Assembly: GCA_002711845.1 (NCBI GenBank) | Contig: PASF01000013.1 | Location: forward strand, 186,001-250,000 | Reading direction: 5' to 3' | From: Gammaproteobacteria bacterium | Lineage (GTDB): Bacteria > Pseudomonadota > Gammaproteobacteria > Pseudomonadales > Pseudohongiellaceae | DNA: 64,000 nucleotides | In this document: positions 1 through 64,000 of the stretch, in pieces | Position numbering within the stretch: the stretch's first letter is position 1 | Layout: the number at the start of each line of letters is the position of its first letter | The notes under the pieces: generated by a model | Told to the model about the DNA's origin: nothing | The model's database searches: none | Seen by the model: only the letters and a program-made list of their open reading frames with translations | Made by a program: the position numbers and the translations under genes

Positions 1-1
1 G

Positions 2-823
2 GGTTTTGGTGACCGTCGTAAAGCCATGTTGGAAGACATCGCCATCCTGACCGGTGGTACTGTGATTTCCGAAGAGGTGGGCCTGAGCCTGGAGCAAGCC
101 GATGTGTCACATCTGGGTAGCGCCAAGACAGTCACCCTGTCCAAGGAAAACACCATCATTGTTGACGGTTCCGGTGACTCCAAAGCCATCGAAGCCCGCG
201 TTGGCCAGATCCGCAAGCAGATCGAAGACACCTCGTCTGATTACGACAAGGAAAAACTGCAAGAACGCGTGGCCAAGCTGGCCGGCGGTGTTGCCGTGAT
301 CAAGGTCGGTGCTGGCACCGAGATGGAAATGAAAGAGAAGAAAGCCCGCGTTGAAGATGCACTGCACTCAACCCGTGCCGCGGTTGAAGAAGGCGTGGTA
401 CCTGGCGGCGGTGTTGCCCTGGTACGTGCTCTGCAGGCCGTGGAAGGCAAGGTCAAAGGCGACAACGAAGATCAGAACGTGGGCATCGCCCTGTTGCTGC
501 GTGCGGTAACGTCTCCGCTGCGTCAGATCGTGAAAAACGCAGGCGATGAGCCTTCAGTGGTGCTGGACAAGGTCAAAGGCCTGAAAGGCAACATGGGTTA
601 CAACGCCGCCAATGGCGAATACGTGGACATGGTAGAGCAGGGCATCATTGACCCGGCTAAAGTCACACGAAGTGCTCTGCAGGCAGCCGGCTCAGTAGCG
701 GGCCTGATGATCACTACCGAGTGCATGGTCACTGAGATCGTGGAAGACAAACCAGCTGGCGGCCCGGACATGGGTGGCATGGGTGGTATGGGCGGTATGG
801 GTGGCATGGGCGGCATGATGTAA
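2..823 (+). CDS. groL: Chaperonin GroEL, C-terminal half (partial)
   Basis: This is the 60 kDa subunit of the cytoplasmic GroEL/GroES folding chamber, which refolds proteins in an ATP-driven cycle. The reading frame is open from base 2, so the gene starts upstream of the window. About 273 residues are visible. They begin at the apical-domain segment GFGDRRKAM, equivalent to about residue 281 of the E. coli protein. They continue through the intermediate-domain segment [19 protein letters not shown], which carries the conserved catalytic-type Asp, and the equatorial domain, and end in the Gly-Gly-Met repeat tail typical of GroEL. groES would be expected just upstream, outside the window. A strong terminator follows 30 bases after the stop. 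Identity is certain; only the 5' half is missing. Confidence 0.98.
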
Positions 824-845
824 GCCCGACTTTCCATAGTCAGTC

Positions 846-884
846 AAAAAAAGGGCCAGCGTTTTTGCGCTGGCCCTTTTTTTT
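846..884 (+). terminator. Rho-independent terminator after groL
   Basis: A perfect 9-bp stem (GGGCCAGCG at 853-861 with CGCTGGCCC at 868-876) has a 6-base loop and is followed by eight T residues. A run of A residues lies on the other side, so it could also stop transcripts arriving from the minus-strand OmpA-like gene. The remaining bases up to 1004 show no convincing gene. Confidence 0.92.
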
Positions 885-1004
885 CTCTGCCACCATCTGA
901 CATCCAGGACGGTGGGAATGCCGGCAATACAGGCGCAAGTGCCGGCCATGGCGGTCAGGTACACCATGCACCCTGCACTTCCGGCCTGGATCACTGCCAG
1001 TGTG

Positions 1005-2132
1005 TCAAGGTTCGCGGGTACCGTCGATTTCAACGACGACGCGGCGATCCGGTTGCAGACACTCAATGGTAGCGGCGTTGCTGCCCAGGCCGCGACAGTC
1101 TGACGAAGACAGCACGGATTCGTCATTGGCAACCCCTCGGGCAGTAATGGTGCTTGCCGGGATCCCGCCCTGAACCAGATAGTCGCGCACTGACTCAGCA
1201 CGGCGCTGGGACAGTCCGAGATTGTATTCGCGACTGCCAATTCGATCTGTGTGACCGACCACAATGGCCGCATCATAATCAATCTCTCTGAGCTGACGCA
1301 ACAAGGCATCAAGCTCTTGTCGACCTGCTGGTCTGATAGTGGATTCGTCAAAGTCAAACAGCAGGTCGGACTGCAGTGTCACATTGACAGGCTCCGGTGC
1401 GGGTGCCGGCGGCGGGGTAGGCCGTGGCGCAGGTGCCGGCGTCGGCGCAACGGGTGCGGGCGCGGCGCTGCGGCCGAAGCGGTACACCAGGCCCACACTG
1501 GCCATATGCGCGCTGTCGCCGATCATCTGGTTGGACGGCAAATTGTAGTATTCCAGTTCAGCACGTGCGGACAGCGCATCGCTGAAGTCATATTCGAGAC
1601 CAAACCCGGCCTTGCCTTCAAATTCGCGAGGGGTTCGGTCGTCAAAGCTGGTCGCGGGTGTCAGGGGAAAGCGGGAAAATGACTGTGAGACAGAGGTGCG
1701 CGTCACGCCGGCACGCAGTAACGCCGACAGATTATCCGTGATCGGCATTTTGGTGATCAGGTCGAGCCCGAATCCATCTGCCGTGGCTCTGCCCCGCATG
1801 TTCTGAGCGGGCGCCAGCGTTGTATTGAATTCATAATCGCCCAGATGAAAGTAGCTGAACTCAGCGGCGAAAATATCATTGATGTCGTAACCAATCAGCA
1901 GTTTGCCCGCGCCATCTTCATCTTCTTTGGTCAGCGTGAGGACTTGCCGGCCATTCGCCGCAAAGGTATCTGCCACCTCGGCGCGTGACAGGTTGCCATA
2001 ACTTTCGCCATAATTTGCACCGACATAAAAACCACTGTCCTGAGAAAGTGCAAATGAGCTGGCCAGCAGCAGGGGTGTTGACACAATACAGGCGGCGAGT
2101 GAAGCTTTAACGAATCTGTTGGGGTGCTTCAT
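1005..2132 (-). CDS. OmpA-like outer-membrane protein
   Basis: A 375-residue outer-membrane protein that probably links the outer membrane to peptidoglycan. Residues 1 to about 30 form a signal peptide (basic start, hydrophobic core, then SFALS before QDSGFYVG). A beta-barrel region with alternating aromatic residues follows to about residue 230. Next comes a Pro/Ala-rich linker and a C-terminal OmpA domain with FDFDESTIRP and the peptidoglycan-binding segment VGHTDRIGSREYNLGLSQRRA. The ATG at 2132 is chosen because an AGGGAG ribosome-binding site lies about 10 bases upstream and the signal peptide starts there; a longer reading to 2171 has no such support. The gene stands alone between groL and the sbtA-like gene, transcribed divergently from the latter. 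The architecture is certain; any specific porin or adhesin role is unknown. Confidence 0.9.
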   Translation of the reverse strand: MKHPNRFVKASLAACIVSTPLLLASSFALSQDSGFYVGANYGESYGNLSRAEVADTFAANGRQVLTLTKEDEDGAGKLLIGYDINDIFAAEFSYFHLGDYEFNTTLAPAQNMRGRATADGFGLDLITKMPITDNLSALLRAGVTRTSVSQSFSRFPLTPATSFDDRTPREFEGKAGFGLEYDFSDALSARAELEYYNLPSNQMIGDSAHMASVGLVYRFGRSAAPAPVAPTPAPAPRPTPPPAPAPEPVNVTLQSDLLFDFDESTIRPAGRQELDALLRQLREIDYDAAIVVGHTDRIGSREYNLGLSQRRAESVRDYLVQGGIPASTITARGVANDESVLSSSDCRGLGSNAATIECLQPDRRVVVEIDGTREP

Positions 2133-2292
2133 GCTGATGTACTCCCTTTTGAAGTGAGTGTAATAAACCATTTTTTCTTAACGGGTCAGGAATTGCAAGG
2201 TAAAACCGGCACAGACAGTTTGCTGACACTGTCGTCGCGCTGGTTTTTTGTTGTGCAACTCTCTATGCTGGCGCGATTGTAAGGAGAGTGTT

Positions 2293-3231
2293 ATGGGCTG
2301 GGATCCGGTTGTCCTGTTTTTTGTGTTTGGAGTTGTGGCGGGGTTGTTGCGCAGCGAGCTGAAGCTGCCGACGGCACTGTACGAGACCCTGTCGATCCTG
2401 CTGCTGCTGGCAATCGGCCTGCATGGGGGGGTAGAGCTGGCAGAGCAGGCAAGCGGTGCTCTGGTTGGGCAGATGTTTCTGGTGCTGCTGATGGGTATTG
2501 TGCTGCCCCTGATCGCTTTTCCCCTGCTGCGCGTGCTGCGGTTCGGCAGAGTGGATGCCGCCAGTATTGCCGCGCACTACGGCTCGGTTAGCGCCGGTAC
2601 CTTCGCGGTGGTTGTGGCCTATATGCTTGCCGAGGGCATATTCTTCGAAAGCTACATGCCTTTGTTCGTGGCGATTCTGGAAATTCCGGCGATCCTGGTG
2701 GGCATCGTGTTGGCGCGCGGATTGAGCTCATCCACCAACTGGCGGGAACTGGGGCGGGAGATCTTTCTGGGCAAAAGCATTGTGCTGCTGCTGGGCGGAC
2801 TGACGATTGGTGTATTGGCAGGCAAAGAGGCTGTTGCCCCACTGGAGCCCCTGTATACCAGCATGTTTGCGCCGGTGCTGGCGCTGTTTCTGCTGGAAAT
2901 GGGTTTGATCGCCTCGCGACATATGGGTAGCCTGCGCAAGACCGGTTTACGTCTGGCGATTTTTGCACTGGTCATGCCCTGGGCCGGTGCGTTGGTGGGT
3001 CTTGGTTTTGCCACCTTGATGGGGCTGTCTGTGGGGGGCACCGCGATGCTGGCCACGCTGGGCGCCAGCGCATCCTACATTGCCGTCCCTGCGGCCATGC
3101 GTCTGGCCCTGCCGGAGGCCAATCCTTCGCTGTCTCTGGGCGCCTCGCTGGGCATCACCTTTCCTTTCAATATCATTTTTGGCATCCCATTATACCTGCA
3201 GGCCGCACAGTGGCTGCAGGCTGGAGTGTAA
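2293..3231 (+). CDS. sbtA: SbtA-type sodium-dependent bicarbonate transporter
   Basis: A 312-residue inner-membrane protein with about ten hydrophobic segments, matching the SbtA (formerly DUF897) family. Characterised members are cyanobacterial Na+/HCO3- symporters. Recognisable family segments are the N-terminal LFFVFGVVAGLLRSELKLP, YETLSILLLLAIGLHGG, and AAHYGSVSAGTFAV near the middle, with a matching inverted half ending in LGASASYIAVPAA and LGASLGITFPFN. The start at 2293 is placed by AAGGAG 8 bases upstream; the upstream in-frame codons lack this. The next gene, 2 bases downstream, encodes a PII-like protein, the usual partner that switches SbtA according to nucleotide signals. The family is clear; bicarbonate as the substrate in this heterotroph is inferred. 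Confidence 0.88.
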   Translation: MGWDPVVLFFVFGVVAGLLRSELKLPTALYETLSILLLLAIGLHGGVELAEQASGALVGQMFLVLLMGIVLPLIAFPLLRVLRFGRVDAASIAAHYGSVSAGTFAVVVAYMLAEGIFFESYMPLFVAILEIPAILVGIVLARGLSSSTNWRELGREIFLGKSIVLLLGGLTIGVLAGKEAVAPLEPLYTSMFAPVLALFLLEMGLIASRHMGSLRKTGLRLAIFALVMPWAGALVGLGFATLMGLSVGGTAMLATLGASASYIAVPAAMRLALPEANPSLSLGASLGITFPFNIIFGIPLYLQAAQWLQAGV

Positions 3232-3233
3232 GT

Positions 3234-3542
3234 ATGGCTGACCACAGCGGCACCCGAACATTACTCACGATTATTTGCGAAGCCGTGCTGGAGACACGCC
3301 TGTTGCACGACCTCGAAATCCTGGGTGCCCCCGGCTGGACAGTCTCCGACGCGCGTGGTCGCGGCAGCCGCGGCGTGCGCAACGCCGGCTGGGACAACGA
3401 TGGCAACGTCCGGGTGGAGGTTATTTGCAGTCGGGAGTTGGCCCTCAAAATCAGTGAACACGTGCAGCGGCATTATTACCAGGACTACGCGATGGTCTGT
3501 TTTCTCTCGCCTGTCGAGATACTGCGCTCACACAAGTTCTGA
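3234..3542 (+). CDS. sbtB: SbtB-like PII signalling protein
   Basis: A 102-residue PII-superfamily protein that starts 2 bases after the transporter gene, so the two are almost certainly co-transcribed. It shows the PII-like ferredoxin fold pattern: TLLTIICEAVLETRLLHDLE (first strand and helix), GAPGWTVSDARGRGSRG (T-loop entry), NVRVEVICSRELALKISEHV (strand and second helix), and YAMVCFLSPVEILR. Cyanobacterial SbtB binds cyclic AMP and adenine nucleotides and forms a complex with SbtA. This copy ends at SHKF and has no C-terminal Cys-Gly-Pro redox extension as found in some SbtB proteins. Assignment rests on fold pattern plus position, and ligand preference is unknown. Confidence 0.85.
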   Translation: MADHSGTRTLLTIICEAVLETRLLHDLEILGAPGWTVSDARGRGSRGVRNAGWDNDGNVRVEVICSRELALKISEHVQRHYYQDYAMVCFLSPVEILRSHKF

Positions 3543-3547
3543 AACCA

Positions 3548-3577
3548 TTACTGAAACAGGCTGTTTTCAGGTATACT
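3548..3577 (+). promoter_or_regulatory. Possible purEK promoter
   Basis: TATACT at 3572-3577 is a good -10 element, with a weaker TTACTG 18 bases upstream. The spacer holds an imperfect inverted repeat (CTGAAACAG / CTGTTTTCAG, 3551-3570) that overlaps the promoter and might bind a regulator. A transcription start near 3584 would leave a leader of about 25 bases before purE. Confidence 0.45.
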
Positions 3578-3608
3578 ACGCGCTTTTTCTTGCACAGGGG
3601 CGACTTCT

Positions 3609-4100
3609 ATGTCTGCACTGGTAGGCGTGATCATGGGGTCCAAATCTGACTGGGCAACCATGAGCCATACGGTTGATATGCTGGAACAGCTGGGAATACC
3701 GCATGAGGTCAAGGTGGTTTCGGCGCACCGGACACCGGATCTGCTGTTTTCCTACGCAGAGGCGGCCGCCGGGCGGGGAATTGAAGTGATCATTGCCGGT
3801 GCCGGCGGCGCGGCGCATCTGCCGGGCATGTGCGCCGCCAAAACACATCTGCCGGTGCTTGGCGTCCCGGTTCAGTCCTCCATGCTGTCAGGCGTGGACT
3901 CGCTGTTGTCCATCGTCCAGATGCCTGCCGGCATTGCGGTGGCAACACTGGCCATCGGCCGGGCCGGCGCCGTCAATGCGGCATTGCTGGCAGGCAGCAT
4001 ACTGGGCAACAAGTACCCCGAGCATCAGCAGGCACTGCAGGCATTTCGCGCCCGTCAGACCAGCAATGTACTTGCAAACTCCGATCCACGGCAGGCCTGA
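3609..4100 (+). CDS. purE: N5-carboxyaminoimidazole ribonucleotide mutase PurE
   Basis: Cytoplasmic class I PurE of de novo purine synthesis. It converts N5-CAIR, made by PurK, into CAIR. The 163-residue length is normal. Visible family motifs are [10 protein letters not shown] near the start, [24 protein letters not shown] and [20 protein letters not shown], which together line the active site. purK follows after 6 bases, the standard bacterial pair. The start ATG follows CACAGGGGCGACTTCT, with AGGGG as ribosome-binding site. No unusual features. Confidence 0.97.
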
Positions 4101-4106
4101 GCTATC

Positions 4107-5195
4107 ATGAAGATTGGTGTCATCGGCGGTGGCCAGTTGGGCAGAATGTTGGCGTTGGCCGGTACCCCGCTGGGCATGAAATTTGTATTCCTGGATCCCG
4201 CACAGGACGCCTGTGCGGCCACCCTGGGTGAACATATCCACGCAGACTATCACGACCATGAACACCTGCGTCAGCTGGCAGACCAGGTCGACATGGTGAC
4301 CTTTGAGTTTGAAAGTGTGCCGGCGGACACGGTGGCGTTTCTGTCGCAGTTCGTGCCGGTGTACCCGTGTGCCGAGTCCCTGCGTATCGCCCGTGACCGC
4401 TTGCTGGAGAAGAACCTGTTCCGCAGCCTCGCGATTCCGGTCGCGCCTTTTGCCGCCGTTGATTCCCAGGAGGAACTGGAACAGGCGGTAGCCAGCATTG
4501 GCCTGCCAGCGGTGCTGAAGACGCGCACGCTGGGCTATGACGGCAAAGGTCAGAAGGTACTGCGCGAGCCCGCGGATGTTGCTGGCGCGTTTGCCGAACT
4601 GGGTAATGTACCCTGCATTCTGGAAGATTTTGTCGCGTTCAGTGGTGAAGTATCACTGATCGCGGTGCGTGGCCGCGACGGGACGAGCAAGTCTTACCCG
4701 CTGGTTCATAACACGCACAGAGACGGCATTCTGCGGTTATCGATAGCCAGTCATCAGCATCCGCTGCAAGGCCTGGCCGAGCAGTACACCGCCTCGGTGC
4801 TGGCGCATCTGGACTACGTGGGGGTCATGGCATTCGAGTTTTTCGAGATCGATGGCGGACTCAAGGCCAACGAAATTGCGCCCAGAGTGCATAATTCCGG
4901 CCACTGGACGATCGAAGGTGCCGAATGCAGCCAGTTTGAAAACCATCTTCGCGCCATTACCGGTCTGCCCCTCGGTTCTACCGCGAAGCTTGGCGAAAGC
5001 GCCATGATTAACTTTATCGGAAGTGTGCCGGCTATCGCCGACCTTGCTGCGGTTGCTGACTGTCATGTGCATGACTATGGCAAGGCTTTCAAAGACGGTC
5101 GCAAGGTTGGTCATGCCACCGTGCGCAGCATCGACAGTGCCATCCTGCAACGCCAGCTCGCGGCGATCAGCGTGCTGATGGCGGCAGGCAATTGA
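4107..5195 (+). CDS. purK: N5-carboxyaminoimidazole ribonucleotide synthase PurK
   Basis: An ATP-grasp enzyme of 362 residues that carboxylates AIR to N5-CAIR using ATP and bicarbonate, and hands the product to PurE. The N-terminal dinucleotide-like fold is marked by IGVIGGGQLGRMLALAG. The ATP-grasp core includes LPAVLKTRTLGYDGKGQ, the metal-binding segment VGVMAFEFFEI, and NEIAPRVHNSGHWTIEG. A bicarbonate-using enzyme sits 900 bases from a probable bicarbonate transporter, but this may be coincidence because purEK pairs occur everywhere. It is co-transcribed with purE. Confidence 0.97.
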   Translation: MKIGVIGGGQLGRMLALAGTPLGMKFVFLDPAQDACAATLGEHIHADYHDHEHLRQLADQVDMVTFEFESVPADTVAFLSQFVPVYPCAESLRIARDRLLEKNLFRSLAIPVAPFAAVDSQEELEQAVASIGLPAVLKTRTLGYDGKGQKVLREPADVAGAFAELGNVPCILEDFVAFSGEVSLIAVRGRDGTSKSYPLVHNTHRDGILRLSIASHQHPLQGLAEQYTASVLAHLDYVGVMAFEFFEIDGGLKANEIAPRVHNSGHWTIEGAECSQFENHLRAITGLPLGSTAKLGESAMINFIGSVPAIADLAAVADCHVHDYGKAFKDGRKVGHATVRSIDSAILQRQLAAISVLMAAGN

Positions 5196-5242
5196 GTCAT
5201 CCCCGTGATACTACGGGTAACGTTCAAATCACAGGTGACAAC

Positions 5243-6166
5243 ATGCTGACCCGTACTACGGTTAAACGCCGTTCCTTGCGTTCCCGCTTGCTGAGCTGGT
5301 TTTTGCGGCGCCGTTTCAAGCCCAAGCTGATGCGTCCTGACTTTGATCCGGCGCGCTTTCGTGTGACGCTGGACCGTGACATGGGCAAGAATCCGATTGC
5401 CACAGGCGTTGAGGTAGTGCCCGTTCAGCATCAGGGCATTCATGGTGAGTGGCTGGTGCCGGCTTCCTGTAACAGCCAGCGTGTGGTCCTGTACAGTCAC
5501 GGTGGCGGCTATCTGTTCGGATCACCCTTGTCTTACCGGGCCTTCAGCTCGCGCCTGGCGGTTGCCTGCGATGCCCGGGTGTTTGTACTGGACTATCGCC
5601 TGGCACCGGAACATCCGTTTCCGGCGGCGGCGGATGATGTCATTGCCGCTTACCGCTATCTGCTCACGGAACACGACGCTGCCAATATTGTTCTGGCCGG
5701 GGATTCTGCCGGCGCAGGTCTGTCTCTGTCGTTGCTGGTGCAAATCCGCGAAGCCGGGCTGGCCATGCCGTCTGCCGCCGTATTGTTGTCGCCCTACGCG
5801 GACCTGGCGGTGACAGGTGAGTCGGTGGACAGCAACTCCGCTACCTGTGCCATGTTCAGCGGCGACGCGATCCGACGCGCGGCAGCCACCTATCTCAATG
5901 GTGCCCCGGCCACGGATGCGCGGGCATCCCCGCTGTACGCGGAATATACCGGTTTTCCACCATTGTTGATTTACGTCAGTGACAACGAAGTCCTGCGAGA
6001 CGACGGCCTGCGTGTCGCCGAGCGGGCGGCAGCAGCAGACGTAGCCACCGATCTGCGCGTCTGGCACGGCCAACCGCATGTCTGGCCCCTGTTTGTGCCG
6101 GTGCTGCCGGAAGCAAATCAGGTGTTAAAAGAGATGGGCGCTTTTGTTCAAGGCCGTTCGGCCTGA
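5243..6166 (+). CDS. Alpha/beta hydrolase, hormone-sensitive-lipase family
   Basis: A probable carboxylesterase of 307 residues. The HSL family signature is complete: the oxyanion-hole motif HGGGY, DYRLAPEHPFPAA, the nucleophile elbow GDSAGAG (Ser), an acid-containing stretch VSDNEVLRDDG, and a C-terminal His in GQPHVWPLF. No signal peptide is evident, though the N-terminus is unusually basic (KRRSLRSRLLSWFLRRRFKPK) and could associate with membrane. The ATG at 5243 is preferred, with AGGTG upstream; a TTG at 5192 overlapping the purK stop is an alternative. It follows purK by 47 bases and meets the MotB-like gene tail to tail with only 4 bases between. The natural substrate cannot be told. 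Confidence 0.88.
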   Translation: MLTRTTVKRRSLRSRLLSWFLRRRFKPKLMRPDFDPARFRVTLDRDMGKNPIATGVEVVPVQHQGIHGEWLVPASCNSQRVVLYSHGGGYLFGSPLSYRAFSSRLAVACDARVFVLDYRLAPEHPFPAAADDVIAAYRYLLTEHDAANIVLAGDSAGAGLSLSLLVQIREAGLAMPSAAVLLSPYADLAVTGESVDSNSATCAMFSGDAIRRAAATYLNGAPATDARASPLYAEYTGFPPLLIYVSDNEVLRDDGLRVAERAAAADVATDLRVWHGQPHVWPLFVPVLPEANQVLKEMGAFVQGRSA

Positions 6167-6170
6167 CGGG

Positions 6171-6962
6171 TCACGGCTCGCGCAGAATCAGTTCTACACG
6201 GCGATTGGCGGCTCGGCTCTGAGGTGTATTGTTAGGTTCCAGTGGCCGGGTATCCGCGTATCCCACGGCACGCATGCGGTTTGCGGAGATACCGTCGAAT
6301 TCCAGATAACGCAAGACCGAGATTGCCCTGGCGCTGGATAACTCCCAGTTGGATGGAAACTGGGGTGTATTGATGGGGATGTTGTCGGTGTGACCTTCAA
6401 TCGAGATTTCACCGGCAAATGCATTCAGGAAATCCGTAAGCTGGCTGATCAGCACCATGCCTTCGTACCTCAGCTCAGCCTGGCCGCTGGCAAACAGCAG
6501 GTTGTCAGCAATGCGCAAGGTCAATCCCTCACGCCCCGGCTGCGCATCAACGCCCTGCAGCGACAGCGAGTTCAGGCTGTTCTCCAGGTCGCCGAAGCGT
6601 TCGTCATAATCGTCATCGGTGCCGTCGTCTTCAGCATCAGGTGTGGTCTCACCTGACCGGCCTTCCTGCAGGGCATTATATGCCGGCAATACGCCGATGC
6701 CGCCGGGCAGCGCCCCCCCGTCTTGATCAAGCGGCGTCTGGGTGCTTGATCCTGCCGCAGAGCCCGCCGAGCCGGTTTGCGAAATTTCGGCAGGTATATC
6801 GTCATCATCGGTTTTCGGTTCGCTCATTGCCAGCAACAATACAAAGAACGCGATCAGCAGGGTCAGTACATCCAGATAGCTGAGCATCCAGCTGTTGTCG
6901 GTACTTTCCGATGCATTGTTTTCATCGCCGATCATGTCGACGGCATACCGGCTATTTTCCAC
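6171..6962 (-). CDS. motB: MotB-type stator protein with OmpA domain
   Basis: A 263-residue inner-membrane protein with one N-terminal transmembrane segment (SYLDVLTLLIAFFVLLLAM, about residues 28-46). It contains the ion-channel Asp expected in MotB-type stators. An acidic, low-complexity region follows, and the C-terminal OmpA/MotB peptidoglycan-binding domain has IEGHTDNIPINTPQFPSNWE and LSSARAISVLRYL. It overlaps the MotA-like gene by 11 bases, so the two are translated together. Together they would form a proton or sodium channel anchored to the cell wall. No flagellar gene lies in the window, so the motor served is unknown. Confidence 0.87.
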   Translation of the reverse strand: MENSRYAVDMIGDENNASESTDNSWMLSYLDVLTLLIAFFVLLLAMSEPKTDDDDIPAEISQTGSAGSAAGSSTQTPLDQDGGALPGGIGVLPAYNALQEGRSGETTPDAEDDGTDDDYDERFGDLENSLNSLSLQGVDAQPGREGLTLRIADNLLFASGQAELRYEGMVLISQLTDFLNAFAGEISIEGHTDNIPINTPQFPSNWELSSARAISVLRYLEFDGISANRMRAVGYADTRPLEPNNTPQSRAANRRVELILREP

Positions 6963-7761
6963 GTGCCGCTCCTCGCAGTGGCGGCATACCCTTATCCCGT
7001 ATTTCGTCCTGATACGTCGCGGCGAATGACTTCAGGGTATCCTCGATGAACGAGGGGGGGCGGCGTTTGCTCATCATGGCGATGCCTTCCAGGACCATGT
7101 TCATGGCAATCAGCCGTTCCTCGGTGCGACGTTCAAGTTTCACCGCGATGGGCTGCAGAAACACATTGCCCAGCAGGATGCCGTAGAACGTGGTCAACAG
7201 TGCCACTGCCATCTGCGGGCCGATCATGTCCAGGCTGCCGGAATCCATCACCGCCAGCATGTTGACCAGACCGACCAGTGTGCCGATCATGCCGAAGGCG
7301 GCGGCATAGGTCGACATGGTACGAAAAATGTGGGCTTCGGCGCGCTCGCGGGCCTTGACCCGCGCAATACGCCAGCGCAGGGTGTCAATGATTTCCTGTT
7401 CATCGGTATTGGCGATGACCAGCTGTATGCCGGTTCGCAGAAAGGGATTCTTGATTTTGGCCAGCGCGTCGTCTACATCCTTGATATTGCCCTGAAACCA
7501 CAGGCGCGAGACCTGCACCATTTCCTTGATGTCGTCACGCGTATAGGTATTCTCCCGCCTGAACACCAGCGCGACCAGTCCGAATACGCGGACAACTTCC
7601 TTCAGCGGGTAGCTTATAAAGGTGGCTGCCATGGTGCCGGTGATAACGATGGCCAGCCCTGGCAGGTTGAGAAAACTTGACTCCGACTCCGCAGAGAAAA
7701 ACAGCACACTGCCGAGCAGCGCGACACTGGCAAGCATGCCTATGATGGTTGAAGGATTCAT
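6952..7761 (-). CDS. motA: MotA-type stator protein
   Basis: A 269-residue inner-membrane protein of the MotA/TolQ/ExbB superfamily. The ATG at 7761 gives the usual MotA start (MNPSTIIGMLASVALLGSVL), with AGGACC upstream; in-frame extension to 7851 adds a Pro-rich segment that looks non-coding. Four transmembrane segments are visible, two near the start and two near residues 160-215. Between them is a long cytoplasmic loop with charged residues (RRENTYTRDDIKEM, RWRIARVKARERAEAH). TYAAAFGMIGTLVGLVNML is the typical third transmembrane signature. It precedes and overlaps the MotB-like gene. Confidence 0.87.
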   Translation of the reverse strand: MNPSTIIGMLASVALLGSVLFFSAESESSFLNLPGLAIVITGTMAATFISYPLKEVVRVFGLVALVFRRENTYTRDDIKEMVQVSRLWFQGNIKDVDDALAKIKNPFLRTGIQLVIANTDEQEIIDTLRWRIARVKARERAEAHIFRTMSTYAAAFGMIGTLVGLVNMLAVMDSGSLDMIGPQMAVALLTTFYGILLGNVFLQPIAVKLERRTEERLIAMNMVLEGIAMMSKRRPPSFIEDTLKSFAATYQDEIRDKGMPPLRGAARGK

Positions 7762-7895
7762 GCGGGGTCCTGACGTCGATTCATGGATTACGGGCTTTAA
7801 CGCAAAGAGTATCGGCGGGGCTGCGCCAGGCTTTAGCGACGGGGCCGTCATTTTACAGCATGACAGCCCCTCGTCAGTATTGCCTCAGGACAATA

Positions 7896-10433
7896 TCAAG
7901 GCGTGGTTTGCCCAAGATCCACCGGCATGTGCAATTGCGCCAGACCCCGCTCTTTGCGCCGGTTCCCCAGATACAGCACAATGGGCGCGGCGATAAAGAT
8001 CGACGAGCTGGTGCTGATGACGATGCCAAACAGCATGGGCAGAGCAAAACTGGACACAGCACTGCCACCGGCAATGGCCATGGGCAGAATGGCAACCAGG
8101 GTACTCATCGACGTGAATACCGTCCGCGTCAGCGTTGCGCTGATGCTTCGGTCGACCAGCTGCGAAAAATCCTGATCGGGTTTGGCGCGCAGGTTCTCCC
8201 GGATTCGGTCGAAAACCACGACCTTGTCATTGACCGAATAGCCGATCAGGGCCAGTAGAGCAGCCACCGCAGTCAGATTGAATTCGACCCCAGACAGGAC
8301 AAAGAACCCCAGTGTTTTGGTCAGATCCAGGCCGATTGTGATCACGGCTGCCACCGCAAAATGGTTTTCAAACCGAAACCAAAGATACACCAGCATGCCG
8401 GCACCGGCCAGCATCACCGCCAGTATGCTCATGTCGGCAAAGTCACCGCTGACCCGCGGCCCGACCATGTCGGTGCGCTGGAATTCGGCATCTGGCGCCG
8501 CCTGCAGCACCGCAGCACGCAGGGTGTCCATCACCTGGCTGTTGTCGGCGCCCTCCTGAATCGGCTGACGCAATTGATAGGTGTCGCTGGTGATGGCATT
8601 ACCACCGGCGCTGGCGGTTTCCTGTACGGAGATATGGCTTAGCCCTGCATTCACAAGACTGCTGCGCAGCTGTTCAATGGACGTATTGGGTATCTTGATC
8701 TCTACCAGGGCGCCGCCACTGAAGTCGATACCAAAGTCCAGGCCCGGTTTCACCAGCAGGCCAATCGAGGCCACTGACAGAATTGCCGACACCACCAGGC
8801 CGGCAACACTGGCGCGCATGAAATTGATGACGCGTTTGCCGCTGCTGAAGTTGTCGGCCAGCCGATCAAACAGCGGCAGGCCGGATACTGACAGCGTCTT
8901 CTGATCAGACAGACGTATGCGCCATTCCATGAGCACACGGGTCACGGCCACCGAGGTGAACAGTGAGGTCAGCAAGCCGATGCCCATGGTCACGGCAAAA
9001 CCGCGGACCGGCCCTGAACCCATAGTGAACAGCAGGCTGATGGCAATCAGCGTGGTGATGTTGGAGTCGATAATGGTGCCATAGGCCTTGCGGAAACCAT
9101 TGTCCAGCGATAGCCAAGGGGTTTTGCCCTGACGCAGTTCGTCGCGGATACGTTCGTTGATCAGAATGTTGGCATCAACCGCCATACCCATCACCAGAAT
9201 CAGACCGGCAATACCGGGCAGGGTCAGTGTTGCCCCCAGCAGGCTGAGGACACCAAAAATAAGCCCCATATTGATGCTCAGACTGAACCAGGCGATCAGC
9301 CCCCAACTGCCGTACACGGACACCATGAACGCGAGCACCAGCGCGGCACCGACGATACCGGCGATCAGGCCCATGCTGATGGAGTCGCTGCCCAGGCTGG
9401 GGCCGACGCTACGCTCCTCGATGACCTCCAGCGCCGCCGGTAACGCACCTGCGCGCAACAGCATGGCCAGATCGGTGGCTTCAACAGCGTTAAAACCACC
9501 GCTGATCTCGCCGCTGCCGGTGGTAATGGCGCTGCGAATAACCGGTGCGGTAATGACCTTTTCGTCCAGTACCACGGCCAGCGCCCGGCCGATGTTTTCC
9601 TGCGTCATGTCGCCAAACAGGCGCCCGCCGGTTTTGTCGAGCACAAAATTCACCACCGGCAGGCCGGTTTGCGCTTGCAATACCATGTTGGCATGACGCA
9701 CGTGACGACCTTCCATGGCAATCTGGCGTTCCAGTTGATAGGTGTCGCCGTCGACCTGGCCGGGCAGTTCCATGACATCGGTTGAGCGTGCGTCTGCCAG
9801 CCAGTGGAAGTTCATTTTGGCGGTTGTGCCCAGTAACTCTTTGACACGTTGCGGGTCGCTGACGCCGGGCAACTGCACGACGATGCTGTCGTCACCCTGA
9901 CGTGTGATGCTGGGCTCGATCATGCCAGTTTCATCAAGGCGCCGGTGCACAATATCCAGGCTTTGTGTGAGCGCATCGTGCTGCAGGGTATCGCGATGCG
10001 CGTCAGTCAGCGTCAGTGTCACCGCAGCGTTGCCACTGTCCAGCGTGTAGGCTGGCAGCGCAGTCTGGCTCTCGGCCAGGGTCTCCCGGATGATGCGCTG
10101 CAAGGCGGGCAGCTCGCCGCTATCGCGCAACGTCAAGGTGAGTTGCTCAGGGGTGGCCTGAGGGCGCAGGTAGCGGATGCCGTCCTGTTGCAGCCGGTCG
10201 GCAAGGGCATCGCCCAGTTGCTGATTCTCGCTTTGCAGCAGATCCTCCATGTCCACTGCCAATAGCAGGTGTGACCCGCCGCGAAGGTCCAGACCCAGGC
10301 TGAACTGATTGTTGGCATACCAGTCAGGCAGCCGTTGTTGTGCTGCGCCTGGCAGCACGGCGGGAAGGGCGCTAAGCAGCCCCAGAAGAATAACCAAACC
10401 GTACCACAGGGTACGCTGACGTAACGATCGCAT
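7896..10433 (-). CDS. secDF: Fused protein translocase SecD-SecF
   Basis: An 845-residue inner-membrane protein that joins SecD and SecF in one chain. Both use the proton gradient to pull exported proteins through SecYEG. The SecD half starts with a transmembrane helix, then SLGLDLRGGSHLLL, a large periplasmic domain, and five more helices beginning near SMGLIAGIVGAALVLAF. The SecF half begins around residue 500 (LFDRLADNFSSGKRVINFM) and has GLDFGIDFSGGALVEIKIP, a smaller periplasmic domain, and helices including ALIGYSVNDKVVVFDRIREN. Gammaproteobacteria commonly carry separate secD and secF behind yajC; this copy is fused and has no yajC here. It may therefore be the only copy or a paralogue. 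Confidence 0.94.
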   Translation of the reverse strand: MRSLRQRTLWYGLVILLGLLSALPAVLPGAAQQRLPDWYANNQFSLGLDLRGGSHLLLAVDMEDLLQSENQQLGDALADRLQQDGIRYLRPQATPEQLTLTLRDSGELPALQRIIRETLAESQTALPAYTLDSGNAAVTLTLTDAHRDTLQHDALTQSLDIVHRRLDETGMIEPSITRQGDDSIVVQLPGVSDPQRVKELLGTTAKMNFHWLADARSTDVMELPGQVDGDTYQLERQIAMEGRHVRHANMVLQAQTGLPVVNFVLDKTGGRLFGDMTQENIGRALAVVLDEKVITAPVIRSAITTGSGEISGGFNAVEATDLAMLLRAGALPAALEVIEERSVGPSLGSDSISMGLIAGIVGAALVLAFMVSVYGSWGLIAWFSLSINMGLIFGVLSLLGATLTLPGIAGLILVMGMAVDANILINERIRDELRQGKTPWLSLDNGFRKAYGTIIDSNITTLIAISLLFTMGSGPVRGFAVTMGIGLLTSLFTSVAVTRVLMEWRIRLSDQKTLSVSGLPLFDRLADNFSSGKRVINFMRASVAGLVVSAILSVASIGLLVKPGLDFGIDFSGGALVEIKIPNTSIEQLRSSLVNAGLSHISVQETASAGGNAITSDTYQLRQPIQEGADNSQVMDTLRAAVLQAAPDAEFQRTDMVGPRVSGDFADMSILAVMLAGAGMLVYLWFRFENHFAVAAVITIGLDLTKTLGFFVLSGVEFNLTAVAALLALIGYSVNDKVVVFDRIRENLRAKPDQDFSQLVDRSISATLTRTVFTSMSTLVAILPMAIAGGSAVSSFALPMLFGIVISTSSSIFIAAPIVLYLGNRRKERGLAQLHMPVDLGQTTP

Positions 10434-10479
10434 GATTGACCTCGCATGAACTTAAACGATTAAAAATGTGTTTAACGTG

Positions 10480-10935
10480 TCAGGCGAGCAAGGGTGGTGA
10501 GCGAGGCGAGTAAGGCGTGGCTGTGCAGTGGATGAGCAGGCACAGGCCATGGGTCTCATAGCCTTGTCCGGAAATCGGGGTACGCAGGTCGTGGATTGAC
10601 GGTGCGGATACCAGTGCCGCTACTGGCGCAGATGAGTCACTGGCATCGGTGGTTTGTTGGGGCGGCGTGCCGGACCGACTGATCTGCGTCAGCAGTCGCG
10701 ATGACGGGTTCAGTGCGCCGTCGCGCGAATTTGCTGCCGCCTGGGTATTGGGTAGCTGCAACCGTCCCGCTGCCGTGCCTGACGCCTCGGTGCGGTCTAT
10801 GCCTGACGCCAGGGTCGCGTCGTATCCGGAGAGGCCAGGCAGACAGCACAGAATCAAGGCCAATAGCCAGATCCGGACGCTTGGGGCGGGTCTTCCGGGC
10901 CGTGGATTCGGAACGCTTGTGTGGATGTGTTTCAC
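10480..10935 (-). CDS. Possible small exported protein, unknown
   Basis: A reading frame between secDF and the TonB receptor gene, open from 10995 down to 10480. A GTG at 10935 would give 151 residues. It starts with a basic stretch, then a hydrophobic segment (IWLLALILCCLPGLSG) that could be a signal peptide or anchor. The rest is Ser/Thr/Ala/Pro-rich with no recognised domain. No good ribosome-binding site is seen, and composition alone could produce such a frame at this GC content. It fills an otherwise empty 670-base gap. Treat as a weak prediction. Confidence 0.3.
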   Translation of the reverse strand: MKHIHTSVPNPRPGRPAPSVRIWLLALILCCLPGLSGYDATLASGIDRTEASGTAAGRLQLPNTQAAANSRDGALNPSSRLLTQISRSGTPPQQTTDASDSSAPVAALVSAPSIHDLRTPISGQGYETHGLCLLIHCTATPYSPRSPPLLA

Positions 10936-11014
10936 AAAGTTTCTTATACGCCTGTGCCGGCACCCGTGCAAGTGGTTCTTGCGCTCTGCCTGCATGTTGT
11001 GACGCCACCGCGGT

Positions 11015-11065
11015 TTGTCACGAAACTGTCAAGCCAAAGACACGGCGTCGTCACAATACCGTCTT
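11015..11065 (+). promoter_or_regulatory. Pho-box-like repeats upstream of TonB receptor
   Basis: TTGTCAC (11015-11021), GAAA, CTGTCAA (11026-11032) closely matches the PhoB-box plan of two CTGTCAT-like 7-mers separated by four A/T-rich bases. A second, weaker pair in the same register is TCGTCAC (11048-11054) and CCGTCTT (11059-11065). The boxes lie 40-90 bases before the receptor start, which suits activation under phosphate limitation. Assignment is by eye only. Confidence 0.5.
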
Positions 11066-11102
11066 AAACTGACGCAAACCTTGACAAGAATGGAGCAATG
11101 TA

Positions 11103-13673
11103 ATGCAGGCAACCCCACAGTTCACCTACCGCAAATTAACCGCAGCGTTGATGCTCGCAGGCATGAGCAGTGCCGGTATGGCGCAAAGCGAACCGTCCGC
11201 GACCGACATGGAAACCATCATGGTGTTTGGCCAGCGTGAAGCAGCCAATCGGGCGCTTAACCAGTACCGTGACTCGGATGCGGTTGCTAATTACATTTCC
11301 TCCGATGACATGGGTCAGTTTGTCGATCAGAACGTGGCTGAGTCGCTGCAACGACTGCCGGGTCTGACCATCTCTCGCGATCAGGGTGAGGGTCGTTTTG
11401 TTAGCGTGCGAGGTATCTCTGCCGGTCTGAGTACGGTCAGCATTAACGGCATGCGAATCGGCACGCCGGAAGATGGTTCGCGTGCTGTCCCGCTGGATGT
11501 GATTCCCACCGGATCGGTAGATGGCATTGAAGTGGTTAAAGTACCGACACCCGATATGCCCGGCGATGCCGTCGGCGGCGCCGTCAACGTCACTTCAGCG
11601 TCGGCATTTGATCGTGACGGCCGCCAGATTACCTACCGTGCTGAAGGCTCCTACAATGACCTTAGTGGGGATACCAGCCCCAAGGCACAATTCAATTTCA
11701 GCGATGTGGTTGACGGATTTGGTGGCACTGACAATATTGGTATTTCCTTCGGCCTCAACTACCTGGATCGCAAGCTTGAGTCTGACAATATCGAGCCGGA
11801 GTATGATTTTCTCGACTTCAATGGCGAAGACGTATTCACGCTTCTGGAAGTCAATGAGCGCAAATATTTTGTTGAACGGGAGCGCCTGGGCTTCAACCTG
11901 AACCTGGAATACCAGCCAAGCGAGGGCACACGTTTCTACGCCAACACCGTGTATAGCGAGTTTACCGATGCGGAAACCCGTCAGCGTAATGTGTTTGTCT
12001 TTGAAGATGCCACCATCACCGCCTATGATGGCCGCACTGTGACTTACGCAGACATGCCGGAAGACAGTTTCCGTCGGCGTATCCGCTTCCGCACCAAAGA
12101 GCAGGACACGCTGGCATTTGCGATCGGTGCCGAACACGATTTCCAGACCTGGTCACTGGACTACAATGCCGGCATCTCCACCACAGACGAGCGTGTGCCG
12201 GACGAGCAGGAGGGCCGTTTTGAAAAGACCGGCAACGAGCTGGACGCCATGGTGCGGATCGGCCAGGGCATTCCCAGCTATACGTTCATGGAAAACGGCG
12301 CACCAGCCACCGGTTATCTGGACAACAGCCTTTACGAGCTTGATCGTGTCGTCAATGAACCGTTGTCAGTCGATGATGACGACATCAATTTCGCCCTCAA
12401 CATCGAAGTGCCCATGGCCTTTGGTATCGAGTCACTGACTGTGAAAACCGGTATCGATGGCCGGTTCAAGGAGAAGGTGACTGATGTTAACGAATTCGAG
12501 GAGCGTAATACCCCGGATGTCTTGCTGTCCCGGTTCACAACCGGCGCGCCTTCTTATGGCCTGGGCAACCTGGGCCAGGGCATCAGTTCAGCCGCATTTG
12601 TTGATTTCTACAACCGCAATCGCAACGAATTCAAGGCTCGACCCCAGGATGTAGAAGAGAATCTGGCCCTCAATTCGGTGCAGGATTTCAGCGCCGAAGA
12701 AGATGTCACTGCCGGCTACCTGATGGGCACCTGGGATATGGATCGCGTCCGTGTGATCGCCGGTGCGCGAATTGAGCGCACTGACTACACGGCTGACGGC
12801 AACGAGTTGCTGTTTGACGAGAACGGTGACCTGAGCATCAGTGCCCGTTCAGTGTCGACAAAATATACCGACGTGCTGCCCGGGCTGCACCTGCGCTACG
12901 AGCCAGTGGATAATCTGGTGCTGCGGGCGGCCTGGAGCAACACCATCGCGCGTCCCAGCTTCAGCGATATTTCCCCGCGTGCCCAGATTAGCCGCGAAGA
13001 CATGGAAGTTGAGCTGGGTAACCCCGACCTTGATCCTTACAAGTCAACCAACTTCGACCTGCTGGCCGACTGGTATCTGGGCAACGCCGGTGTGATTTCG
13101 GCGGGCGTGTTCTACAAAGACATTGATGACTACATTGTTGATGCCTCTACCCGCCAGAACCCGGATTTTGTCGGGTTTGAGGTCGATCAGCCGGTTAATG
13201 GCACCAAAGCCTCGGTGACCGGTATCGAGTTCAACGTCCAGCAGGGCTTCGAAGTTTTCAGTGAGTCCCTGATGGGGTTCCTGGCGGGTGTTAACCTGAC
13301 GGCACTGGATACCGATCTGGAAATCGCGGAGCGCGCCGGTGAATCATTTTCACTGCCGGAAGCTGCTGAGCGCTCGGGCAACTTCTACCTGGGTTTCGAG
13401 AATGAATTGTTCAGCACCCGGTTGAGCGTCACGTACCGTGACAAGTTCCTCAGCGAGGTGGGTGACGACGAGCGCTTTGACCTGTATGTGGCGCCGCATA
13501 CGCAGGTGGATCTGACAGCCTCTTACCGTTTTAGTCAGCAATTTGAGCTGGTGGCCGAGCTGACCAATCTGACTGACGAGGCACTGGAGCTGTATCAGGG
13601 CAGCAAGAATTACACATTCCAGTTCGAGGAGTACGGTCCGACGTTTGCCATCGGGTTCAAAGGCCAGTTCTGA
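11103..13673 (+). CDS. TonB-dependent receptor
   Basis: An outer-membrane TonB-dependent receptor of 856 residues that imports a ligand using energy from TonB-ExbBD. A signal peptide ends near MAGMSSAGMAQS. The plug domain runs from about residue 50 to 170, with VAESLQRLPGLTISRDQGEGRFVSVRG and GDAVGGAVNV. A 22-strand barrel follows and ends in the aromatic residue Phe (FAIGFKGQF), as expected for outer-membrane assembly. The plug style (RG-SAGLSTVSINGMRIGTP) resembles receptors annotated in the Caulobacter/Xanthomonas-type group. GGAG lies 7 bases before the ATG. Pho-box-like repeats upstream suggest a phosphorus-containing ligand, but the substrate is not shown by the protein itself. Confidence 0.95.
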   Translation: MQATPQFTYRKLTAALMLAGMSSAGMAQSEPSATDMETIMVFGQREAANRALNQYRDSDAVANYISSDDMGQFVDQNVAESLQRLPGLTISRDQGEGRFVSVRGISAGLSTVSINGMRIGTPEDGSRAVPLDVIPTGSVDGIEVVKVPTPDMPGDAVGGAVNVTSASAFDRDGRQITYRAEGSYNDLSGDTSPKAQFNFSDVVDGFGGTDNIGISFGLNYLDRKLESDNIEPEYDFLDFNGEDVFTLLEVNERKYFVERERLGFNLNLEYQPSEGTRFYANTVYSEFTDAETRQRNVFVFEDATITAYDGRTVTYADMPEDSFRRRIRFRTKEQDTLAFAIGAEHDFQTWSLDYNAGISTTDERVPDEQEGRFEKTGNELDAMVRIGQGIPSYTFMENGAPATGYLDNSLYELDRVVNEPLSVDDDDINFALNIEVPMAFGIESLTVKTGIDGRFKEKVTDVNEFEERNTPDVLLSRFTTGAPSYGLGNLGQGISSAAFVDFYNRNRNEFKARPQDVEENLALNSVQDFSAEEDVTAGYLMGTWDMDRVRVIAGARIERTDYTADGNELLFDENGDLSISARSVSTKYTDVLPGLHLRYEPVDNLVLRAAWSNTIARPSFSDISPRAQISREDMEVELGNPDLDPYKSTNFDLLADWYLGNAGVISAGVFYKDIDDYIVDASTRQNPDFVGFEVDQPVNGTKASVTGIEFNVQQGFEVFSESLMGFLAGVNLTALDTDLEIAERAGESFSLPEAAERSGNFYLGFENELFSTRLSVTYRDKFLSEVGDDERFDLYVAPHTQVDLTASYRFSQQFELVAELTNLTDEALELYQGSKNYTFQFEEYGPTFAIGFKGQF

Positions 13674-13697
13674 CCTGACCCAGCGGCTCCATACAGA

Positions 13698-13735
13698 CCC
13701 GGTGCATGATCCATGATCGTGCACCGGGTTTTTTT
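13698..13735 (+). terminator. Rho-independent terminator after TonB receptor
   Basis: CCCGGTGCA (13698-13706) pairs with TGCACCGGG (13720-13728), and the stem is followed by seven T residues. Confidence 0.92.
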
Positions 13736-13824
13736 ATGGACAAGGGGCGCGTTGCTCAAGCTGTCCCGGACTCATATACTGGCGTCCGTGATAACAATAA
13801 TGCCCGCATCAGGAGCCCGCCAGC

Positions 13825-15777
13825 ATGTTCCGCCTACGATTCATTGATCGCCTGAAGTTTTTTGTCGAACGCCAGTTTGTCAAAGGTGCCTCCTACCAGC
13901 TGCTGATCGTGGTGGCGGTCATTGGTCTGATTTCCCTGCTCGGTGGCATGCTGGTGCTGCCCATCGGTGACTATGATGAACACCTGGGCAATGCCGTGTG
14001 GTGGGCCTTTTTGCGCCTGACCGACCCAGGCTACCTGGGTGACGATGAAGGCACCTGGCGCCGTATCGTATCAACCTGGTTGACCGTCAGTGGTTACGTG
14101 GTGTTTCTGGGTGCCCTGGTGGCGATCATGACGCGCTGGTTGATTGCCATCATGGAACACCTTGAATTGGGCCTGACACCGGTTTCGCTGAAAAACCACA
14201 TTGTCATTCTGGGCTGGAACAACCGCACAGTGCCTCTGTTGCGCGAGCTGGTGATGTCGACATCCCGCCTGGGCCGTTTCATGCGCGAGCGCGATATCAA
14301 GCGTCTGAAGATCGTGGTGCTGTCCGAGCAGGTGTCATCCGAGCAAATTCAGTTGCTGCGTGCTGACCCGGGTATCGGTCGACGCAGCAAGGACATCATT
14401 CTGCGCAGCGGCTCGCCACTGCAGCCCGAAGCCCTGCATCGTGTCGCCTGTCTGCAGGCGGCGGCTGTCATCATCCCTAATGAGTCACATGGCCCGGACA
14501 GTCTGGTGACGTCCGACGTGGAATCGCTGAAGGCCCTGTTATCCATTTATGCGCAGGCCCGTGAACGTGAGCAGCCGCTGCCATTTGTGGTCATGGAAGT
14601 GGAAGATGTGCGTAAATTTTCAGTCGCCTCCCGGGCCTACCCGGGGCCGTTGGAGATTGTTGCTGGCGATGCCACCATCAGCCGGTTGCTGGCCCAGAAC
14701 ATTATTCATCCGGGGTTGTCAGAGCTCTATGGCGAGCTATTAACGGCTCATGCCGGTAATGAATTGTACATACGGCCGGCGGCCCCCTACGCGGGCCTGG
14801 CGATTGCGGAGCTTGAGGCCCGCTGTCCGGATGCCATCATGTTTGGTTTGTTGCGCCCCGGGGCGGACGGCGACTTGCATACACACCTGAATGTCGCGTC
14901 AGACGAAATTCTGACCAAGGCAGATGCCCTGGTGTTGATGGCAAGGTCGTTTGACGAAACCGAACCTGAGGCACGTGCGCCGAGCGAACGGCGGGTCAAT
15001 CGCAGGGTGACAATAGCAGACCCGGAGGCGCCGCCGGTACAACAACGCAAACGGTTGCTGATCCTGGGCTGGAATCGACGGGTGCCCGCCATCATTACAG
15101 AGCTAGCGAGTTATCAGAATTACGAGTTTGATGTTGATCTGGTATCAATCGTGCCGGCCGACATCCGCACTGCCGATATAGCCCGGTACAGTGAAGTGGC
15201 CGGCAGAGTGGTCTGTGACCATGTTGAAGCCGACTATATGGTCGAGGGGGAACTGCGCCGCCTGAATCCAGCCCGTTATGACAGCATTGTGTTGTTGAGC
15301 AGTGATCGTCTCAGCTCCGGCGAAGAGGCTGATGCCCGGGCGATTGTTGGATACCTGGTACTCGAAGAGATACTTCAGGGGCAGCACCGTCAGCCGCAGA
15401 TACTGCTTGAGCTGAGCGATCCTGCCAACGAGGATCTGCTGGCGAGCAACAGCAGCGAAACCATTATCAGCCCCATGATCCTCAGTCATATGCTGTCCCA
15501 GGTGACTCTGCGCCGGGAACTGAGGCTGGTCTATGATGAACTGTTCACCGCGCATGGCGCCGAGATCCAGTTCTATGACCCCAGTGAGTATGATCTGCCG
15601 CTAGAGGCAAGCTTCAGTGAATTTGAAGGCAGGGCGGCGGCGCTGGGTGAAACAGCGCTGGGCATCTATCGCAGCAAAGCGGATTTGCATGGTAAACGCC
15701 TGCAGCTCAATCCGGTGCGGGACAAGGCCATGGATCTGGTGTCGGGCGATCAGCTGGTGGCGCTGATTACCCTGTAA
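13825..15777 (+). CDS. CASTOR/POLLUX-type ion channel
   Basis: A 650-residue membrane protein that resembles the CASTOR/POLLUX/DMI1 ion-channel family. Two N-terminal helices (about residues 26-48 and 92-115) flank a pore-like segment AVWWAFLRLTDPGYLGDD. Two RCK/TrkA-N-like cytosolic modules follow, each introduced by the family hallmark GWN: HIVILGWNNRTVPLL near residue 127 and RLLILGWNRRVPAII near 412. These ligand- or ion-sensing rings gate K+ or Ca2+ flow in characterised homologues. The gene is monocistronic, with a terminator upstream and an independent barrel gene downstream. The selectivity filter is not a canonical K+ TVGYG, so the transported ion is uncertain. Confidence 0.85.
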   Translation: MFRLRFIDRLKFFVERQFVKGASYQLLIVVAVIGLISLLGGMLVLPIGDYDEHLGNAVWWAFLRLTDPGYLGDDEGTWRRIVSTWLTVSGYVVFLGALVAIMTRWLIAIMEHLELGLTPVSLKNHIVILGWNNRTVPLLRELVMSTSRLGRFMRERDIKRLKIVVLSEQVSSEQIQLLRADPGIGRRSKDIILRSGSPLQPEALHRVACLQAAAVIIPNESHGPDSLVTSDVESLKALLSIYAQAREREQPLPFVVMEVEDVRKFSVASRAYPGPLEIVAGDATISRLLAQNIIHPGLSELYGELLTAHAGNELYIRPAAPYAGLAIAELEARCPDAIMFGLLRPGADGDLHTHLNVASDEILTKADALVLMARSFDETEPEARAPSERRVNRRVTIADPEAPPVQQRKRLLILGWNRRVPAIITELASYQNYEFDVDLVSIVPADIRTADIARYSEVAGRVVCDHVEADYMVEGELRRLNPARYDSIVLLSSDRLSSGEEADARAIVGYLVLEEILQGQHRQPQILLELSDPANEDLLASNSSETIISPMILSHMLSQVTLRRELRLVYDELFTAHGAEIQFYDPSEYDLPLEASFSEFEGRAAALGETALGIYRSKADLHGKRLQLNPVRDKAMDLVSGDQLVALITL

Positions 15778-15866
15778 GCCGACAAGGATGCGCTCTGCTA
15801 TACTCTCGCCGCAGCCCGGTGTGCTGGCTGCCTGAATGTATATTACGGATGAAGGGGAGTAGATTA

Positions 15867-16451
15867 ATGAAGAGTATCAAAGCGTTATTGTTGGCAGGTG
15901 TCATGATGCCGGGGTTGGCACTGGCTGATTCATCGCACTACAACCTGATCGAAGGCGCTTATCTGCAGGGCGAGATAAACGGCGTTGAAGTAGATGGCTT
16001 TGGTGTCGAAGCCAGTCTGGAGTTTTTCGACAGGATTCTTGCCGTGGCCAGCTTCACCGATCTGGGGCTGGACGACGATACCGCCGGCACTGATCTGGAG
16101 GGCGATGTCAAATCAATCGGACTGGGTTACATTTTCGGTCGTAACGAGACTGCCAGCGTGTATGGTTCCGCCAGCTATATCGATTCTGATGTGCGTGGTC
16201 GTCTTGGCGCCTTTACGTTTGCCGAGGACAGTGAGGGGGTACAGTTTGAGTTGGGCGCCCGGATGAACCTGAGTCCCGAAGCGGAGTTTTTTGTAGCGGT
16301 GAAGCACACCGATCTGGGCGAGGGCGATGAGGAGACGACCCCCGGCGTGGGTCTGGTTTATCAGTTTCTGCCGGCCTTGTCCGGCACAGTGACTTTCGAT
16401 CGGAATGCCGACGATGACATGATGGGTTTAGGCCTGCGCCTCAATTTCTGA
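15867..16451 (+). CDS. Small outer-membrane beta-barrel protein
   Basis: A 194-residue secreted protein. The signal peptide is MKSIKALLLAGVMMPGLALA, cleaved before DSSHYNLIEG. The mature part alternates polar and hydrophobic residues in short strands with Gly/Asp-rich turns and ends in Phe (MGLGLRLNF), the pattern of an eight-stranded barrel of the OmpW/opacity-like type. GGGGAG upstream supports the ATG at 15867 over the longer reading from 15819. Nothing indicates a substrate. A terminator separates it from convergent sodB. Confidence 0.8.
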   Translation: MKSIKALLLAGVMMPGLALADSSHYNLIEGAYLQGEINGVEVDGFGVEASLEFFDRILAVASFTDLGLDDDTAGTDLEGDVKSIGLGYIFGRNETASVYGSASYIDSDVRGRLGAFTFAEDSEGVQFELGARMNLSPEAEFFVAVKHTDLGEGDEETTPGVGLVYQFLPALSGTVTFDRNADDDMMGLGLRLNF

Positions 16452-16476
16452 TGCCGGCAAGCCCGGCAAGGTCATT

Positions 16477-16513
16477 AAAAAGGCCGGTCTGTCGCTGACA
16501 GGCCGGCCTTTTT
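16477..16513. terminator. Bidirectional terminator between barrel gene and sodB
   Basis: A 17-bp stem (16477-16493 with 16497-16513, one G-T wobble) has a 3-base loop and is flanked by A-run and T-run. It can therefore terminate transcripts from both sides, as expected between convergent genes. Confidence 0.92.
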
Positions 16514-16545
16514 AATGCTGATTCCGAAGCCGTAACGCCGTGGCA

Positions 16546-17133
16546 TCAGGCCAGGTTTTTGTTGGCAAAATCCCAGTTGACCAGATTGTCCAGGAACGCA
16601 GCCAGGAAGTCCGGGCGGCGGTTTTGATAATCCAGGTAGTACGCATGTTCCCATACGTCGCAAACCAGGATGGGTTTGGCACTGGTGGTCAGCGGTGTTT
16701 CAGCGTTGGGTGTCTTGGCAATCTTGAGCTTGCCGCCATCAAGTACCAGCCACACCCAGCCGCTACCGAACTGGCCGACGCCGCCGGCAGTGAACTCTTT
16801 TTTGAAGTCATCATAGCTGCCGAAATCAGCGTTAATCTTGTCAGCAATGGCGCCACTGGGCGCACCGCCACCGGCAGGCTTCATGCTTTGCCAGAAGAAA
16901 TTGTGGTTATAGACCTGAGCCACGTTGTTGAACAGTGGGCCACCGACTTTGGCGCTCGCGCGCACCAGGTCTTCCAGGTTGTCAGCATCGACACCGGCAT
17001 CGGCCAGCAGTTCGTTGCCCTTGACCACGTAGGTGTTGTGGTGTTTGCCGTGGTGGAAGCCCAGTGTTTCTGCGGACATGTGCGGTTCCAGTGCATTAGC
17101 GGCATAGGGCAGATCGGGTAATTCTAATTTCAT
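16546..17133 (-). CDS. sodB: Iron superoxide dismutase SodB
   Basis: Cytoplasmic Fe-superoxide dismutase, 195 residues, which converts superoxide to oxygen and hydrogen peroxide. The metal ligands are visible in the family segments GFHHGKHHNTYV (first His), VYNHNFFWQSM (second His) and CDVWEHAYYLDYQN (Asp and His). The segment KPAGGGAPSGAIAD favours the Fe type over the Mn type. It is monocistronic with a strong promoter upstream and a shared terminator downstream. Confidence 0.97.
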   Translation of the reverse strand: MKLELPDLPYAANALEPHMSAETLGFHHGKHHNTYVVKGNELLADAGVDADNLEDLVRASAKVGGPLFNNVAQVYNHNFFWQSMKPAGGGAPSGAIADKINADFGSYDDFKKEFTAGGVGQFGSGWVWLVLDGGKLKIAKTPNAETPLTTSAKPILVCDVWEHAYYLDYQNRRPDFLAAFLDNLVNWDFANKNLA

Positions 17134-17182
17134 ACAAGCCTCGACAAATCAATGGGTGATAGTCACGTAATATCAGCTTTTC

Positions 17183-17211
17183 AGCATAAATCACTATGGC
17201 CTGTGTTTCAA
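17183..17211 (-). promoter_or_regulatory. sodB promoter
   Basis: On the minus strand, TTGAAA (17206-17211) and TATGCT (17183-17188) are spaced by exactly 17 bases, a near-consensus sigma-70 promoter. It would start transcription about 40 bases before the sodB ATG. Confidence 0.75.
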
Positions 17212-17322
17212 GGCGGCTAAGTCAGTCGCCACGTCACAGACAGGCTTTGCCGCAGGCCCTGCATGCGTCTACAATACAGATCATCTGTATGCATGCGCAC
17301 CAAAGCGTTGGGGTAATGAACG

Positions 17323-18102
17323 ATGCGAGACAATGATGAGCTGGGTGATATTCCTTCAATGGTTCCTGACCGGGACGAAGTTGTAGACCGCCAGCACGCC
17401 CGGCGGCAGCCCGATCTGGTCAAGCCTGTCAGCTACGCGGAAACCATCAAGGTCAGTACCTGGCCGGTGCGGATCATGCTGGGTGTGCTGACAGTGGCCA
17501 TGCTGGCGGGGGCGGGTCTCGCGTACACGGTATATGAAGAGAATCTGCGACGTCTTGATCAGGCCAACAGCCGCATCATGGATCTGGAGAACCGACTGTC
17601 CATGGTCGGGGACTCCGCTGAGGAGACCACTGGAAACATCATTGAGCGGGTGGACTTCAACTTCTCCGAGATAGACAAACTGTGGGCGGCGCGTAACGCC
17701 ACCAATGCCAATGTGACGGATCTTACCGGGCGGGTGGCCATCACTGAAACGCGCTCGCAGGAGAATCTGACGCTGGTGGAGGAAACCAATCAGCGGCTGT
17801 TGCAAGCCACCAATCTGGTCGAGGAAAATCGCCGTAGCGTTGCCGATCTGCGTCAGGCTTCCGAAAATCTGTCGGCTCGCGTGACCACCTTGAACAATTC
17901 CCTGCAGGAAGTGCGCGGCGTGGCCCAGGAAGTTGTGAATCTGCGCGCCGAAATCAGCACCGCTGAGGGTGCTTCCGGTGGTCTCAATGAGCGCCTGATG
18001 CGGGTAGAAGAGGCTGTGGAAGCCATTGATGCCTATCGCCTGCAGGTCAACCAGACAGTGTTGCGTCTGCAACAACAAATTGAGGACATGCGCGCAAACT
18101 GA
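17323..18102 (+). CDS. Coiled-coil membrane protein, unknown
   Basis: No family is recognised. The 259-residue protein has a polar, charged cytoplasmic N-terminus (about residues 1-45) and a single transmembrane helix (IMLGVLTVAMLAGAGLAYTVY, about 50-70). After this comes a long periplasmic region with heptad-like leucines and many Gln, Glu, Asn and Arg residues (for example LRRLDQANSRIMDLENRLSM and NQTVLRLQQQIEDMRAN), which predicts an extended coiled coil. The layout recalls cell-envelope or division scaffolds, but nothing shows a function. It lies just upstream of tRNA-Leu, whose promoter begins 3 bases after its stop. Confidence 0.8.
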   Translation: MRDNDELGDIPSMVPDRDEVVDRQHARRQPDLVKPVSYAETIKVSTWPVRIMLGVLTVAMLAGAGLAYTVYEENLRRLDQANSRIMDLENRLSMVGDSAEETTGNIIERVDFNFSEIDKLWAARNATNANVTDLTGRVAITETRSQENLTLVEETNQRLLQATNLVEENRRSVADLRQASENLSARVTTLNNSLQEVRGVAQEVVNLRAEISTAEGASGGLNERLMRVEEAVEAIDAYRLQVNQTVLRLQQQIEDMRAN

Positions 18103-18104
18103 CA

Positions 18105-18133
18105 CTGACAGTTGGCGCAGATCTGGTTATAAT
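18105..18133 (+). promoter_or_regulatory. tRNA-Leu promoter
   Basis: CTGACA (18105-18110) and a perfect TATAAT (18128-18133) are spaced by 17 bases. They are followed by a GC-rich discriminator, as is usual for growth-rate-controlled tRNA promoters. The leader contains an 8-bp hairpin (18148-18155 with 18168-18175) just before the tRNA. Confidence 0.8.
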
Positions 18134-18182
18134 GCGCCGCTCTTCGCACCGGCGCATGCCCTGACAGGCGCCGGTATCGCAG

Positions 18183-18267
18183 GCGGACGTGGTGGAATTG
18201 GTAGACACGCTGGATTTAGGTTCCAGTGCCGCAAGGTGTGGGAGTTCGAGTCTCCCCGTCCGCACCA
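18183..18267 (+). tRNA. tRNA-Leu (anticodon UAG)
   Basis: An 85-nt class II tRNA. The acceptor stem is GCGGACG / CGTCCGC, with discriminator A and an encoded CCA at 18265-18267. The anticodon stem CTGGA / TCCAG encloses loop TTTAGGT, so the anticodon is TAG (18217-18219), reading CUA and related Leu codons. A long variable arm and the T-loop GTTCGAGTC are present. No duplicated 3' end of this tRNA was seen in the window, so there is no sign of an element integrated here. Confidence 0.97.
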
Positions 18268-18443
18268 TTAACTCTCTAAATCTCCAAATCTTCTTGTATT
18301 CAAGTGCTTGCCCCTGCAAGTCAGCGCTCATATGATTGAGCTGGCGCGCTGCTGGCTGGAATCATCGTGCCCTGCTTGGAGGCGCAAACCACGAGAGTGG
18401 CGCAACAGCTAAGTAATCTGCGACTTTCTGAGGAGACATTGGC

Positions 18444-18911
18444 ATGGAATTCGAATTTCTGGCTGACAGACCTGACGCCCTTGATCTGGTCTCGCATTGG
18501 TATTATCACGAATGGGGGCGCGCCAACCCGAATGGCAGCCCGGCAGCAATCGCACGAAAACTTTCACACAGTATGAACAGGGACATGGTACCGCTTGTCG
18601 TGCTGGCGATAGACCGCAATGTGGTTGTAGGCTCGGTAGAGTTGAAGTACCGGGAAATGGCTATCTACCCGGACATGATTCACTGGCTGGGCGGCCTGTA
18701 CGTAACCCTTGACTATCGCGGTCGCGGGATAGCCAGCCAGCTGGTGGAGCGCGTCGTCGACCTGGCAGGTGACCTTGGCATCGGTAGGCTTTATTTGCAG
18801 ACTGAAAGGCTTGATGGTGGCATTTATGCAGGTCTTGGCTGGAAGCCCTGCAAGCAGGTTTGCAACAAGGGCATTGATATACTGGTGATGGAAATTGACG
18901 TTGGCGAGTAA
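18444..18911 (+). CDS. GNAT-family N-acetyltransferase
   Basis: A 155-residue acetyl-CoA-dependent acyltransferase. The GNAT core shows VVLAIDRNVVVGSVELKYRE (strands 2-4), GGLYVTLDYRGRGIASQLVERVV (motif A with the R-G-R-G-I acetyl-CoA loop) and LYLQTERLDGGIYAGLGWKP (motif B). GAGGAG upstream supports the ATG. The acceptor substrate cannot be predicted. The 175 bases between the tRNA and this gene show nothing else. Confidence 0.9.
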   Translation: MEFEFLADRPDALDLVSHWYYHEWGRANPNGSPAAIARKLSHSMNRDMVPLVVLAIDRNVVVGSVELKYREMAIYPDMIHWLGGLYVTLDYRGRGIASQLVERVVDLAGDLGIGRLYLQTERLDGGIYAGLGWKPCKQVCNKGIDILVMEIDVGE

Positions 18912-18925
18912 AAGGATACAGTAAT

Positions 18926-19285
18926 ATGCTTATCAATCATTCAAAATTGTGCTTGCTCGTGGTTTGCTCGTCTTTTCTGCAGGTCGTGGCAGCGGATCAG
19001 GATCTGGGCTCAGGCATTTACATCAGTGGTGGCGGTTTTTGCCAAAACCAGACAGGTCTGGTGGTCAGCTGATTCATCATTTTTCTTTTTCGGCAGAAAC
19101 ACCGGCATCAACCAATCCGGAACCTTGAGCTTCAGTGAAACAGATGTGCTGTTGGTCTGGGTGCCAGCTATGAATTGTCCCGGCAGCTGGCACTGGAGCT
19201 GGAGTACAATTACTCTAAATTCGAGTTTCCGGGTTATGCAAATTTTGATAATACCAACGCCGCTGTGCTTTTGTCCCTGAAGTGA
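18926..19285 (+). pseudogene. Frameshifted outer-membrane beta-barrel gene
   Basis: An ATG at 18926 begins a signal peptide (MLINHSKLCLLVVCSSFLQV, then VAADQDLGSGIYISGGG) that runs into a stop after about 51 codons. A neighbouring frame continues with barrel-like sequence (GINQSGTLSFSETD). The last part, in another frame, reads as typical OmpA/opacity-type strands (GLGASYELSRQLALELEYNY, then FDNTNAAVLLSLK) up to a stop at 19285. At least two frameshifts are needed to join them, so the gene is broken or was misread. An intact version would be about 120 residues, short for such a barrel, so an internal deletion is likely as well. Confidence 0.6.
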
Positions 19286-19432
19286 GAGCTGTAGCCATCA
19301 ACGGCAGGTTGTCCGACAAAAACCGCTGACGCATCGGTGGAACCGTCCCCGCATCCCCGCGTATACTGGTGCTAACCATGCACCGGAATCCATCATGTGC
19401 ACAGCCGTATTGTGCACAATCAGGGAGTGCAG

Positions 19433-20590
19433 ATGAACAGATATTTTGAGCGGCTCTGGCAACTGCTTGCCCAGGACAGCGGCTCGGACGTCAATGAACA
19501 ACATGGCAGAGGCGGAGACGTTGGCGCTGGGATGAATCCGGCACTGGCGAGGGTAACCGATGAGGTGTATCGCACATTGCCAGTGGTGTGGTTGCTGGGC
19601 AAGACCGGCGCCGGCAAGTCCTCACTGGTGCGGGCCCTGACTGGCCTGAGTGCGGCGCAAGTGGGCAACGGGTTCGAACCTTGCACACGTACGGCCTACA
19701 TGTTTGACTTCCCGCCAGCCCTGCCGCTGATGCGGTTTCTGGATACCCGCGGCCTGGGTGAGGCCGGTTACGACCCGGCGGAGGACCTGCATGCCTGCGA
19801 CAGGCGCAGCCATGTCCTGCTGGTGGTCGCCCGGCTGGATGATCCCGTGCAGGCCGATGTGGCGGCAGCGGTCGCTGCTGTGTGCAAGCGCCGCCCGGCG
19901 ACGCCAATCATTGTCGTGCATAACGGCGCAGATCTGGTGCCGGAAGATCAGGCCCGTTTTCGCGTTCGCCAGCAGTCCCAGCAGAGTTTCGAAACGGCCG
20001 CTGGCAAGCCGCTGCCCTGGGTGGAAACCAGTCTGGCGGACGAGGATGCTGCGGACGATCGCAACGGCGTCGACCAGCTGGTGACGTTGCTGGATGATGT
20101 CACGCCAGACGTGGCGCTGTTGCTGGCGCGAGAGGAGCGACGCGGTGCAGAGCGCAATGCCTTTGCTGCATGCCGCGCAGAAGTCCTGTGGTACGCCAGC
20201 GCGGCCGGTGCCTCCGATGTGGCACCAGTCGTCGGCGCGGTGACGGTTCCTACGCTGCAGGCAGCGATGCTGCGGGCTCTGGGAAAGCGTTATGATGTCA
20301 GCTGGACCCGGGCGCGCATGACGGAGTTTACCCTGGCACTGGGCGCCGGTGTGGCGTTCCGCTACGGTGCCAGTTACGGGGTCCGCCAGTTGAGCAAACT
20401 GATTCCGGTATACGGCCAGACAGCGGGCGCGGCAGCGGCAGGTGCCGTCAGTTTTGCGGCCACCTATGCGTTGGGGCGTGCAGCCGCGATGTACCTGTTC
20501 CGCACCCAGCATGGCGAGGCGATTGACAACGAGGAGCTGCGCGCGCTGTACACCGATGCTTTGCGGAGGGCGCGTCGTGAGAGGGATTGA
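19433..20590 (+). CDS. Era-like GTPase with hydrophobic C-terminal domain
   Basis: A 385-residue P-loop GTPase. The G1 motif is GKTGAGKSSLVRAL (about residues 53-66), the G3-like motif is DTRGLG, and the G4-like motif is VHNGADL, a variant of NKxD. The C-terminal part holds hydrophobic, Gly/Ala-rich helices (LALGAGVAFRYGASYGVRQL, then YGQTAGAAAAGAVSFAATYAL), reminiscent of the DUF697/YcjF module that inserts in or contacts the membrane. The ATG at 19433 has GGGAG upstream. It overlaps the next GTPase gene by 14 bases, so the pair are probably made together. No substrate process is known. Confidence 0.78.
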   Translation: MNRYFERLWQLLAQDSGSDVNEQHGRGGDVGAGMNPALARVTDEVYRTLPVVWLLGKTGAGKSSLVRALTGLSAAQVGNGFEPCTRTAYMFDFPPALPLMRFLDTRGLGEAGYDPAEDLHACDRRSHVLLVVARLDDPVQADVAAAVAAVCKRRPATPIIVVHNGADLVPEDQARFRVRQQSQQSFETAAGKPLPWVETSLADEDAADDRNGVDQLVTLLDDVTPDVALLLAREERRGAERNAFAACRAEVLWYASAAGASDVAPVVGAVTVPTLQAAMLRALGKRYDVSWTRARMTEFTLALGAGVAFRYGASYGVRQLSKLIPVYGQTAGAAAAGAVSFAATYALGRAAAMYLFRTQHGEAIDNEELRALYTDALRRARRERD

Positions 20591-22106
20591 CAAGTTGCGG
20601 CGCGCGTTCCTGCGCTGGGACCATGTCCTGGTGGTGCTGGTGCTCGGGCTGCCCTTTGCTCTGCTGATATTACTGGGGTTTGTCTGGCTGATACAGCAAG
20701 GCGTCATTTTATGGTTTCTGGCCATCAGTCTGGTGATCAGCGCAGTTGTGCTGGTATTGCGACGCATCCTGCGCAGGCGTTGGCGACAGGGTGCCAGGGA
20801 CGCAACGGACACTGGGGATTTGTCGGTATCGCCGGATCCGGACTGGTTGCCAGCCGAGAAGGCCGTGTTTACCGACGTCAGCCAGCACATCGCGACACTC
20901 ACCGAATCCGCTGCTCCCTGGGAAGATCTGCCTGAACAGGCGCTGGAGGTCATCAACCGGGTGGCTGCCGGACTGGGTGGCAAGAAAAAATCCGCGTTGA
21001 ACTTCACCTTGCCGGAAGCCCTGCTGCTGCTTGAATCCACGGCGTCGCGCTACCGCGAACAGCTGCGCAACAAATTGCCCTTTGCCGACCAGGTATCACT
21101 GGCGACGCTGTACTGGTTGTGGCGTCAGCGCAACCGGGCCAATGTGCTGTGGCAGATTGCCCACGGCAGCAGTCGTGTGGCACGGTTTGCGATCAACCCG
21201 GCAGCAGGTGTCCTGCGTGAACTTGAGCAGCTGATGGCTGGCGGACAAACCGATTATGTCACTGACAACATGCTGGGGGTTATGCAGGCGGTGCTATTGG
21301 AAGAAGTCGCGTACGCCGCCATTGAGCTGTATTCCGGTCGATTGCGTTTTTCCGATCAGGAGCTGATGCACATGCGACTGTCCACGACGGCAGAGGATCA
21401 GGCGCGCCTGGCCTTGCCAGATGAACCGCTGCGGATCCTGTTTGTGGGTCAGACCAGTGCCGGCAAGTCGTCATTGATCAATGCGTTGTTGGCGGCGGAA
21501 CAGGCCGAAACCGATGCCGCGACAACCACCCCCGATCTGGTGGCATACCAAGCGGTGTTTGACGGAACCGCCTGTCATCTTCTCGACAGTGAAGGTCTGG
21601 ACGGCTCGACCAAGAGCAGTGACCGGATACTCAAGGAGATGACCCGGTCCGATGTGGTCATCTGGGTCATCCGCGCCAATCGCCCCGCGCGAGACCTGGA
21701 TGCGGCGTTGAAACGACAGCTGGACAGCTGGTTCGAGGCACATCCACGACGGCGCAAACCCGTGGTGCTGATCGTGGCCAGCGCCATGGATCAGGTACTG
21801 GAACAATCCGTCAGTGAGCAGAACCCGCCGACGGCTGCGACGCAGGCCACCATAGCGGCTGTGGTCAGCGCCATTGCCAGAGACTTGCCGGGTGCGCCAG
21901 TGCTGCCGGTCGCGACAGGTGCAACGCTGTGGAATCTGGATGCCGTTGCCGAGGCCTTACGCGATGAGCTGGACGAAGCCAGGCGGGTGCAGCGCAACCG
22001 TCGCCGTGTCACGGGTGCCTCACAGGAGCGCCGTCTGCGCCATCAGTTGAAGAAAGTTGGACAATTCGGCAAACGTAAAAAGAAGGAAGAAAACCATGAC
22101 CCATAA
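20577..22106 (+). CDS. Membrane-anchored dynamin/Era-like GTPase
   Basis: A 509-residue GTPase that starts with GTG at 20577, overlapping the previous gene by 14 bases. Two hydrophobic helices near the N-terminus (HVLVVLVLGLPFALLILLGF, then VILWFLAISLVISAVVLVL) anchor it in the membrane. A long helical region follows. The G domain near residues 285-440 has G1 GQTSAGKSSLINALL, G3 DSEGLDG, and a degenerate G4 at VASAMDQV. The C-terminus is very basic (QLKKVGQFGKRKKKEE). Two GTPases in tandem, one membrane-anchored, suggest a heteromeric membrane-remodelling or signalling pair. The specific role is unknown. Confidence 0.78.
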   Translation: MRGIDKLRRAFLRWDHVLVVLVLGLPFALLILLGFVWLIQQGVILWFLAISLVISAVVLVLRRILRRRWRQGARDATDTGDLSVSPDPDWLPAEKAVFTDVSQHIATLTESAAPWEDLPEQALEVINRVAAGLGGKKKSALNFTLPEALLLLESTASRYREQLRNKLPFADQVSLATLYWLWRQRNRANVLWQIAHGSSRVARFAINPAAGVLRELEQLMAGGQTDYVTDNMLGVMQAVLLEEVAYAAIELYSGRLRFSDQELMHMRLSTTAEDQARLALPDEPLRILFVGQTSAGKSSLINALLAAEQAETDAATTTPDLVAYQAVFDGTACHLLDSEGLDGSTKSSDRILKEMTRSDVVIWVIRANRPARDLDAALKRQLDSWFEAHPRRRKPVVLIVASAMDQVLEQSVSEQNPPTAATQATIAAVVSAIARDLPGAPVLPVATGATLWNLDAVAEALRDELDEARRVQRNRRRVTGASQERRLRHQLKKVGQFGKRKKKEENHDP

Positions 22107-24042
22107 CGGCCCTTTGATGGTGTCAGAAAGCGACGCTGCAGTTGATGCTGTCATTGACCGGGTGGGACACAATATCGTGCTGGGCCTGCCCCTGGGCATT
22201 GGCAAGCCCTTGCGTTTTGCCAATGCCCTGTATCAGCGTGCGAAGGATGACTCCTCAATCAGATTGCATATCGTTACCGGGCTTTCGCTACAGGTCCCGC
22301 GGGGTGGCTCATCCCTTGAGCGCCGGTTTCTGGAGCCATTCACACAACGGCTTTATGGTGAAATTCCCGAGCTGGCGTACGCTCGGGATGCGGCCGCCGG
22401 CAAACTGCCGGACAACATCAAGGTGTCTGAGTTTTTTTTTCAGGCCGGCAGCTTTCTGCATCAACCGCAGCAGCAGCGCCACTATGTCTGCAGCAATTAC
22501 ACGCATGCGGTCCGGGATCTGCTGGCTCAGGGCATGAATGTCATTGCACAAATGGTGGCACCTGGCCCCGAAGACGGTGTTGCGAATGAAGGCACTGTGA
22601 ATGGAGAGCAGGCGTACAGTCTGAGCAGTAATCCGGATTTGACCCTGGACCTTATTCCGCTGCTACGCCAGCGGCAGCAGCAGGGCACCCCGGTGGCACT
22701 GCTGGCTGAAACCAACCGTGCCTTGCCCTACATGGGCAATGATGCAGCGCTGGCAGCGGACACCTTTGACATCGTGCTCGACGATCCGGGCACGGAGTAC
22801 CCGCTGTTCCCGGTGCCGCAGACTGCCGTCAGCGCGCAGGATCATCTGATCGGGTTCTATGCCAGCACGCTGTTGCGCGACGGGGGTACGTTGCAGGTGG
22901 GTATCGGGTCACTGGGCACGGCGCTGGTGCACAGTACGATTATGCGGCACACGCACAACGACCGGTGGCGACAGCTCCATGACCAGCTGAACATTGATCA
23001 GCGCTTCCCGTTTGCCGCCGGATGTGGGGGCACCGAGCACTTTAAGCAAGGCCTGTACGGTTGCAGTGAGATGATGGTGGAAGGCTTTTTGCACCTGCTG
23101 GAGGCCGGCGTGCTGACCCGTGCGGTCGACAACGAGGTGGTCATGCATGGCGGTTTTTTCCTGGGCTCGAATGCGTTTTACAATGGCTTGCGCAAGCTGC
23201 CAGCCGCCCAGCGTAACCGTATCTGTATGACCAGTGTGAATTTCATCAATGACCTGTTTGACCACCGTCTGGGCAATCAACACCTGAAAGCCTCACAGCG
23301 GGTGCACAGCCGCTTTATCAATTCCGCGATGATGCACACCGTCAGTGGTGCGGCGATTTCCGACGGTCTGGGTGACGGCCGGGTGATCAGTGGTGTGGGC
23401 GGACAGTATAATTTTGTGGCCATGGCCCATGAGTTGCCCGATGCGCGTTCAATCATGACGCTGCGCAGCACGCGCCGCAAAGACGGCAAGTTGCAGTCGA
23501 ATATCGTATTCAATTACCCACACTGCACGATTCCCCGTCACCTTCGCGACATTGTCGTGACCGAATACGGCATGGCTGATTTGCGTGGCCAAAGTGATGA
23601 GGAGGTGTATTGTCGATTGATCAGCATTGCTGACGCGCAATTCCAGCCGGCATTGCTGCGGCAGGCCAAACAGGCCGGCAAAGTCGCTGACGATTTTGTC
23701 ATGCCATCTCACTGGCAGCACAATACCGCTGAGCATGTTGACATGCTGATGAGCACGCCGGAGAACCGTGAGCGCTTTCCCGACTACCCATTCGGGCATG
23801 ACTTTACTGACGATGAACTGGTCCTGTCCAGGGCGCTTACCTGGCTCAAGGCTGAAACCGCGACGCCATTGGCGAAGCTGGCTACGTTGCTGCGTTCTGT
23901 CCGGACGATGCGGCATGCGCGGAATCACCAGTGCCTGCTGGCCCGAATGTCACTGCAGGCCCCAGACAGTCCGGGCGCGCGGTTGCAGCAATGGCTGGTG
24001 GTGTATGCGCTGGAAAGAACACTGACGCCCCACATGAAATAG
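22096..24042 (+). CDS. Acetyl-CoA hydrolase/transferase family protein
   Basis: A 648-residue cytoplasmic enzyme of the acetyl-CoA hydrolase/CoA-transferase family, which moves CoA between acetate and other acyl groups or hydrolyses acetyl-CoA. Family segments are VLGLPLGIGKPLRFANALY near the start, DGGTLQVGIGSLGTALVHS, and, near the C-terminus, GVGGQYNFVAMAHEL and VVTEYGMADLRGQSDEEVYC. It is longer than the roughly 500-residue acetate CoA-transferases and matches the large bacterial subgroup with an extra insert. GAAGGA precedes the ATG at 22096, and the gene overlaps the GTPase stop by 11 bases, implying co-transcription with the GTPase pair. The substrate is uncertain. Confidence 0.85.
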   Translation: MTHNGPLMVSESDAAVDAVIDRVGHNIVLGLPLGIGKPLRFANALYQRAKDDSSIRLHIVTGLSLQVPRGGSSLERRFLEPFTQRLYGEIPELAYARDAAAGKLPDNIKVSEFFFQAGSFLHQPQQQRHYVCSNYTHAVRDLLAQGMNVIAQMVAPGPEDGVANEGTVNGEQAYSLSSNPDLTLDLIPLLRQRQQQGTPVALLAETNRALPYMGNDAALAADTFDIVLDDPGTEYPLFPVPQTAVSAQDHLIGFYASTLLRDGGTLQVGIGSLGTALVHSTIMRHTHNDRWRQLHDQLNIDQRFPFAAGCGGTEHFKQGLYGCSEMMVEGFLHLLEAGVLTRAVDNEVVMHGGFFLGSNAFYNGLRKLPAAQRNRICMTSVNFINDLFDHRLGNQHLKASQRVHSRFINSAMMHTVSGAAISDGLGDGRVISGVGGQYNFVAMAHELPDARSIMTLRSTRRKDGKLQSNIVFNYPHCTIPRHLRDIVVTEYGMADLRGQSDEEVYCRLISIADAQFQPALLRQAKQAGKVADDFVMPSHWQHNTAEHVDMLMSTPENRERFPDYPFGHDFTDDELVLSRALTWLKAETATPLAKLATLLRSVRTMRHARNHQCLLARMSLQAPDSPGARLQQWLVVYALERTLTPHMK

Positions 24043-24165
24043 CCCTCACAGCGCAGACCTGGTGCTGATCATTCCCGTGGCATATGAGCGCTACCTCCGG
24101 AACAGCCTTGGCCCGGGCCAGTTTCGGCGCATTCAGAAACCTCCCTGACACTGCATAGTCTTGCA

Positions 24166-24214
24166 ATATATACCAAGGTATATATCATATCCTCGATATA
24201 TATCTTGGTATATT
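24166..24214. promoter_or_regulatory. Two ModE-type operators before modE
   Basis: Site 1 (24166-24185) is a perfect palindrome with TATATA-N6-TATATA at its core. Site 2 (24197-24214) is TATATA-N6-TATATT, related to site 1 in inverted orientation. Both match the known ModE recognition plan of TATATA half-sites separated by 6-7 bases. They lie 33-81 bases before the modE start, which fits molybdate-dependent self-repression of modEABC. Confidence 0.75.
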
Positions 24215-24246
24215 ATGAGTGCCCTATAGTTGGCGAATCCGATTTT

Positions 24247-25059
24247 ATGACTCAATCACTCGAATCAACTGCCGGAAAGTTCACGGCCCCTTTGTCATTG
24301 ACCACAGAAGCGGGTGAGATCTCGCCGCGGCGTCTTGCGTTGCTCAAGGCCATCGCCGAGTCAGGCTCGATCAGTGGCGCCGCCAAGGCAATAGGCATGA
24401 CCTACAAAGCGGCCTGGGACGCTGTGGATGCGATGAACAACCTTGCGGGCACTTTACTCGTCCATGCACAACATGGCGGGCGTGGCGGTGGGGGCGCGCA
24501 GTTAAGTGACGCGGGACTGAAAGTCGTTGACGATCTGGTGCGCTTGCAGGCGCTGCAGAACCGTTTTATGGAGCAGCTTCGAGCTGAGGGTGATCTGGAC
24601 AAATCACTGGCCATGATGAGGAGGCTGAACATGAGAAGCAGTGCCCGCAACGTACTCCTGGGGACGGTCGACAGTGTGCGTGAGGGCAGTGTCAGTTCCG
24701 AGGTCAATCTGCGCCTGTCCGGCGGGGACACCCTGCATGCCATAGTCACCCGGGAAAGTGCCCATGATCTGGCACTGGCGCCTGGTCGCGAGGTCCAGGC
24801 CATCATCAAGGCGTCGTGGATCATTCTGACGCTGGCCGATGAGACAATGCGTACCTCTGCGCGCAATCGTTTGTGTGGCCGCGTGACACGTGTCGTGCCC
24901 GGTGAAGTCAATGCCGAAGTGGTGCTGACGCTGGCCGGCGGCAATACGCTGGCGGTGATCATCACGCGGCAGAGTCTCGACGAACTTGCTTTGACGGAAG
25001 GCGCCGAGGTCTGTGCGCTGATCAAAGCGTCACATATCATTCTTGGAGTCACCTCATGA
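24247..25059 (+). CDS. modE: Molybdate-responsive regulator ModE
   Basis: A 270-residue transcription factor that binds molybdate and then DNA. The N-terminal winged helix (about residues 20-100) has ISPRRLALLKAIAESGSISG, AAKAIGMTYKAAWDAVDAM and the glycine-rich wing GGRGGGGAQLS. Two tandem TOBE/Mop domains follow (about 130-195 and 203-268), each with the N-x-L-x-G-x-V pattern (SARNVLLGTVDSVREGSVSS; SARNRLCGRVTRVVPGEVNA) for molybdate binding. The ATG at 24247 is chosen because an earlier TTG lies inside the operator. The stop overlaps modA by 4 bases (ATGA), giving a modEABC operon. Confidence 0.96.
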   Translation: MTQSLESTAGKFTAPLSLTTEAGEISPRRLALLKAIAESGSISGAAKAIGMTYKAAWDAVDAMNNLAGTLLVHAQHGGRGGGGAQLSDAGLKVVDDLVRLQALQNRFMEQLRAEGDLDKSLAMMRRLNMRSSARNVLLGTVDSVREGSVSSEVNLRLSGGDTLHAIVTRESAHDLALAPGREVQAIIKASWIILTLADETMRTSARNRLCGRVTRVVPGEVNAEVVLTLAGGNTLAVIITRQSLDELALTEGAEVCALIKASHIILGVTS

Positions 25060-25811
25060 AGAGCGTCAGGGTCATGCTGCTGAGTCTGTGCGCTGGATTG
25101 TTGTGTTCAGTGGCAGCTGCCCAGCAAATGACGATCGCCGCCGCCTCGTCTTTGCGGCCAACACTGGATCACCTGGTTGCGGCGTATCGCATGGATCACC
25201 CTGATCACGACATCGCCATCATCTACGGCGCATCGGGTCGGTTGACGGCGCAGATACTGAACGGCGCGCCCTTCGATTTCTTCATGTCTGCCGACATGGA
25301 TTTTCCACGGCGCCTGGCTGATGAGGGCGAGGCCGCCTCCGAGCCCAGGATTTACGCCTATGGCCGTGTCGTGTTGTGGAGTGCCAACGTCGATGCCTCG
25401 GTCATGACCTTGCAGGATCTTGGCGCAGAGCGGATAGGTCGTGTCGCCATCGCCCAGCCTGCTGTGGCGCCCTATGGCCAGCGTGCCCGCGAAGCCATGC
25501 AGGCTGCCGGCGTCTGGGGTGACGTCGAAGACAAACTGGTGTTTGGCGAAAATATTGCCCAGGTGGCACAGATGGCGCAATCCGGTGCTGCTGATGTCGG
25601 TATTATCGCGCTGTCGCTGGTCATGCAGCCCGAACTGGCGGCGCGAGGCTTCACACTGATCGATGCCGCACTGCATCAACCGCTGGATCAGGGATTTGTG
25701 GTGACCCGGCGCGGTGCCGACAATGTCGTTGCCGACAGCTTTGCCCGGTTCCTGACAACGCCGGCGGCTCACACCGTGTTCCGCGACAACGGATTTGATA
25801 TTGATGTTTGA
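25056..25811 (+). CDS. modA: Molybdate-binding periplasmic protein ModA
   Basis: A 251-residue periplasmic binding protein that captures molybdate or tungstate for the ABC importer. The signal peptide ends at about residue 23 (CAGLLCSVAAAQQ). Mature features are IAAASSLRPTLDHLVAAYR (first anion-binding segment), IIYGASGRLTAQILNGAPFDFF, and the C-terminal lobe with QPAVAPYGQRAREAMQAAG and ADVGIIALSL. It overlaps modE by 4 bases and modB by 8. Confidence 0.95.
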   Translation: MKSVRVMLLSLCAGLLCSVAAAQQMTIAAASSLRPTLDHLVAAYRMDHPDHDIAIIYGASGRLTAQILNGAPFDFFMSADMDFPRRLADEGEAASEPRIYAYGRVVLWSANVDASVMTLQDLGAERIGRVAIAQPAVAPYGQRAREAMQAAGVWGDVEDKLVFGENIAQVAQMAQSGAADVGIIALSLVMQPELAARGFTLIDAALHQPLDQGFVVTRRGADNVVADSFARFLTTPAAHTVFRDNGFDIDV

Positions 25812-26490
25812 GCTCAGTACAAGCGATTGGCAGGCGATCCGGTTAACGCTGACCCTGTGTTTTTTCACCACGCTGATACTGCTGACGATTGCCACGCCAT
25901 TGGCCTGGTGGCTCGCCAGTGGCAGGTCAGCGTTGCGTGTTGTGGTGCAGACGGTGGTGGCACTGCCGCTGGTACTTCCGCCCACGGTACTGGGTTTCTA
26001 TTTGCTGGTGGCACTTGGCCCCCGCGGCCCGGTCGGCAGCACGCTGGAAAGCATGGGGCTGAGCCATCTGGCTTTTTCGTTTGAAGGTATTCTGCTGGCG
26101 TCAGTGCTGTACTCGATGCCGTTTGCCGTACAGCCCCTGCTGGAGGCGTTCAACAACCTCGGGCGGCGCCACGTCGAAGTGGCATCATCGCTTGGGGCTG
26201 GCACGCTGGACCGGTTTGTCACGGTCATTCTGCCGCTGTGCCGGGGTGGTTTCATTGTTGCTGCGACACTGAGCTTTGCTCACACAGTAGGGGAATTCGG
26301 CGTGATCCTGATGCTGGGGGGCAGCATTCCGGGCGAAACCAAGGTGTTGTCGATACTGATCTATGAGCATACCGAAGCCATGAATTACGCTGCTGCGCAC
26401 CGGCTGTCCCTGCTGCTGCTGGTGTTCTCGTTTGCAGTGCTGTTTGTGGTGTACAGCATCAACCGCCGTTTCCAGGTGGCCAAAATATGA
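25804..26490 (+). CDS. modB: Molybdate ABC transporter permease ModB
   Basis: A 228-residue inner-membrane permease with about five transmembrane helices. The EAA loop that docks onto ModC is seen as EVASSLGAGTLDRFVTVILP. Other family segments are VVALPLVLPPTVLGFYLLVALG and GEFGVILMLGGSIPGETKVL. The ATG at 25804 keeps the usual short N-terminus. It overlaps modA by 8 bases and modC by 4. Confidence 0.96.
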   Translation: MFELSTSDWQAIRLTLTLCFFTTLILLTIATPLAWWLASGRSALRVVVQTVVALPLVLPPTVLGFYLLVALGPRGPVGSTLESMGLSHLAFSFEGILLASVLYSMPFAVQPLLEAFNNLGRRHVEVASSLGAGTLDRFVTVILPLCRGGFIVAATLSFAHTVGEFGVILMLGGSIPGETKVLSILIYEHTEAMNYAAAHRLSLLLLVFSFAVLFVVYSINRRFQVAKI

Positions 26491-27554
26491 CACTCAAGGT
26501 ACGGGCACAGCTGCAGCGCGGCGATTTCAGACTTGATGTCGACACCTCCTGGCCGGCGCAGGGCGTGACGGCGCTGTTTGGACGGTCCGGTTGCGGCAAG
26601 ACCACCTTGCTGCGCATCATTGCCGGTCTGGAGCGGGTCAGGGGCGCACAGGTGTGGTTTGGTGACGCGTGCTGGCAGGATGGTGCACATTGGGTGCCGG
26701 TGGAAAAGCGCCGGCTGGGTCTGGTATTCCAGGAAGCCAGTCTGCTGCCGCATCTGTCAGTGACCGGCAATCTGCTCTATGGCTACAAGCGCACACCGCT
26801 GTCGTTGCGGCGCCTGCAGCTTCCGGACGTCAGTGCCATGCTGGGCCTGGAGTCATTGTTGTCACGTCCTGTCGATGCGCTCTCTGGGGGGCAGAAGCAA
26901 CGCGTGGCGCTGGGGCGGGCGTTGTTGTGCAGTCCACAACAGTTGTTGCTTGACGAGCCGCTGGCGGCCCTGGACACGCAGACCAAGCGTGAAATCATGC
27001 CCTTTCTGTCGCGACTGGCACAGGCCTCCGGCATTCCCATGGTGCTGATTACCCATGCACCGGACGAGGTGCAGCGTCTGGCTGATCGTGTGGTGTTCAT
27101 GGGTGATGGCGGTATTGACGAGCAATGCTCTTTGCAACAGGCATTGGCGAAACCGGACTCACCGCTGTTTGCCGACGAAGGTCCGTCTTCCGTGCTGGTG
27201 GGTGAACTGGGAGCTGCCGACGCACACGGCACACGTCTTTTTGGACCAGTGGGTTCGCAGTTGCGGGTGCAGGCGCCTGATGACACCAACGCCGGCCCGA
27301 CACGATTGCGCGTGCTGGCCCGCGATGTCAGCGTGGCACTGGACGATCCGGCGCGTATCAGTATCCGCAACCACCTGGTCGTGACCATCCGGCAGTTACA
27401 TGACCTGCCGGACAACCGGGTCCTGCTGGATACCGTCATGCAGGACGGACAGACGCTGCTGATCGAGATAACGCCATGGTCGGCGCAGCAACTGGAGTTG
27501 GCTGCGGGGCAGCGCGTGTTCGCGCTGATCAAAACCGTGGCGTTGATGCGCTGA
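26487..27554 (+). CDS. modC: Molybdate ABC transporter ATPase ModC
   Basis: A 355-residue ATPase that powers molybdate import. Walker A is GRSGCGKTTLL (about residues 32-42), the Q-loop lies in LVFQEASLLPH, the ABC signature is LSGGQKQR, Walker B is QLLLDEPLAALD, and the switch His lies in VLITHAPDE. A C-terminal TOBE/Mop domain (about 290-352, with TRLRVLARDVSVALDDP) gives ModC its own oxyanion-sensing site. It is the last gene of modEABC. No clear terminator follows; the 130 bases to the next gene hold operator-like repeats. Confidence 0.96.
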   Translation: MTLKVRAQLQRGDFRLDVDTSWPAQGVTALFGRSGCGKTTLLRIIAGLERVRGAQVWFGDACWQDGAHWVPVEKRRLGLVFQEASLLPHLSVTGNLLYGYKRTPLSLRRLQLPDVSAMLGLESLLSRPVDALSGGQKQRVALGRALLCSPQQLLLDEPLAALDTQTKREIMPFLSRLAQASGIPMVLITHAPDEVQRLADRVVFMGDGGIDEQCSLQQALAKPDSPLFADEGPSSVLVGELGAADAHGTRLFGPVGSQLRVQAPDDTNAGPTRLRVLARDVSVALDDPARISIRNHLVVTIRQLHDLPDNRVLLDTVMQDGQTLLIEITPWSAQQLELAAGQRVFALIKTVALMR

Positions 27555-27633
27555 GCAGATTGCACCCTCATTGAGTGCGCGGGAGGTGGTGGGATAGTCC
27601 TTCGCCGCTATCAGAATTATCGGCTTGACAATC

Positions 27634-27661
27634 GTACTTTGTAAGGTAAAGTACTTTGTAC
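27634..27661. promoter_or_regulatory. Operator-like palindromes before membrane/regulator pair
   Basis: GTACTTT-N7-AAAGTAC (27634-27654) is a perfect inverted repeat. It shares its right arm with a second palindrome, GTACTTTGTAC (27651-27661). A related palindrome occurs at 28689-28707, before the third gene of this group. The regulator at 28286 is the obvious candidate to bind them. Confidence 0.6.
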
Positions 27662-27684
27662 TAAAAAATAAAAGTCGTATACCG

Positions 27685-28296
27685 ATGAAACAAAGCGATA
27701 ACAAAGAGACCGGATCGACTTCTCCGGTGTCGCTGAACCAGCGGGCAGAAGACAATCTGCGCTTTATCCGGGACACCATGGAAGGTGCCAGTGTGTTTAC
27801 CGGTGTGTCGGGAATGGGGTATATGGGCGCTGGCCTTTCTGCACTTCCCGCCGCCTGGCTGGCGGCACAGCAAACATCGGATGCTGCCTGGATCATGGTG
27901 TGGATGCTGGAGCTGGTGATCGCCACCGCCATCGCATTTAGCCTGTTGCTGCGCAAGACCGCCCGTCAGGGCAAGTCGGTGCTTAATGCCAGCGGCCGTA
28001 AATTGCTGCTGGCCTTCCTGCCCACCATGGCCGTTGGCGCTTTGCTGACCCTGTCGTACTTTTTACAGGGCAGGGTGAGTCTGCTGCCTGGCATCTGGCT
28101 TGGGTTGTACGGTGCTGCGGTGATGACCGCAGGAGTCTGGTCGGTGCGCGCGATACCGGTTATGGGCGCCCTGTTCATGATGCTGGCTGCGGGCGTACTG
28201 TTAGCAGCCGTGCCCGCGGATCTGATGCTGGCGCTGGGTTTTGGTGGCTTGCACATCATTTTTGGTTTCTGGATATGGAGGTATCATGGCGGCTAG
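27685..28296 (+). CDS. Polytopic membrane protein, unknown
   Basis: A 203-residue inner-membrane protein with no recognised name. After a polar N-terminus (about 1-35, with LNQRAEDNLRFIRDTMEGAS) come about five to six hydrophobic helices in the rest of the chain. The start at 27685 excludes sequence within the operator. The gene overlaps the following regulator by 11 bases. In similar bacterial loci a membrane protein of this kind with a small winged-helix regulator often precedes a DUF4153/4173-type membrane protein, as here; that pattern is recalled, not tested. Function is unknown. Confidence 0.75.
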   Translation: MKQSDNKETGSTSPVSLNQRAEDNLRFIRDTMEGASVFTGVSGMGYMGAGLSALPAAWLAAQQTSDAAWIMVWMLELVIATAIAFSLLLRKTARQGKSVLNASGRKLLLAFLPTMAVGALLTLSYFLQGRVSLLPGIWLGLYGAAVMTAGVWSVRAIPVMGALFMMLAAGVLLAAVPADLMLALGFGGLHIIFGFWIWRYHGG

Positions 28297-28666
28297 TCGA
28301 AAAATCAGCAGTACAGGGTCGGCCCAGGCTGAGCCTGTAGTAAACAAGGCGGCCGCGCCCGCAAGGGCTCGCAACAATGGTGACCTTGATCAGCTGATCC
28401 ATGAGCGTTCGCGTCTGGGACTGGTGAGTGCCCTCGCCAGCCATAAATCCATGAGTTTTACCGAACTGAAGGCACTGCTACAGATCTCTGATGGCAACCT
28501 GAGCACGCATGCGCGCAAGCTGGAAGAGGCCGGTTATATCGAGTGCAGCAAGGGATTTGACGGTCGTATGCCCAGGACCGAATACAGGCTCAGCCCGTCC
28601 GGGCGCAAGGCGCTAAATAAATATATTGCGCACATGGAGGCGTTGATTGCGGCCATGAAAAAATAG
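28286..28666 (+). CDS. Winged-helix transcriptional regulator
   Basis: A 126-residue regulator with a disordered, basic N-terminus and a winged helix of the MarR/PadR-like type that binds as a dimer. Its helices include RSRLGLVSALASHKSMSFTE and LKALLQISDGNLSTHARKLE (recognition helix), followed by the wing AGYIECSKGFDGRMPRTEYR and a C-terminal dimerisation helix KYIAHMEALIAAMKK. It overlaps the membrane-protein gene by 11 bases. Palindromes upstream of the pair and just downstream of it fit autoregulation and control of the next gene. The signal sensed is unknown. Confidence 0.85.
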   Translation: MAASRKISSTGSAQAEPVVNKAAAPARARNNGDLDQLIHERSRLGLVSALASHKSMSFTELKALLQISDGNLSTHARKLEEAGYIECSKGFDGRMPRTEYRLSPSGRKALNKYIAHMEALIAAMKK

Positions 28667-28688
28667 TGCTGCTTTTTATTTGATTTTT

Positions 28689-28707
28689 AACTTTGTAGTG
28701 CAAAGTT
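28689..28707. promoter_or_regulatory. Operator-like palindrome before DUF4173-like gene
   Basis: AACTTTG-N5-CAAAGTT is a perfect inverted repeat in the 78-base gap before the gene at 28745. It shares the ACTTTGTA core with the palindromes at 27634-27661, so the same regulator probably acts at both. Confidence 0.6.
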
Positions 28708-28744
28708 CTTTTTCAAGAATAAACCGAAGCGGGGTTGCAAGGAC

Positions 28745-30280
28745 ATGATTTACACTGAGATAAAATCATCTATCGGTATCAACCGGGCCAGTCTGGCGGC
28801 ACTGCTAGCCCTCGGGTTGGGCGTGGCTGCTGACCAGCTGGTACTTCGACAGGGGCTGACAGGTGCCGGCTTTCTGAGCTGGATGGTGTTGTGGTTGACG
28901 ACAGTGCAACTACTGTCCCGCTCTGAAGTTCAGCCACGATGGCGCTATTGCTGGTCGGTGTTTGCATTGACGGCGGCCTTCCTGCTTTTCTATCGTTCAA
29001 CACCGGTACTGGTACCTATGATGTTGCTGGTACTGCTGAGCTGTGGTGTCAACTGGTTATTGCAGCATCGAGCGAGCAAGCACCGGGCGATCGCCGTGCT
29101 TGATTATCCCTGGACAACACTCCGCTTGCCGTTGCTGTTTCTGCTGTTACTGTGGCATACGGCCGGTCATATTGATCCTGCGCTGGTGCCGCGCAGTCGC
29201 GTTCGCGGCGTGATCAAAGGTCTGCTAATGGCGGCGCCGATACTACTGGTGTTTGCGTTGCTGTTTGCCTCCGCCGATGCGCGCTTCGATGGGTATCTGT
29301 CCTCCGTGTCTCAGATGTTTTCATTGACGGCGGTCGAGCACCTGATCACTATGACACTGATGTCAGTGCTTGCCTTTGGCTTGTTGGCCATGGTGCTGCA
29401 CAAACCTGACCCGGGTCGGCTTGAAGTGCCCGAGACTTTAAGCCTGGGCCGCGAAGAAACCCTGATCATCATGGGGTCGCTGCTCATGCTGTTCCTGGTG
29501 TTTGTGGTGCTGCAGGCAGGTTATCTGTTTGGTGGCCAGGACGTCATCGAGCAGACTGGTGGTCTGACGCTGGCAGACTACGCGCGGCGCGGTTTTTTTG
29601 AAATGCTGGCGGTCGCAGGTCTGACGCTGATGCTGTTACTGGGTATGTCGGGTTTACGCTGCGATACACGTTTCTTTCGACCACTGGCTATAGCGATGGT
29701 GGCGCTGGTGTTGATCATCATGATCTCTGCCTTGCAGCGCCTGTTGCTGTATGTGGAAGCGTTTGGGCTGACAATGGACAGGTTGCTGGCACTCGGGGTA
29801 ATGCTATGGCTGGCAGGCAGCCTGGTGGGGTTCGTACTGACCGTGCTGCGTGGTCGGCCGCAGGGCTTTGCATTTGGGTCGGTGGTGTTTGGCATGACCT
29901 TGCTGCTGATCGCGGGATTTATGAACCCGGCGGCCATTGTTGCGCGAACCAATATTGAACGGGTTGTAGCCGATGCTGACAGGTCAATCGATGTCCATTA
30001 CCTAGTGGGCTTGGGTGATGATGCGATACCTGTCATCCTGGCGCGTTTTGCTGAATTGCCGACTCCAGTCCAATGTCGTTTTGGTGCCGCTGCTCAGCTA
30101 GGATGGCTCAATAGGTCAAAGCAAACAGACTGGCGCGAGTGGAACTGGAGTCGCGCAACAACGTTGCGTGCAGTGGAGCAAAACAGCGAAAAGCTGGAAA
30201 CAATTTTCCAACAAGCGTTAGAGGATATGACAGCCAGAGTTGCATCGCAGACAATAAGAGGGATATTTAAGGTTTGCTGA
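28745..30280 (+). CDS. DUF4173/DUF4153-like membrane protein
   Basis: A 511-residue inner-membrane protein with about twelve hydrophobic helices and a soluble C-terminal tail. The segments GLTLADYARRGFFEMLAVAG and LYVEAFGLTMDRLLALGVML match the conserved core of the DUF4173 family as I recall it. The tail (about residues 400-511) includes DRSIDVHYLVGLGDDAIPVI. No biochemical role is known for the family. AAGGA lies before the ATG. A terminator follows. It forms a regulatory unit with the two preceding genes through shared palindromes. Confidence 0.75.
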   Translation: MIYTEIKSSIGINRASLAALLALGLGVAADQLVLRQGLTGAGFLSWMVLWLTTVQLLSRSEVQPRWRYCWSVFALTAAFLLFYRSTPVLVPMMLLVLLSCGVNWLLQHRASKHRAIAVLDYPWTTLRLPLLFLLLLWHTAGHIDPALVPRSRVRGVIKGLLMAAPILLVFALLFASADARFDGYLSSVSQMFSLTAVEHLITMTLMSVLAFGLLAMVLHKPDPGRLEVPETLSLGREETLIIMGSLLMLFLVFVVLQAGYLFGGQDVIEQTGGLTLADYARRGFFEMLAVAGLTLMLLLGMSGLRCDTRFFRPLAIAMVALVLIIMISALQRLLLYVEAFGLTMDRLLALGVMLWLAGSLVGFVLTVLRGRPQGFAFGSVVFGMTLLLIAGFMNPAAIVARTNIERVVADADRSIDVHYLVGLGDDAIPVILARFAELPTPVQCRFGAAAQLGWLNRSKQTDWREWNWSRATTLRAVEQNSEKLETIFQQALEDMTARVASQTIRGIFKVC

Positions 30281-30292
30281 ATTGCCAGCAAC

Positions 30293-30340
30293 AAAAAAAG
30301 CCCGGCTGCTGTCATATCAATGACAAAAACCGGGCTTTTT
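30293..30340. terminator. Terminator after DUF4173-like gene
   Basis: GCCCGG (30300-30305) pairs with CCGGGC (30330-30335), with an inner stem TGTCAT (30310-30315) / ATGACA (30320-30325). It is flanked by a run of A on the left and T on the right, so it can act for both convergent genes. Confidence 0.85.
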
Positions 30341-30360
30341 CGTAGCTTGCGTTGTGAGGC

Positions 30361-31350
30361 TTACGCCGTCAGCGCACGCTGCACAAGATTGTCCATCAAG
30401 GGCATCTTGAAATGGTTGTGCGTCAGCGGCTGAGCGCCTTCACTGGCCATGCCGGCCACCATGTCGGCAGTTGCCTGGTTGCGTGGTTGACCCTGAATCG
30501 CCTGCTCAACAGAGCGCAGGCGACGTGGCGTACATTCTACCGCGCCACACACAAGTCGTGACTCCTGAATGTTGCCACCTTCGGTGCGCATAGCAGCAGC
30601 GATGCTGACCAGTGCGAAGTCCCAAACGTTGCGGTCAGCCACTTTCTCGTAGAAGAAATCGGCATTGGCCCACTTGGCCGGGATACGGACTGCCGTTAGA
30701 ATTTCGTCAGGTCCCATCACGGTGGTGCGAGTGATATTGATGGCCGGTCCGACAAAGAAGTCCTCGGCTGCTACAACACGCTGACCGCCTTCACGACTGA
30801 TCACCATTTGTGCTTCCAGCGCGACCAGCGCCGGGCCGGTATCACTTGGCGTGACGGCGACACAACGGCTGGCGTTGAACAGCGCGTGTTCGCGGTTCTG
30901 TGCTTCCGGTGTGTCGGCGTAACACAGGTTGCCACCGGCACGGTAGCAATCCAGGCCGCGGCGGTAGTACCAGCAGCGTACATCCTGCGAGACGTTGCCG
31001 GCGATTGTGCCGACGTTGCGTATCTGCGGGCTGGCGACCACGGAAGCGGCTTTGGCAAGCAGCTCGTAGCGTTCACGGATCAACGGATTGGTAGAGATCT
31101 CGGTCAGTGTCGCCAGGGCACCAATTTCGATGCCATCACTGGTTTCCCGGATACCGCGCATCGATTCGATGCCGTTCAGGTCGATCAGTGCTTCCGGACG
31201 CTTGGCACGGTCCTTGATCCACCCGTAGGTGTCCTGACCGCCACCGAGCAACCATCCTCTGTCCGCGAGCCGGGAGGCAAGAGATAGAGCATCTTCAACC
31301 TGCACCGGCTGGTAGAGCTCCATAGCTGGCATATTGTCATAAGCTGGCAT
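30361..31350 (-). CDS. Molybdenum hydroxylase FAD subunit (PaoB-like)
   Basis: The medium, FAD-binding subunit (329 residues) of a xanthine-dehydrogenase-family enzyme. FAD-binding segments are LLGGGQD (about 35-41) and SPQIRNVGTIAGNV (about 107-120). A family-internal insertion carries four cysteines at about 126, 135, 143 and 163 (in RCWYYRRGLDCYRAGGNLC and ASRC). A similar set binds an extra [4Fe-4S] cluster in PaoB of E. coli and in 4-hydroxybenzoyl-CoA reductase. A C-terminal CO-dehydrogenase-flavoprotein domain follows. It is the last gene of the three-gene operon, 10 bases after the large subunit. GAGG precedes the start. Confidence 0.88.
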   Translation of the reverse strand: MPAYDNMPAMELYQPVQVEDALSLASRLADRGWLLGGGQDTYGWIKDRAKRPEALIDLNGIESMRGIRETSDGIEIGALATLTEISTNPLIRERYELLAKAASVVASPQIRNVGTIAGNVSQDVRCWYYRRGLDCYRAGGNLCYADTPEAQNREHALFNASRCVAVTPSDTGPALVALEAQMVISREGGQRVVAAEDFFVGPAINITRTTVMGPDEILTAVRIPAKWANADFFYEKVADRNVWDFALVSIAAAMRTEGGNIQESRLVCGAVECTPRRLRSVEQAIQGQPRNQATADMVAGMASEGAQPLTHNHFKMPLMDNLVQRALTA

Positions 31351-31360
31351 AATTTATACC

Positions 31361-33802
31361 TCAGAATGTGTTCGTTTTCAGGTCGCCGGTGTTGAAATGG
31401 TCCAGCTGCGCCACATGGTTGATGATCATGTCCGGGGTTATCGGTGCGCGGTTGAACAAATGACCACCAAGTGCGTCAGAAATGGCGCTGGCAAGTGCCG
31501 CTGCCGCACAACCCTGGGATGGTTCGCCGACACCACGTGAGCCCATCGGACTTTGCGGGTCGGGAATATCAAGCCCGGCGCTGTTGGTAACAACGGGGAT
31601 GTCCAGATAGGTCGGGATTTTCGCCTGGTACAGTCCGACGTTGGCGGACAGACCATTCTGAGGGTCGTAGACATGACGCTCATAACCGGACAGGCCCACA
31701 CCCCATACACCGCCGCCGTTCATGCTCTGACGGAAACCCAGCGGATGGATGATGGTGCCGCAGTCGGCGACAGCGGTGTAGTCCACGATTTCGTATTTGC
31801 CGGTGCCCATGTCCAGTTCGATTTCCATGAAACCGATGGTCATCGATGGCACAGTACCCGAATGTCGGGTGTCTTTGGCAACCCCGATCAGACCCGTGCC
31901 GGCCAGGCCCTGTACAGAGCGCTTGGTGACATCGTTGAGGTCGTCCGGGAAAGTCTCGCCGCTGTACTCACCGCCCATTGCCACAGCGCGCTGCGCCGCT
32001 TCGGCATAGGTCATGCCCTGCTCGGGGTTGCTGGTCAGGAAAACACGGGTACCGTCGATGTCATAATCGTCAGCGGCACCGCCCAGATCGGCGGCCGCGA
32101 TGTCCTTGAGCTTGCGCAACGCGTCCTGCGCGGCCACAAAGTTGGTGCGCACTTCGGTGAACATGGTGTTGCTGCCGGCCTGATAAGTACTGTAAGGCAG
32201 GTGCAGATCCGTGTTGCCACGAACGATTTCGCAGTTGTTCCAGTCCACTTTCAGTACTTCGGCAGCGGTACGCACAACAGAGGCGTACGAGTAGGTGCCC
32301 AGGTTGCCGACACCGGTATGCAGGTAAAGGCGACCGTCAGTACCGATACGGCACAGACCGTCATAACCGCTGGCGCCAGCTGAGTGATAACCCATGCCCA
32401 GGCCGATGCCGGTCACTTTATTGCCGTTGCGCTGGCCTGAACGCGCCTGACGCTCGTCCCAGCTGAACATGTCCGCGCCCATCTGAATGGCCTGCGGGAA
32501 GAAGGCACTGGTCAGGGCGCCGCGACGCGGTCCGATCAGGTCTTCGCTGACCGGGGCGTTTTGGCGACGAACAGCCATCCGGTCGAGGCCGGCCTGACGG
32601 ATCGCCTTGTCGAAAATCGGTGCCAGCACGGCAGCCATTTCGTTCTGCCCGGGGCCACGCTGGGCGCCACGGGGCGTGGTGTTGGTATACAGGGTCACAC
32701 CGCGAAAGCGCATGGCCGCTGGCTGCAACATCAGGGAGATGTGTTCGGCTGCCGAGCTGTTGCTGGCGCCACCACCTGAGCCGGCATCACCGACAATGAT
32801 CACGTCTACTGCACCCACGTCACCGTTGGCTTTGAGGCCCAGCTTCATGCGGCCCTGCATGCCGGAGCGGGCAGAACCGATGTAGAACTCTTCTTCACGC
32901 GTGATACGCAGCTGCACCGGACGATTGAGTTTGCGCGCCAGGTGGCCGGTAACGGCCATGGTCGGGTACGGGAAGATCTTGCCGCCGAAGCCGCCACCGG
33001 TGTTTTCATTGATGAACACCAGGTTGGCCGGGTCGATACCCAGCATGCCGGCCAGCGGTGCCACGGCGATGGTGTGGCTTTGCAGCGAACCATGGAAGTA
33101 ACAGCGGCCGTTTTCCCAGTACGCCATGCCAGTACGTGGCTCCAGCGCGTGGTGAGGCTGACCGATGGTCACAAAGGGTTCTTCAACGATGGTGGTGCAC
33201 TGTGCGAATTCCGCATCCAGTTCACCGAATGCCCACTCTTCCGGGAAGTTGGCGCCCTCGGGCACTTGGCCGGCACGGAATGCATTGATGGCATCACGCG
33301 ACCATTTTACTTCACCGACGTCGGTGCCGGATGCCGTGGTGCCTGCGGCAGCGTCACCGGCATTTCGGACCAGTGTGTTGCCGGTCGGGTAGGGGTTTGC
33401 GCCGCCTTCCACGAGAGTATCCAGTGGATCCACGACGAACGGACGACGTTCGAAGTCAATGCGGATTTTCTCGATGGCGTTCTCGGCAATTTCTTCGGTC
33501 ACCGCGGCCACTGCCAGAATGGGCTGACCGATGTAGGTGATGATGTCCGAGGCCAGCGAAGGATTGGTAGGCGGTGCGGGCTGGGGCAGGTCTTCGGTGG
33601 TCAGAATACCGACCACGCCTTCCATTGCCAGTGCTTCCGAGTAGTCGATATTGACGATGCGACCGGCCGGCAGTGGGCTGGTCAGCAATCGCGCAAACAC
33701 CATGCCTTCGCGCTTGAAGTCTTCAGCATAACGGGCGGCACCGGTTACCTTTGCTTCGATATCCGGTGGCGTGAAGTTCTTACCAATATGTTTATATGTC
33801 AT
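31361..33802 (-). CDS. Molybdenum hydroxylase catalytic subunit (PaoC/XDH type)
   Basis: The large, molybdenum-cofactor-binding subunit (813 residues) of a xanthine-dehydrogenase/aldehyde-oxidase-family enzyme. The N-terminal hammerhead domain starts KVTGAARYAEDFKREGMVFA. Cofactor-binding segments include NTGGGFGGKIFPYP, RGAQRGPGQNEMAAVLAP and the C-terminal GSRGVGEPSQGCAAAALASA, whose Glu (about residue 760) is the catalytic base of the family. The AYxCSFR active-site loop of CO dehydrogenase is absent, so it should oxidise an aldehyde or heterocycle. It overlaps the Fe-S gene by 4 bases. It is probably exported with the Tat-carrying Fe-S subunit as a folded complex. Confidence 0.92.
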   Translation of the reverse strand: MTYKHIGKNFTPPDIEAKVTGAARYAEDFKREGMVFARLLTSPLPAGRIVNIDYSEALAMEGVVGILTTEDLPQPAPPTNPSLASDIITYIGQPILAVAAVTEEIAENAIEKIRIDFERRPFVVDPLDTLVEGGANPYPTGNTLVRNAGDAAAGTTASGTDVGEVKWSRDAINAFRAGQVPEGANFPEEWAFGELDAEFAQCTTIVEEPFVTIGQPHHALEPRTGMAYWENGRCYFHGSLQSHTIAVAPLAGMLGIDPANLVFINENTGGGFGGKIFPYPTMAVTGHLARKLNRPVQLRITREEEFYIGSARSGMQGRMKLGLKANGDVGAVDVIIVGDAGSGGGASNSSAAEHISLMLQPAAMRFRGVTLYTNTTPRGAQRGPGQNEMAAVLAPIFDKAIRQAGLDRMAVRRQNAPVSEDLIGPRRGALTSAFFPQAIQMGADMFSWDERQARSGQRNGNKVTGIGLGMGYHSAGASGYDGLCRIGTDGRLYLHTGVGNLGTYSYASVVRTAAEVLKVDWNNCEIVRGNTDLHLPYSTYQAGSNTMFTEVRTNFVAAQDALRKLKDIAAADLGGAADDYDIDGTRVFLTSNPEQGMTYAEAAQRAVAMGGEYSGETFPDDLNDVTKRSVQGLAGTGLIGVAKDTRHSGTVPSMTIGFMEIELDMGTGKYEIVDYTAVADCGTIIHPLGFRQSMNGGGVWGVGLSGYERHVYDPQNGLSANVGLYQAKIPTYLDIPVVTNSAGLDIPDPQSPMGSRGVGEPSQGCAAAALASAISDALGGHLFNRAPITPDMIINHVAQLDHFNTGDLKTNTF

Positions 33803-34404
33803 GACAATTGCCCCGAGGCGCGCATCACGCCATTCAGATAGTGATCATAGGCACCACAGCGGCACAGGTTGCCGGAAAGCGCCTGACGCGCTTCCTCGCG
33901 GGTTGGCCGTGGGTTTGTCTTCAGCAACGCAACGGCCGACATGATCTGGCCCGGCGTGCAGAAACCACATTGTGGGCTCAGCTCATCGATGAACGCCTGC
34001 TGGACGGCATGCAGGGTCCCGTCGGCAGCGCGCAGGCCTTCGACAGTGACGACCTGGCGTCCCTTGACCGAATGCGTCAGCGTAGAGCACGCATAGTTGG
34101 TGACATCGTCCACGGTCACGGTGCAGGCGCCGCATTCACCCCGGTTGCAACCGAGTTTGGTGCCGGTCAGACCGAGCTTGTAGCGCAGGGTATGCGCCAG
34201 CGTTTCCTGTGGCATCACGTCTACGCGGCGAGTACGGCCGTTGACGTTTAGCGACACAAGGCGCTCAACGCCCCCGGCAGGCCGTTGGGCCGCCGCTGAT
34301 GCGAGATAGAATCCGGCGCCGCTGGATGCAGCTGCTCCGAAAAATATCACGCTTTTGATGAATCGTCTGCGTGTGAGTTTAGGGGTCACGGGTAGGATCT
34401 CCAC
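33799..34404 (-). CDS. Molybdenum hydroxylase 2Fe-2S subunit with Tat signal
   Basis: The small electron-transfer subunit (201 residues). The N-terminus carries a twin-arginine signal (TRRRFIK, about residues 11-17, then a hydrophobic stretch and ASAAAQ), so the enzyme is predicted to act in the periplasm, like PaoABC of E. coli. The plant-type [2Fe-2S] cluster uses Cys 86, 91, 94 and 106 (CNRGECGAC and YAC). The second, helical-domain cluster uses Cys 146, 149, 181 and 183 (CGFCTPGQ and NLCRCG). It is the first gene of the operon. No paoD-type cofactor chaperone gene is adjacent. The substrate is unknown. Confidence 0.93.
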   Translation of the reverse strand: MEILPVTPKLTRRRFIKSVIFFGAAASSGAGFYLASAAAQRPAGGVERLVSLNVNGRTRRVDVMPQETLAHTLRYKLGLTGTKLGCNRGECGACTVTVDDVTNYACSTLTHSVKGRQVVTVEGLRAADGTLHAVQQAFIDELSPQCGFCTPGQIMSAVALLKTNPRPTREEARQALSGNLCRCGAYDHYLNGVMRASGQLS

Positions 34405-34556
34405 ATATTATTAGTGACTGATGGAGGTAAGCAGCACTGTTGGTACTGTCGTATTTTATCTTCCAAGCGCTAAGGGTAGGCCGCATTTTGCTTTTGTTCA
34501 AGTTCAAAAGGTGAAATGTCACAATTAGTTCTGATTCAGCTACAATCACCGGTACT

Positions 34557-35309
34557 ATGAAAGATATCAAAAAACTATTCAATCCCGACCCTAAAACCGG
34601 CACCCCGGCAGATGCTGACTCTCAGCCAATCGCCGAACGGCAGGAAGTTGATGCATTTTTGCAGAAAGTGGCTGCCATGCCGCCAACCGGCACCGGGGGT
34701 GCAGCGGGGCGCCTGGTGTTTGCGCTCGATGCCACGGCCAGCCGCGAAGCGACCTGGGACCAGGCCATGCAACTGCAGGCTGAGATGTTCAGCAGCGCCC
34801 AGTCTCTGGGCGGCCTGCAGGTCCAGCTGTGTTATTTCCGCGGCATTGCGGAGTTTTATGCCAGCGAGTGGTATCTGCAGACCAAGCCCCTGCTCAACAG
34901 GATGACCGGCATTCGTTGCCAGGCTGGCATTACCAGGATTGAACAACTGCTGGATCATGTAAAAGCAGAAACGCGGCAGTCCAAAGTGCACGCCGTGGTG
35001 TATATAGGTGATTGCATGGAAGAAAGCATGGATGTGCTGTGTCAGCGCGCCGGCGAGCTGGGTTTACTGAACGTGCCACTGTTCATGTTCCAGGAGGGCA
35101 ACGACACCCGTGCTCGGCGCTGCTTTGTGGACATGGCACGTCTGTCCGGTGGCGCCTATTCGCCGTTTGACCGCAACAGTGCCGATCAATTGCGGGACTT
35201 GCTGAGAGCCGTGGCGGTTTATGCCAGTGGGGGTCTCAAGGCGTTGCAGGATTTCAGTAAAACCGCACATCCGGCGGTCAAACTGCTGGGCCACCAATTG
35301 TCTCGTTGA
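34557..35309 (+). CDS. VWA-like domain protein
   Basis: A 250-residue soluble protein with a von Willebrand factor A-like fold. RLVFALDATASREATWDQAM matches the DxTxS form of the metal-ion-dependent adhesion motif. Later strands are VQLCYFRGIAEFYASEW, VHAVVYIGDCMEES and VPLFMFQEGND. No signal peptide or transmembrane helix is visible. It is 10 bases upstream of a membrane J-domain gene, so the two likely share an operon, perhaps as a chaperone-linked assembly device. It is transcribed divergently from the molybdenum hydroxylase operon, with about 150 bases between. Function is unknown. Confidence 0.78.
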   Translation: MKDIKKLFNPDPKTGTPADADSQPIAERQEVDAFLQKVAAMPPTGTGGAAGRLVFALDATASREATWDQAMQLQAEMFSSAQSLGGLQVQLCYFRGIAEFYASEWYLQTKPLLNRMTGIRCQAGITRIEQLLDHVKAETRQSKVHAVVYIGDCMEESMDVLCQRAGELGLLNVPLFMFQEGNDTRARRCFVDMARLSGGAYSPFDRNSADQLRDLLRAVAVYASGGLKALQDFSKTAHPAVKLLGHQLSR

Positions 35310-35319
35310 GGGCAACCAA

Positions 35320-36093
35320 TTGATTATCATCCGTTTATTGGCGCCCCTGCTGCTGGCATTGCTTGCCTATTGGGGACTGCGCCGCATCAGCCAGCGTTAC
35401 TCGCTGACCGCGCGCCAGTTCAAGTGGCTGGTTGGGCTGGCTGCGGCGCTGCTGGTGATCATGGTGCTGATTGTCATGGGTCGTCTGCCAGTGCAGGCGC
35501 TGGCAGCGCCCTTGTTGTTTTTGCTGACCTTTCTGCTGCGCAATGGCCACTGGCTGATGCGCATCCTGCCCATGCTGCGGCCGAAGTATCAAGGGCAGGG
35601 CCAGGCGCAGGGATCATCCCGCAGCGGTTCGGCGGGGCCTGGGGTGTCGTCTATCAAAACCCGCTGGCTGGCGATGGAGCTGACACACAGCACCGGATCG
35701 ATGGACGGAGAAGTGCTGACTGGCCAGTTTGCCGGTGACCGTCTGTCAGCGCTGTCGCTGGCGGATTTGCTGGAGGTGGCCAGTGAGTGCCGGCAGGACC
35801 CCGATTCCCTGCAACTGCTTGAAGCGTATCTGGATCGCATGTTTCCGGACTGGCGCGAGCATGCTAGCGCCGACGCCGACAGTGCCCGCGGTCCACGGCC
35901 CGCGGGTGATGAGTCAGCAATGACCGAAACGCTGGCTTTGGAAATACTCGGGCTGGGCAGCGATGCCACGCGCGAGGAAATCACCGCCGCCCACCGCCGC
36001 CTGATGCAGAAAATGCACCCGGATCGTGGTGGCTCGGACTATCTGGCGCAGCGCATCAATCAGGCTCGGGACTTTTTGTTGAGAAACGCCTGA
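35320..36093 (+). CDS. Membrane-anchored J-domain protein
   Basis: A 257-residue protein that starts with TTG at 35320 (GAGGG 7 bases upstream; no ATG option fits). Two or three hydrophobic helices occupy the first 80 residues (IIIRLLAPLLLALLAYWGL; WLVGLAAALLVIMVLIVMG; AAPLLFLLTFLL). A cytoplasmic linker follows, and a C-terminal J domain (about 205-257) has ALEILGLGSDATREEITAAH and the Hsp70-stimulating HPD motif in MQKMHPDRGGSD. The arrangement resembles Tim14/Pam18 or TM-J proteins, which recruit DnaK to a membrane partner. Its 3' end overlaps the convergent enoyl-CoA hydratase gene by 34 bases. Confidence 0.82.
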   Translation: MIIIRLLAPLLLALLAYWGLRRISQRYSLTARQFKWLVGLAAALLVIMVLIVMGRLPVQALAAPLLFLLTFLLRNGHWLMRILPMLRPKYQGQGQAQGSSRSGSAGPGVSSIKTRWLAMELTHSTGSMDGEVLTGQFAGDRLSALSLADLLEVASECRQDPDSLQLLEAYLDRMFPDWREHASADADSARGPRPAGDESAMTETLALEILGLGSDATREEITAAHRRLMQKMHPDRGGSDYLAQRINQARDFLLRNA

Positions 36094-36827
36094 AAGACGG
36101 CCTGCGCATCGGGCGTCTGCAGCAGCCGGGCGAATTCGGTCAGCTCTGTGGTGATAATGTCGTCCAATGGCTGGGCCTGGTTACGCTTGATCAAGGCTTT
36201 GGAGGTCTGCACAGCATCGGCGGGCAGGCGCGCGAGTTCATGCGCCTTGGTCATGGCGTGTTCCAGGTAGCCGGCCGCTGGCAGTACTTCATTGACGATG
36301 CCGTATTCCTGGGCCTTCTGTGCTGAAAATCGCTCGCCCAGCAGCAACAGTTCGCTGGCACGCTGGTGACCGACGATCTGTTGCAGCAGCAGACTGGAGC
36401 CGGCTTCGGGGCACAGTCCCAGGCGCGTAAAGGGCAGCTGCAGGAAGGATTCTTCAGAGGCATACACCAGGTCGCAATGCAGCAGCATGGTGGTACCAAT
36501 ACCGATTGCCAATCCGCCCACCGCGGCGATCACCGGTTTGCGCGCATGGCCGATAGCCTTCATGAACTGGACCGACGGGCGTTCGGTGCCCATGTCGGGC
36601 GACTTCACGAAATCGTTCACGTCATTGCCGCTGGTGAAGCACTCTTCAGTGCCACGAATCAATATGGCCTTGATGTCATCGTCCTGGTCGGCGGCTTTAA
36701 TGCCTTGCGCCAGCGCCGCGTACATGGTTTGGGTCAACGCATTTTTCTTGTCTGGCCGGTTTATCTGCAAAACCAGAACGCCGTGTGAGATCTGATAGAT
36801 AACATGCTGATCGGGTGAGGAAATCAT
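36060..36827 (-). CDS. Enoyl-CoA hydratase/isomerase family protein
   Basis: A 255-residue crotonase-superfamily enzyme that probably hydrates or isomerises enoyl-CoA esters. Core segments are INRPDKKNALTQTMYAAL (CoA-binding entry), RGTEECFTSGNDVNDF (first oxyanion-hole strand) and AAVGGLAIGIGTTMLLHCDLV (second oxyanion hole and active-site helix). FTRLGLCPEAGSSLLLQQIV carries the usual catalytic-Glu region (PEAG). A diverged copy of its first 22 codons is found at 47999-48066. It lies upstream of an acyl-CoA ligase group on the same strand, suggesting a role in acid degradation. Confidence 0.9.
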   Translation of the reverse strand: MISSPDQHVIYQISHGVLVLQINRPDKKNALTQTMYAALAQGIKAADQDDDIKAILIRGTEECFTSGNDVNDFVKSPDMGTERPSVQFMKAIGHARKPVIAAVGGLAIGIGTTMLLHCDLVYASEESFLQLPFTRLGLCPEAGSSLLLQQIVGHQRASELLLLGERFSAQKAQEYGIVNEVLPAAGYLEHAMTKAHELARLPADAVQTSKALIKRNQAQPLDDIITTELTEFARLLQTPDAQAVFQAFLNKKSRA

Positions 36828-36932
36828 GGTTTGAGCCCGTGTTGGTCATTGGATTTGACCCGATTGTAGAGCAAGACTGCGCCCTTGGGTAGGGATCCTG
36901 AATGGCCTCAGTTTGCCGGCGAAGGCGCCGTG

Positions 36933-38132
36933 TTAATCAGTTGCAAGAAATGCGGCTATGACCCCGGCCTTCTGTTCCAGCATGTAGACCCCGTCAAGAT
37001 GGCCCCACGGCCCTTCGATTTCCTCGTAATGGGACTCCTTGCCCAGTGCCTGCAAGGTATTGTGCGCCTCGCGGGCCAGGTAAGGTTGCAGCAGCAGGTC
37101 ATTGGTCGCGGGCAGGAACAGTGTTTTGGCGCTGACCGGACTCAGGCCCGTGGCAAGGTCTTCTGCAAAGCCGGCCATAAACAACTGGTTGGCGCGCACC
37201 AGGTATAACAGGTGATTGGCGTCGGCATACACGGTACGCGCCTCGGCGGCCGCATTGAGCTGGTTGATGACCGTAAAATTCTCGCGAATATCATGTAAAG
37301 GTGCTGTTTCGCGCGCCGAGCTGCTGGCGTAGATCTGATTGAACATCAATGGATGCATGGCTTGCAGGGTGACCATACCCAGTGCCTGGCGCAGGCCGTC
37401 CACGGGTGCGTCATGCCGGTAATAATCGCCGTTGTTCCAGTTCGGGTCGGCGATGATCGGATTGGCCCACTGCTGCAGCGTGGCAATTGTCCACGGGTCA
37501 ACCGCGCCGGCCCCAATGACCGAGATGACACGCTCAACAAAGTCCGGGTAGGCGGTGGCCCAGTCCAGCGCCTGCAGTGATCCCATGGACGCGCCAATGA
37601 CCGCGTGCAGTCGGGTCACATCGAGGCTGTCGAGCAGGGCTTTCTGGACATTGACAAAATCCCGGATGGTGACGACCGGGAAGTCCAGTGCATAGGGTTC
37701 GCCGGTGGCCGGGTTGAGTGTTGCCGGTCCGGTCGTGGTCACCCTGGGGTTGTGAGGCTCCTGGTTGACCAGTGTGTCGGAACTGATCACAAAGTAGGTA
37801 TTGGTGTCGATGGCTTTGCCCGGGCCAATCAGGGCGTCCCAGTATCCGGGTAGCGGGTCATTCTCGGTGTAACGCCCGGCCGCATGACTGTTGCCCGAGA
37901 AAAAATGCGTGACCAGAATGACGTTGTCCCTGGCGGCATTGAGTTCTCCGTAGGCTTCCCAGCCGACATTGACCTCGGCAATCTGCTGGCCGTTGAAGGT
38001 GGAAAAGTTCCGGGTGCTGAACACCTGCTTGTTGACCAGTCCGACCGAGTCGTTTGCCCGTGATGATGACATGCACGTACTCAGCAGTATGGCGAGCAGG
38101 GCCGGCAAGGCAATGCTGTTGACTTTGATCAT
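36933..38132 (-). CDS. Exported MetX-like alpha/beta hydrolase
   Basis: A 399-residue protein of the homoserine O-acetyltransferase (MetX)-like alpha/beta-hydrolase group. Segments are VTHFFSGNSHAAG, the nucleophile elbow IGASMGSLQALDW (Ser about 182), FLPATNDLLLQP (acid) and GPWGHLDGVY (His). Unlike biosynthetic MetX it begins with a signal sequence (LPALLAILLSTCMSSSRAND), and Cys 20 sits where a lipobox Cys would be, though Thr at -1 is unusual. It should therefore act in the periplasm or as a lipoprotein, so methionine synthesis is unlikely. An ester-hydrolysing or acyl-transfer role linked to the neighbouring CoA ligase is inferred. Confidence 0.82.
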   Translation of the reverse strand: MIKVNSIALPALLAILLSTCMSSSRANDSVGLVNKQVFSTRNFSTFNGQQIAEVNVGWEAYGELNAARDNVILVTHFFSGNSHAAGRYTENDPLPGYWDALIGPGKAIDTNTYFVISSDTLVNQEPHNPRVTTTGPATLNPATGEPYALDFPVVTIRDFVNVQKALLDSLDVTRLHAVIGASMGSLQALDWATAYPDFVERVISVIGAGAVDPWTIATLQQWANPIIADPNWNNGDYYRHDAPVDGLRQALGMVTLQAMHPLMFNQIYASSSARETAPLHDIRENFTVINQLNAAAEARTVYADANHLLYLVRANQLFMAGFAEDLATGLSPVSAKTLFLPATNDLLLQPYLAREAHNTLQALGKESHYEEIEGPWGHLDGVYMLEQKAGVIAAFLATD

Positions 38133-38169
38133 GATCTGTTTCCCCTCATCAGTTCAGGCCTCGCCCTGT

Positions 38170-39789
38170 TCAGCACAGAAGCACATGGCCATACTGCTCG
38201 CGCAGTGCGTTTTTCAGAACTTTGCCGGTGCCGTTTTTGGGCAGCGCGGACACAAAAATGCTCTGGTCCGGCGTCCACCAGCGGGCTATTTTACCGTCCA
38301 GAAAGTTAACCATATCCTGGTGCGTGATGCTGGCATTTTTGTTCGGCACGACAATCAGCACCGGGCGCTCGTCCCATTTTTCATGTCGGGCACCAATGAC
38401 CGAGCACTCGTTGACGGACGGATGCTGACTGATGATGTTTTCTATCTCCAGTGAGCTGATCCATTCGCCACCGCTCTTGATGACATCTTTTTTTCGGTCA
38501 ACCACACGCAGAATGCCTGTTGGGTCGATAACAGCAATATCGCCGGTCGCCAGCCAGCCATCCGGGAACGCACTGAGGTCGTCGTTTTGATAATATTGCG
38601 AGCTGATCCACGGACCGCGCACGCGCAACTCGCCAGTGGCGGCGCCGTCGTGACTGACGCGCTGGTCGTCGGCATCGAACAAAGCCATTTCAACACCAAA
38701 GGCTGCCCGGCCGGCCGAGGTCTGCAGCTGATAGCGCTCCGGCAAAGACAACGCCATAATATCAGGTGCAGGCGGCAACGAGGTGGCCAGCGGGCCGGTT
38801 TCAGTCATGCCCCAGATGGGTTGCCAGTAAACGCCATAGCGCTCCTGGTACAGCTTGACCATGCCCAGCGGAGAGGCCGCGCCACCCACGCAGACGCGTT
38901 GCAGTGAGGTGTTGCTGATGGCATTGTCCGCCCAGTAATTGTGCAATGTCAGCCAGATGGTAGGCACCCCCAGGCCCACAGTGACGCCTTCCGAATCGAT
39001 CAGTGCCGCCATGCTGGCGCCATCCATGCCGGCGCCGGGCAATACCAGCTTGCAACCGGCCAATGGCGCCGCATAAGGCGCACCCCAGGCACCGGCATGG
39101 TACATCGCTACCATGGGCATGAGCACCGTGTCGGGATTGAGGTCCAGCAATTCGCGGGATGCTGTTGCCTGTGCATGCAGCACCATGGCGCGATGTGAAT
39201 AAAGAACGCCTTTGGGGTTGCCGGTCGTGCCCGAGGTATAACAGAGTGCTGCAGCGGTATTCTGGTCGAAGCGTGGCCAGTCATAGTCCGTTGCTTGCGC
39301 AGCCAGCAGATCCTCGAAACAGTGCAGCGGCGCCAACGCAGTGGCGGGCATGTGCTGGCGATCGGTCATCACTACAAAGCCTTTTACGTTCGTCAGTTTG
39401 TCCTGCAACGGCTCAAGCAGTTCGACAAAAGACAGATCGACAAACACGAGGCAGTCTTCGGCGTGATTGATGATGTATTCGATCTGTTCACTGAACAGCC
39501 GCGGATTGACGGTATGCAGGACGGCACCCACGCCGGATACTGCATAATACAGCTCCATATGACGGTGTGTGTTCCACGCCAGTGTCGCCACGCGGTCACC
39601 GGGTTCTACGCCAAGTGCACCCAGGGCATGGGCAAGTTGGCTGCTGCGTTGCCAGATCTGGGCGTAATTGCTGCGGTGGATATCGCCTTCCAGGCGACGT
39701 GACACGATGGCCTGCGATGGATGGCGATCGCAGGCATGACGCAGCAGGTCGATGATCAGTAGTTGGGTGTCCATCATGTTGCCGAGCAT
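38170..39789 (-). CDS. Acyl-CoA synthetase (AMP-forming)
   Basis: A 539-residue ANL-superfamily ligase that activates a carboxylic acid as acyl-AMP and then acyl-CoA. Motifs in order: the P-loop-like YTSGTTGNPKG, the adenine-binding GMTETGP, DGWLATGDIAVID (A7), RKKDVIKSGGEW (A8 hinge) and a terminal catalytic Lys in PKNGTGKVLKNAL. It resembles medium-chain ligases of the AlkK type rather than the long-chain FadD. AGGAG precedes the ATG at 39789. It sits between the exported hydrolase and a GntP-family permease on the same strand, so it may activate the acid delivered by them. Chain length is a guess. Confidence 0.9.
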   Translation of the reverse strand: MLGNMMDTQLLIIDLLRHACDRHPSQAIVSRRLEGDIHRSNYAQIWQRSSQLAHALGALGVEPGDRVATLAWNTHRHMELYYAVSGVGAVLHTVNPRLFSEQIEYIINHAEDCLVFVDLSFVELLEPLQDKLTNVKGFVVMTDRQHMPATALAPLHCFEDLLAAQATDYDWPRFDQNTAAALCYTSGTTGNPKGVLYSHRAMVLHAQATASRELLDLNPDTVLMPMVAMYHAGAWGAPYAAPLAGCKLVLPGAGMDGASMAALIDSEGVTVGLGVPTIWLTLHNYWADNAISNTSLQRVCVGGAASPLGMVKLYQERYGVYWQPIWGMTETGPLATSLPPAPDIMALSLPERYQLQTSAGRAAFGVEMALFDADDQRVSHDGAATGELRVRGPWISSQYYQNDDLSAFPDGWLATGDIAVIDPTGILRVVDRKKDVIKSGGEWISSLEIENIISQHPSVNECSVIGARHEKWDERPVLIVVPNKNASITHQDMVNFLDGKIARWWTPDQSIFVSALPKNGTGKVLKNALREQYGHVLLC

Positions 39790-39862
39790 TTACATCTCCT
39801 GCGGGTCAATCGGGTCAGGTGTTGTTGGATAAAACGACAGGTGCTGGTCGGTAGGTGTCAGT

Positions 39863-41167
39863 TCAGAACAGGTTAAACAGCAGCAATGCCAGTGACAGTC
39901 CCATCAAGGGCACCACGACGGTGACGGCGCCGACCGCCCAGTACGCATCCTTGTGGGACTCGTTACAGATGCCACGTATGGTGGTGACGACATAGCCGTT
40001 GTGCGGCAGGGAGTCCAGCGCCCCGGATGAAATGGAGACCACCCGGTGCAGCTGCTCAGGGCTAACACCCAGATCCAGATAATGAGGTGCCACGGCGGGC
40101 AGGGCGATGACCTGGCCGCCGGACGCGGATCCGGTGAGTCCGGCAATGGCGCTGACGGCGACGGCGGCGCCAACCAGTTCATTGCCGGGCAAGGACGTTA
40201 CTGCCAGCACGGCCATATCAAAGGCCGGTGTGATGCGCGCCACGCCACCAAAACCGACCACGGCGGCGGTGTTGCCAATGGCGATCAAGGCACCGGTGGT
40301 GGCATGCCCCAGTGCCACCTGGATGTCGGAGAAGAAACGCCAGTTGATGGCCATCAGCGTGAGCACGCCGCCAAGCAACGCGACGATAAGCGCATTCTGT
40401 TGCAATGTGTCGTGATAAATAAACGAAAGTGCCAGAACGATGATCAGCGGCAGCATACCTGTTGCCGGATGTGGCAGCTGACGCTGCAGCAGTTGTGGAT
40501 CGTTGTCGCGCGCCTGGAAGCGCTCGCCCCGGTTGACGGCAGCGCCAATGATACGCTGCAGCCACCAGTAGCCGAACAGCGCCATGAATACAGCGACCAC
40601 AAGACTGACTTCCCAGGCGGCATAAGGGGTGGTGCCCAGATACTCCATGGGAATCCAGTTCTGGATTTCGGGTGAACCGGCCGAGGTCATGGTGAAGGTT
40701 ACGGAGCCAAATGCCAGGGCCGCGGGAATGAATCGCCGGGGCAGGTTGGCCTCCTTGAACAGGCTCAATGCCATCGGGTAAACGGCAAATGCCACGACAA
40801 ACAGGCTGACACCACCATAGGTCAGCACGGCGCAGGCGATGACCACCGCCAGTACGGCGCGCTGTTTGCCCAGCTTGCCGGTGATCCAGCCCGCCACGCT
40901 GTCGGCGGCACCGGTGTCTTCCATGAACTTGCCAAAGATGGAACCGAGCAGGAACATGAAAAACCAGGACGCGATAAAGCCTGTGAAGCCTGACATGTAA
41001 CTTTGCACAAAATTCTGCTCAGCCATGAATACCGGGATGCCACTGGTCAGGGCAACGATCAGTGCGCAGATCGGGGCGCTGATAAACAGGTTCCAGCCAC
41101 GCAAGGTAAGCAGGATGAGTAATGCGAGGCCGCCCACCAGGCCGACTAAACTGACTGCATCTGACAT
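39863..41167 (-). CDS. GntP-family carboxylate permease
   Basis: A 434-residue inner-membrane permease with about twelve helices. It matches the GntP/H+:gluconate symporter family, whose members import gluconate, hydroxy acids or related carboxylates. Helpful segments are SWFFMFLLGSIFGKFMEDTG, AVLTYGGVSLFVVAFAVYPM, the mid-chain FGSVTFTMTSAGSPEIQNW, and GLTGSASGGQVIALPAVAP and SGALDSLPHNGYV near the C-terminus. GAGGGG lies before the start. It precedes the CoA ligase on the same strand, so a carboxylate is the likely cargo. Confidence 0.88.
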   Translation of the reverse strand: MSDAVSLVGLVGGLALLILLTLRGWNLFISAPICALIVALTSGIPVFMAEQNFVQSYMSGFTGFIASWFFMFLLGSIFGKFMEDTGAADSVAGWITGKLGKQRAVLAVVIACAVLTYGGVSLFVVAFAVYPMALSLFKEANLPRRFIPAALAFGSVTFTMTSAGSPEIQNWIPMEYLGTTPYAAWEVSLVVAVFMALFGYWWLQRIIGAAVNRGERFQARDNDPQLLQRQLPHPATGMLPLIIVLALSFIYHDTLQQNALIVALLGGVLTLMAINWRFFSDIQVALGHATTGALIAIGNTAAVVGFGGVARITPAFDMAVLAVTSLPGNELVGAAVAVSAIAGLTGSASGGQVIALPAVAPHYLDLGVSPEQLHRVVSISSGALDSLPHNGYVVTTIRGICNESHKDAYWAVGAVTVVVPLMGLSLALLLFNLF

Positions 41168-41315
41168 GATGACCCCTCTGACTCGTTATTCTTGGTGGGG
41201 CTATTGTTCATGAATGCAGCCATGCAACCCATAGTACTATGGTACAGGTCACAACAGGACGAACTTGGGGTATGGTGGCGACCGACTAATAAAAAATCCA
41301 CGGGGAGTTTGTCCA

Positions 41316-43616
41316 ATGAAGCACATACAATTCAAACGTTCAGCCTGCGCAATGGCTGTGTCGGCTGCCATGGGTGGTTTTGCACTCCCCGCGCTGGCAC
41401 AGGATACCACGACGGATACCCGGCAGCCCGAAGGCCGCATACTGGAAAGCATTGAAGTGACCGCGCGCCGCACTGTCGAGAACATGCAACAGGTGCCGTT
41501 GGCTGTGACCTCTCTTGGCGCCGACGAAATCTCGGATCGCGGTCTTGAGACCATTCTCGAAGTACAACAGTTTTCACCCAACACGACCTTGCAGGAAAGC
41601 AGGGCGACCAATTCCACACTGACCGCATTCATCCGCGGCGTGGGTCAGGAAGATCCGCTTTGGGGATATGAATCGGGTGTGGGAATCTACATCGATGACG
41701 TCTATATCGCCCGGCCGCAGGGCGCCGTGCTGGACATTCTCAATGTCCAGCGTGTCGAAGTTTTGCGTGGGCCGCAGGGTACCCTGTACGGCAAGAACAC
41801 TGTCGGCGGTGCGCTCAAGTATGTCACTCAGCGCATGACCGGTGAATCCGAGCTGGCGGCGACAGTCACTGCCGGCACCTACGGTCAGCGCGACCTGAAG
41901 CTGGTTGGCCAGGTGCCCGTCACAGATGATTTTTACCTGGGGTTTGGTTTCGCCAACCTGACCCGTGACGGGTTTGGCAAATTCCTGGTCAGCGACCTGC
42001 CTGGTCAGGATATGGAAAACTACAACAAGGATCTGCAGGCGTATCGACTGACCGCGGAGTATACGCCCGCTGACAATCTGTTTATTCAGCTGGGGTATGA
42101 CAAGACTGAAGATACGTCAAATTCCAAAGGCGGTTACCGCCTGCTGCCGAGCCTGCTGACCAATGCCGCACCGGTGCCGGACAGCATCTACGACTCCTAC
42201 ACCAGCCTGCCCACTGAGAACCGAGTGGAAACCGAAGGTGTGAACCTGACAGTTCAATGGGACGTCAATAACTCGACAACGTTGAAATCGATTACTTCCC
42301 AACGCGAGAATTACTCGCCGGTGAATATAGATTTTGATAATACCCCGCTGCGTATTTTTGATGTGCCGGCCATCTACGAGGATGAATGGTTTACCCAGGA
42401 GTTTCAGCTGAGCTATCGTGCTGACAACTTTAATGTGGTGTCCGGGCTTTACTACTTTGACTCAGAGTCCTGTGGTGTCTTTGACGCTATTCTGGAAGAG
42501 CTAGGCAAGTCACTGGGTGCGCCAGGGCTGACACGGGAAGTGTCCGGCTGCAGCAATAGCAAGAGCACCGCGGTATACGCCGACGGCACTTACCGCTTTA
42601 ATGATCGGTGGAGTGTCAGTGGCGGTATTCGCTATACCAAGGACGAAAAAGATTCCGTGGTGCGCAATGGGCTGATTTTCGATACCGTCTATCCGGAGTC
42701 CGGCTGGTTGCCAGGTTATGTCCGCACCGCACCCGCCACACCCGTTGTGCTCGATGACAGTGCTGACTGGTCCAAGGTAACGCCCCGCATCAGCATCGAG
42801 TACCAGGTCAACAGCGACACCATGATGTACGCCAGCTACAGTGAAGGTTTCAAGTCCGGCACTTTTAACCCACGGGCAACGACTGCCGAACCGGCAGCCG
42901 ATCCGGAAGATGTGGAATCCTTTGAAGTGGGCATCAAAACCGACCTGACGTCGACGTTCCGCCTTAATGCGGCTGCCTTCATGCTGGACCATAAAGACCG
43001 CCAGTATATCGCTGTCATTCCCGACCCGAATGACAATGCGGCACTGAATCAGCGTCTGGGTAATGTCGGTCAGTCCGAGGCCAACGGTCTCGAGTTTGAA
43101 TTTACCTGGCTTGCCGGCGATCACCTGAGCCTGTTCGGCAACGTGGGGCTGATTGATGCGGACTTCAGTAACGTTTTCAGTTTCGACGCCAACCTGAACC
43201 GGATTGATATCACGGATGATTTTGTTATCACCAACACGCCGGAACAGACTATCAACCTGGGCTTCAACTATGATCTGCCCGTGTCTACCGGTGATGTCGT
43301 GTTCACCGGTAACTATAGCTACCGCAGTGAATACAGCCTGACCGAGCTTGGCAATGTTCTGGAGCAAGCGGGTTACGGACTGGTTAACCTGGGTGTCAGC
43401 TGGACCAGCTCGGACGGTAAAATGTCATTGGGCCTGCACGGAAAGAACCTGACGGATGAGGAATTCCTGGTCGGCAACTATGCCTTCCTGGGCGCCGCCA
43501 ACCCGTCACTGCCTAATGGATATGCACCCGGGCTGGGTGGTGATACAACCTTGATCGGATACTACGGTGCGCCGCGTACCATCAGCCTGTCGCTGGGTTA
43601 TCGCTTCGGCCGATAA
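41316..43616 (+). CDS. TonB-dependent receptor
   Basis: A 766-residue outer-membrane TonB-dependent receptor. A signal peptide ends in AMGGFALPALAQD. The plug starts with a TonB-box-like SIEVTARRTVENMQQVPLAV, with IYIDDVYIARPQGAVLDILN and VEVLRGPQGTLYGKNTVGGA, the classic plug motifs. The barrel ends with SLSLGYRFGR, where the last aromatic is followed by Gly-Arg. The ATG at 41316 has GGGGAG upstream; the longer reading starts before this site. It is divergent from the GntP-family permease gene. The sequence type is common in marine gammaproteobacteria; the ligand is unknown, perhaps a lipid or aromatic ester given the neighbours. Confidence 0.94.
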   Translation: MKHIQFKRSACAMAVSAAMGGFALPALAQDTTTDTRQPEGRILESIEVTARRTVENMQQVPLAVTSLGADEISDRGLETILEVQQFSPNTTLQESRATNSTLTAFIRGVGQEDPLWGYESGVGIYIDDVYIARPQGAVLDILNVQRVEVLRGPQGTLYGKNTVGGALKYVTQRMTGESELAATVTAGTYGQRDLKLVGQVPVTDDFYLGFGFANLTRDGFGKFLVSDLPGQDMENYNKDLQAYRLTAEYTPADNLFIQLGYDKTEDTSNSKGGYRLLPSLLTNAAPVPDSIYDSYTSLPTENRVETEGVNLTVQWDVNNSTTLKSITSQRENYSPVNIDFDNTPLRIFDVPAIYEDEWFTQEFQLSYRADNFNVVSGLYYFDSESCGVFDAILEELGKSLGAPGLTREVSGCSNSKSTAVYADGTYRFNDRWSVSGGIRYTKDEKDSVVRNGLIFDTVYPESGWLPGYVRTAPATPVVLDDSADWSKVTPRISIEYQVNSDTMMYASYSEGFKSGTFNPRATTAEPAADPEDVESFEVGIKTDLTSTFRLNAAAFMLDHKDRQYIAVIPDPNDNAALNQRLGNVGQSEANGLEFEFTWLAGDHLSLFGNVGLIDADFSNVFSFDANLNRIDITDDFVITNTPEQTINLGFNYDLPVSTGDVVFTGNYSYRSEYSLTELGNVLEQAGYGLVNLGVSWTSSDGKMSLGLHGKNLTDEEFLVGNYAFLGAANPSLPNGYAPGLGGDTTLIGYYGAPRTISLSLGYRFGR

Positions 43617-43644
43617 TCAGAAGGATTTCCTTTCCATGACCTTG

Positions 43645-43678
43645 TGCCACCATCGCTGTTGTGATGGTGGCATTTTTT
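43645..43678 (+). terminator. Terminator after second TonB receptor
   Basis: TGCCACCATC (43645-43654) pairs with GATGGTGGCA (43663-43672), followed by six T residues. Confidence 0.9.
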
Positions 43679-43704
43679 ATTGCGCTGAATTAGATTAGGA
43701 AACC

Positions 43705-44424
43705 ATGACGCAACGATCAATCACCACCGCCGGCAGCTTAGTCGGCGATACGCTGGCCAAGGTCATCATTGCCGATGACCATCCCCTGTTTCGCGCTGCG
43801 CTGGGGCACACGCTGGCGTCCACGCTGAGTGGCGACGTGCTGGAAGCGGACAGTTTTGCTGCCCTGCAGACGCTACTTCTGCAACATCCGCAGATCGAAC
43901 TGGTCTTTCTGGACCTGAACATGCCCGGCAACCAAGGGCTGACGGGACTGACCGCGATCCGCAACCAGTTTCCGGATGTGCTGGTGGTGATCGTTTCCGC
44001 CAATGAGCAGCTGGATGTTGTTGAGCGTGCCATGAGCTTCGGGGCCAGTGCCTATGTGCCCAAATCTGCCCCCATGCCGGACATTGTCAGCGCCGTTGAA
44101 ACCGTCCTGGGTGGTGACAACTGGTTGCCTGCGCATCTACAGAGCAGTCTGCAGCTGCAGAAGAATTCCCTGCATCAACAATTTGCCCGAAAATTGGGTC
44201 AACTGACACCGCAACAGTTCAAAGTACTGCGCTGTATCGCCGATGGCCTGCTTAACAAACAGATCGCCTATGAGCTTGATGTACAGGAGACGACCATCAA
44301 GCAGCATGTCTCAGCGATTTTGCGCAAGCTGGGTGTGATCAACCGAACCCAGGCGGGCGTGTTGTTCCATGACATGTTGAGGGCCGATGAAGAAGGTGTA
44401 CTAGCCGAATCCGATGCCCTTTAA
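43705..44424 (+). CDS. crbR: LuxR-type response regulator (CrbR-like)
   Basis: A 239-residue NarL/LuxR-family response regulator. The receiver domain (about 18-135) has the acidic pair in VIIADDHPLFRAAL, the phosphorylation Asp in LVFLDLNMPG, Ser in VIVSANEQ and Lys in AYVPKSAPM. The C-terminal LuxR helix-turn-helix (about 165-230) has LTPQQFKVLRCIADGLLNKQ and TTIKQHVSAILRKLGVINRT. It is convergent with, and overlaps by 24 bases, the symporter-kinase hybrid gene. CrbS/CrbR systems of Vibrio and Pseudomonas, which switch on acetyl-CoA synthetase, use the same partners, so CrbR is the best guess. Confidence 0.82.
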   Translation: MTQRSITTAGSLVGDTLAKVIIADDHPLFRAALGHTLASTLSGDVLEADSFAALQTLLLQHPQIELVFLDLNMPGNQGLTGLTAIRNQFPDVLVVIVSANEQLDVVERAMSFGASAYVPKSAPMPDIVSAVETVLGGDNWLPAHLQSSLQLQKNSLHQQFARKLGQLTPQQFKVLRCIADGLLNKQIAYELDVQETTIKQHVSAILRKLGVINRTQAGVLFHDMLRADEEGVLAESDAL

Positions 44425-47400
44425 CAGACGTTTCAGGGCAGCCTGTTTGACGGGTTTGGGCAGGAAGTACGCGCCAACCTCGACAACCTGTTCACGAATG
44501 GTCTCGTTGGGATCGGCCGTACTCAGGATGGCCACGATATCCTGTGACCACTGTGCTCTGATCCTGTCAATGGCCTCCGTGCCTACCTGCTGGTCGCCCA
44601 GGTGGTAATCAATCAGCAACAGGTCGGGCCGGCGAGAAACCTGCATGGCGTCTGCGGTGGTGGCGCAGGCAGTCACACTGGCGCCCCAGTCCCGCAGCAG
44701 CGATGACAGCGCATCGCGAATCGCCGGGTCATCATCCAGCAGCAGCACATGAGTCTGTTCCGGCAACGACCATTGCACGTTGTCGTTCAGCAGCCGCTTC
44801 CTGGTCAGTGCAGCGCTGCGCCAGGCACTGACCGGCAGGGTGAGTGCAAAGCAGGTGCCGCGGTGCAGATCTGACTGCACGCGGATGGGAATATCCAGCA
44901 GCCGGCACATACGATCGACGATGGCCAACCCGAGGCCCAGACCGGGGTTGTGATCATGCTGTTCGAGCTGCCGGAATTCCAGAAATATTTCATTGAACTT
45001 TTCCGGTGGAATACCACGCCCCGTATCCCAGACCTGCAATTCGATGCGATCACCAGCCTGGCGCCGGATGCCGCACAATACTTTGCCGTGCTGGGTGTAG
45101 CGCACCGCATTGCTCAGCAGGTTCTGCAGAATGCGCTGCAATATTTTCTGATCGGTGTGCACCACCACCTGCGTGGGTTGGATACGGAATGCAAGGCCCT
45201 TTTCTTCAGCCAGCAGCGCGAAGGAGGCATTCAGGGGTGCCAGGATATCCCACAGGGCAATGTCTTTTTTGTGAGGCTGCAGGTTGCCGGATTCGAGCTT
45301 GGTCATTTCCAGCAGCATGGTCAACAACTCTTCGGCGTTCTGCAGCGATTGTTGTATCTGCATGGCCAGGTTGATGTCATCGCTTTTCATCCGCTTTAAC
45401 AGCATCTCGCAAAACAGACTGGCTGCATTGAGAGGCTGCATCAGGTCATGGCCGGCCGCCGCAAAAAATTTGGACTTGCTGTGATGGGCATGTTCCGCCG
45501 CCTGCTTGGCGACTGACAGCGCTTCGGTGCGTTCCGTCACGCGGGCCTCAAGTTCGGCATTGATCTGCTGCAATTCATTCTGGGCGGTCACCAGATCGGT
45601 AATGTCCGTGTACGTTGTAACAAACCCGCCATCAGGCATCGGGTTACCCTGTAATTCGATGACGTGACCGGAAGGCTGTTGGCGCTGGTAGCGATAGCGG
45701 CTGCCGCTACGCAGATAGGCCAGGCGTTTGCTGACCTCCTCTTCAACATCGGTGGCCGGGTGGCCAAACAGACCGCGGCGGGCATTGAAGCGCAGGATCT
45801 CTTCGACGGCGATGCCGGCCCGGATCAGGCCTTCGGGATACTCGAAAATCTCCAGGTAGCGCCGGTTCCAGGCGACCAGTCGCAGCTCTTTGTCGATGAC
45901 GCTGATGCCTTGCGGAATGTTCTCCACCGAGGACTGCAGCAGCTCACGGTTGAATCGGTACAGTTGAGAGGCTTCGGATGCCCAGTCAACGACCTCATCA
46001 ACGGCAACCGGTGAGGGTCTTGCCAGGCTGCCAATCAACAGCCGGCTGGCCGAACTGCCAATGGCGCCGGCCAGCTCGCGCTCCAGCCGAACCAACAGCA
46101 TTGGGTGCACCAGGCGCTGTTCGGGGACGTCAGCAATGCTCAGGCCAAGGCGCCGGTTAAGCCCCTCGGCATCCTGTGGGTCCATGAAGCGTGAGAGAAC
46201 AGCACGCAATCGGCCCCAGGTGACCCGCTGTGCATGACTGTCCGCGGCGGCCAGAGTGCCCACCTTGTGCTCGGAGCGGGTAAAGCGCAGGCCCTGCTGA
46301 TGATCCGCCCGGGTCTGTCGACGGGTCCAGGACACCAGCAGATAAACAAGCACGTTTGCACCCAGGCTGAGTACCACACCGTCACTGATGGCCCGGTCAG
46401 TGAGCAACTGGTCTGGGTCCAGCGACGGCAGCAGCAGCAAAGCTGTCCAAACCGATGTGCCGACGATCAGCCCGGCTGCCGCACCGGCCCGGTTTGCTTT
46501 GGCCCATAACAAACCGCCAAACATGGGCGGCGCCAATTGTGACAGGAGGGCCATGGCGATCAATCCGTTGCTGACCAGCGGCAGCCCGCCCTCGGTCAGC
46601 TTGTGATAGACATAGGCCAGCACAATGATCACTACCATGGTCAGGCGTCGGGTCAGCAGCACGCCCTGGGGGGTCAGGTCGGAAATCAGATTGCCACTGC
46701 GCCGGGCGCGCAGCCACAGGGGTGTGATGACGTCATTGGACATCATGATGCCCAGGGCCAGCGTTGCCATGATGACCATGCTGGTGGCCGTGGACAGTCC
46801 CCCGATGAAGGCTATCAGGCTGATGTCAGGGCGATCAGCCAGAATTGGCAGGGCCAGCAGGAAGGTGTCGCTGGTGCGTGCCTCCGGTGCCAGGATGACG
46901 CCGCCCAGGGCGATGGGGAGAATGAAAAAGTTGATGGCAAACAGATACAGGGGGAAGGCCCAGCGCGCTTTTTTCAGCTCCCCGGGGCTGGTATTTTCAA
47001 TGAAATTGACCTGAAACTGCCTGGGCAGCACAAACATGGCCAGCGCCCCCAACAGCATGTGGGTCACAAAAATATAGGCACCATTGGCCTTGGGTTCGAG
47101 CAGTGTCCGCGCCTGTTCATTGGCCGCTGCCGACAGAATCAGATCATTGACACCGTCAAACAGCTGATAGGTGACAAACAGGCCCACCAGACAGAAAGCC
47201 ACCAGTTTGACAATCGACTCAAAGGCGACAGCATCCATCAGGCCCGGGTGTTGTTCTGCCAGGCTCAGGCGGCGGGCGCCGAACAGAATGGAAAAACCGG
47301 TCATGGCTAGCGCGACGGCCGCCGCCAGGTCGAGAAACCAGGGCGCGGCGCTGGCCTCAAGTCCGGTCACCGCGGCAAAGCTGGCGGCGACAGCACGCAG

Positions 47401-47793
47401 TTGCAGGGAAATATAGGGGACCAGTGCGATCAGGCAAATGATGGCAACCAGCGCCGCCAGCAGGTGTGATTTGCCATAGCGCGAGCCGATCAGGTCGGCG
47501 ATGGACGTCAGGTTCTGTTCCTTGACCAGCGTCAGCATTTTCAACTGAAAGTGATGGGCAAACAGGAATACGCAGATCCCGCCCAGATAGGTTGGCGCGA
47601 ACCACCAGCCATACTGTGCTGCCTGGGTGACCGTGCCGTAGAACGCCCAGGTCGTGCAGTGCACACCCAGGGCAAGGGTATAGCGCCAGGGCCGGGGTCC
47701 CGACCGGGTGTTGCGTTCACCGCGAGAGGCAATTGTGAACAGGAGGGCCAGATAGGCAAATGCGGCTATCAGGACAACATAAATCGGTAACAT
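44401..47793 (-). CDS. crbS: Sodium:solute symporter-histidine kinase hybrid (CrbS-like)
   Basis: A 1130-residue membrane sensor kinase. The first roughly 500 residues form an SSSF/PutP-like symporter domain with about thirteen helices (for example NLTSIADLIGSRYGKSHLLA). A linker and a PAS domain (about 625-735, with LLQSSVENIPQGISVIDKEL) follow. The HisKA dimerisation domain has the phospho-acceptor His in FFAAAGHDLMQPLNAAS, and the ATPase domain has LLSNAVRYT, WDTGRGIPPEKFNE and GLGLGLAIVDRM. A C-terminal receiver domain (about 1010-1125) has LLLDDDPAIRDAL, LLIDYHLGD and YFLPKPVKQ. The layout is that of CrbS, which controls acetate use. Its 5' end is partly duplicated at 50553-50582. Confidence 0.9.
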   Translation of the reverse strand: MLPIYVVLIAAFAYLALLFTIASRGERNTRSGPRPWRYTLALGVHCTTWAFYGTVTQAAQYGWWFAPTYLGGICVFLFAHHFQLKMLTLVKEQNLTSIADLIGSRYGKSHLLAALVAIICLIALVPYISLQLRAVAASFAAVTGLEASAAPWFLDLAAAVALAMTGFSILFGARRLSLAEQHPGLMDAVAFESIVKLVAFCLVGLFVTYQLFDGVNDLILSAAANEQARTLLEPKANGAYIFVTHMLLGALAMFVLPRQFQVNFIENTSPGELKKARWAFPLYLFAINFFILPIALGGVILAPEARTSDTFLLALPILADRPDISLIAFIGGLSTATSMVIMATLALGIMMSNDVITPLWLRARRSGNLISDLTPQGVLLTRRLTMVVIIVLAYVYHKLTEGGLPLVSNGLIAMALLSQLAPPMFGGLLWAKANRAGAAAGLIVGTSVWTALLLLPSLDPDQLLTDRAISDGVVLSLGANVLVYLLVSWTRRQTRADHQQGLRFTRSEHKVGTLAAADSHAQRVTWGRLRAVLSRFMDPQDAEGLNRRLGLSIADVPEQRLVHPMLLVRLERELAGAIGSSASRLLIGSLARPSPVAVDEVVDWASEASQLYRFNRELLQSSVENIPQGISVIDKELRLVAWNRRYLEIFEYPEGLIRAGIAVEEILRFNARRGLFGHPATDVEEEVSKRLAYLRSGSRYRYQRQQPSGHVIELQGNPMPDGGFVTTYTDITDLVTAQNELQQINAELEARVTERTEALSVAKQAAEHAHHSKSKFFAAAGHDLMQPLNAASLFCEMLLKRMKSDDINLAMQIQQSLQNAEELLTMLLEMTKLESGNLQPHKKDIALWDILAPLNASFALLAEEKGLAFRIQPTQVVVHTDQKILQRILQNLLSNAVRYTQHGKVLCGIRRQAGDRIELQVWDTGRGIPPEKFNEIFLEFRQLEQHDHNPGLGLGLAIVDRMCRLLDIPIRVQSDLHRGTCFALTLPVSAWRSAALTRKRLLNDNVQWSLPEQTHVLLLDDDPAIRDALSSLLRDWGASVTACATTADAMQVSRRPDLLLIDYHLGDQQVGTEAIDRIRAQWSQDIVAILSTADPNETIREQVVEVGAYFLPKPVKQAALKRLLKGIGFG

Positions 47794-47999
47794 GCGATGT
47801 ATCCAGACCTCGGCCAGGGCGTCTTGATGGTAGAAATTATGCTGTTTTTTTTATCGAACTTTTTTATCGAACTTTTTATTGAATCAAGCAGTCCCGCGTT
47901 GTTGAGCGCCTGGGGCATCCGGGAGCCAGCCAATGACAGTCATCAAACAAGACGATCTGATCCAGAGTGTAGCCGATGTGCTGCAGTACATCTCCTATT
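47770..47999. repeat. Left copy of kinase-fumarase intergenic repeat
   Basis: About 230 bp containing the first codons of the kinase gene, the intergenic region and the first 22 codons of fumarase. It matches 50559-50774 in the same orientation at roughly 90-95% by eye. The left copy has about 14 extra bases in the T-rich ATCGAAC region. It ends abruptly where the enoyl-CoA hydratase fragment begins. Confidence 0.9.
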
Positions 48000-48034
48000 T
48001 TATCTGCAAAACCAGAGCGCGGTGTGTGACCTGA
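47933..48034 (+). pseudogene. Truncated fumarase 5' fragment
   Basis: The first 22 codons (MTVIKQDDLIQSVADVLQYI then SY) match the start of the intact fumarase at 50708 with one changed residue. The frame then runs into unrelated sequence (the antisense of a hydratase fragment) and stops at 48034. The result is a non-functional 33-codon stub left by a rearrangement. Confidence 0.88.
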
Positions 48035-48074
48035 TAGATAGCATGCTGATCGGGTGAGGAAATCATGGTTTGAG
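47999..48074 (-). pseudogene. Truncated enoyl-CoA hydratase 5' fragment
   Basis: The minus strand from ATG at 48066 reads MISSPDQHAIYQVTHRALVL then QI and a stop soon after. It matches the start of the intact hydratase gene (36760-36835) at about 70 of 76 bases, including the bases just upstream of the start. It faces the fumarase fragment tail to tail, with a two- to three-base T overlap at the junction near 47999. The 5-6 differences suggest an old event or a paralogous source. Confidence 0.87.
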
Positions 48075-48260
48075 TGGGCGCTGCAAGTGATATGGCCTGT
48101 AGGTAAACTGATGAAAGATATATGCTATAGTATGTAGATTTTACTTGGTACACTCATCGACTAACGTCAGCGCCACATGAAGGAGCGAGGCAGAGCCGTT
48201 TCAGTACCAACGGTTTGCCCAGTGCAATCCCATCTAGCGAAGTCAGGTAGGCCAAAAGTA

Positions 48261-49007
48261 ATGTCTGAAAACTCATCAATGCCGCGTCAGTTGCAAAGGA
48301 AAAAAAAGGTAATAGTCGTAGAGGATGATGAGATGTTTGGCAGGTTATTAAATTATCAGCTTCATGCGAACGGTTATGATGCCTACGTTTGCTCAATTGC
48401 GACCAACTTATTTGACCGTATAAAACTAGATGGAGTGCCTGATCTTTTTGTCCTGGACTACTTTCTGGGAGATGAGACCATTTCCGGACTCGATCTATGT
48501 CGTAAGGTAAAGAGCTATTTTGATCGGCCAGTTATAATGCTGACAGGAAATGACAACGTCGAAACGACAGTGAGCTGTCTTAATGCCGGCGCAGAGCAAT
48601 ATATTATCAAGCCATGCGATATTCGGGAGCTGATAGCGAGGATAGAAGTGACTTTGCGAAGCAGGACTGTATCGAAGGAGTCCAATATTCAATCCTTTTC
48701 TCTTTTTTTGGATGATGATATTTCTTTCTCTTGGGAAGATGAATGTCTGATTCACACTGATGGAAATAAGGTAAAGCTTACGCAGAAGGAAATAGCTTTG
48801 CTTGAGCTGATTCTGAGGGAACCTAATCGATTTGTAGATCGACGCAAGGCTTTTAACGTGTTGTACGGATACAATATGGATCCTTTTAATCGTTCCATTG
48901 ACATATTGATAGGCAGGATCAGGAAGAAAATAAGAATATTGGATGATCGATATATAATTAAAAATTTGAGAGGAAAGGGTTATTTGCTTTGCCGAAGGAA
49001 AGAGTAA
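48261..49007 (+). CDS. OmpR-type response regulator, AT-rich island
   Basis: A 248-residue response regulator. The receiver domain has the acidic pair in VIVVEDDEMFGRLL (Asp 22/23), the phosphorylation Asp 66 in LFVLDYFLGDE, Thr 95 in VIMLTGND and Lys 117 in YIIKPCDI. The C-terminal winged helix (about 145-245) has KLTQKEIALLELILREPNRF, SIDILIGRIRKKI and IIKNLRGKGYLL, the OmpR/PhoB signature. Base composition and codon use are far more AT-rich than in neighbouring genes. No histidine kinase is adjacent. Start choice is uncertain: ATGs at 48177, 48261 and 48279 are all possible; 48261 keeps the receiver intact with a short N-terminus. Confidence 0.88.
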   Translation: MSENSSMPRQLQRKKKVIVVEDDEMFGRLLNYQLHANGYDAYVCSIATNLFDRIKLDGVPDLFVLDYFLGDETISGLDLCRKVKSYFDRPVIMLTGNDNVETTVSCLNAGAEQYIIKPCDIRELIARIEVTLRSRTVSKESNIQSFSLFLDDDISFSWEDECLIHTDGNKVKLTQKEIALLELILREPNRFVDRRKAFNVLYGYNMDPFNRSIDILIGRIRKKIRILDDRYIIKNLRGKGYLLCRRKE

Positions 49008-49134
49008 ATAGAAGTTGGCTGGTTTTATTTATGGCCGTTAAGAGTGGCATATATCGTGGTTCAGTAAGTAGATGCTCGGGCTGATATGTCGCCAGGATAC
49101 TCTGAAGCTTCTCAGCTTCTTTGGGGTTCTTCAT
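48958..49134 (-). CDS. Possible 58-residue protein, unknown
   Basis: A short minus-strand frame starting at ATG 49134 reads MKNPKEAEKLQSILATYQPE, then HLLTEPRYMPLL, and so on to a stop at 48958. It overlaps the 3' end of the response-regulator gene by 50 bases in the opposite direction. Residue make-up looks protein-like, and the frame stays open for several codons upstream, so it may be the end of a decayed longer gene. No family recognised and no clear ribosome-binding site. The rest of 49135-49246 shows nothing. Confidence 0.25.
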   Translation of the reverse strand: MKNPKEAEKLQSILATYQPEHLLTEPRYMPLLTAINKTSQLLFTLSFGKANNPFLSNF

Positions 49135-49246
49135 GGCGCCATCATTATGTGCTCTCGTTGAATGTCCATTTATGATCGGGTGAAAAGAATTCTGTCATTC
49201 TTGGTCATGCCATGTGTGGTTATGATAAAAAAATCACGATACTTCA

Positions 49247-49594
49247 TTATGAATTCATAATTCCGCAGATAACTCTTAGTAATTCGCTTCTGTAAACGGG
49301 CCTAACCAAATCCGTGAGACATAGTGTCTCGTCTGTATGATCGGACGACCTACGTATCAGTATTAGCTTATTGTAGAAATCTGGCTCCCTGAGTAGAACC
49401 CGAGTGGGGTCATCTAATATATCATCATCTACGATGAGGACGTCAGGATGGAGCTTGGCGTGTGTCTCCAGGCAGGCTATATCGCCGCTGTTAACGATTA
49501 CGGTCAAGCCAGTAGACTCTAGCATTGAGGCGATAACATTTCGTTCGGAGGCTTCTTTGATTAGCACAACTGCTTTAAGTGCGGGGAAAAACAT
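49247..49594 (-). CDS. Divergent response-regulator receiver domain
   Basis: A 115-residue stand-alone protein with the beta-alpha order of a receiver domain. KAVVLIKEASERNVIASMLE gives the first strand and helix, TVIVNSGDIACLE the second, HPDVLIVDDDILDD holds the phosphorylation-type Asp (about 56-58), NKLILIRRSSD carries the Ser/Thr position, and LVRPVYRSELLRVI ends the fold. The metal-binding acidic pair after the first strand is replaced by KEAS, and the conserved Lys is Arg. It may therefore not be phosphorylated normally. The ATG at 49594 is preferred; a TTG at 49654 would add 20 residues. It is AT-rich, like the rest of the island. Confidence 0.65.
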   Translation of the reverse strand: MFFPALKAVVLIKEASERNVIASMLESTGLTVIVNSGDIACLETHAKLHPDVLIVDDDILDDPTRVLLREPDFYNKLILIRRSSDHTDETLCLTDLVRPVYRSELLRVICGIMNS

Positions 49595-49977
49595 TCTCTG
49601 TCTACCTACCAGGCTTGTAATTAGAGTGTTGATCTGTCGAGTTAAGTAACGCAAATCGATAGATTGCTGACGCCATGCAATAGCATCAGTAATGGCAGCA
49701 ACTACGGTCTACCATCTTCTTCACCAAGGACGAGCTCCAGGTTTCGTCAGTCCAAATGCAGTCGTTACAGAAGCCAATGAAACCGAACATGTGATTTGTC
49801 GGTAGTGTGCTATAACATCATTGCCTCACTGGTGGGGTCAGATTTACAATAGACGGGAGGTAGCAATGACGGAGCAACCCATGCCTAGAGCGATTTGCTC
49901 ACTCCGGAGGATAATACGAGCCCTAAGTTCGGATTGGTGCTGAAATCAGTCTTTTTGCGGTTGACTAGTAATGGTTA
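49595..49977. other. AT-rich intergenic stretch in the island
   Basis: No intact gene seen. At about 49829-49943 a plus-strand segment with GGGTCAGATTTACAATAG, a GGGAGG ribosome-binding site and an ATG at 49866 opens a 25-codon frame (MTEQPMPRAICSLRRIIRAL, then five residues) that stops at once. The leader recalls sequences before REP-associated (Y1-type) transposase genes, so this may be a transposase-gene remnant. This is a weak impression only. Confidence 0.25.
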
Positions 49978-50277
49978 CTAGCACGCTATCTTAACGCAAT
50001 GGCCCCTGTGTATGATTCTGACTGAGTGCGCGTCAAAAGGTTCAAGAGCCGAAAAGCCCGTAAACTCATAAATGCCAGGCTCCTGTGGCTCTTGTGGATG
50101 CTTGAACTTCAATATCTTTGCAAGCTCAATTGACCCTAGTTTGGCATCATGCATCAAAAACTGGTTTTCCGGATTTACCTGCAGAACGACAAAGGTGCCG
50201 TCCATACCGATCGCCAGCAACGCCTTGGCTTCCACAAACGCGGCACTGTCAGGGATGGAATGTTGTAAGCTGGACAT
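49978..50277 (-). CDS. Small protein of the island, unknown
   Basis: A 99-residue soluble protein with no recognised family. It begins MSSLQHSIPDSAAFVEAKAL and continues with alternating strands (GMDGTFVVLQVN, PGIYEFTGFSALEP, HSVRIIHRGHCVKIAC), suggesting a compact beta-rich fold. Such a fold could be a sensor or regulatory module, but this is not shown. GAGG and AGAGG lie just upstream of the ATG at 50277, so translation is likely. It shares low GC content with the response regulator, and both genes lie between the direct repeats. Confidence 0.55.
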   Translation of the reverse strand: MSSLQHSIPDSAAFVEAKALLAIGMDGTFVVLQVNPENQFLMHDAKLGSIELAKILKFKHPQEPQEPGIYEFTGFSALEPFDAHSVRIIHRGHCVKIAC

Positions 50278-50552
50278 ACCTCTTTTCCTCAAGAAACATA
50301 CGCTATAAAAATATGTATATTAACGTTGGTCTCCAATCTATATTGTATAAATATGTAATCATTCGGCTTCGTTGGTAGCAAACGCTCTCTGGAAGGCGAT
50401 GCGGAATCTTGAAAAAGCTGTCTAGAGATGTAATGCCGACACCAATATCGCCACTGAAGTAGTCAGTCTCTTCGAATTCACGGCAATACAGGCTACGAGC
50501 TAGCACCCAATCAAGGCTGACATTTCCTTTTTGTGTGTGGCCTGATGGCGAT
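50278..50552. other. AT-rich stretch, no convincing gene
   Basis: Holds the probable promoter region of the 99-residue gene (AT-rich around 50300-50350). A 67-codon minus-strand frame (50303-50506) would need a GTG start, lacks a ribosome-binding site and matches nothing recognisable. It is more likely decayed sequence. Confidence 0.4.
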
Positions 50553-50582
50553 TAATACCAGGACAACAGAAATCTGTAACAT
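50553..50582 (-). pseudogene. Decayed 5' stub of the symporter-kinase gene
   Basis: From ATG at 50582 the minus strand reads MLQISVVLVLIA, against MLPIYVVLIAAFA for the intact kinase at 47793. Similarity fades after about 10 codons. It is the kinase end of the right-hand repeat. Confidence 0.75.
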
Positions 50583-50774
50583 GCGATGTATCCAGGCCTC
50601 GGCCAGGGCGTCTTTATGGTAGAATTCATGCTGTTTTTTTATCGAACTTTTTATCGAATCAAGCAGTCCCGCGTTGTTGAGCGCATGGGGCATCCGGGAA
50701 CCAGCCAATGACAGTCATCAAACAAGACGATCTGATCCAGAGTGTAGCCGATGCGCTGCAGTACATCTCCTATT
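50559..50774. repeat. Right copy of kinase-fumarase intergenic repeat
   Basis: About 216 bp that match 47770-47999 as a direct repeat. This copy joins a decayed kinase stub to the intact fumarase gene. The two copies bracket about 2.56 kb of mostly AT-rich sequence, and the repeat unit offset is 2775 bp at the fumarase end. Confidence 0.9.
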
Positions 50775-52237
50775 ATCACCCGCTGGACTTCATAAAAGCC
50801 GTCAATGAGGCTTATGAACGAGAGGAGTCTCAGGCCGCCAGGGACGCCATGGCGCAGATCCTGATCAACTCGCGGCTGTGTGCCGAGGGGAAACGACCCA
50901 TTTGTCAGGATACCGGGATCGTGACGGTGTTTGTCAAAATCGGCATGGATGTGCAGTGGGGCGACGCCACCATGAGTGTTGCCGACATGATCAATGAGGG
51001 CGTTCGACAGGCCTATCTGCATCCCGATAATGTGCTGCGAGCCTCCATTCTGGCCGACCCGGCCGGCGCCCGAACAAATACCCGGGACAACACGCCGGCG
51101 GTAATCCACATGGAAGTGGTACCCGGTAGCGTCCTGGATGTGACGGTTGCGGCGAAAGGCGGCGGTTCCGAGAACAAGTCCAAGATGGCCATGCTTAATC
51201 CCAGTGACAGCATTGTTGACTGGGTGCTGAAGACGGTGCCGACCATGGGCGCTGGCTGGTGCCCGCCGGGTATGCTCGGCATCGGCATCGGCGGCACGGC
51301 GGAAAAGGCTGCGGTCATGGCCAAAGAGTCACTGATGGATCCCATTGATATCCATGAGCTGCGCGCGCGCGGCCCGCAGAATCGTGTGGAGGAGCTGCGT
51401 CTGGAGATCATGGACAAAGTCAACGCGCTGGGCATCGGCGCGCAGGGCCTGGGCGGGCTGACCACGGTACTGGATATCAAGATCAAGGATTATCCGACTC
51501 ATGCCGCGTCACTGCCGGTGGCCATGATCCCCAACTGCGCGGCGACCCGCCATGCGCATTTTGTGCTCAATGGCGATGGCCCCGCCCACTTGACGCCGCC
51601 CAAGCTGGAAGACTGGCCGCAGATCACCTGGGATGCCGGTCCCACGGCGCGCCGGGTGAATCTGGATACGGTGACCCAGGCTGATGTGGAAAGCTGGAAA
51701 CCGGGCGAAACCCTGCTGCTGTCGGGCAAAATGCTGACCGGGCGCGATGCTGCGCACAAGCGCATGGTGGAAATGTTCAACCGAGGCGAATCCCTGCCCG
51801 ACGGTGTCGACCTCAAGGGTAAATTTATTTATTACGTGGGCCCGGTGGACGCGGTGCGCGACGAAGTGATCGGACCGGCGGGACCCACAACGGCCACCCG
51901 TATGGACAAGTTTACCGAAACCATTCTCGACAAGACCGGACTGCTGGGCATGATCGGCAAGGCGGAACGCGGGCAGGTCGCCATTGATGCCATACAGAAG
52001 CACAAGGCGGTGTATCTGATGGCCGTGGGCGGCGCAGCATATCTGGTGTCCAAGGCAATCCGTAATTCCCGTATCGTGGCCTTTGCGGACCTGGGTATGG
52101 AGGCGATCCATGAGTTTGTGGTTGAGGACATGCCCGTCACCGTGGCGGTCGACGTCAACGGCACGTCCGTCCATCGCACCGGACCGGCGCAATGGCAGGC
52201 ACGTATCGCCGAGGCGCAGCCGGTCACTGTGACCTGA
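50708..52237 (+). CDS. fumA: Fumarate hydratase class I
   Basis: A 509-residue iron-sulfur fumarase that interconverts fumarate and malate in the TCA cycle. The N-terminal alpha domain has RPICQDTGIVTVFVKIG (a [4Fe-4S] ligand Cys in CQDTG), NTRDNTPAVIHME, KGGGSENKSKMAML and GAGWCPPGMLGIGIGGTAEK (second Cys). ASLPVAMIPNCAATRH carries the third Cys. The C-terminal beta domain starts near residue 320 (GETLLLSGKMLTGRDAAHKR) and has KFIYYVGPVDAV and GPTTATRMD. The single-chain length is typical. The first 22 codons and the upstream region exist a second time at 47.8-48.0 kb. Class I enzymes are oxygen-sensitive; a class II copy elsewhere is possible. Confidence 0.95.
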   Translation: MTVIKQDDLIQSVADALQYISYYHPLDFIKAVNEAYEREESQAARDAMAQILINSRLCAEGKRPICQDTGIVTVFVKIGMDVQWGDATMSVADMINEGVRQAYLHPDNVLRASILADPAGARTNTRDNTPAVIHMEVVPGSVLDVTVAAKGGGSENKSKMAMLNPSDSIVDWVLKTVPTMGAGWCPPGMLGIGIGGTAEKAAVMAKESLMDPIDIHELRARGPQNRVEELRLEIMDKVNALGIGAQGLGGLTTVLDIKIKDYPTHAASLPVAMIPNCAATRHAHFVLNGDGPAHLTPPKLEDWPQITWDAGPTARRVNLDTVTQADVESWKPGETLLLSGKMLTGRDAAHKRMVEMFNRGESLPDGVDLKGKFIYYVGPVDAVRDEVIGPAGPTTATRMDKFTETILDKTGLLGMIGKAERGQVAIDAIQKHKAVYLMAVGGAAYLVSKAIRNSRIVAFADLGMEAIHEFVVEDMPVTVAVDVNGTSVHRTGPAQWQARIAEAQPVTVT

Positions 52238-52254
52238 CCGTCAGCAGGATTTGC

Positions 52255-52285
52255 CGGCGACCGACGGATAAAGCGTCGGTTGCCG
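52255..52285 (+). other. Stem-loop after fumarase
   Basis: CGGCGACCGACG (52255-52266) pairs with CGTCGGTTGCCG (52274-52285), 12 bp with one G-T wobble and a 7-base loop. No T-run follows, so it may stabilise the message or be a weak terminator. Confidence 0.5.
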
Positions 52286-52326
52286 TATAAGCCTTCGAAT
52301 CAACTATCATCGTCGGAGTGCGCAAT

Positions 52327-52722
52327 ATGAATTCTTCCAAACCCCTGCTGGCTCTTCTGTTGCTGGGCCTGTCAGCAACTGTGTCCGCACAGGACAATGC
52401 CAGCGATGCGGCCAACGGTCAGAGTGGCGAGCAACTGGCCCAACTTTTTTCTCGACTTGATACCAATGCTGATGGCGTACTATCGCTCGAGGAGTTCCAG
52501 CAAATGCGCGGTGCCGGTCGTGGCAATCAGTCGCCACGCGGCAACATGTCGCCACGTGGCGACGGTGAGCGCATGGGCCAGATGACACCAGAGCAGCGTG
52601 AACAGATGCGAGCGCGCATGCAGGACATGACGCCGGAACAACGGGAACGGATGCGAGAGCAGATGCGGGAGCGTCGCCAGCAAGGTCAGTCCGATGCGGG
52701 TCACGATCACGGTGAGCCTTGA
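52327..52722 (+). CDS. Exported EF-hand protein
   Basis: A 131-residue secreted protein. The signal peptide is NSSKPLLALLLLGLSATVSA, cleaved before QDNAS. One EF-hand is visible: LFSRLDTNADGVLSLEEFQQ, with the D-x-N-x-D-G-x-L-x-x-x-E calcium-binding loop. The second half is a low-complexity, charged region containing two near-identical units built on MTPEQRE-x-MR, followed by a His/Asp-rich tail (DAGHDHGEP) that could bind metal. GGAG precedes the ATG at 52327. It lies just upstream of an ECF sigma factor set, so it could be part of a cation-sensing group. Confidence 0.8.
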   Translation: MNSSKPLLALLLLGLSATVSAQDNASDAANGQSGEQLAQLFSRLDTNADGVLSLEEFQQMRGAGRGNQSPRGNMSPRGDGERMGQMTPEQREQMRARMQDMTPEQRERMREQMRERRQQGQSDAGHDHGEP

Positions 52723-52838
52723 ACTGACCGACAGGCTTTGATGCCATGACCTGTGCAGTGCTCTCTGTTGTCGGCGCCGTGGAGCCCGGGGCGAACCTTG
52801 CAGGGCGGCCGGCGGGATCAGCTGCAGATGGATACAGG

Positions 52839-53411
52839 ATGCAGACAGACGAGGAAATCATGGCCGGTATTACGGCCGGCGATCAGCGTAGCTTCGCAGA
52901 GGCTGTTCGAATGCATGCCCGGCCGATCGCTTTTTACGCCTACCGTATGCTGGGCAATCAAAGCGAAGCAGAAGATATTGCCCAGGAAACGTTTTTGCGC
53001 TTGTGGACGCAGGCTTCGCGCTGGCAACCGGGAAAAGCGGCGTTGTCGACCTGGCTGCATCGAATTGCCCACAACCTCTGTATCGATTTTCTGCGCAAGA
53101 ACAAACCGGCGCTGGCCAGTGAGCTCAGTGATGATTTGATTGATGATCAGGCCACGGCTGAAGAGACATTGAACAGTGAGGCTCAACAAAACATGTTGCA
53201 TGTGGCACTTGGAAGATTGCCAGAGCGTCAGCGCAGTGCTCTGGTGTTGACACATTACCAGGGGCTGTCCAACAGGGAGGTCGCAGATATGCTGGCGATC
53301 ACGGTTGATGCTCTGGAATCACTGCTGGCGCGTGCACGGCGCAGCCTGAAAACATATTGCCAGGCTGCAGACCAGCGCCCCGCAACAAACGGAGGTCGTC
53401 ATGAACAATGA
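52839..53411 (+). CDS. ECF-family RNA polymerase sigma factor
   Basis: A 190-residue extracytoplasmic-function sigma factor. Region 2 (about 15-85) has FAEAVRMHARPIAFYAYRML, QSEAEDIAQETFLRLW and the -10-recognition segment AALSTWLHRIAHNLCIDFLR. Region 4 (about 125-180) has LGRLPERQRSALVLTHYQGL and NREVADMLAITVDALESLLA. The ATG at 52839 is preferred, as upstream codons do not match the family. The stop overlaps the next gene, a probable anti-sigma factor, by 11 bases. Its regulon and signal are unknown; the adjacent Spy-like protein suggests metal or envelope stress. Confidence 0.9.
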   Translation: MQTDEEIMAGITAGDQRSFAEAVRMHARPIAFYAYRMLGNQSEAEDIAQETFLRLWTQASRWQPGKAALSTWLHRIAHNLCIDFLRKNKPALASELSDDLIDDQATAEETLNSEAQQNMLHVALGRLPERQRSALVLTHYQGLSNREVADMLAITVDALESLLARARRSLKTYCQAADQRPATNGGRHEQ

Positions 53412-53871
53412 AACCAGACAGCCAATGACGGAACAGCGGTTTGCGCAGTTGCTGGCAAGTTATGGTGCAGACCCTGAGCACTGGCCAGGCACCGAGCGAG
53501 CTGCGGCGCAGGCTTTTATGGATGACAACGTTCACGTCCGCCGTCTGGTCAATGAGGCCATTCAGCTCGACCGGTGGCTGCATTTACCGGCGTGGCAGCC
53601 GCCCGCGTTTGCGGATCTGGAGACGAAACTGCTGCAACGGGCTTTGCCCCCGCGGGCACGAAGTCTGATAGATCGTCTGATGACGTGGTTGATGCCCTCG
53701 CCTGATCTGCCGTTGCGTCAGTTATGGCGACCGGTAGTGGCGGCTTGTCTGCCGCTGGCGGTGGGTTTGCTGGTCGGCTTCCAGGTGGAACGGGTTCCGG
53801 AAACCTATTCAACATCCGTTGAAGAAGAGTTGTATCTGATATCGCTCAGTGACTATGCGGAGATTCTGTGA
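53401..53871 (+). CDS. Probable anti-sigma factor, single-pass membrane protein
   Basis: A 156-residue protein with a cytoplasmic N-terminus of about 105 residues (EQRFAQLLASYGADPEHWPG, then helices), one transmembrane helix (WRPVVAACLPLAVGLLVGFQV, about 110-130) and a short periplasmic tail. No named domain is seen. It overlaps the ECF sigma gene by 11 bases and the Spy-like gene by one base. A membrane protein directly after an ECF sigma gene is usually its anti-sigma factor, which is the basis for this call. Confidence 0.65.
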   Translation: MNNETRQPMTEQRFAQLLASYGADPEHWPGTERAAAQAFMDDNVHVRRLVNEAIQLDRWLHLPAWQPPAFADLETKLLQRALPPRARSLIDRLMTWLMPSPDLPLRQLWRPVVAACLPLAVGLLVGFQVERVPETYSTSVEEELYLISLSDYAEIL

Positions 53872-54395
53872 TGGCAATCAACAAGCGGCATGCGCTGCTG
53901 TGGACACTTGCTGCCTCCCTGGCACTGAACCTGTTTTTTGTCGGGGCGATGGGGGCCCGCATGTTGGAGCGCCAGGCCAGGTCGTCAACGCCGCCCAGTC
54001 TGGGCTGGATACTGCGCGACCTTGATCCGGCCATGCAGGCGGCGCTGAGGCCGCAGTTGGAACAGTACGGTGAATCACTGCGACCGGCCCGGGGGCAGAT
54101 GTTTCATGCCCAGCGCGAGGTGAATCGTCTGATGGAGCAGGATCCGTTGGATGAAGAGGCGGTGCTGGCTGCGTTCGAGGAATTGCGACAAGTGAGCCTG
54201 CGTTATCAGCAATTGTCCCATGAACAGACGCTGGCAGTTGTCAGTCAACTGGCTCCGGAGCAGCGGCGCCGCATATTCCGGTTCATGACGGGTCGCCGAA
54301 ACCCCATGGACGGTGGTGGCTATCGTCGCGCCGATGGCGACCGTAGCAGCCGCTCTGGTGATGATGAGCCCGACGGCATCGTAGCGCCCGATTAG
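53871..54395 (+). CDS. Periplasmic Spy/CpxP-like heavy-metal-sensor protein
   Basis: A 174-residue protein with an N-terminal anchor or signal (HALLWTLAASLALNLFFVGAM, about 8-28). A helical domain follows, with LRDLDPAMQAALRPQLEQYG, PARGQMFHAQREVNRLMEQD and TLAVVSQLAPEQRRRIFRFM. This is the LTxxQ-like plan of the Spy/CpxP/CnrX superfamily (periplasmic heavy metal sensors). The tail is Arg/Asp/Gly-rich. Because it is translationally coupled to the anti-sigma-like gene, it may be the periplasmic input that controls the sigma factor, as CnrX does for CnrYH. Metal specificity is not evident. Confidence 0.75.
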   Translation: MAINKRHALLWTLAASLALNLFFVGAMGARMLERQARSSTPPSLGWILRDLDPAMQAALRPQLEQYGESLRPARGQMFHAQREVNRLMEQDPLDEEAVLAAFEELRQVSLRYQQLSHEQTLAVVSQLAPEQRRRIFRFMTGRRNPMDGGGYRRADGDRSSRSGDDEPDGIVAPD

Positions 54396-54401
54396 CGCTG
54401 T

Positions 54402-56330
54402 TCAGCCCAGGTCTTCGTCAAGCATGTCTGCGTATTCACAAGCAGTCTTGAGTGAAATCGGGTGCGTATGACCATTGACCTGTATCTGCTCCCGGCTGAT
54501 GCTGAATGCACGGGAATCCAGGACATTGTGGTCAAAGCGGTAAATAACCGTCGCGCTGTTACGGCGAGCGGCCTCATCGTACCCGGCCGCGCTCTCCTGA
54601 ACTTTCTCGTTTTTCCCCTGCCAGTTGCGCACCGCTTCAGCGCCGTGGCGACGGGCCAGCATTTTTAATGTGACGTGTGGCGCTAAAACAGATGCAGTGG
54701 CATTATTACCACCAAACCCCTTGGCATTGAGCAGCACTGCATCCATGCCTTCGCGGCCCACTTCCTTGTGCTGCAGAAGGAAGTCCAGATTGTCCTGGTG
54801 GACATCGTCAGCAATGGCCTCTGTTCCGGCGATGCCGGGAATGATGCCGTAGCGCCAGACACCCAGGCTGGTGACCAACTGGTCTGCGGATGCCGAGGCC
54901 AATGAATGTCCCAGATAGGTTTTCAGAGCCGCTACCGGCCACTGCTCTATACCCCAGGTTTTTGCCAGAGTGCTGAAGATATGTGACTCAGTGGTTCTGT
55001 TTTGTGGTGTGCCGGTGCCATGTGCCTGCACGTAACTGCGCTGCTGCAGGCCCCGTTCGCCGATCACCTGGCTGGTTGCCGCCATGGCTTTGGCCATGGT
55101 GATGTAGTTGCCGACACCCGGGCTGGATATGGATTTTTTGTAGCCGTCGGCATTCACAAACACATCATTGATGGCGCCGTGGATATTGGCGCCCATTTCC
55201 AGTGCGAGTTTGTCGTCGCACAGAATGACAAACTGGGCGGATTCGCCGAGGGTAAAACCGGCATTGTCCCCGAATGGGCGGCAGGCGCGGCGGTGGTCCG
55301 GCTCGCGCCGGCCTTTGTGCATGTCCAGCGCCAGCAGGGCTGCGTCATCGACCAGAGCACCCATGGTAGTGTAACCGTCCATGATCTCCGGCGTCAGCGG
55401 CGCTTCGGCCGTGCCGACAATAACCAGGCGGTGGGTGCCACTGCGAATATCGCGCAATCCTTGCCGCAGGTTGTACAGAAAGGTCGCACAGGCTGCAGCG
55501 TTGGTACCCGTTGTACCAAGGTTTCCGAGGACGTAGGCATTGATGAAATCCGCCGGCATCTCAGCAAACCCCAGCGCCAGCTGTTTGGAAGACACTTTCC
55601 GACCCAGCAGTCGCGCCTGCAGCAGGCCGCCATTACCTTCGTAATCGAGCTGGCTCATGCTGCTGCCGGCATAGACGCTGACCTGGTCGGCAGGCACATG
55701 TTTGAGCACAGTCTGCCAGTCGATGCCCATGGACTGGATGGCATCACTGGCACCAAAGACCGTCATCTGCAGTCCGCGCGGATGGTTGCGTGACTGGTAC
55801 AGATCCTTGGGATCAAAGCCGCTGGGGAGCTGGCCTGCCGAATTGACCGGTGAGCGGCGAAAGTTTTCAGTCAGAATATTCAGGGAGATCGGGACCTCGA
55901 CGCGCACCTGGCCAGTGCCGGCATCGCTGATCAGCCAGCCCAGCGGGATCTGATCAGGCAACTGCTGACGCTTGATCACAAATGTCACCGGCTGCTCGTT
56001 ATCGGCATGCAGCGTCGCGCGTTTGTGGAACAGCAGCTGATCCGGATCAAACAGATTTTTTTCGAGTTTGCGTATCAGGGTCCCGGCTTTCAGCGCCGGG
56101 TCAATTTTCTGCAGATAGCTGTGCAGGTCCACATTGTTTCCCGCCGAGTCCTGCCAGTTGCCTTCCCGGTGCTGCAACAGTCCCATCAGGCCGGCGAGAC
56201 TGGCGCGGGTTTGCATGGCATCCTCGGTGGGCAGTTGATCCAGTATCAGCCGGCGGTAGCCGTGGTGCAAAGAGCTGCGCCCGGCAGGGTTGATCCCGCC
56301 AAAGCCGATGATTACTGGTAGTCCTGCCAT
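54402..56330 (-). CDS. fabY: Beta-ketoacyl-ACP synthase, FabY type
   Basis: A 642-residue condensing enzyme. It begins MAGLPVIIGFGGINPAGRSS, the start typical of FabY from Pseudomonas, which begins fatty-acid synthesis from acetyl-CoA and malonyl-ACP. The thiolase-fold active site is visible: Cys 281 in TGTNAAACATFLYN, the first His in VQAHGTGTPQNRTTE and the second in LKTYLGHSLASASAD. A glycine-rich GFGGNNATA lies near the C-terminal part. AAGGAG precedes the ATG at 56330; the longer frame to 56429 lacks one. It is convergent with the Spy-like gene (6 bases apart). FabY-type length and motifs are clear; its role as initiator is inferred. Confidence 0.82.
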   Translation of the reverse strand: MAGLPVIIGFGGINPAGRSSLHHGYRRLILDQLPTEDAMQTRASLAGLMGLLQHREGNWQDSAGNNVDLHSYLQKIDPALKAGTLIRKLEKNLFDPDQLLFHKRATLHADNEQPVTFVIKRQQLPDQIPLGWLISDAGTGQVRVEVPISLNILTENFRRSPVNSAGQLPSGFDPKDLYQSRNHPRGLQMTVFGASDAIQSMGIDWQTVLKHVPADQVSVYAGSSMSQLDYEGNGGLLQARLLGRKVSSKQLALGFAEMPADFINAYVLGNLGTTGTNAAACATFLYNLRQGLRDIRSGTHRLVIVGTAEAPLTPEIMDGYTTMGALVDDAALLALDMHKGRREPDHRRACRPFGDNAGFTLGESAQFVILCDDKLALEMGANIHGAINDVFVNADGYKKSISSPGVGNYITMAKAMAATSQVIGERGLQQRSYVQAHGTGTPQNRTTESHIFSTLAKTWGIEQWPVAALKTYLGHSLASASADQLVTSLGVWRYGIIPGIAGTEAIADDVHQDNLDFLLQHKEVGREGMDAVLLNAKGFGGNNATASVLAPHVTLKMLARRHGAEAVRNWQGKNEKVQESAAGYDEAARRNSATVIYRFDHNVLDSRAFSISREQIQVNGHTHPISLKTACEYADMLDEDLG

Positions 56331-56468
56331 GCCTGTCTCCTTTAGACTGGGTTGCGCATTGCGACTTTGGGTGTGCCCGGTGTATGCCGGTATCCTGTAC
56401 GCTGAAGCGGTTTGGGCTACTATACCCAATGCAAGGTTGGTAAAAATAGGTCTTGATGGTCATTTAGT

Positions 56469-57026
56469 ATGGTAAAAAAGACAAATAGCGTGGCAACTGA
56501 AACCGCCTATGCAGCGCAGATCGCGTCGCTGCATGGGGCATTGGGAATTGCCGGGGATTATCATCAGACTATCGGTTTGCCGTTGCAGGCTGAACCCCGG
56601 CAATTGACGGATGCCGGTCCGGACATGTTTGGCCGGCCACTGCAGATGACGCCGGACACGCTGGCTGCCTGGCTGGCGATGCGAGACCAGGCTGCCAGGG
56701 ATGGGGTGACGCTATGGGTGGTCTCCGCTTACCGCAGTGTCAACTATCAGGCTGAGGTCATCCGTCGTAAACTTGATAGTGGACGTTCCCTGGAAGACAT
56801 CCTGCGGGTCAACGCGGCACCGGGTTACAGCGAGCATCACACGGGGCGGGCTCTGGATATAGCCACACCGGACAGCCCGCCACTGGAAACCGCTTTCGAT
56901 CAGACCGTCGCTTACCTGTGGCTGACGGAAAATGCCGCAAAATTCGGGTTTGTGTTGTCTTATCCTGAAGGAAGCTTATCCGCCATCAGCTATGAACCCT
57001 GGCACTGGTGTTACCGGGCGGGATAA
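56469..57026 (+). CDS. VanY-type D-Ala-D-Ala carboxypeptidase
   Basis: A 185-residue zinc peptidase of the LAS group. Zinc ligands are in GYSEHHTGRALDIATP (SxHxxGxAxD, His 123 and Asp 130) and ISYEPWHWCYR (third His). SAYRSVNYQAEVI is the usual Arg-containing segment before the site. No signal peptide is seen, so it may act on cytoplasmic muropeptides or be exported by another route. It is followed after 150 bases by the lytic transglycosylase gene, giving a cell-wall pair. Confidence 0.86.
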   Translation: MVKKTNSVATETAYAAQIASLHGALGIAGDYHQTIGLPLQAEPRQLTDAGPDMFGRPLQMTPDTLAAWLAMRDQAARDGVTLWVVSAYRSVNYQAEVIRRKLDSGRSLEDILRVNAAPGYSEHHTGRALDIATPDSPPLETAFDQTVAYLWLTENAAKFGFVLSYPEGSLSAISYEPWHWCYRAG

Positions 57027-57179
57027 AAAGCATGCTGCCTGCGTTAAAATCGTGTCACACCCCTTGGACAAAACCGGGGCAAAGGAGTACGCTAAATTTC
57101 AGGGCAGGCAAGAAGTCGTTTACAAATGTTGCTTGTCACAGCGCCGCCAGGGCTGTGTTAAAACAGGAGTTGTTATTGC

Positions 57180-58253
57180 ATGTTGAAAGCGTTTCGCGCT
57201 GTTGCGGTTGGTAAGTACCTGATCTTTTTATCGCTGGTGGCCTTGGTGTATTCGAGTGCAAGCATGCAGTCGTATGCGCAGCCCTCATCGCCCGACGGCA
57301 CGGACGTTCAGCCCGACGCAGCGTTTCAGCAGTGGTTGCAGGCGCTTATTGCCGAAGCCCGTGAGCGTGGCATCAGCGACGCCATTATTGACCAGGCACT
57401 GGTTTCCGTTACCCCCATTCCCCAGGTTGTCAGTAACGACCGCAATCAGGCAGAGTTTGTTGAAACCCTGGACGAATACCTGGAAAAACGGGTCACCGAC
57501 TGGCGCATCCAGACGGGTCGGGAGCGGCTGGCAAGACATGGTGATGTGCTCGCCGAGGTGGCCGCGGAATATGGCGTTCCGGCGCGCTTTATTGTGGCCA
57601 TCTGGGGTATCGAAACCAATTACGGCAACTTCACTGGCGGCACCGATGTGGTCCGGGCGCTGGTCACACTGGCTTACGACCCGCGCCGTGCAGACTATTT
57701 TCGCCGGGAATTGCTGGCCGCCTTGCAGATCCTGCAGGACGGTCATATTGATCACTCAGACATGAAAGGCTCCTGGGCCGGCGCGATGGGTCAGAGCCAG
57801 TTCATGCCCAGTAGTTTTGTTAACTACGCGGTTGACTTTGATGGTGATGGACGCCGCAATATCTGGACCAGTGAGGCAGACGTGTTTGCCTCGATAGCCA
57901 ATTATCTGAGCCAGCGCGGCTGGCAGCCGGGGCAGCGCTGGGGACGCGAAATCAGCCTGCCTGATGATTACCATGAGCGCGCCCAGCAATGGAGTCAGGG
58001 GGATGCCAGTTTCTCCTGCAGCGTGTTGCGTCGACACACTGTGCAACGCTCACTTGCCGAGTGGCAAATGGCAGGCGTGCGCACGGCTGACGGCGCCGCC
58101 CTGCCGCAAGCTGATTTCCCCGGGTCCATCATCCTGCCCGACGGCCACGACGGCCGTGCGTTTATGACGTACCCGAACTTCCGCGTCATTCTGACCTACA
58201 ACTGTGCAAATAATTACGCGCTGGCGGTTGCAAAACTGGCCGACAGCTACTAG
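57180..58253 (+). CDS. mltB: Lytic murein transglycosylase MltB
   Basis: A 357-residue periplasmic enzyme that cleaves peptidoglycan to 1,6-anhydro-muropeptides. A signal peptide ends about residue 33 (ASMQSYAQ) with no lipobox, so this is a soluble member. The catalytic Glu 145 lies in AIWGIETNYGNFTG. Other family segments are GSWAGAMGQSQFMPSSFVNY, DFDGDGRRNIW (EF-hand-like) and the C-terminal NCANNYALAVAKLADSY. It lies in a group with the VanY-type peptidase. The region 57027-57179 has no other gene. Confidence 0.93.
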   Translation: MLKAFRAVAVGKYLIFLSLVALVYSSASMQSYAQPSSPDGTDVQPDAAFQQWLQALIAEARERGISDAIIDQALVSVTPIPQVVSNDRNQAEFVETLDEYLEKRVTDWRIQTGRERLARHGDVLAEVAAEYGVPARFIVAIWGIETNYGNFTGGTDVVRALVTLAYDPRRADYFRRELLAALQILQDGHIDHSDMKGSWAGAMGQSQFMPSSFVNYAVDFDGDGRRNIWTSEADVFASIANYLSQRGWQPGQRWGREISLPDDYHERAQQWSQGDASFSCSVLRRHTVQRSLAEWQMAGVRTADGAALPQADFPGSIILPDGHDGRAFMTYPNFRVILTYNCANNYALAVAKLADSY

Positions 58254-58375
58254 ATACCTGTTACAGAGAACGTTGTTATTCATGAACGCCCGCCAGGGCG
58301 AGGAGGGTAGTCAGTCCAATCGAGAAGTCACATCCCCATGACAGATGAACAAAGTAAATCAGGAGACAATTTATT

Positions 58376-58795
58376 ATGTCCAATGAATTTCAGATTGTTT
58401 TTCACAATATTGACCAGTCCGATGCCTTGACCGACAGTGTCAACAAGAAGGTCGAGAAATTGCGCCGCTACAATGGCGACATCATCGGAGGTCGTGTGGT
58501 ACTGGACTCACCTCATAACAACCACCACAAAGGTAAAGTTTATTCTGTCACGCTTGAGTTGCGCACACCGAACAAAGAGGTAGTGGTGACCCAGGAGCAG
58601 CATGACAATCATGCTCACGAAGATTTGTACGTAGCGATTCGGGATGCTTTTAATGCGGCCGAACGCCAGTTGAAATCGGTGGATAAAAAACACCGTAAGC
58701 AGGCCGTACACAAAAACCCGGATGCCGTGGACGATGGCATGGACGGGGTGATTGATGAAGACGATCTGCCGGAGTATAACAGCGCAGCAGGTTGA
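58376..58795 (+). CDS. hpf: Ribosome hibernation-promoting factor (HPF/RaiA family)
   Basis: A 139-residue protein of the HPF/YfiA family, which binds the 30S decoding region in stationary phase and blocks translation. The fold is visible as MSNEFQIVFHNIDQSDALTD, KKVEKLRRYNGDIIGGRVVL, GKVYSVTLELRTPNKEVVVT and DLYVAIRDAFNAAERQL. A longer, acidic C-terminal tail (MDGVIDEDDLPEYN) resembles short RaiA-type proteins rather than the long two-domain HPF. AGGAG lies upstream. It stands between mltB and the DUF1244 gene on the same strand. Confidence 0.9.
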   Translation: MSNEFQIVFHNIDQSDALTDSVNKKVEKLRRYNGDIIGGRVVLDSPHNNHHKGKVYSVTLELRTPNKEVVVTQEQHDNHAHEDLYVAIRDAFNAAERQLKSVDKKHRKQAVHKNPDAVDDGMDGVIDEDDLPEYNSAAG

Positions 58796-58896
58796 CGCAA
58801 CGCAAGCGCTGCCCGGCCGGGCAGCGGGGTGTCATGGCCCGTCGCCCGGCCCATCCACATAGGCAGCAGAATCGATTACAGGAGTCTTACCACACC

Positions 58897-59163
58897 ATGT
58901 CTGACTACGATAACATGTCTGAGCAACAGGCCATGGCGCTTGATGCAGCCGCGTTCCGCCGCCTGCTCAAACACCTGGATGACAACAAACAGGTGCAGAA
59001 CATTGATCTGATGAATCTTGCCGGTTTTTGTCGCAACTGCCTGGCCAAATGGTACGCTGCCGAAGCCCAGGCGCAGCAACTGGATGTTGACTACGAACAG
59101 GCGCGTGAGCATGTTTACGGCATGCCTTATGCTGAATGGAAGGACAAGTATCAGCTGCCGTGA
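58897..59163 (+). CDS. DUF1244 family protein
   Basis: An 88-residue helical protein that matches the conserved DUF1244 family. AFRRLLKHLDDNKQVQNIDL, MNLAGFCRNCLAKWYAAEAQ (two conserved Cys) and YGMPYAEWKDKYQLP are recognised. Its function is not established. The ATG at 58897 has AGGAG upstream; the frame extends back to 58792 without a start signal. It follows the HPF-family gene by 101 bases and may be co-transcribed. Confidence 0.85.
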   Translation: MSDYDNMSEQQAMALDAAAFRRLLKHLDDNKQVQNIDLMNLAGFCRNCLAKWYAAEAQAQQLDVDYEQAREHVYGMPYAEWKDKYQLP

Positions 59164-59194
59164 AACCGGCAGAGGCTGGTGGTCAGATGATGTG

Positions 59195-60217
59195 TCAGCG
59201 TGTCGAGGGCGACGGGTTTCCCACATTAAACAGTTTGGTTCTCACCAGTCGCCGGTAGGCATTGGGGGTGACGTCGTGGAGCCGCCGGAACAGTCCGGTA
59301 AAGTAGCTGACGTCCTGATAACCCACAGAGAATGCAATTTCCGCAATGCTCAGGTTACTGTGTTTGAGTAACTCGCGGGCCTGGTTGATACGCACTTCCT
59401 GCAGATACTCTACCGGTGTTTTATTGGCGGCCTGGCGAAATCGCCGATTGAATGACCGTGAGTTCAGTCCAAAGCTGGTTGCCAGCTCGCGCATGCGGAT
59501 ATCACGCTGGTAGTGTTTCTGTAACCACTCCTGAACCTTGATGATCAGCTCATCATGATGGGTATCCTGTTGGTCCACAGCCAACAGCAAGGATTCATAC
59601 GAACGTTTTAACTCATGGGTAAAGTGCCGTGCTACTTCGTCTGCTGTGCTGCCGTCAAAAAGCTGTTCAACAAAGTGCAGCATGACATCGCGCACGGCAT
59701 TGACACTGCCGGTGCAGTAGAGCCGGTCCTGATGGGTGATAAAACGTTTGCGTTGCAGTTTGATGCGTGGATAACGTTGTTCAAAGTCATCAAAGTAGCG
59801 CCAGTGGGTAGTGGCCGGTTTGTCATCGAGTAGACCGGCGGCCGCTGGAAAGTAGCTGCCACTGCCAACGCTGCAGATGGTCGCGCCCTGACTGTATTGC
59901 TGTGCCAGCCAAGTGACAGTGGCGTTGTGTTGCATCACCGCCGCGCGGGGGTTCCCCCACAGTGCCGGTACAAAAATCAGATCGCTCGGCCCGGTGTCAG
60001 CCAGCTGACAGGCAGGTTTGATGACCATGCCGCCGGACACGGTCATATTCTGCGTGTCTTCGGCAACGATTTGCAGTGATATCGATCGGTGTCGCCGTCG
60101 GTGTCCCGGTTGGTGGCGCAGGCGGAAGATAGTGTCGGCAGCACTGATCATCTCCAGTGGAATGGCCATGCTGGATGCCAGCGCCTGGGGCGAAGCGAGA
60201 ATGCAGATGTGTTTCAT
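59195..60217 (-). CDS. GlxA-family AraC-type transcriptional regulator
   Basis: A 340-residue regulator with an N-terminal DJ-1/PfpI-like amidotransferase fold (about 1-190; ICILASPQALASSMAIPLEM, FVPALWGNPRAAVMQ, GATICSVGSGSYFPAAAGLL). The nucleophile-position Cys of that fold is present in ICSVGSGSYF. A C-terminal AraC DNA-binding domain (about 225-330) has MRELATSFGLNSRSFNRRFR and IAEIAFSVGYQDVSYFTGLF. GlxA-type proteins often respond to nitrogen-containing osmolytes or amino acids. It overlaps greB by 4 bases (ATGA), so it is the last gene of the serA-serC-greB group. Confidence 0.88.
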   Translation of the reverse strand: MKHICILASPQALASSMAIPLEMISAADTIFRLRHQPGHRRRHRSISLQIVAEDTQNMTVSGGMVIKPACQLADTGPSDLIFVPALWGNPRAAVMQHNATVTWLAQQYSQGATICSVGSGSYFPAAAGLLDDKPATTHWRYFDDFEQRYPRIKLQRKRFITHQDRLYCTGSVNAVRDVMLHFVEQLFDGSTADEVARHFTHELKRSYESLLLAVDQQDTHHDELIIKVQEWLQKHYQRDIRMRELATSFGLNSRSFNRRFRQAANKTPVEYLQEVRINQARELLKHSNLSIAEIAFSVGYQDVSYFTGLFRRLHDVTPNAYRRLVRTKLFNVGNPSPSTR

Positions 60218-60720
60218 GCCGGCATGGTATACCGGATTGCAGCAACGTAGTAGCGGGTGCGCCCTGCCGGGGTGACGATGGCAATTTCGTCATCGACCTG
60301 CTTGCCCAGCAACGCCCGGCCCAGCGGGGCATCCATGCTGACATAGCCAGGTTTGTCGCCGACCTCGTCAGGCCCGACAATACGGTACAGGTTGATGTTG
60401 CCATCGGCGTCTTCAAGTTCTATCCAGGCACCAAAATAGATTTTGCCGGTATCGGCGGGCAGTGATCTGACCACCGTCGCGTCTTCCAGGCGTTTTCGCA
60501 GGTAGCGCACACGGCGGTCAATTTCACGCAGACGTTTTTTGCCGTAGATGTACTCGGCGTTTTCGGAGCGGTCACCCAGTGCCGCTGCGTCGCTGACCTG
60601 CTGGGTGACTTTGGGGCGTTCATCACGCCATAAAAAATCCAGCTCCTGACGCAGCCGGGTTTCCCCTTCTGCCGTCAGGTAGTTGGATTTGGGTGGTGCC
60701 GGCGGGCGGTAACGGCTCAT
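60214..60720 (-). CDS. greB: Transcription elongation factor GreB
   Basis: A 168-residue Gre factor that rescues backtracked RNA polymerase by stimulating transcript cleavage. The N-terminal coiled coil has the acidic tip in SDAAALGDRSENAEYIYGKK, where Asp and Glu enter the polymerase active site. The C-terminal FKBP-like domain has GAWIELEDADGNINLYRIVG and SMDAPLGRALLGKQVDDE. The longer N-terminus and basic-aromatic content favour GreB over GreA. It overlaps serC and the GlxA-type gene by 4 bases each. Confidence 0.94.
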   Translation of the reverse strand: MSRYRPPAPPKSNYLTAEGETRLRQELDFLWRDERPKVTQQVSDAAALGDRSENAEYIYGKKRLREIDRRVRYLRKRLEDATVVRSLPADTGKIYFGAWIELEDADGNINLYRIVGPDEVGDKPGYVSMDAPLGRALLGKQVDDEIAIVTPAGRTRYYVAAIRYTMPA

Positions 60721-61805
60721 CCGTTCTGCTGGGCAAATTCCTGCATGAAGTCCACCAGGGTCTGGCAGCCTTCCAGCGGCATGGCATTATAGATGGACGC
60801 ACGGATACCACCGACCAGGCGATGGCCCTTGAGTGCATACAGACCACGCACCAGTGCTTCATCCAGAAATTTTTTGTCCAGCGTACTGTCCTGCAGGTTG
60901 AAACAGACGTTCATCTCCGACCGGTGGTCGGGGTGTGCCGAACCGATATAAAAATCATTGTTGTCGATGACGTCATAAATCAGCTTCGCCTTTTGCGCGT
61001 TCAGTGCTTCCATGGCTGGCAGGCCGCCTTGCTCTTTCAGCCACTGCAGCACCAGGTTCATCATGTACACGGCAAAGGTGTTGATGGTATTGGGCATCGA
61101 GTGATTCTTGGCATAGGTTTCGTAATTCAGCAGGTTGGGTGTATTGGGCAATGCATGCCCCAGCAGTTCCTTGCGAATCAGGACAGTCGCCATACCTGAT
61201 GGCCCCAGGTTTTTCTGCAGGCCGGCGAAGATGACACCGAATTTGCTGAAATCCAGGCGTCGCGACAACAGCTCGGATGTCATGTCCGCCACCAGTGGGA
61301 TGTTGCCGGTATCCGGGAAGTGGTTCCAGCGAGTGCCAAAAATCGTATTGTTGCTGGTCAGGTGAACATACGATGTGTCCGGATCCAGCGTTGCCGGATC
61401 AAAATCCGGGATTCGGTCAAAACTGCTGGCCTCACTGGTGGCGGCAACAGTGATGTTGCCGAAGCGTGACGCTTCCTTGCGCGCCAGCATGGCAAAGTTA
61501 CCTGTCTCCAGATAGGCCGCTTTATGCGCCGGGTTCAGGTCCAGCAGATTATGCGGGACGGCAGAAAACTGCAGCTGGGCGCTGCCATGAACATAAAGGA
61601 TCTCAAAATCTTCGGGCAGTCCGGATATTTCGCGGATCAGCTCATCAGTATGCGTCAGCAGTGCTTCAAATTCCTTGCTGCGGTGACTGATTTCAATAAC
61701 CGAGGCACCCATGCCGTTATAGTCCATAAATTCCCGTTGTGCCCGCTCCATGACAGACGTCGGGAGCATGGCCGGGCCGGCACCAAAGTTATACACGCGA
61801 TTCAT
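60717..61805 (-). CDS. serC: Phosphoserine aminotransferase SerC
   Basis: A 362-residue pyridoxal-phosphate enzyme that converts 3-phosphohydroxypyruvate and glutamate to phosphoserine. It also serves pyridoxine synthesis in many bacteria. Family segments are YNFGAGPAMLPTSVMERAQR, VIEISHRSKEFEALL, DMTSELLSRRLDFSKFGVIF and the PLP-Lys segment AGLQKNLGPSGMATVLIRKE. SHRS and GGIRASIYNAM bind substrate phosphate. It stands 63 bases after serA, so these two consecutive serine-pathway genes are likely co-transcribed. Confidence 0.97.
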   Translation of the reverse strand: MNRVYNFGAGPAMLPTSVMERAQREFMDYNGMGASVIEISHRSKEFEALLTHTDELIREISGLPEDFEILYVHGSAQLQFSAVPHNLLDLNPAHKAAYLETGNFAMLARKEASRFGNITVAATSEASSFDRIPDFDPATLDPDTSYVHLTSNNTIFGTRWNHFPDTGNIPLVADMTSELLSRRLDFSKFGVIFAGLQKNLGPSGMATVLIRKELLGHALPNTPNLLNYETYAKNHSMPNTINTFAVYMMNLVLQWLKEQGGLPAMEALNAQKAKLIYDVIDNNDFYIGSAHPDHRSEMNVCFNLQDSTLDKKFLDEALVRGLYALKGHRLVGGIRASIYNAMPLEGCQTLVDFMQEFAQQNG

Positions 61806-61868
61806 AGTGGTTGTTCCTGAACAGTGGTCATTAATAAACAGTTTGTGACAACAGCGCCCGGCCGTGAC

Positions 61869-63065
61869 TCAAAGCACGGTGACCTTGATGACATCCTCGG
61901 TGTCCGCGATGGCAGCTACGGCAGCCTCTGACGGCATGGAGGCCAGATCGATCAGGTTATAGGCGATCCGGTCCCGGCTTTTGTTGATCATGTCGATGAC
62001 GTTGATATCCTGGTCGGCAAGAATGGACAGGATCTTGCCCAGCATCCCCGGCACGTTTTTGTTACTGATTGCCAGGCGTGTTCCTGCGCTGGCGCCGGGC
62101 ACGCGATCAAGGAACAGCGGAGGGTAGTTCACCGAATTGCGGATATTACCATTCTCCAGAAAATCCTTCAGCTGTTCTGCAGCCATGATGGCACAATTTT
62201 CTTCCGCCTCGGCGGTGCTGGCACCGATATGTGGCATCAGAATCACATCATCGCGGCCGATGAGTTCGTGGCGCGGGAAATCACTCACATACATACGCAA
62301 TTGACCCGCATTCAGACCGGCGACAACGGCATCGGTATCGACGATTTCGTCACGGGAGAAGTTGAGCAGGCACAGGCCAGGTTTCATGGCAGCGACCAGG
62401 TCTGTGCTGATCAGGTTGCGGGTGGCGTCAAGCACCGGCAGGTGCAGACTGACGTAGTCCGCATTGCCCAGAAGTGCGCTGATGTTCTCTATTTTCTGTA
62501 CCTGATTGGGCAGACGCCAGGCGGCATCGACAGATAGCGCCGGGTCATAGCCCAGCACCGTCATGCCCAGGTCAATCGCCATGCCGGCGACCAGCGAGCC
62601 GATGGCGCCCAGACCGATGACGCCCAGTGTCTTGCCCGCCAGTTCGCTGCCGGCGAAGCGTTTTTTCTCCGCTTCCAGCAACCGGGACATCTCGGCATTG
62701 TCAGTCATGTCCTTGAGTTCACTGATGTAACGCATGCCAGGCAGGATGCCGCGAGACGCCAGCAGCATCCCGCTGAGGACCAGCTCCTTGACTGCATTGG
62801 CGTTGGCGCCGGGTGTGTTGAACACCACGATGCCCTGATCCGTGCAAGCTGGCAGTGGCACATTGTTGACACCGGCGCCAGCCCGGGCCACGGCGCGGAC
62901 ACTGGCGGTCAGATCACTGACCTGCAGCTTGTAACTGCGTAACAGGATCGCCTCGGCATCGTCCAGTGCCGGGTCTACCCGGTAGTGTGTGCTGTTGAAG
63001 CGCGACAGGCCCTTGTCTGAAATCTGGTTATAGGTTTTTATTTTTAGTATGTGTGTGTCTGACAT
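61869..63065 (-). CDS. serA: D-3-phosphoglycerate dehydrogenase SerA
   Basis: A 398-residue NAD-dependent dehydrogenase that starts serine synthesis from 3-phosphoglycerate. The Rossmann motif is GKTLGVIGLGAIGSLVA (about 144-160). Catalytic segments are AVARAGAGVNNVPLPAC, NFSRDEIVDTDAVVAGL (Arg and Asp), and the His in ILMPHIGASTAEAEENC. A C-terminal ACT domain (about 325-398, ISNKNVPGMLGKILSILADQ) could give serine feedback inhibition. It is divergent from the hydrolase gene at 63252; the 186 bases between should hold both promoters. Confidence 0.95.
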   Translation of the reverse strand: MSDTHILKIKTYNQISDKGLSRFNSTHYRVDPALDDAEAILLRSYKLQVSDLTASVRAVARAGAGVNNVPLPACTDQGIVVFNTPGANANAVKELVLSGMLLASRGILPGMRYISELKDMTDNAEMSRLLEAEKKRFAGSELAGKTLGVIGLGAIGSLVAGMAIDLGMTVLGYDPALSVDAAWRLPNQVQKIENISALLGNADYVSLHLPVLDATRNLISTDLVAAMKPGLCLLNFSRDEIVDTDAVVAGLNAGQLRMYVSDFPRHELIGRDDVILMPHIGASTAEAEENCAIMAAEQLKDFLENGNIRNSVNYPPLFLDRVPGASAGTRLAISNKNVPGMLGKILSILADQDINVIDMINKSRDRIAYNLIDLASMPSEAAVAAIADTEDVIKVTVL

Positions 63066-63251
63066 GATTCCCTTGCCTTGATCCAGGATGAGAAAAGCTG
63101 CCTTTTATAACGTGAATCGCCGGCAAAAACCAGCCTCCAACAATGCCTGTGCGGGCAGCGATTGTTTGCCCCGACCGGTAAACCCGTTATCATGGCGGCG
63201 CTGAATACAGCAGGGTCAAGGGTCATGTGCCCGCCCTGACAGGGGGAGCCA

Positions 63252-64000
63252 GTGGAAGAGTCACGCTTTATCGCCGGACAGCCCGTCCCGGTGGGGACCG
63301 GCAAGGTCTCAGTGCAGCGCGTACTGTGCGCAAATGCCAGCATGATGACCGGGCCTGGCACCAATACCTATGTGCTTGGTGACCGTGACATGGCCGTCGT
63401 AGATCCGGGTCCGGCCCTGCCGGATCACACCGACGCTATCATGCAGGCACTGGCAGACAGGCCCCTGAAATGGATTTTTGTGACCCATACCCACGGCGAC
63501 CACTCGCCGGGTACATCGGCGCTGCAGGCTCTGACCGGTGCCTGTGTCATTGGCATGGCGCCACCACCTGGTGCCCTGTATCAGGATGCCAGTTTTGCGC
63601 CGGACCGTTTGTATCAGGACGGAGAGCGGATCATCTGTGACGGCTTCACCATGCAACTGATCCGTACACCCGGGCATGTCTCCAATCACATCTGCTTTTT
63701 ACTGGAGGAGGACGGGCTGCTGTTTACCGGCGATCACATCCTGCAGGGCACCACGCCGGTGATTCTGCCACCCGATGGCGACATGGGTGACTACCTGGCA
63801 TCGCTCGAGCAGTTGCGTGGTTTGCCGCTGCAGGCACTGGCGCCCGGGCATGGCGAGATCATGCGGGAGCCGGCACAGGTGATCAATACGCTGGTCCGCC
63901 ATCGCTTGAGACGCGAACAGAAAATTGTCAACGCGCTACAGAATCTGGGGCCGGCCACGCTCGATACGCTGGTGCTGCAGGCCTACGATGATGTTGCCGA
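63252..64000 (+). CDS. Metallo-beta-lactamase-fold hydrolase (partial)
   Basis: The start is a GTG at 63252 with GGGGGAG just upstream; the frame stays open to the window edge, giving about 249 residues. The metallo-beta-lactamase motif is complete: FVTHTHGDHSPGTSAL (zinc ligands), IRTPGHVSNHICFLL (next His), LLFTGDHILQG (bridging Asp) and ALAPGHGEIMRE (last His). This looks like the LACTB2/glyoxalase-II-related group, whose members are hydrolases or RNases of varied substrate. A C-terminal helical region (RREQKIVNALQNLGPATLDT) typical of LACTB2-like proteins is entering at the edge. Confidence 0.9.
   Translation, partial: MEESRFIAGQPVPVGTGKVSVQRVLCANASMMTGPGTNTYVLGDRDMAVVDPGPALPDHTDAIMQALADRPLKWIFVTHTHGDHSPGTSALQALTGACVIGMAPPPGALYQDASFAPDRLYQDGERIICDGFTMQLIRTPGHVSNHICFLLEEDGLLFTGDHILQGTTPVILPPDGDMGDYLASLEQLRGLPLQALAPGHGEIMREPAQVINTLVRHRLRREQKIVNALQNLGPATLDTLVLQAYDDVA

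Follow-up and report, generated by a model that had tools for sequence, protein, structure and literature searches.

The window analysed here is a stretch of 64,000 nucleotides, corresponding to positions 186001-250000 of contig C13 in a host genome (G000) of 3.59 Mb and 15 contigs. Within it, a CrbS-like kinase and a fumarase flank a divergent intergenic region that occurs twice, and between the two occurrences lies an island of AT-rich DNA. The relevant features are listed below in window coordinates; copy 1 and copy 2 refer to the tandem duplication proposed further on, and G-numbers denote the genomes of relatives.

36060..36827, minus strand: enoyl-CoA hydratase/crotonase gene, complete; NCBIfam crotonase-type matches, the best below its curated cut-off; 36760-36835 would be the left end of the duplicated unit.
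44401..47793, minus strand: SSF-PAS-histidine kinase-receiver protein (CrbS-like), complete, in copy 1; Pfam SSF (just below cut-off), PAS_7, HisKA, HATPase_c and Response_reg.
47767..47999, no strand: left repeat; kinase start, divergent intergenic region and the first 22 fumarase codons (stub from 47933); right end of copy 1.
47999..48074, plus strand: hydratase-start piece; left end of copy 2, with the joint at 47999 and a 1-base overlap.
48075..50555, no strand: putative foreign segment in place of ~10.9 kb of copy 2; 44% GC; cluster homology to G008, G014 and G067.
48177..49007, plus strand: OmpR/PhoB-type response regulator, intact; Pfam Response_reg and Trans_reg_C; likely start ATG 48261.
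49247..49654, minus strand: receiver-like small ORF; kin to a 122-aa protein of the G008 cluster (34% over 119 aa); no Pfam match.
49978..50292, minus strand: 104-aa protein of a family without a database match; 56/51/49% identical to its counterparts in G008/G014/G067; in relatives just upstream of a hybrid kinase.
50556..50774, no strand: right repeat; 9 kinase codons (stub), divergent intergenic region and fumarase start; right end of copy 2.
50708..52237, plus strand: fumarase, complete; Pfam Fumerase and Fumerase_C; 97% protein identity in G011/G013.

The CrbS-like kinase protein is 88-89% identical in G013/G011. Its neighbour at 43705-44424 is, by the look of its sequence, presumably a response regulator of the LuxR type, and it directly adjoins the SLC5-type kinase, as expected of a CrbS/CrbR pair. 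The CrbS/R acetate-switch system, described in PMC5715377, resembles the host locus in that PAS-HK-REC is fused to a transporter of the SLC5 type and a LuxR-like regulator is encoded alongside; here, the kinase is a resident host gene that lies outside the island.

The kinase-fumarase intergenic stretch of ~230 bp is present as direct repeats at 47767-47999 and 50556-50774, the edges being shifted by 3 bp from those given in the original prediction (47770-47999 and 50559-50774). Two ungapped blocks make up the match, one pairing 47860-47999 with 50635-50774 (140 nt, 97%) and the other 47767-47851 with 50556-50640 (85 nt, 92%). Overall, the left and right repeats differ by 11 substitutions over 219 aligned positions and by a 14-bp indel, which sits in a poly-T/ATCGAAC stretch, and their longest identical run is 53 nt; aligned in this way, the copies prove both real and diverged. 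As had been proposed, the left copy retains the whole kinase with a fumarase stub of 22 codons, and the right copy the whole fumarase with a kinase stub of 9 codons. The AT-rich interval between them, put earlier at ~2.56 kb, measures ~2.5 kb, with a GC content of 0.436 across 48075-50530 vs 0.574 for the window. The repeat-bracketed feature is real.

The original prediction missed two things: the contents of the island, which form a reduced two-component cluster, and a piece of hydratase gene at its left edge. When the host genome was searched with the whole feature, the 76 bp at 47999-48074 were found to be 93% identical to 36760-36835 in the same orientation (E 2.6e-25), with 5 of 76 sites differing. 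This source sequence comprises the first 68 nt of the enoyl-CoA hydratase gene together with 8 nt upstream, and lies 11.2 kb upstream of the left repeat. By sequence inspection, the hydratase piece begins exactly where the left repeat stops, at 47999, with one base common to both sides. Fumarase codon 22 is thus joined directly to a point 11.24 kb leftward, and this joint, at which the unit's right end leads, in direct orientation, into its left end (47999 to 36760, plus), is the signature of a tandem duplication. By our own estimate, the chance of a random fragment from a 3.59-Mb genome landing no more than 11 kb upstream in that orientation is ~0.2%. One duplication event accounts for the repeats and the hydratase piece together.

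The relationship between the copies is consistent with such an event having taken place in this lineage. Twelve alignment columns group the left and right repeats against G011 and G013, and none conflicts with that grouping. The distance between the copies (11/219) compares with 26/220 and 21/206 to G011, and with 34/207 and 31/207 to G013; the hydratase piece, for its part, is 93% identical to the host's own native gene vs 85% to that of G011. Judged by the twelve columns, the left and right repeats are sister sequences of this lineage, and the hydratase piece, nearest to its own gene, places both copies there as well. Because the copies are closer to each other than to G011, the duplication would be younger than the G011 split, provided that gene conversion has not homogenised them. 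Polarised with the outgroups G011 and G013, 7 changes are assigned to the left copy and 4 to the right, a further 20 variable columns being uninformative or mixed. Of the changes in coding parts, the kinase stub has 2, the fumarase stub 1 and the hydratase piece 4; 2 more coding differences fall on the functional copies by the G011 and G013 comparison, and G006 shares the functional-copy state in both, which makes their polarity ambiguous. This excess of changes in the stubs (7 vs 0-2, at few sites) fits decay in place and is only suggestive.

The same differences bear on whether the feature could have been made by the assembly itself. The assembly is indeed redundant elsewhere, with 16,001 bp of C14 being 100% identical to C6, but an artefact or chimera at this locus would have to accommodate repeats that differ at 11 sites and by a 14-bp indel, a hydratase piece that differs from its source, and island genes whose cluster is also found in other members of the genus. 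We find this explanation scarcely credible; the feature is very probably biological.

Comparison with other genomes, covering the kinase-fumarase region in 11 of 14 same-genus relatives (all but G003, G004 and G012), shows the island to be missing at this locus in 11 of 11. Among the relatives seen, the island at this place is therefore specific to this genome. The uninterrupted version of the locus that the original prediction had called for exists: the match blocks of kinase and fumarase lie on a single contig and overlap in both G011 and G013, and G013 has the whole hydratase-to-fumarase block with neither island nor duplication. A DNA query with the island regulator returned no match at E 1e-4 in the 11 same-genus loci. 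With gap edges set from search matches (that of G008 being extrapolated), the gap between kinase and fumarase is 66-161 bp at 8 of the 11 loci and ~590-850 bp in G007, G008 and G009, in which the gap DNA is 44-49% GC.

These three genomes carry 0.6-0.85 kb of lower-GC DNA in the same intergenic region (G008, L017 3015-3860; G007, L020 3017-3603; G009, L022 3017-3783). It is partly common among the three and has no significant similarity to the island. The kinase-fumarase intergenic region may tolerate insertions.

The island proper is built around a regulator with a receiver and a winged-helix Trans_reg_C domain, both scoring above the Pfam cut-offs, which places it in the OmpR/PhoB family. 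It is 57/54/51% identical to proteins of G008/G001/G014, and the Asp, Thr and Lys columns of the receiver are invariant. Relatives of at least 45% identity are found in 8 of the 14 same-genus genomes (in G004 as two fragments only), and the best-scoring regulator matches in the other 6 are 31-33% identical. The relatives nearest at the locus, G011, G013 and G006, are among those with no close relative of the regulator, their best match being 32-33%. The receiver-like ORF matches the 122-aa protein of G008 with E 4e-11 in a two-sequence comparison and ~1e-7 in a search against the compared loci. For the 104-aa protein, no Pfam, NCBIfam or PHROG match was found; its family occurs in 4 of 137 family genomes, the host's own included. 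A query with 48060-50560 found nothing significant elsewhere in the host genome (next best E 0.345).

Relatives of these genes are found in a larger signalling cluster, for which G008 has the gene order regulator, 185-aa protein, 122-aa receiver-like protein, 948-aa PAS-GAF-PAS hybrid kinase, 104-aa protein, Hpt and REC-EAL. In the island, homologues of the G008 regulator, receiver-like protein and 104-aa protein stand in the same order and orientation. The G014 cluster has an island-like layout without the receiver-like ORF, and that of G067 matches the island genes in a different arrangement. The clusters of G008, G014 and G067 all have a hybrid kinase, Hpt and a REC-EAL phosphodiesterase, whereas the island has none of the three. 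Remnants of these and of the 185-aa protein were sought in the island, and none was significant (best E 0.41). Elsewhere in the host genome, the best-scoring matches to the cluster's hybrid kinase are 32% identical (40% over one 282-residue piece), and the best-scoring match to REC-EAL is also 32% identical. In each of these relatives, the cluster has a GC content below that of its flanks: 0.443 vs 0.526 in G008, 0.467 vs 0.516 in G014 and 0.494 vs 0.547 in G067. Low GC together with a patchy distribution makes acquisition by transfer likely, and on these grounds the cluster in the island was likely acquired horizontally. Searches for a donor or a near-identical copy of the island found none.

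Arrival of the insert from relatives together with homologous flanks was considered and rejected. Direct repeats of at least 30 nt were not found around the cluster in either G008 (14-kb stretch) or G014 (16-kb stretch).

AT-rich foreign DNA between direct repeats is also what one would see upon insertion of a mobile element (a genomic island, an integron cassette or a composite transposon) with duplication of its target. Here, however, the repeats consist of host promoter and coding DNA rather than element ends, and such an insertion would leave the hydratase piece unexplained. No recombinase was detected in the scanned ORFs, and the window's only tRNA gene found is at 18183-18267. To our knowledge, a target duplication of 230 bp is far beyond the lengths made by transposons. 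The earlier statement that no integrase or transposase is intact holds for the island ORFs scanned (5 with Pfam, 4 with NCBIfam and 4 with PHROGs), and the combination of an integrase or transposase gene with an att site, by which an integrative element would be known, was not found. We therefore regard an insertion of this kind as very unlikely. Carriage as transposon, integron or phage cargo was likewise rejected, with no recombinase by Pfam, NCBIfam or PHROGs and an empty search of plasmid DNA. Matches in PHROGs were confined to the regulator and comprise families of unknown function and one transcriptional regulator; the 104-aa protein had no match to phages by tblastn.

Taken with the joint, these results lead us to propose, as the probable course of events, a tandem duplication of ~11.24 kb in this lineage, after which the interior of copy 2 was replaced by a fragment of the signalling cluster. 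An ancestor would have duplicated in tandem the segment running from hydratase codon 23 (36760) to fumarase codon 22 (47999). Illegitimate joining with ~1 bp of overlap is the presumed mechanism behind a joint, an orientation and a lineage that can be read directly. Copy 1 would then have been kept complete, and the redundant copy 2 would have lost ~10.9 kb of its interior, with ~2.48 kb of two-component cluster coming to stand in its place by an order and route that we can only suppose. The survivors of copy 2 would be 76 bp of its left end and, at its right end, the kinase start, the intergenic region and fumarase. The cluster itself would have been reduced, its OmpR-type regulator remaining intact and its hybrid kinase having presumably been lost either before or after arrival. 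With the interior complete in copy 1, replacement is easiest to picture in a copy that was redundant, which suggests that duplication preceded replacement.

That the second copy was once full-length is deduced from its two ends, as there is no homology past the known edges and no trace of the other 10.9 kb. Extending the edges gave scores not above those of shuffled sequences (equalled or exceeded by 969 and 433 of 2000 shuffles), and a search of the island for remnants of the genes expected inside copy 2, among them the kinase, TonB receptor and ligase, found none. A weak kinase match there (E 6.9e-05) was set aside, as it reflects receiver-domain similarity to the regulator rather than a kinase remnant. 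With only the joint and the two ends of copy 2 present, and no second copy of the interior of the unit, the locus is classed as the remnant of a tandem duplication and not as an intact one.

The original prediction had offered two origins for the island, and of these, duplication followed by insertion is the one that the hydratase joint supports. The other is a Campbell-type integration, in which a circle bearing the hydratase start, the signalling cluster, the kinase start, the intergenic region and the fumarase start enters by one crossover in the kinase-fumarase intergenic region. Such an integration leaves an insert flanked by direct repeats, and the final structure would be identical, since re-integration of a circle that had been excised with this joint would produce just that. 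The circle must, however, already carry both the hydratase/fumarase joint and the replaced interior, so this course presupposes the same rearrangement plus an excision and is not the simpler one. The island has no plasmid DNA match, the 3 plasmid records that match the regulator protein (E limit 1e-20) are only 34-36% identical, and no integrase, relaxase or replication gene is seen in the scanned island ORFs. We accordingly judge integration of a circle to be unlikely.

Tandem chromosomal duplications that arise by illegitimate recombination and are later remodelled by deletion are a known kind of event. The present case is of that kind: a remodelled tandem duplication, well preserved, carrying a horizontally acquired fragment. 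It is like the others in its direct joint with almost no homology, its direct end repeats and its decaying redundant copy, and differs in that the interior of copy 2 has been replaced by foreign signalling genes, not merely deleted. In bacteria, tandem duplications of some age have usually vanished without trace, as they collapse by recombination. Here, both ends, the joint and the foreign replacement are all readable, so that the steps of the event could be ordered by comparison of sister strains. Limited searches of the open-access literature, which were not aimed at publication status, returned no titles on this locus.

Under the preferred reading of duplication followed by replacement, one consequence of the joint concerns expression. 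The island regulator lies downstream of the left repeat and could hence be driven by the copy of the fumarase promoter region that this repeat contains. Hydratase piece and spacer put 262 bp between the joint and the regulator's ATG at 48261. A scan for the sigma-70 consensus found no promoter-like site in either repeat, the region as a whole having 4 sites vs 6.4 expected by chance. A terminator-like hairpin is predicted at 47975-47992, just before the joint, as one of 2 terminator-like sites vs 2.9 expected by chance. PMC11111574, which cites Anderson and Roth 1978, describes how tandem duplication can bring foreign genes under a captured promoter. The two cases are alike in that, at a duplication joint, a foreign gene comes to lie downstream of a resident promoter region; in ours, capture is a possibility suggested by the anatomy, and the 262-bp spacing and the predicted hairpin intervene.

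A stronger version would have the duplication kept for this very arrangement, the joint having put a newly acquired, kinase-less regulator under the fumarase promoter region while the right repeat aims the kinase promoter at the two minus-strand small genes. This strikes us as quite doubtful. If true, a foreign orphan regulator would have been rewired to central carbon metabolism by inward-facing host promoters on both sides. Independently of this version, the locus is a natural test case for whether a duplication joint can wire a foreign regulator to a host promoter.

Several smaller observations may be recorded. Close to each edge of the foreign segment, at 48022-48035 and 50533-50546, stands the motif GTGTGTG(A/G)CCTGAT; its score is reached by 28 of 2000 shuffles, in one of three comparisons, and the pair may be either chance or a trace of the joining of the segment. 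The family of ~104-107 aa proteins (49978-50292 here; L025 11847-12161; L027 10943-11266; L090 8154-8393) adjoins PAS-GAF hybrid kinases and REC-EAL proteins in a cluster of sporadic occurrence. In G014, G010 and G003, relatives of the regulator have in their neighbourhood a 185-aa protein (L028 8619-9176, L029 4725-5282 and L030 5966-6523), which, judging by its sequence, may be an H-NOX heme sensor, and also a 535-aa protein, for which kinase similarity is seen in L028 and L030. Lastly, in the host assembly, C6:335526-351526 and C14:12000-28000 (L094 and L095) are 100% identical over 16,001 bp in opposite orientation, and paired protein matches are collinear over ~100 kb of C6 with a 36-bp shift, which points to either a redundant assembly copy or a very recent large duplication.
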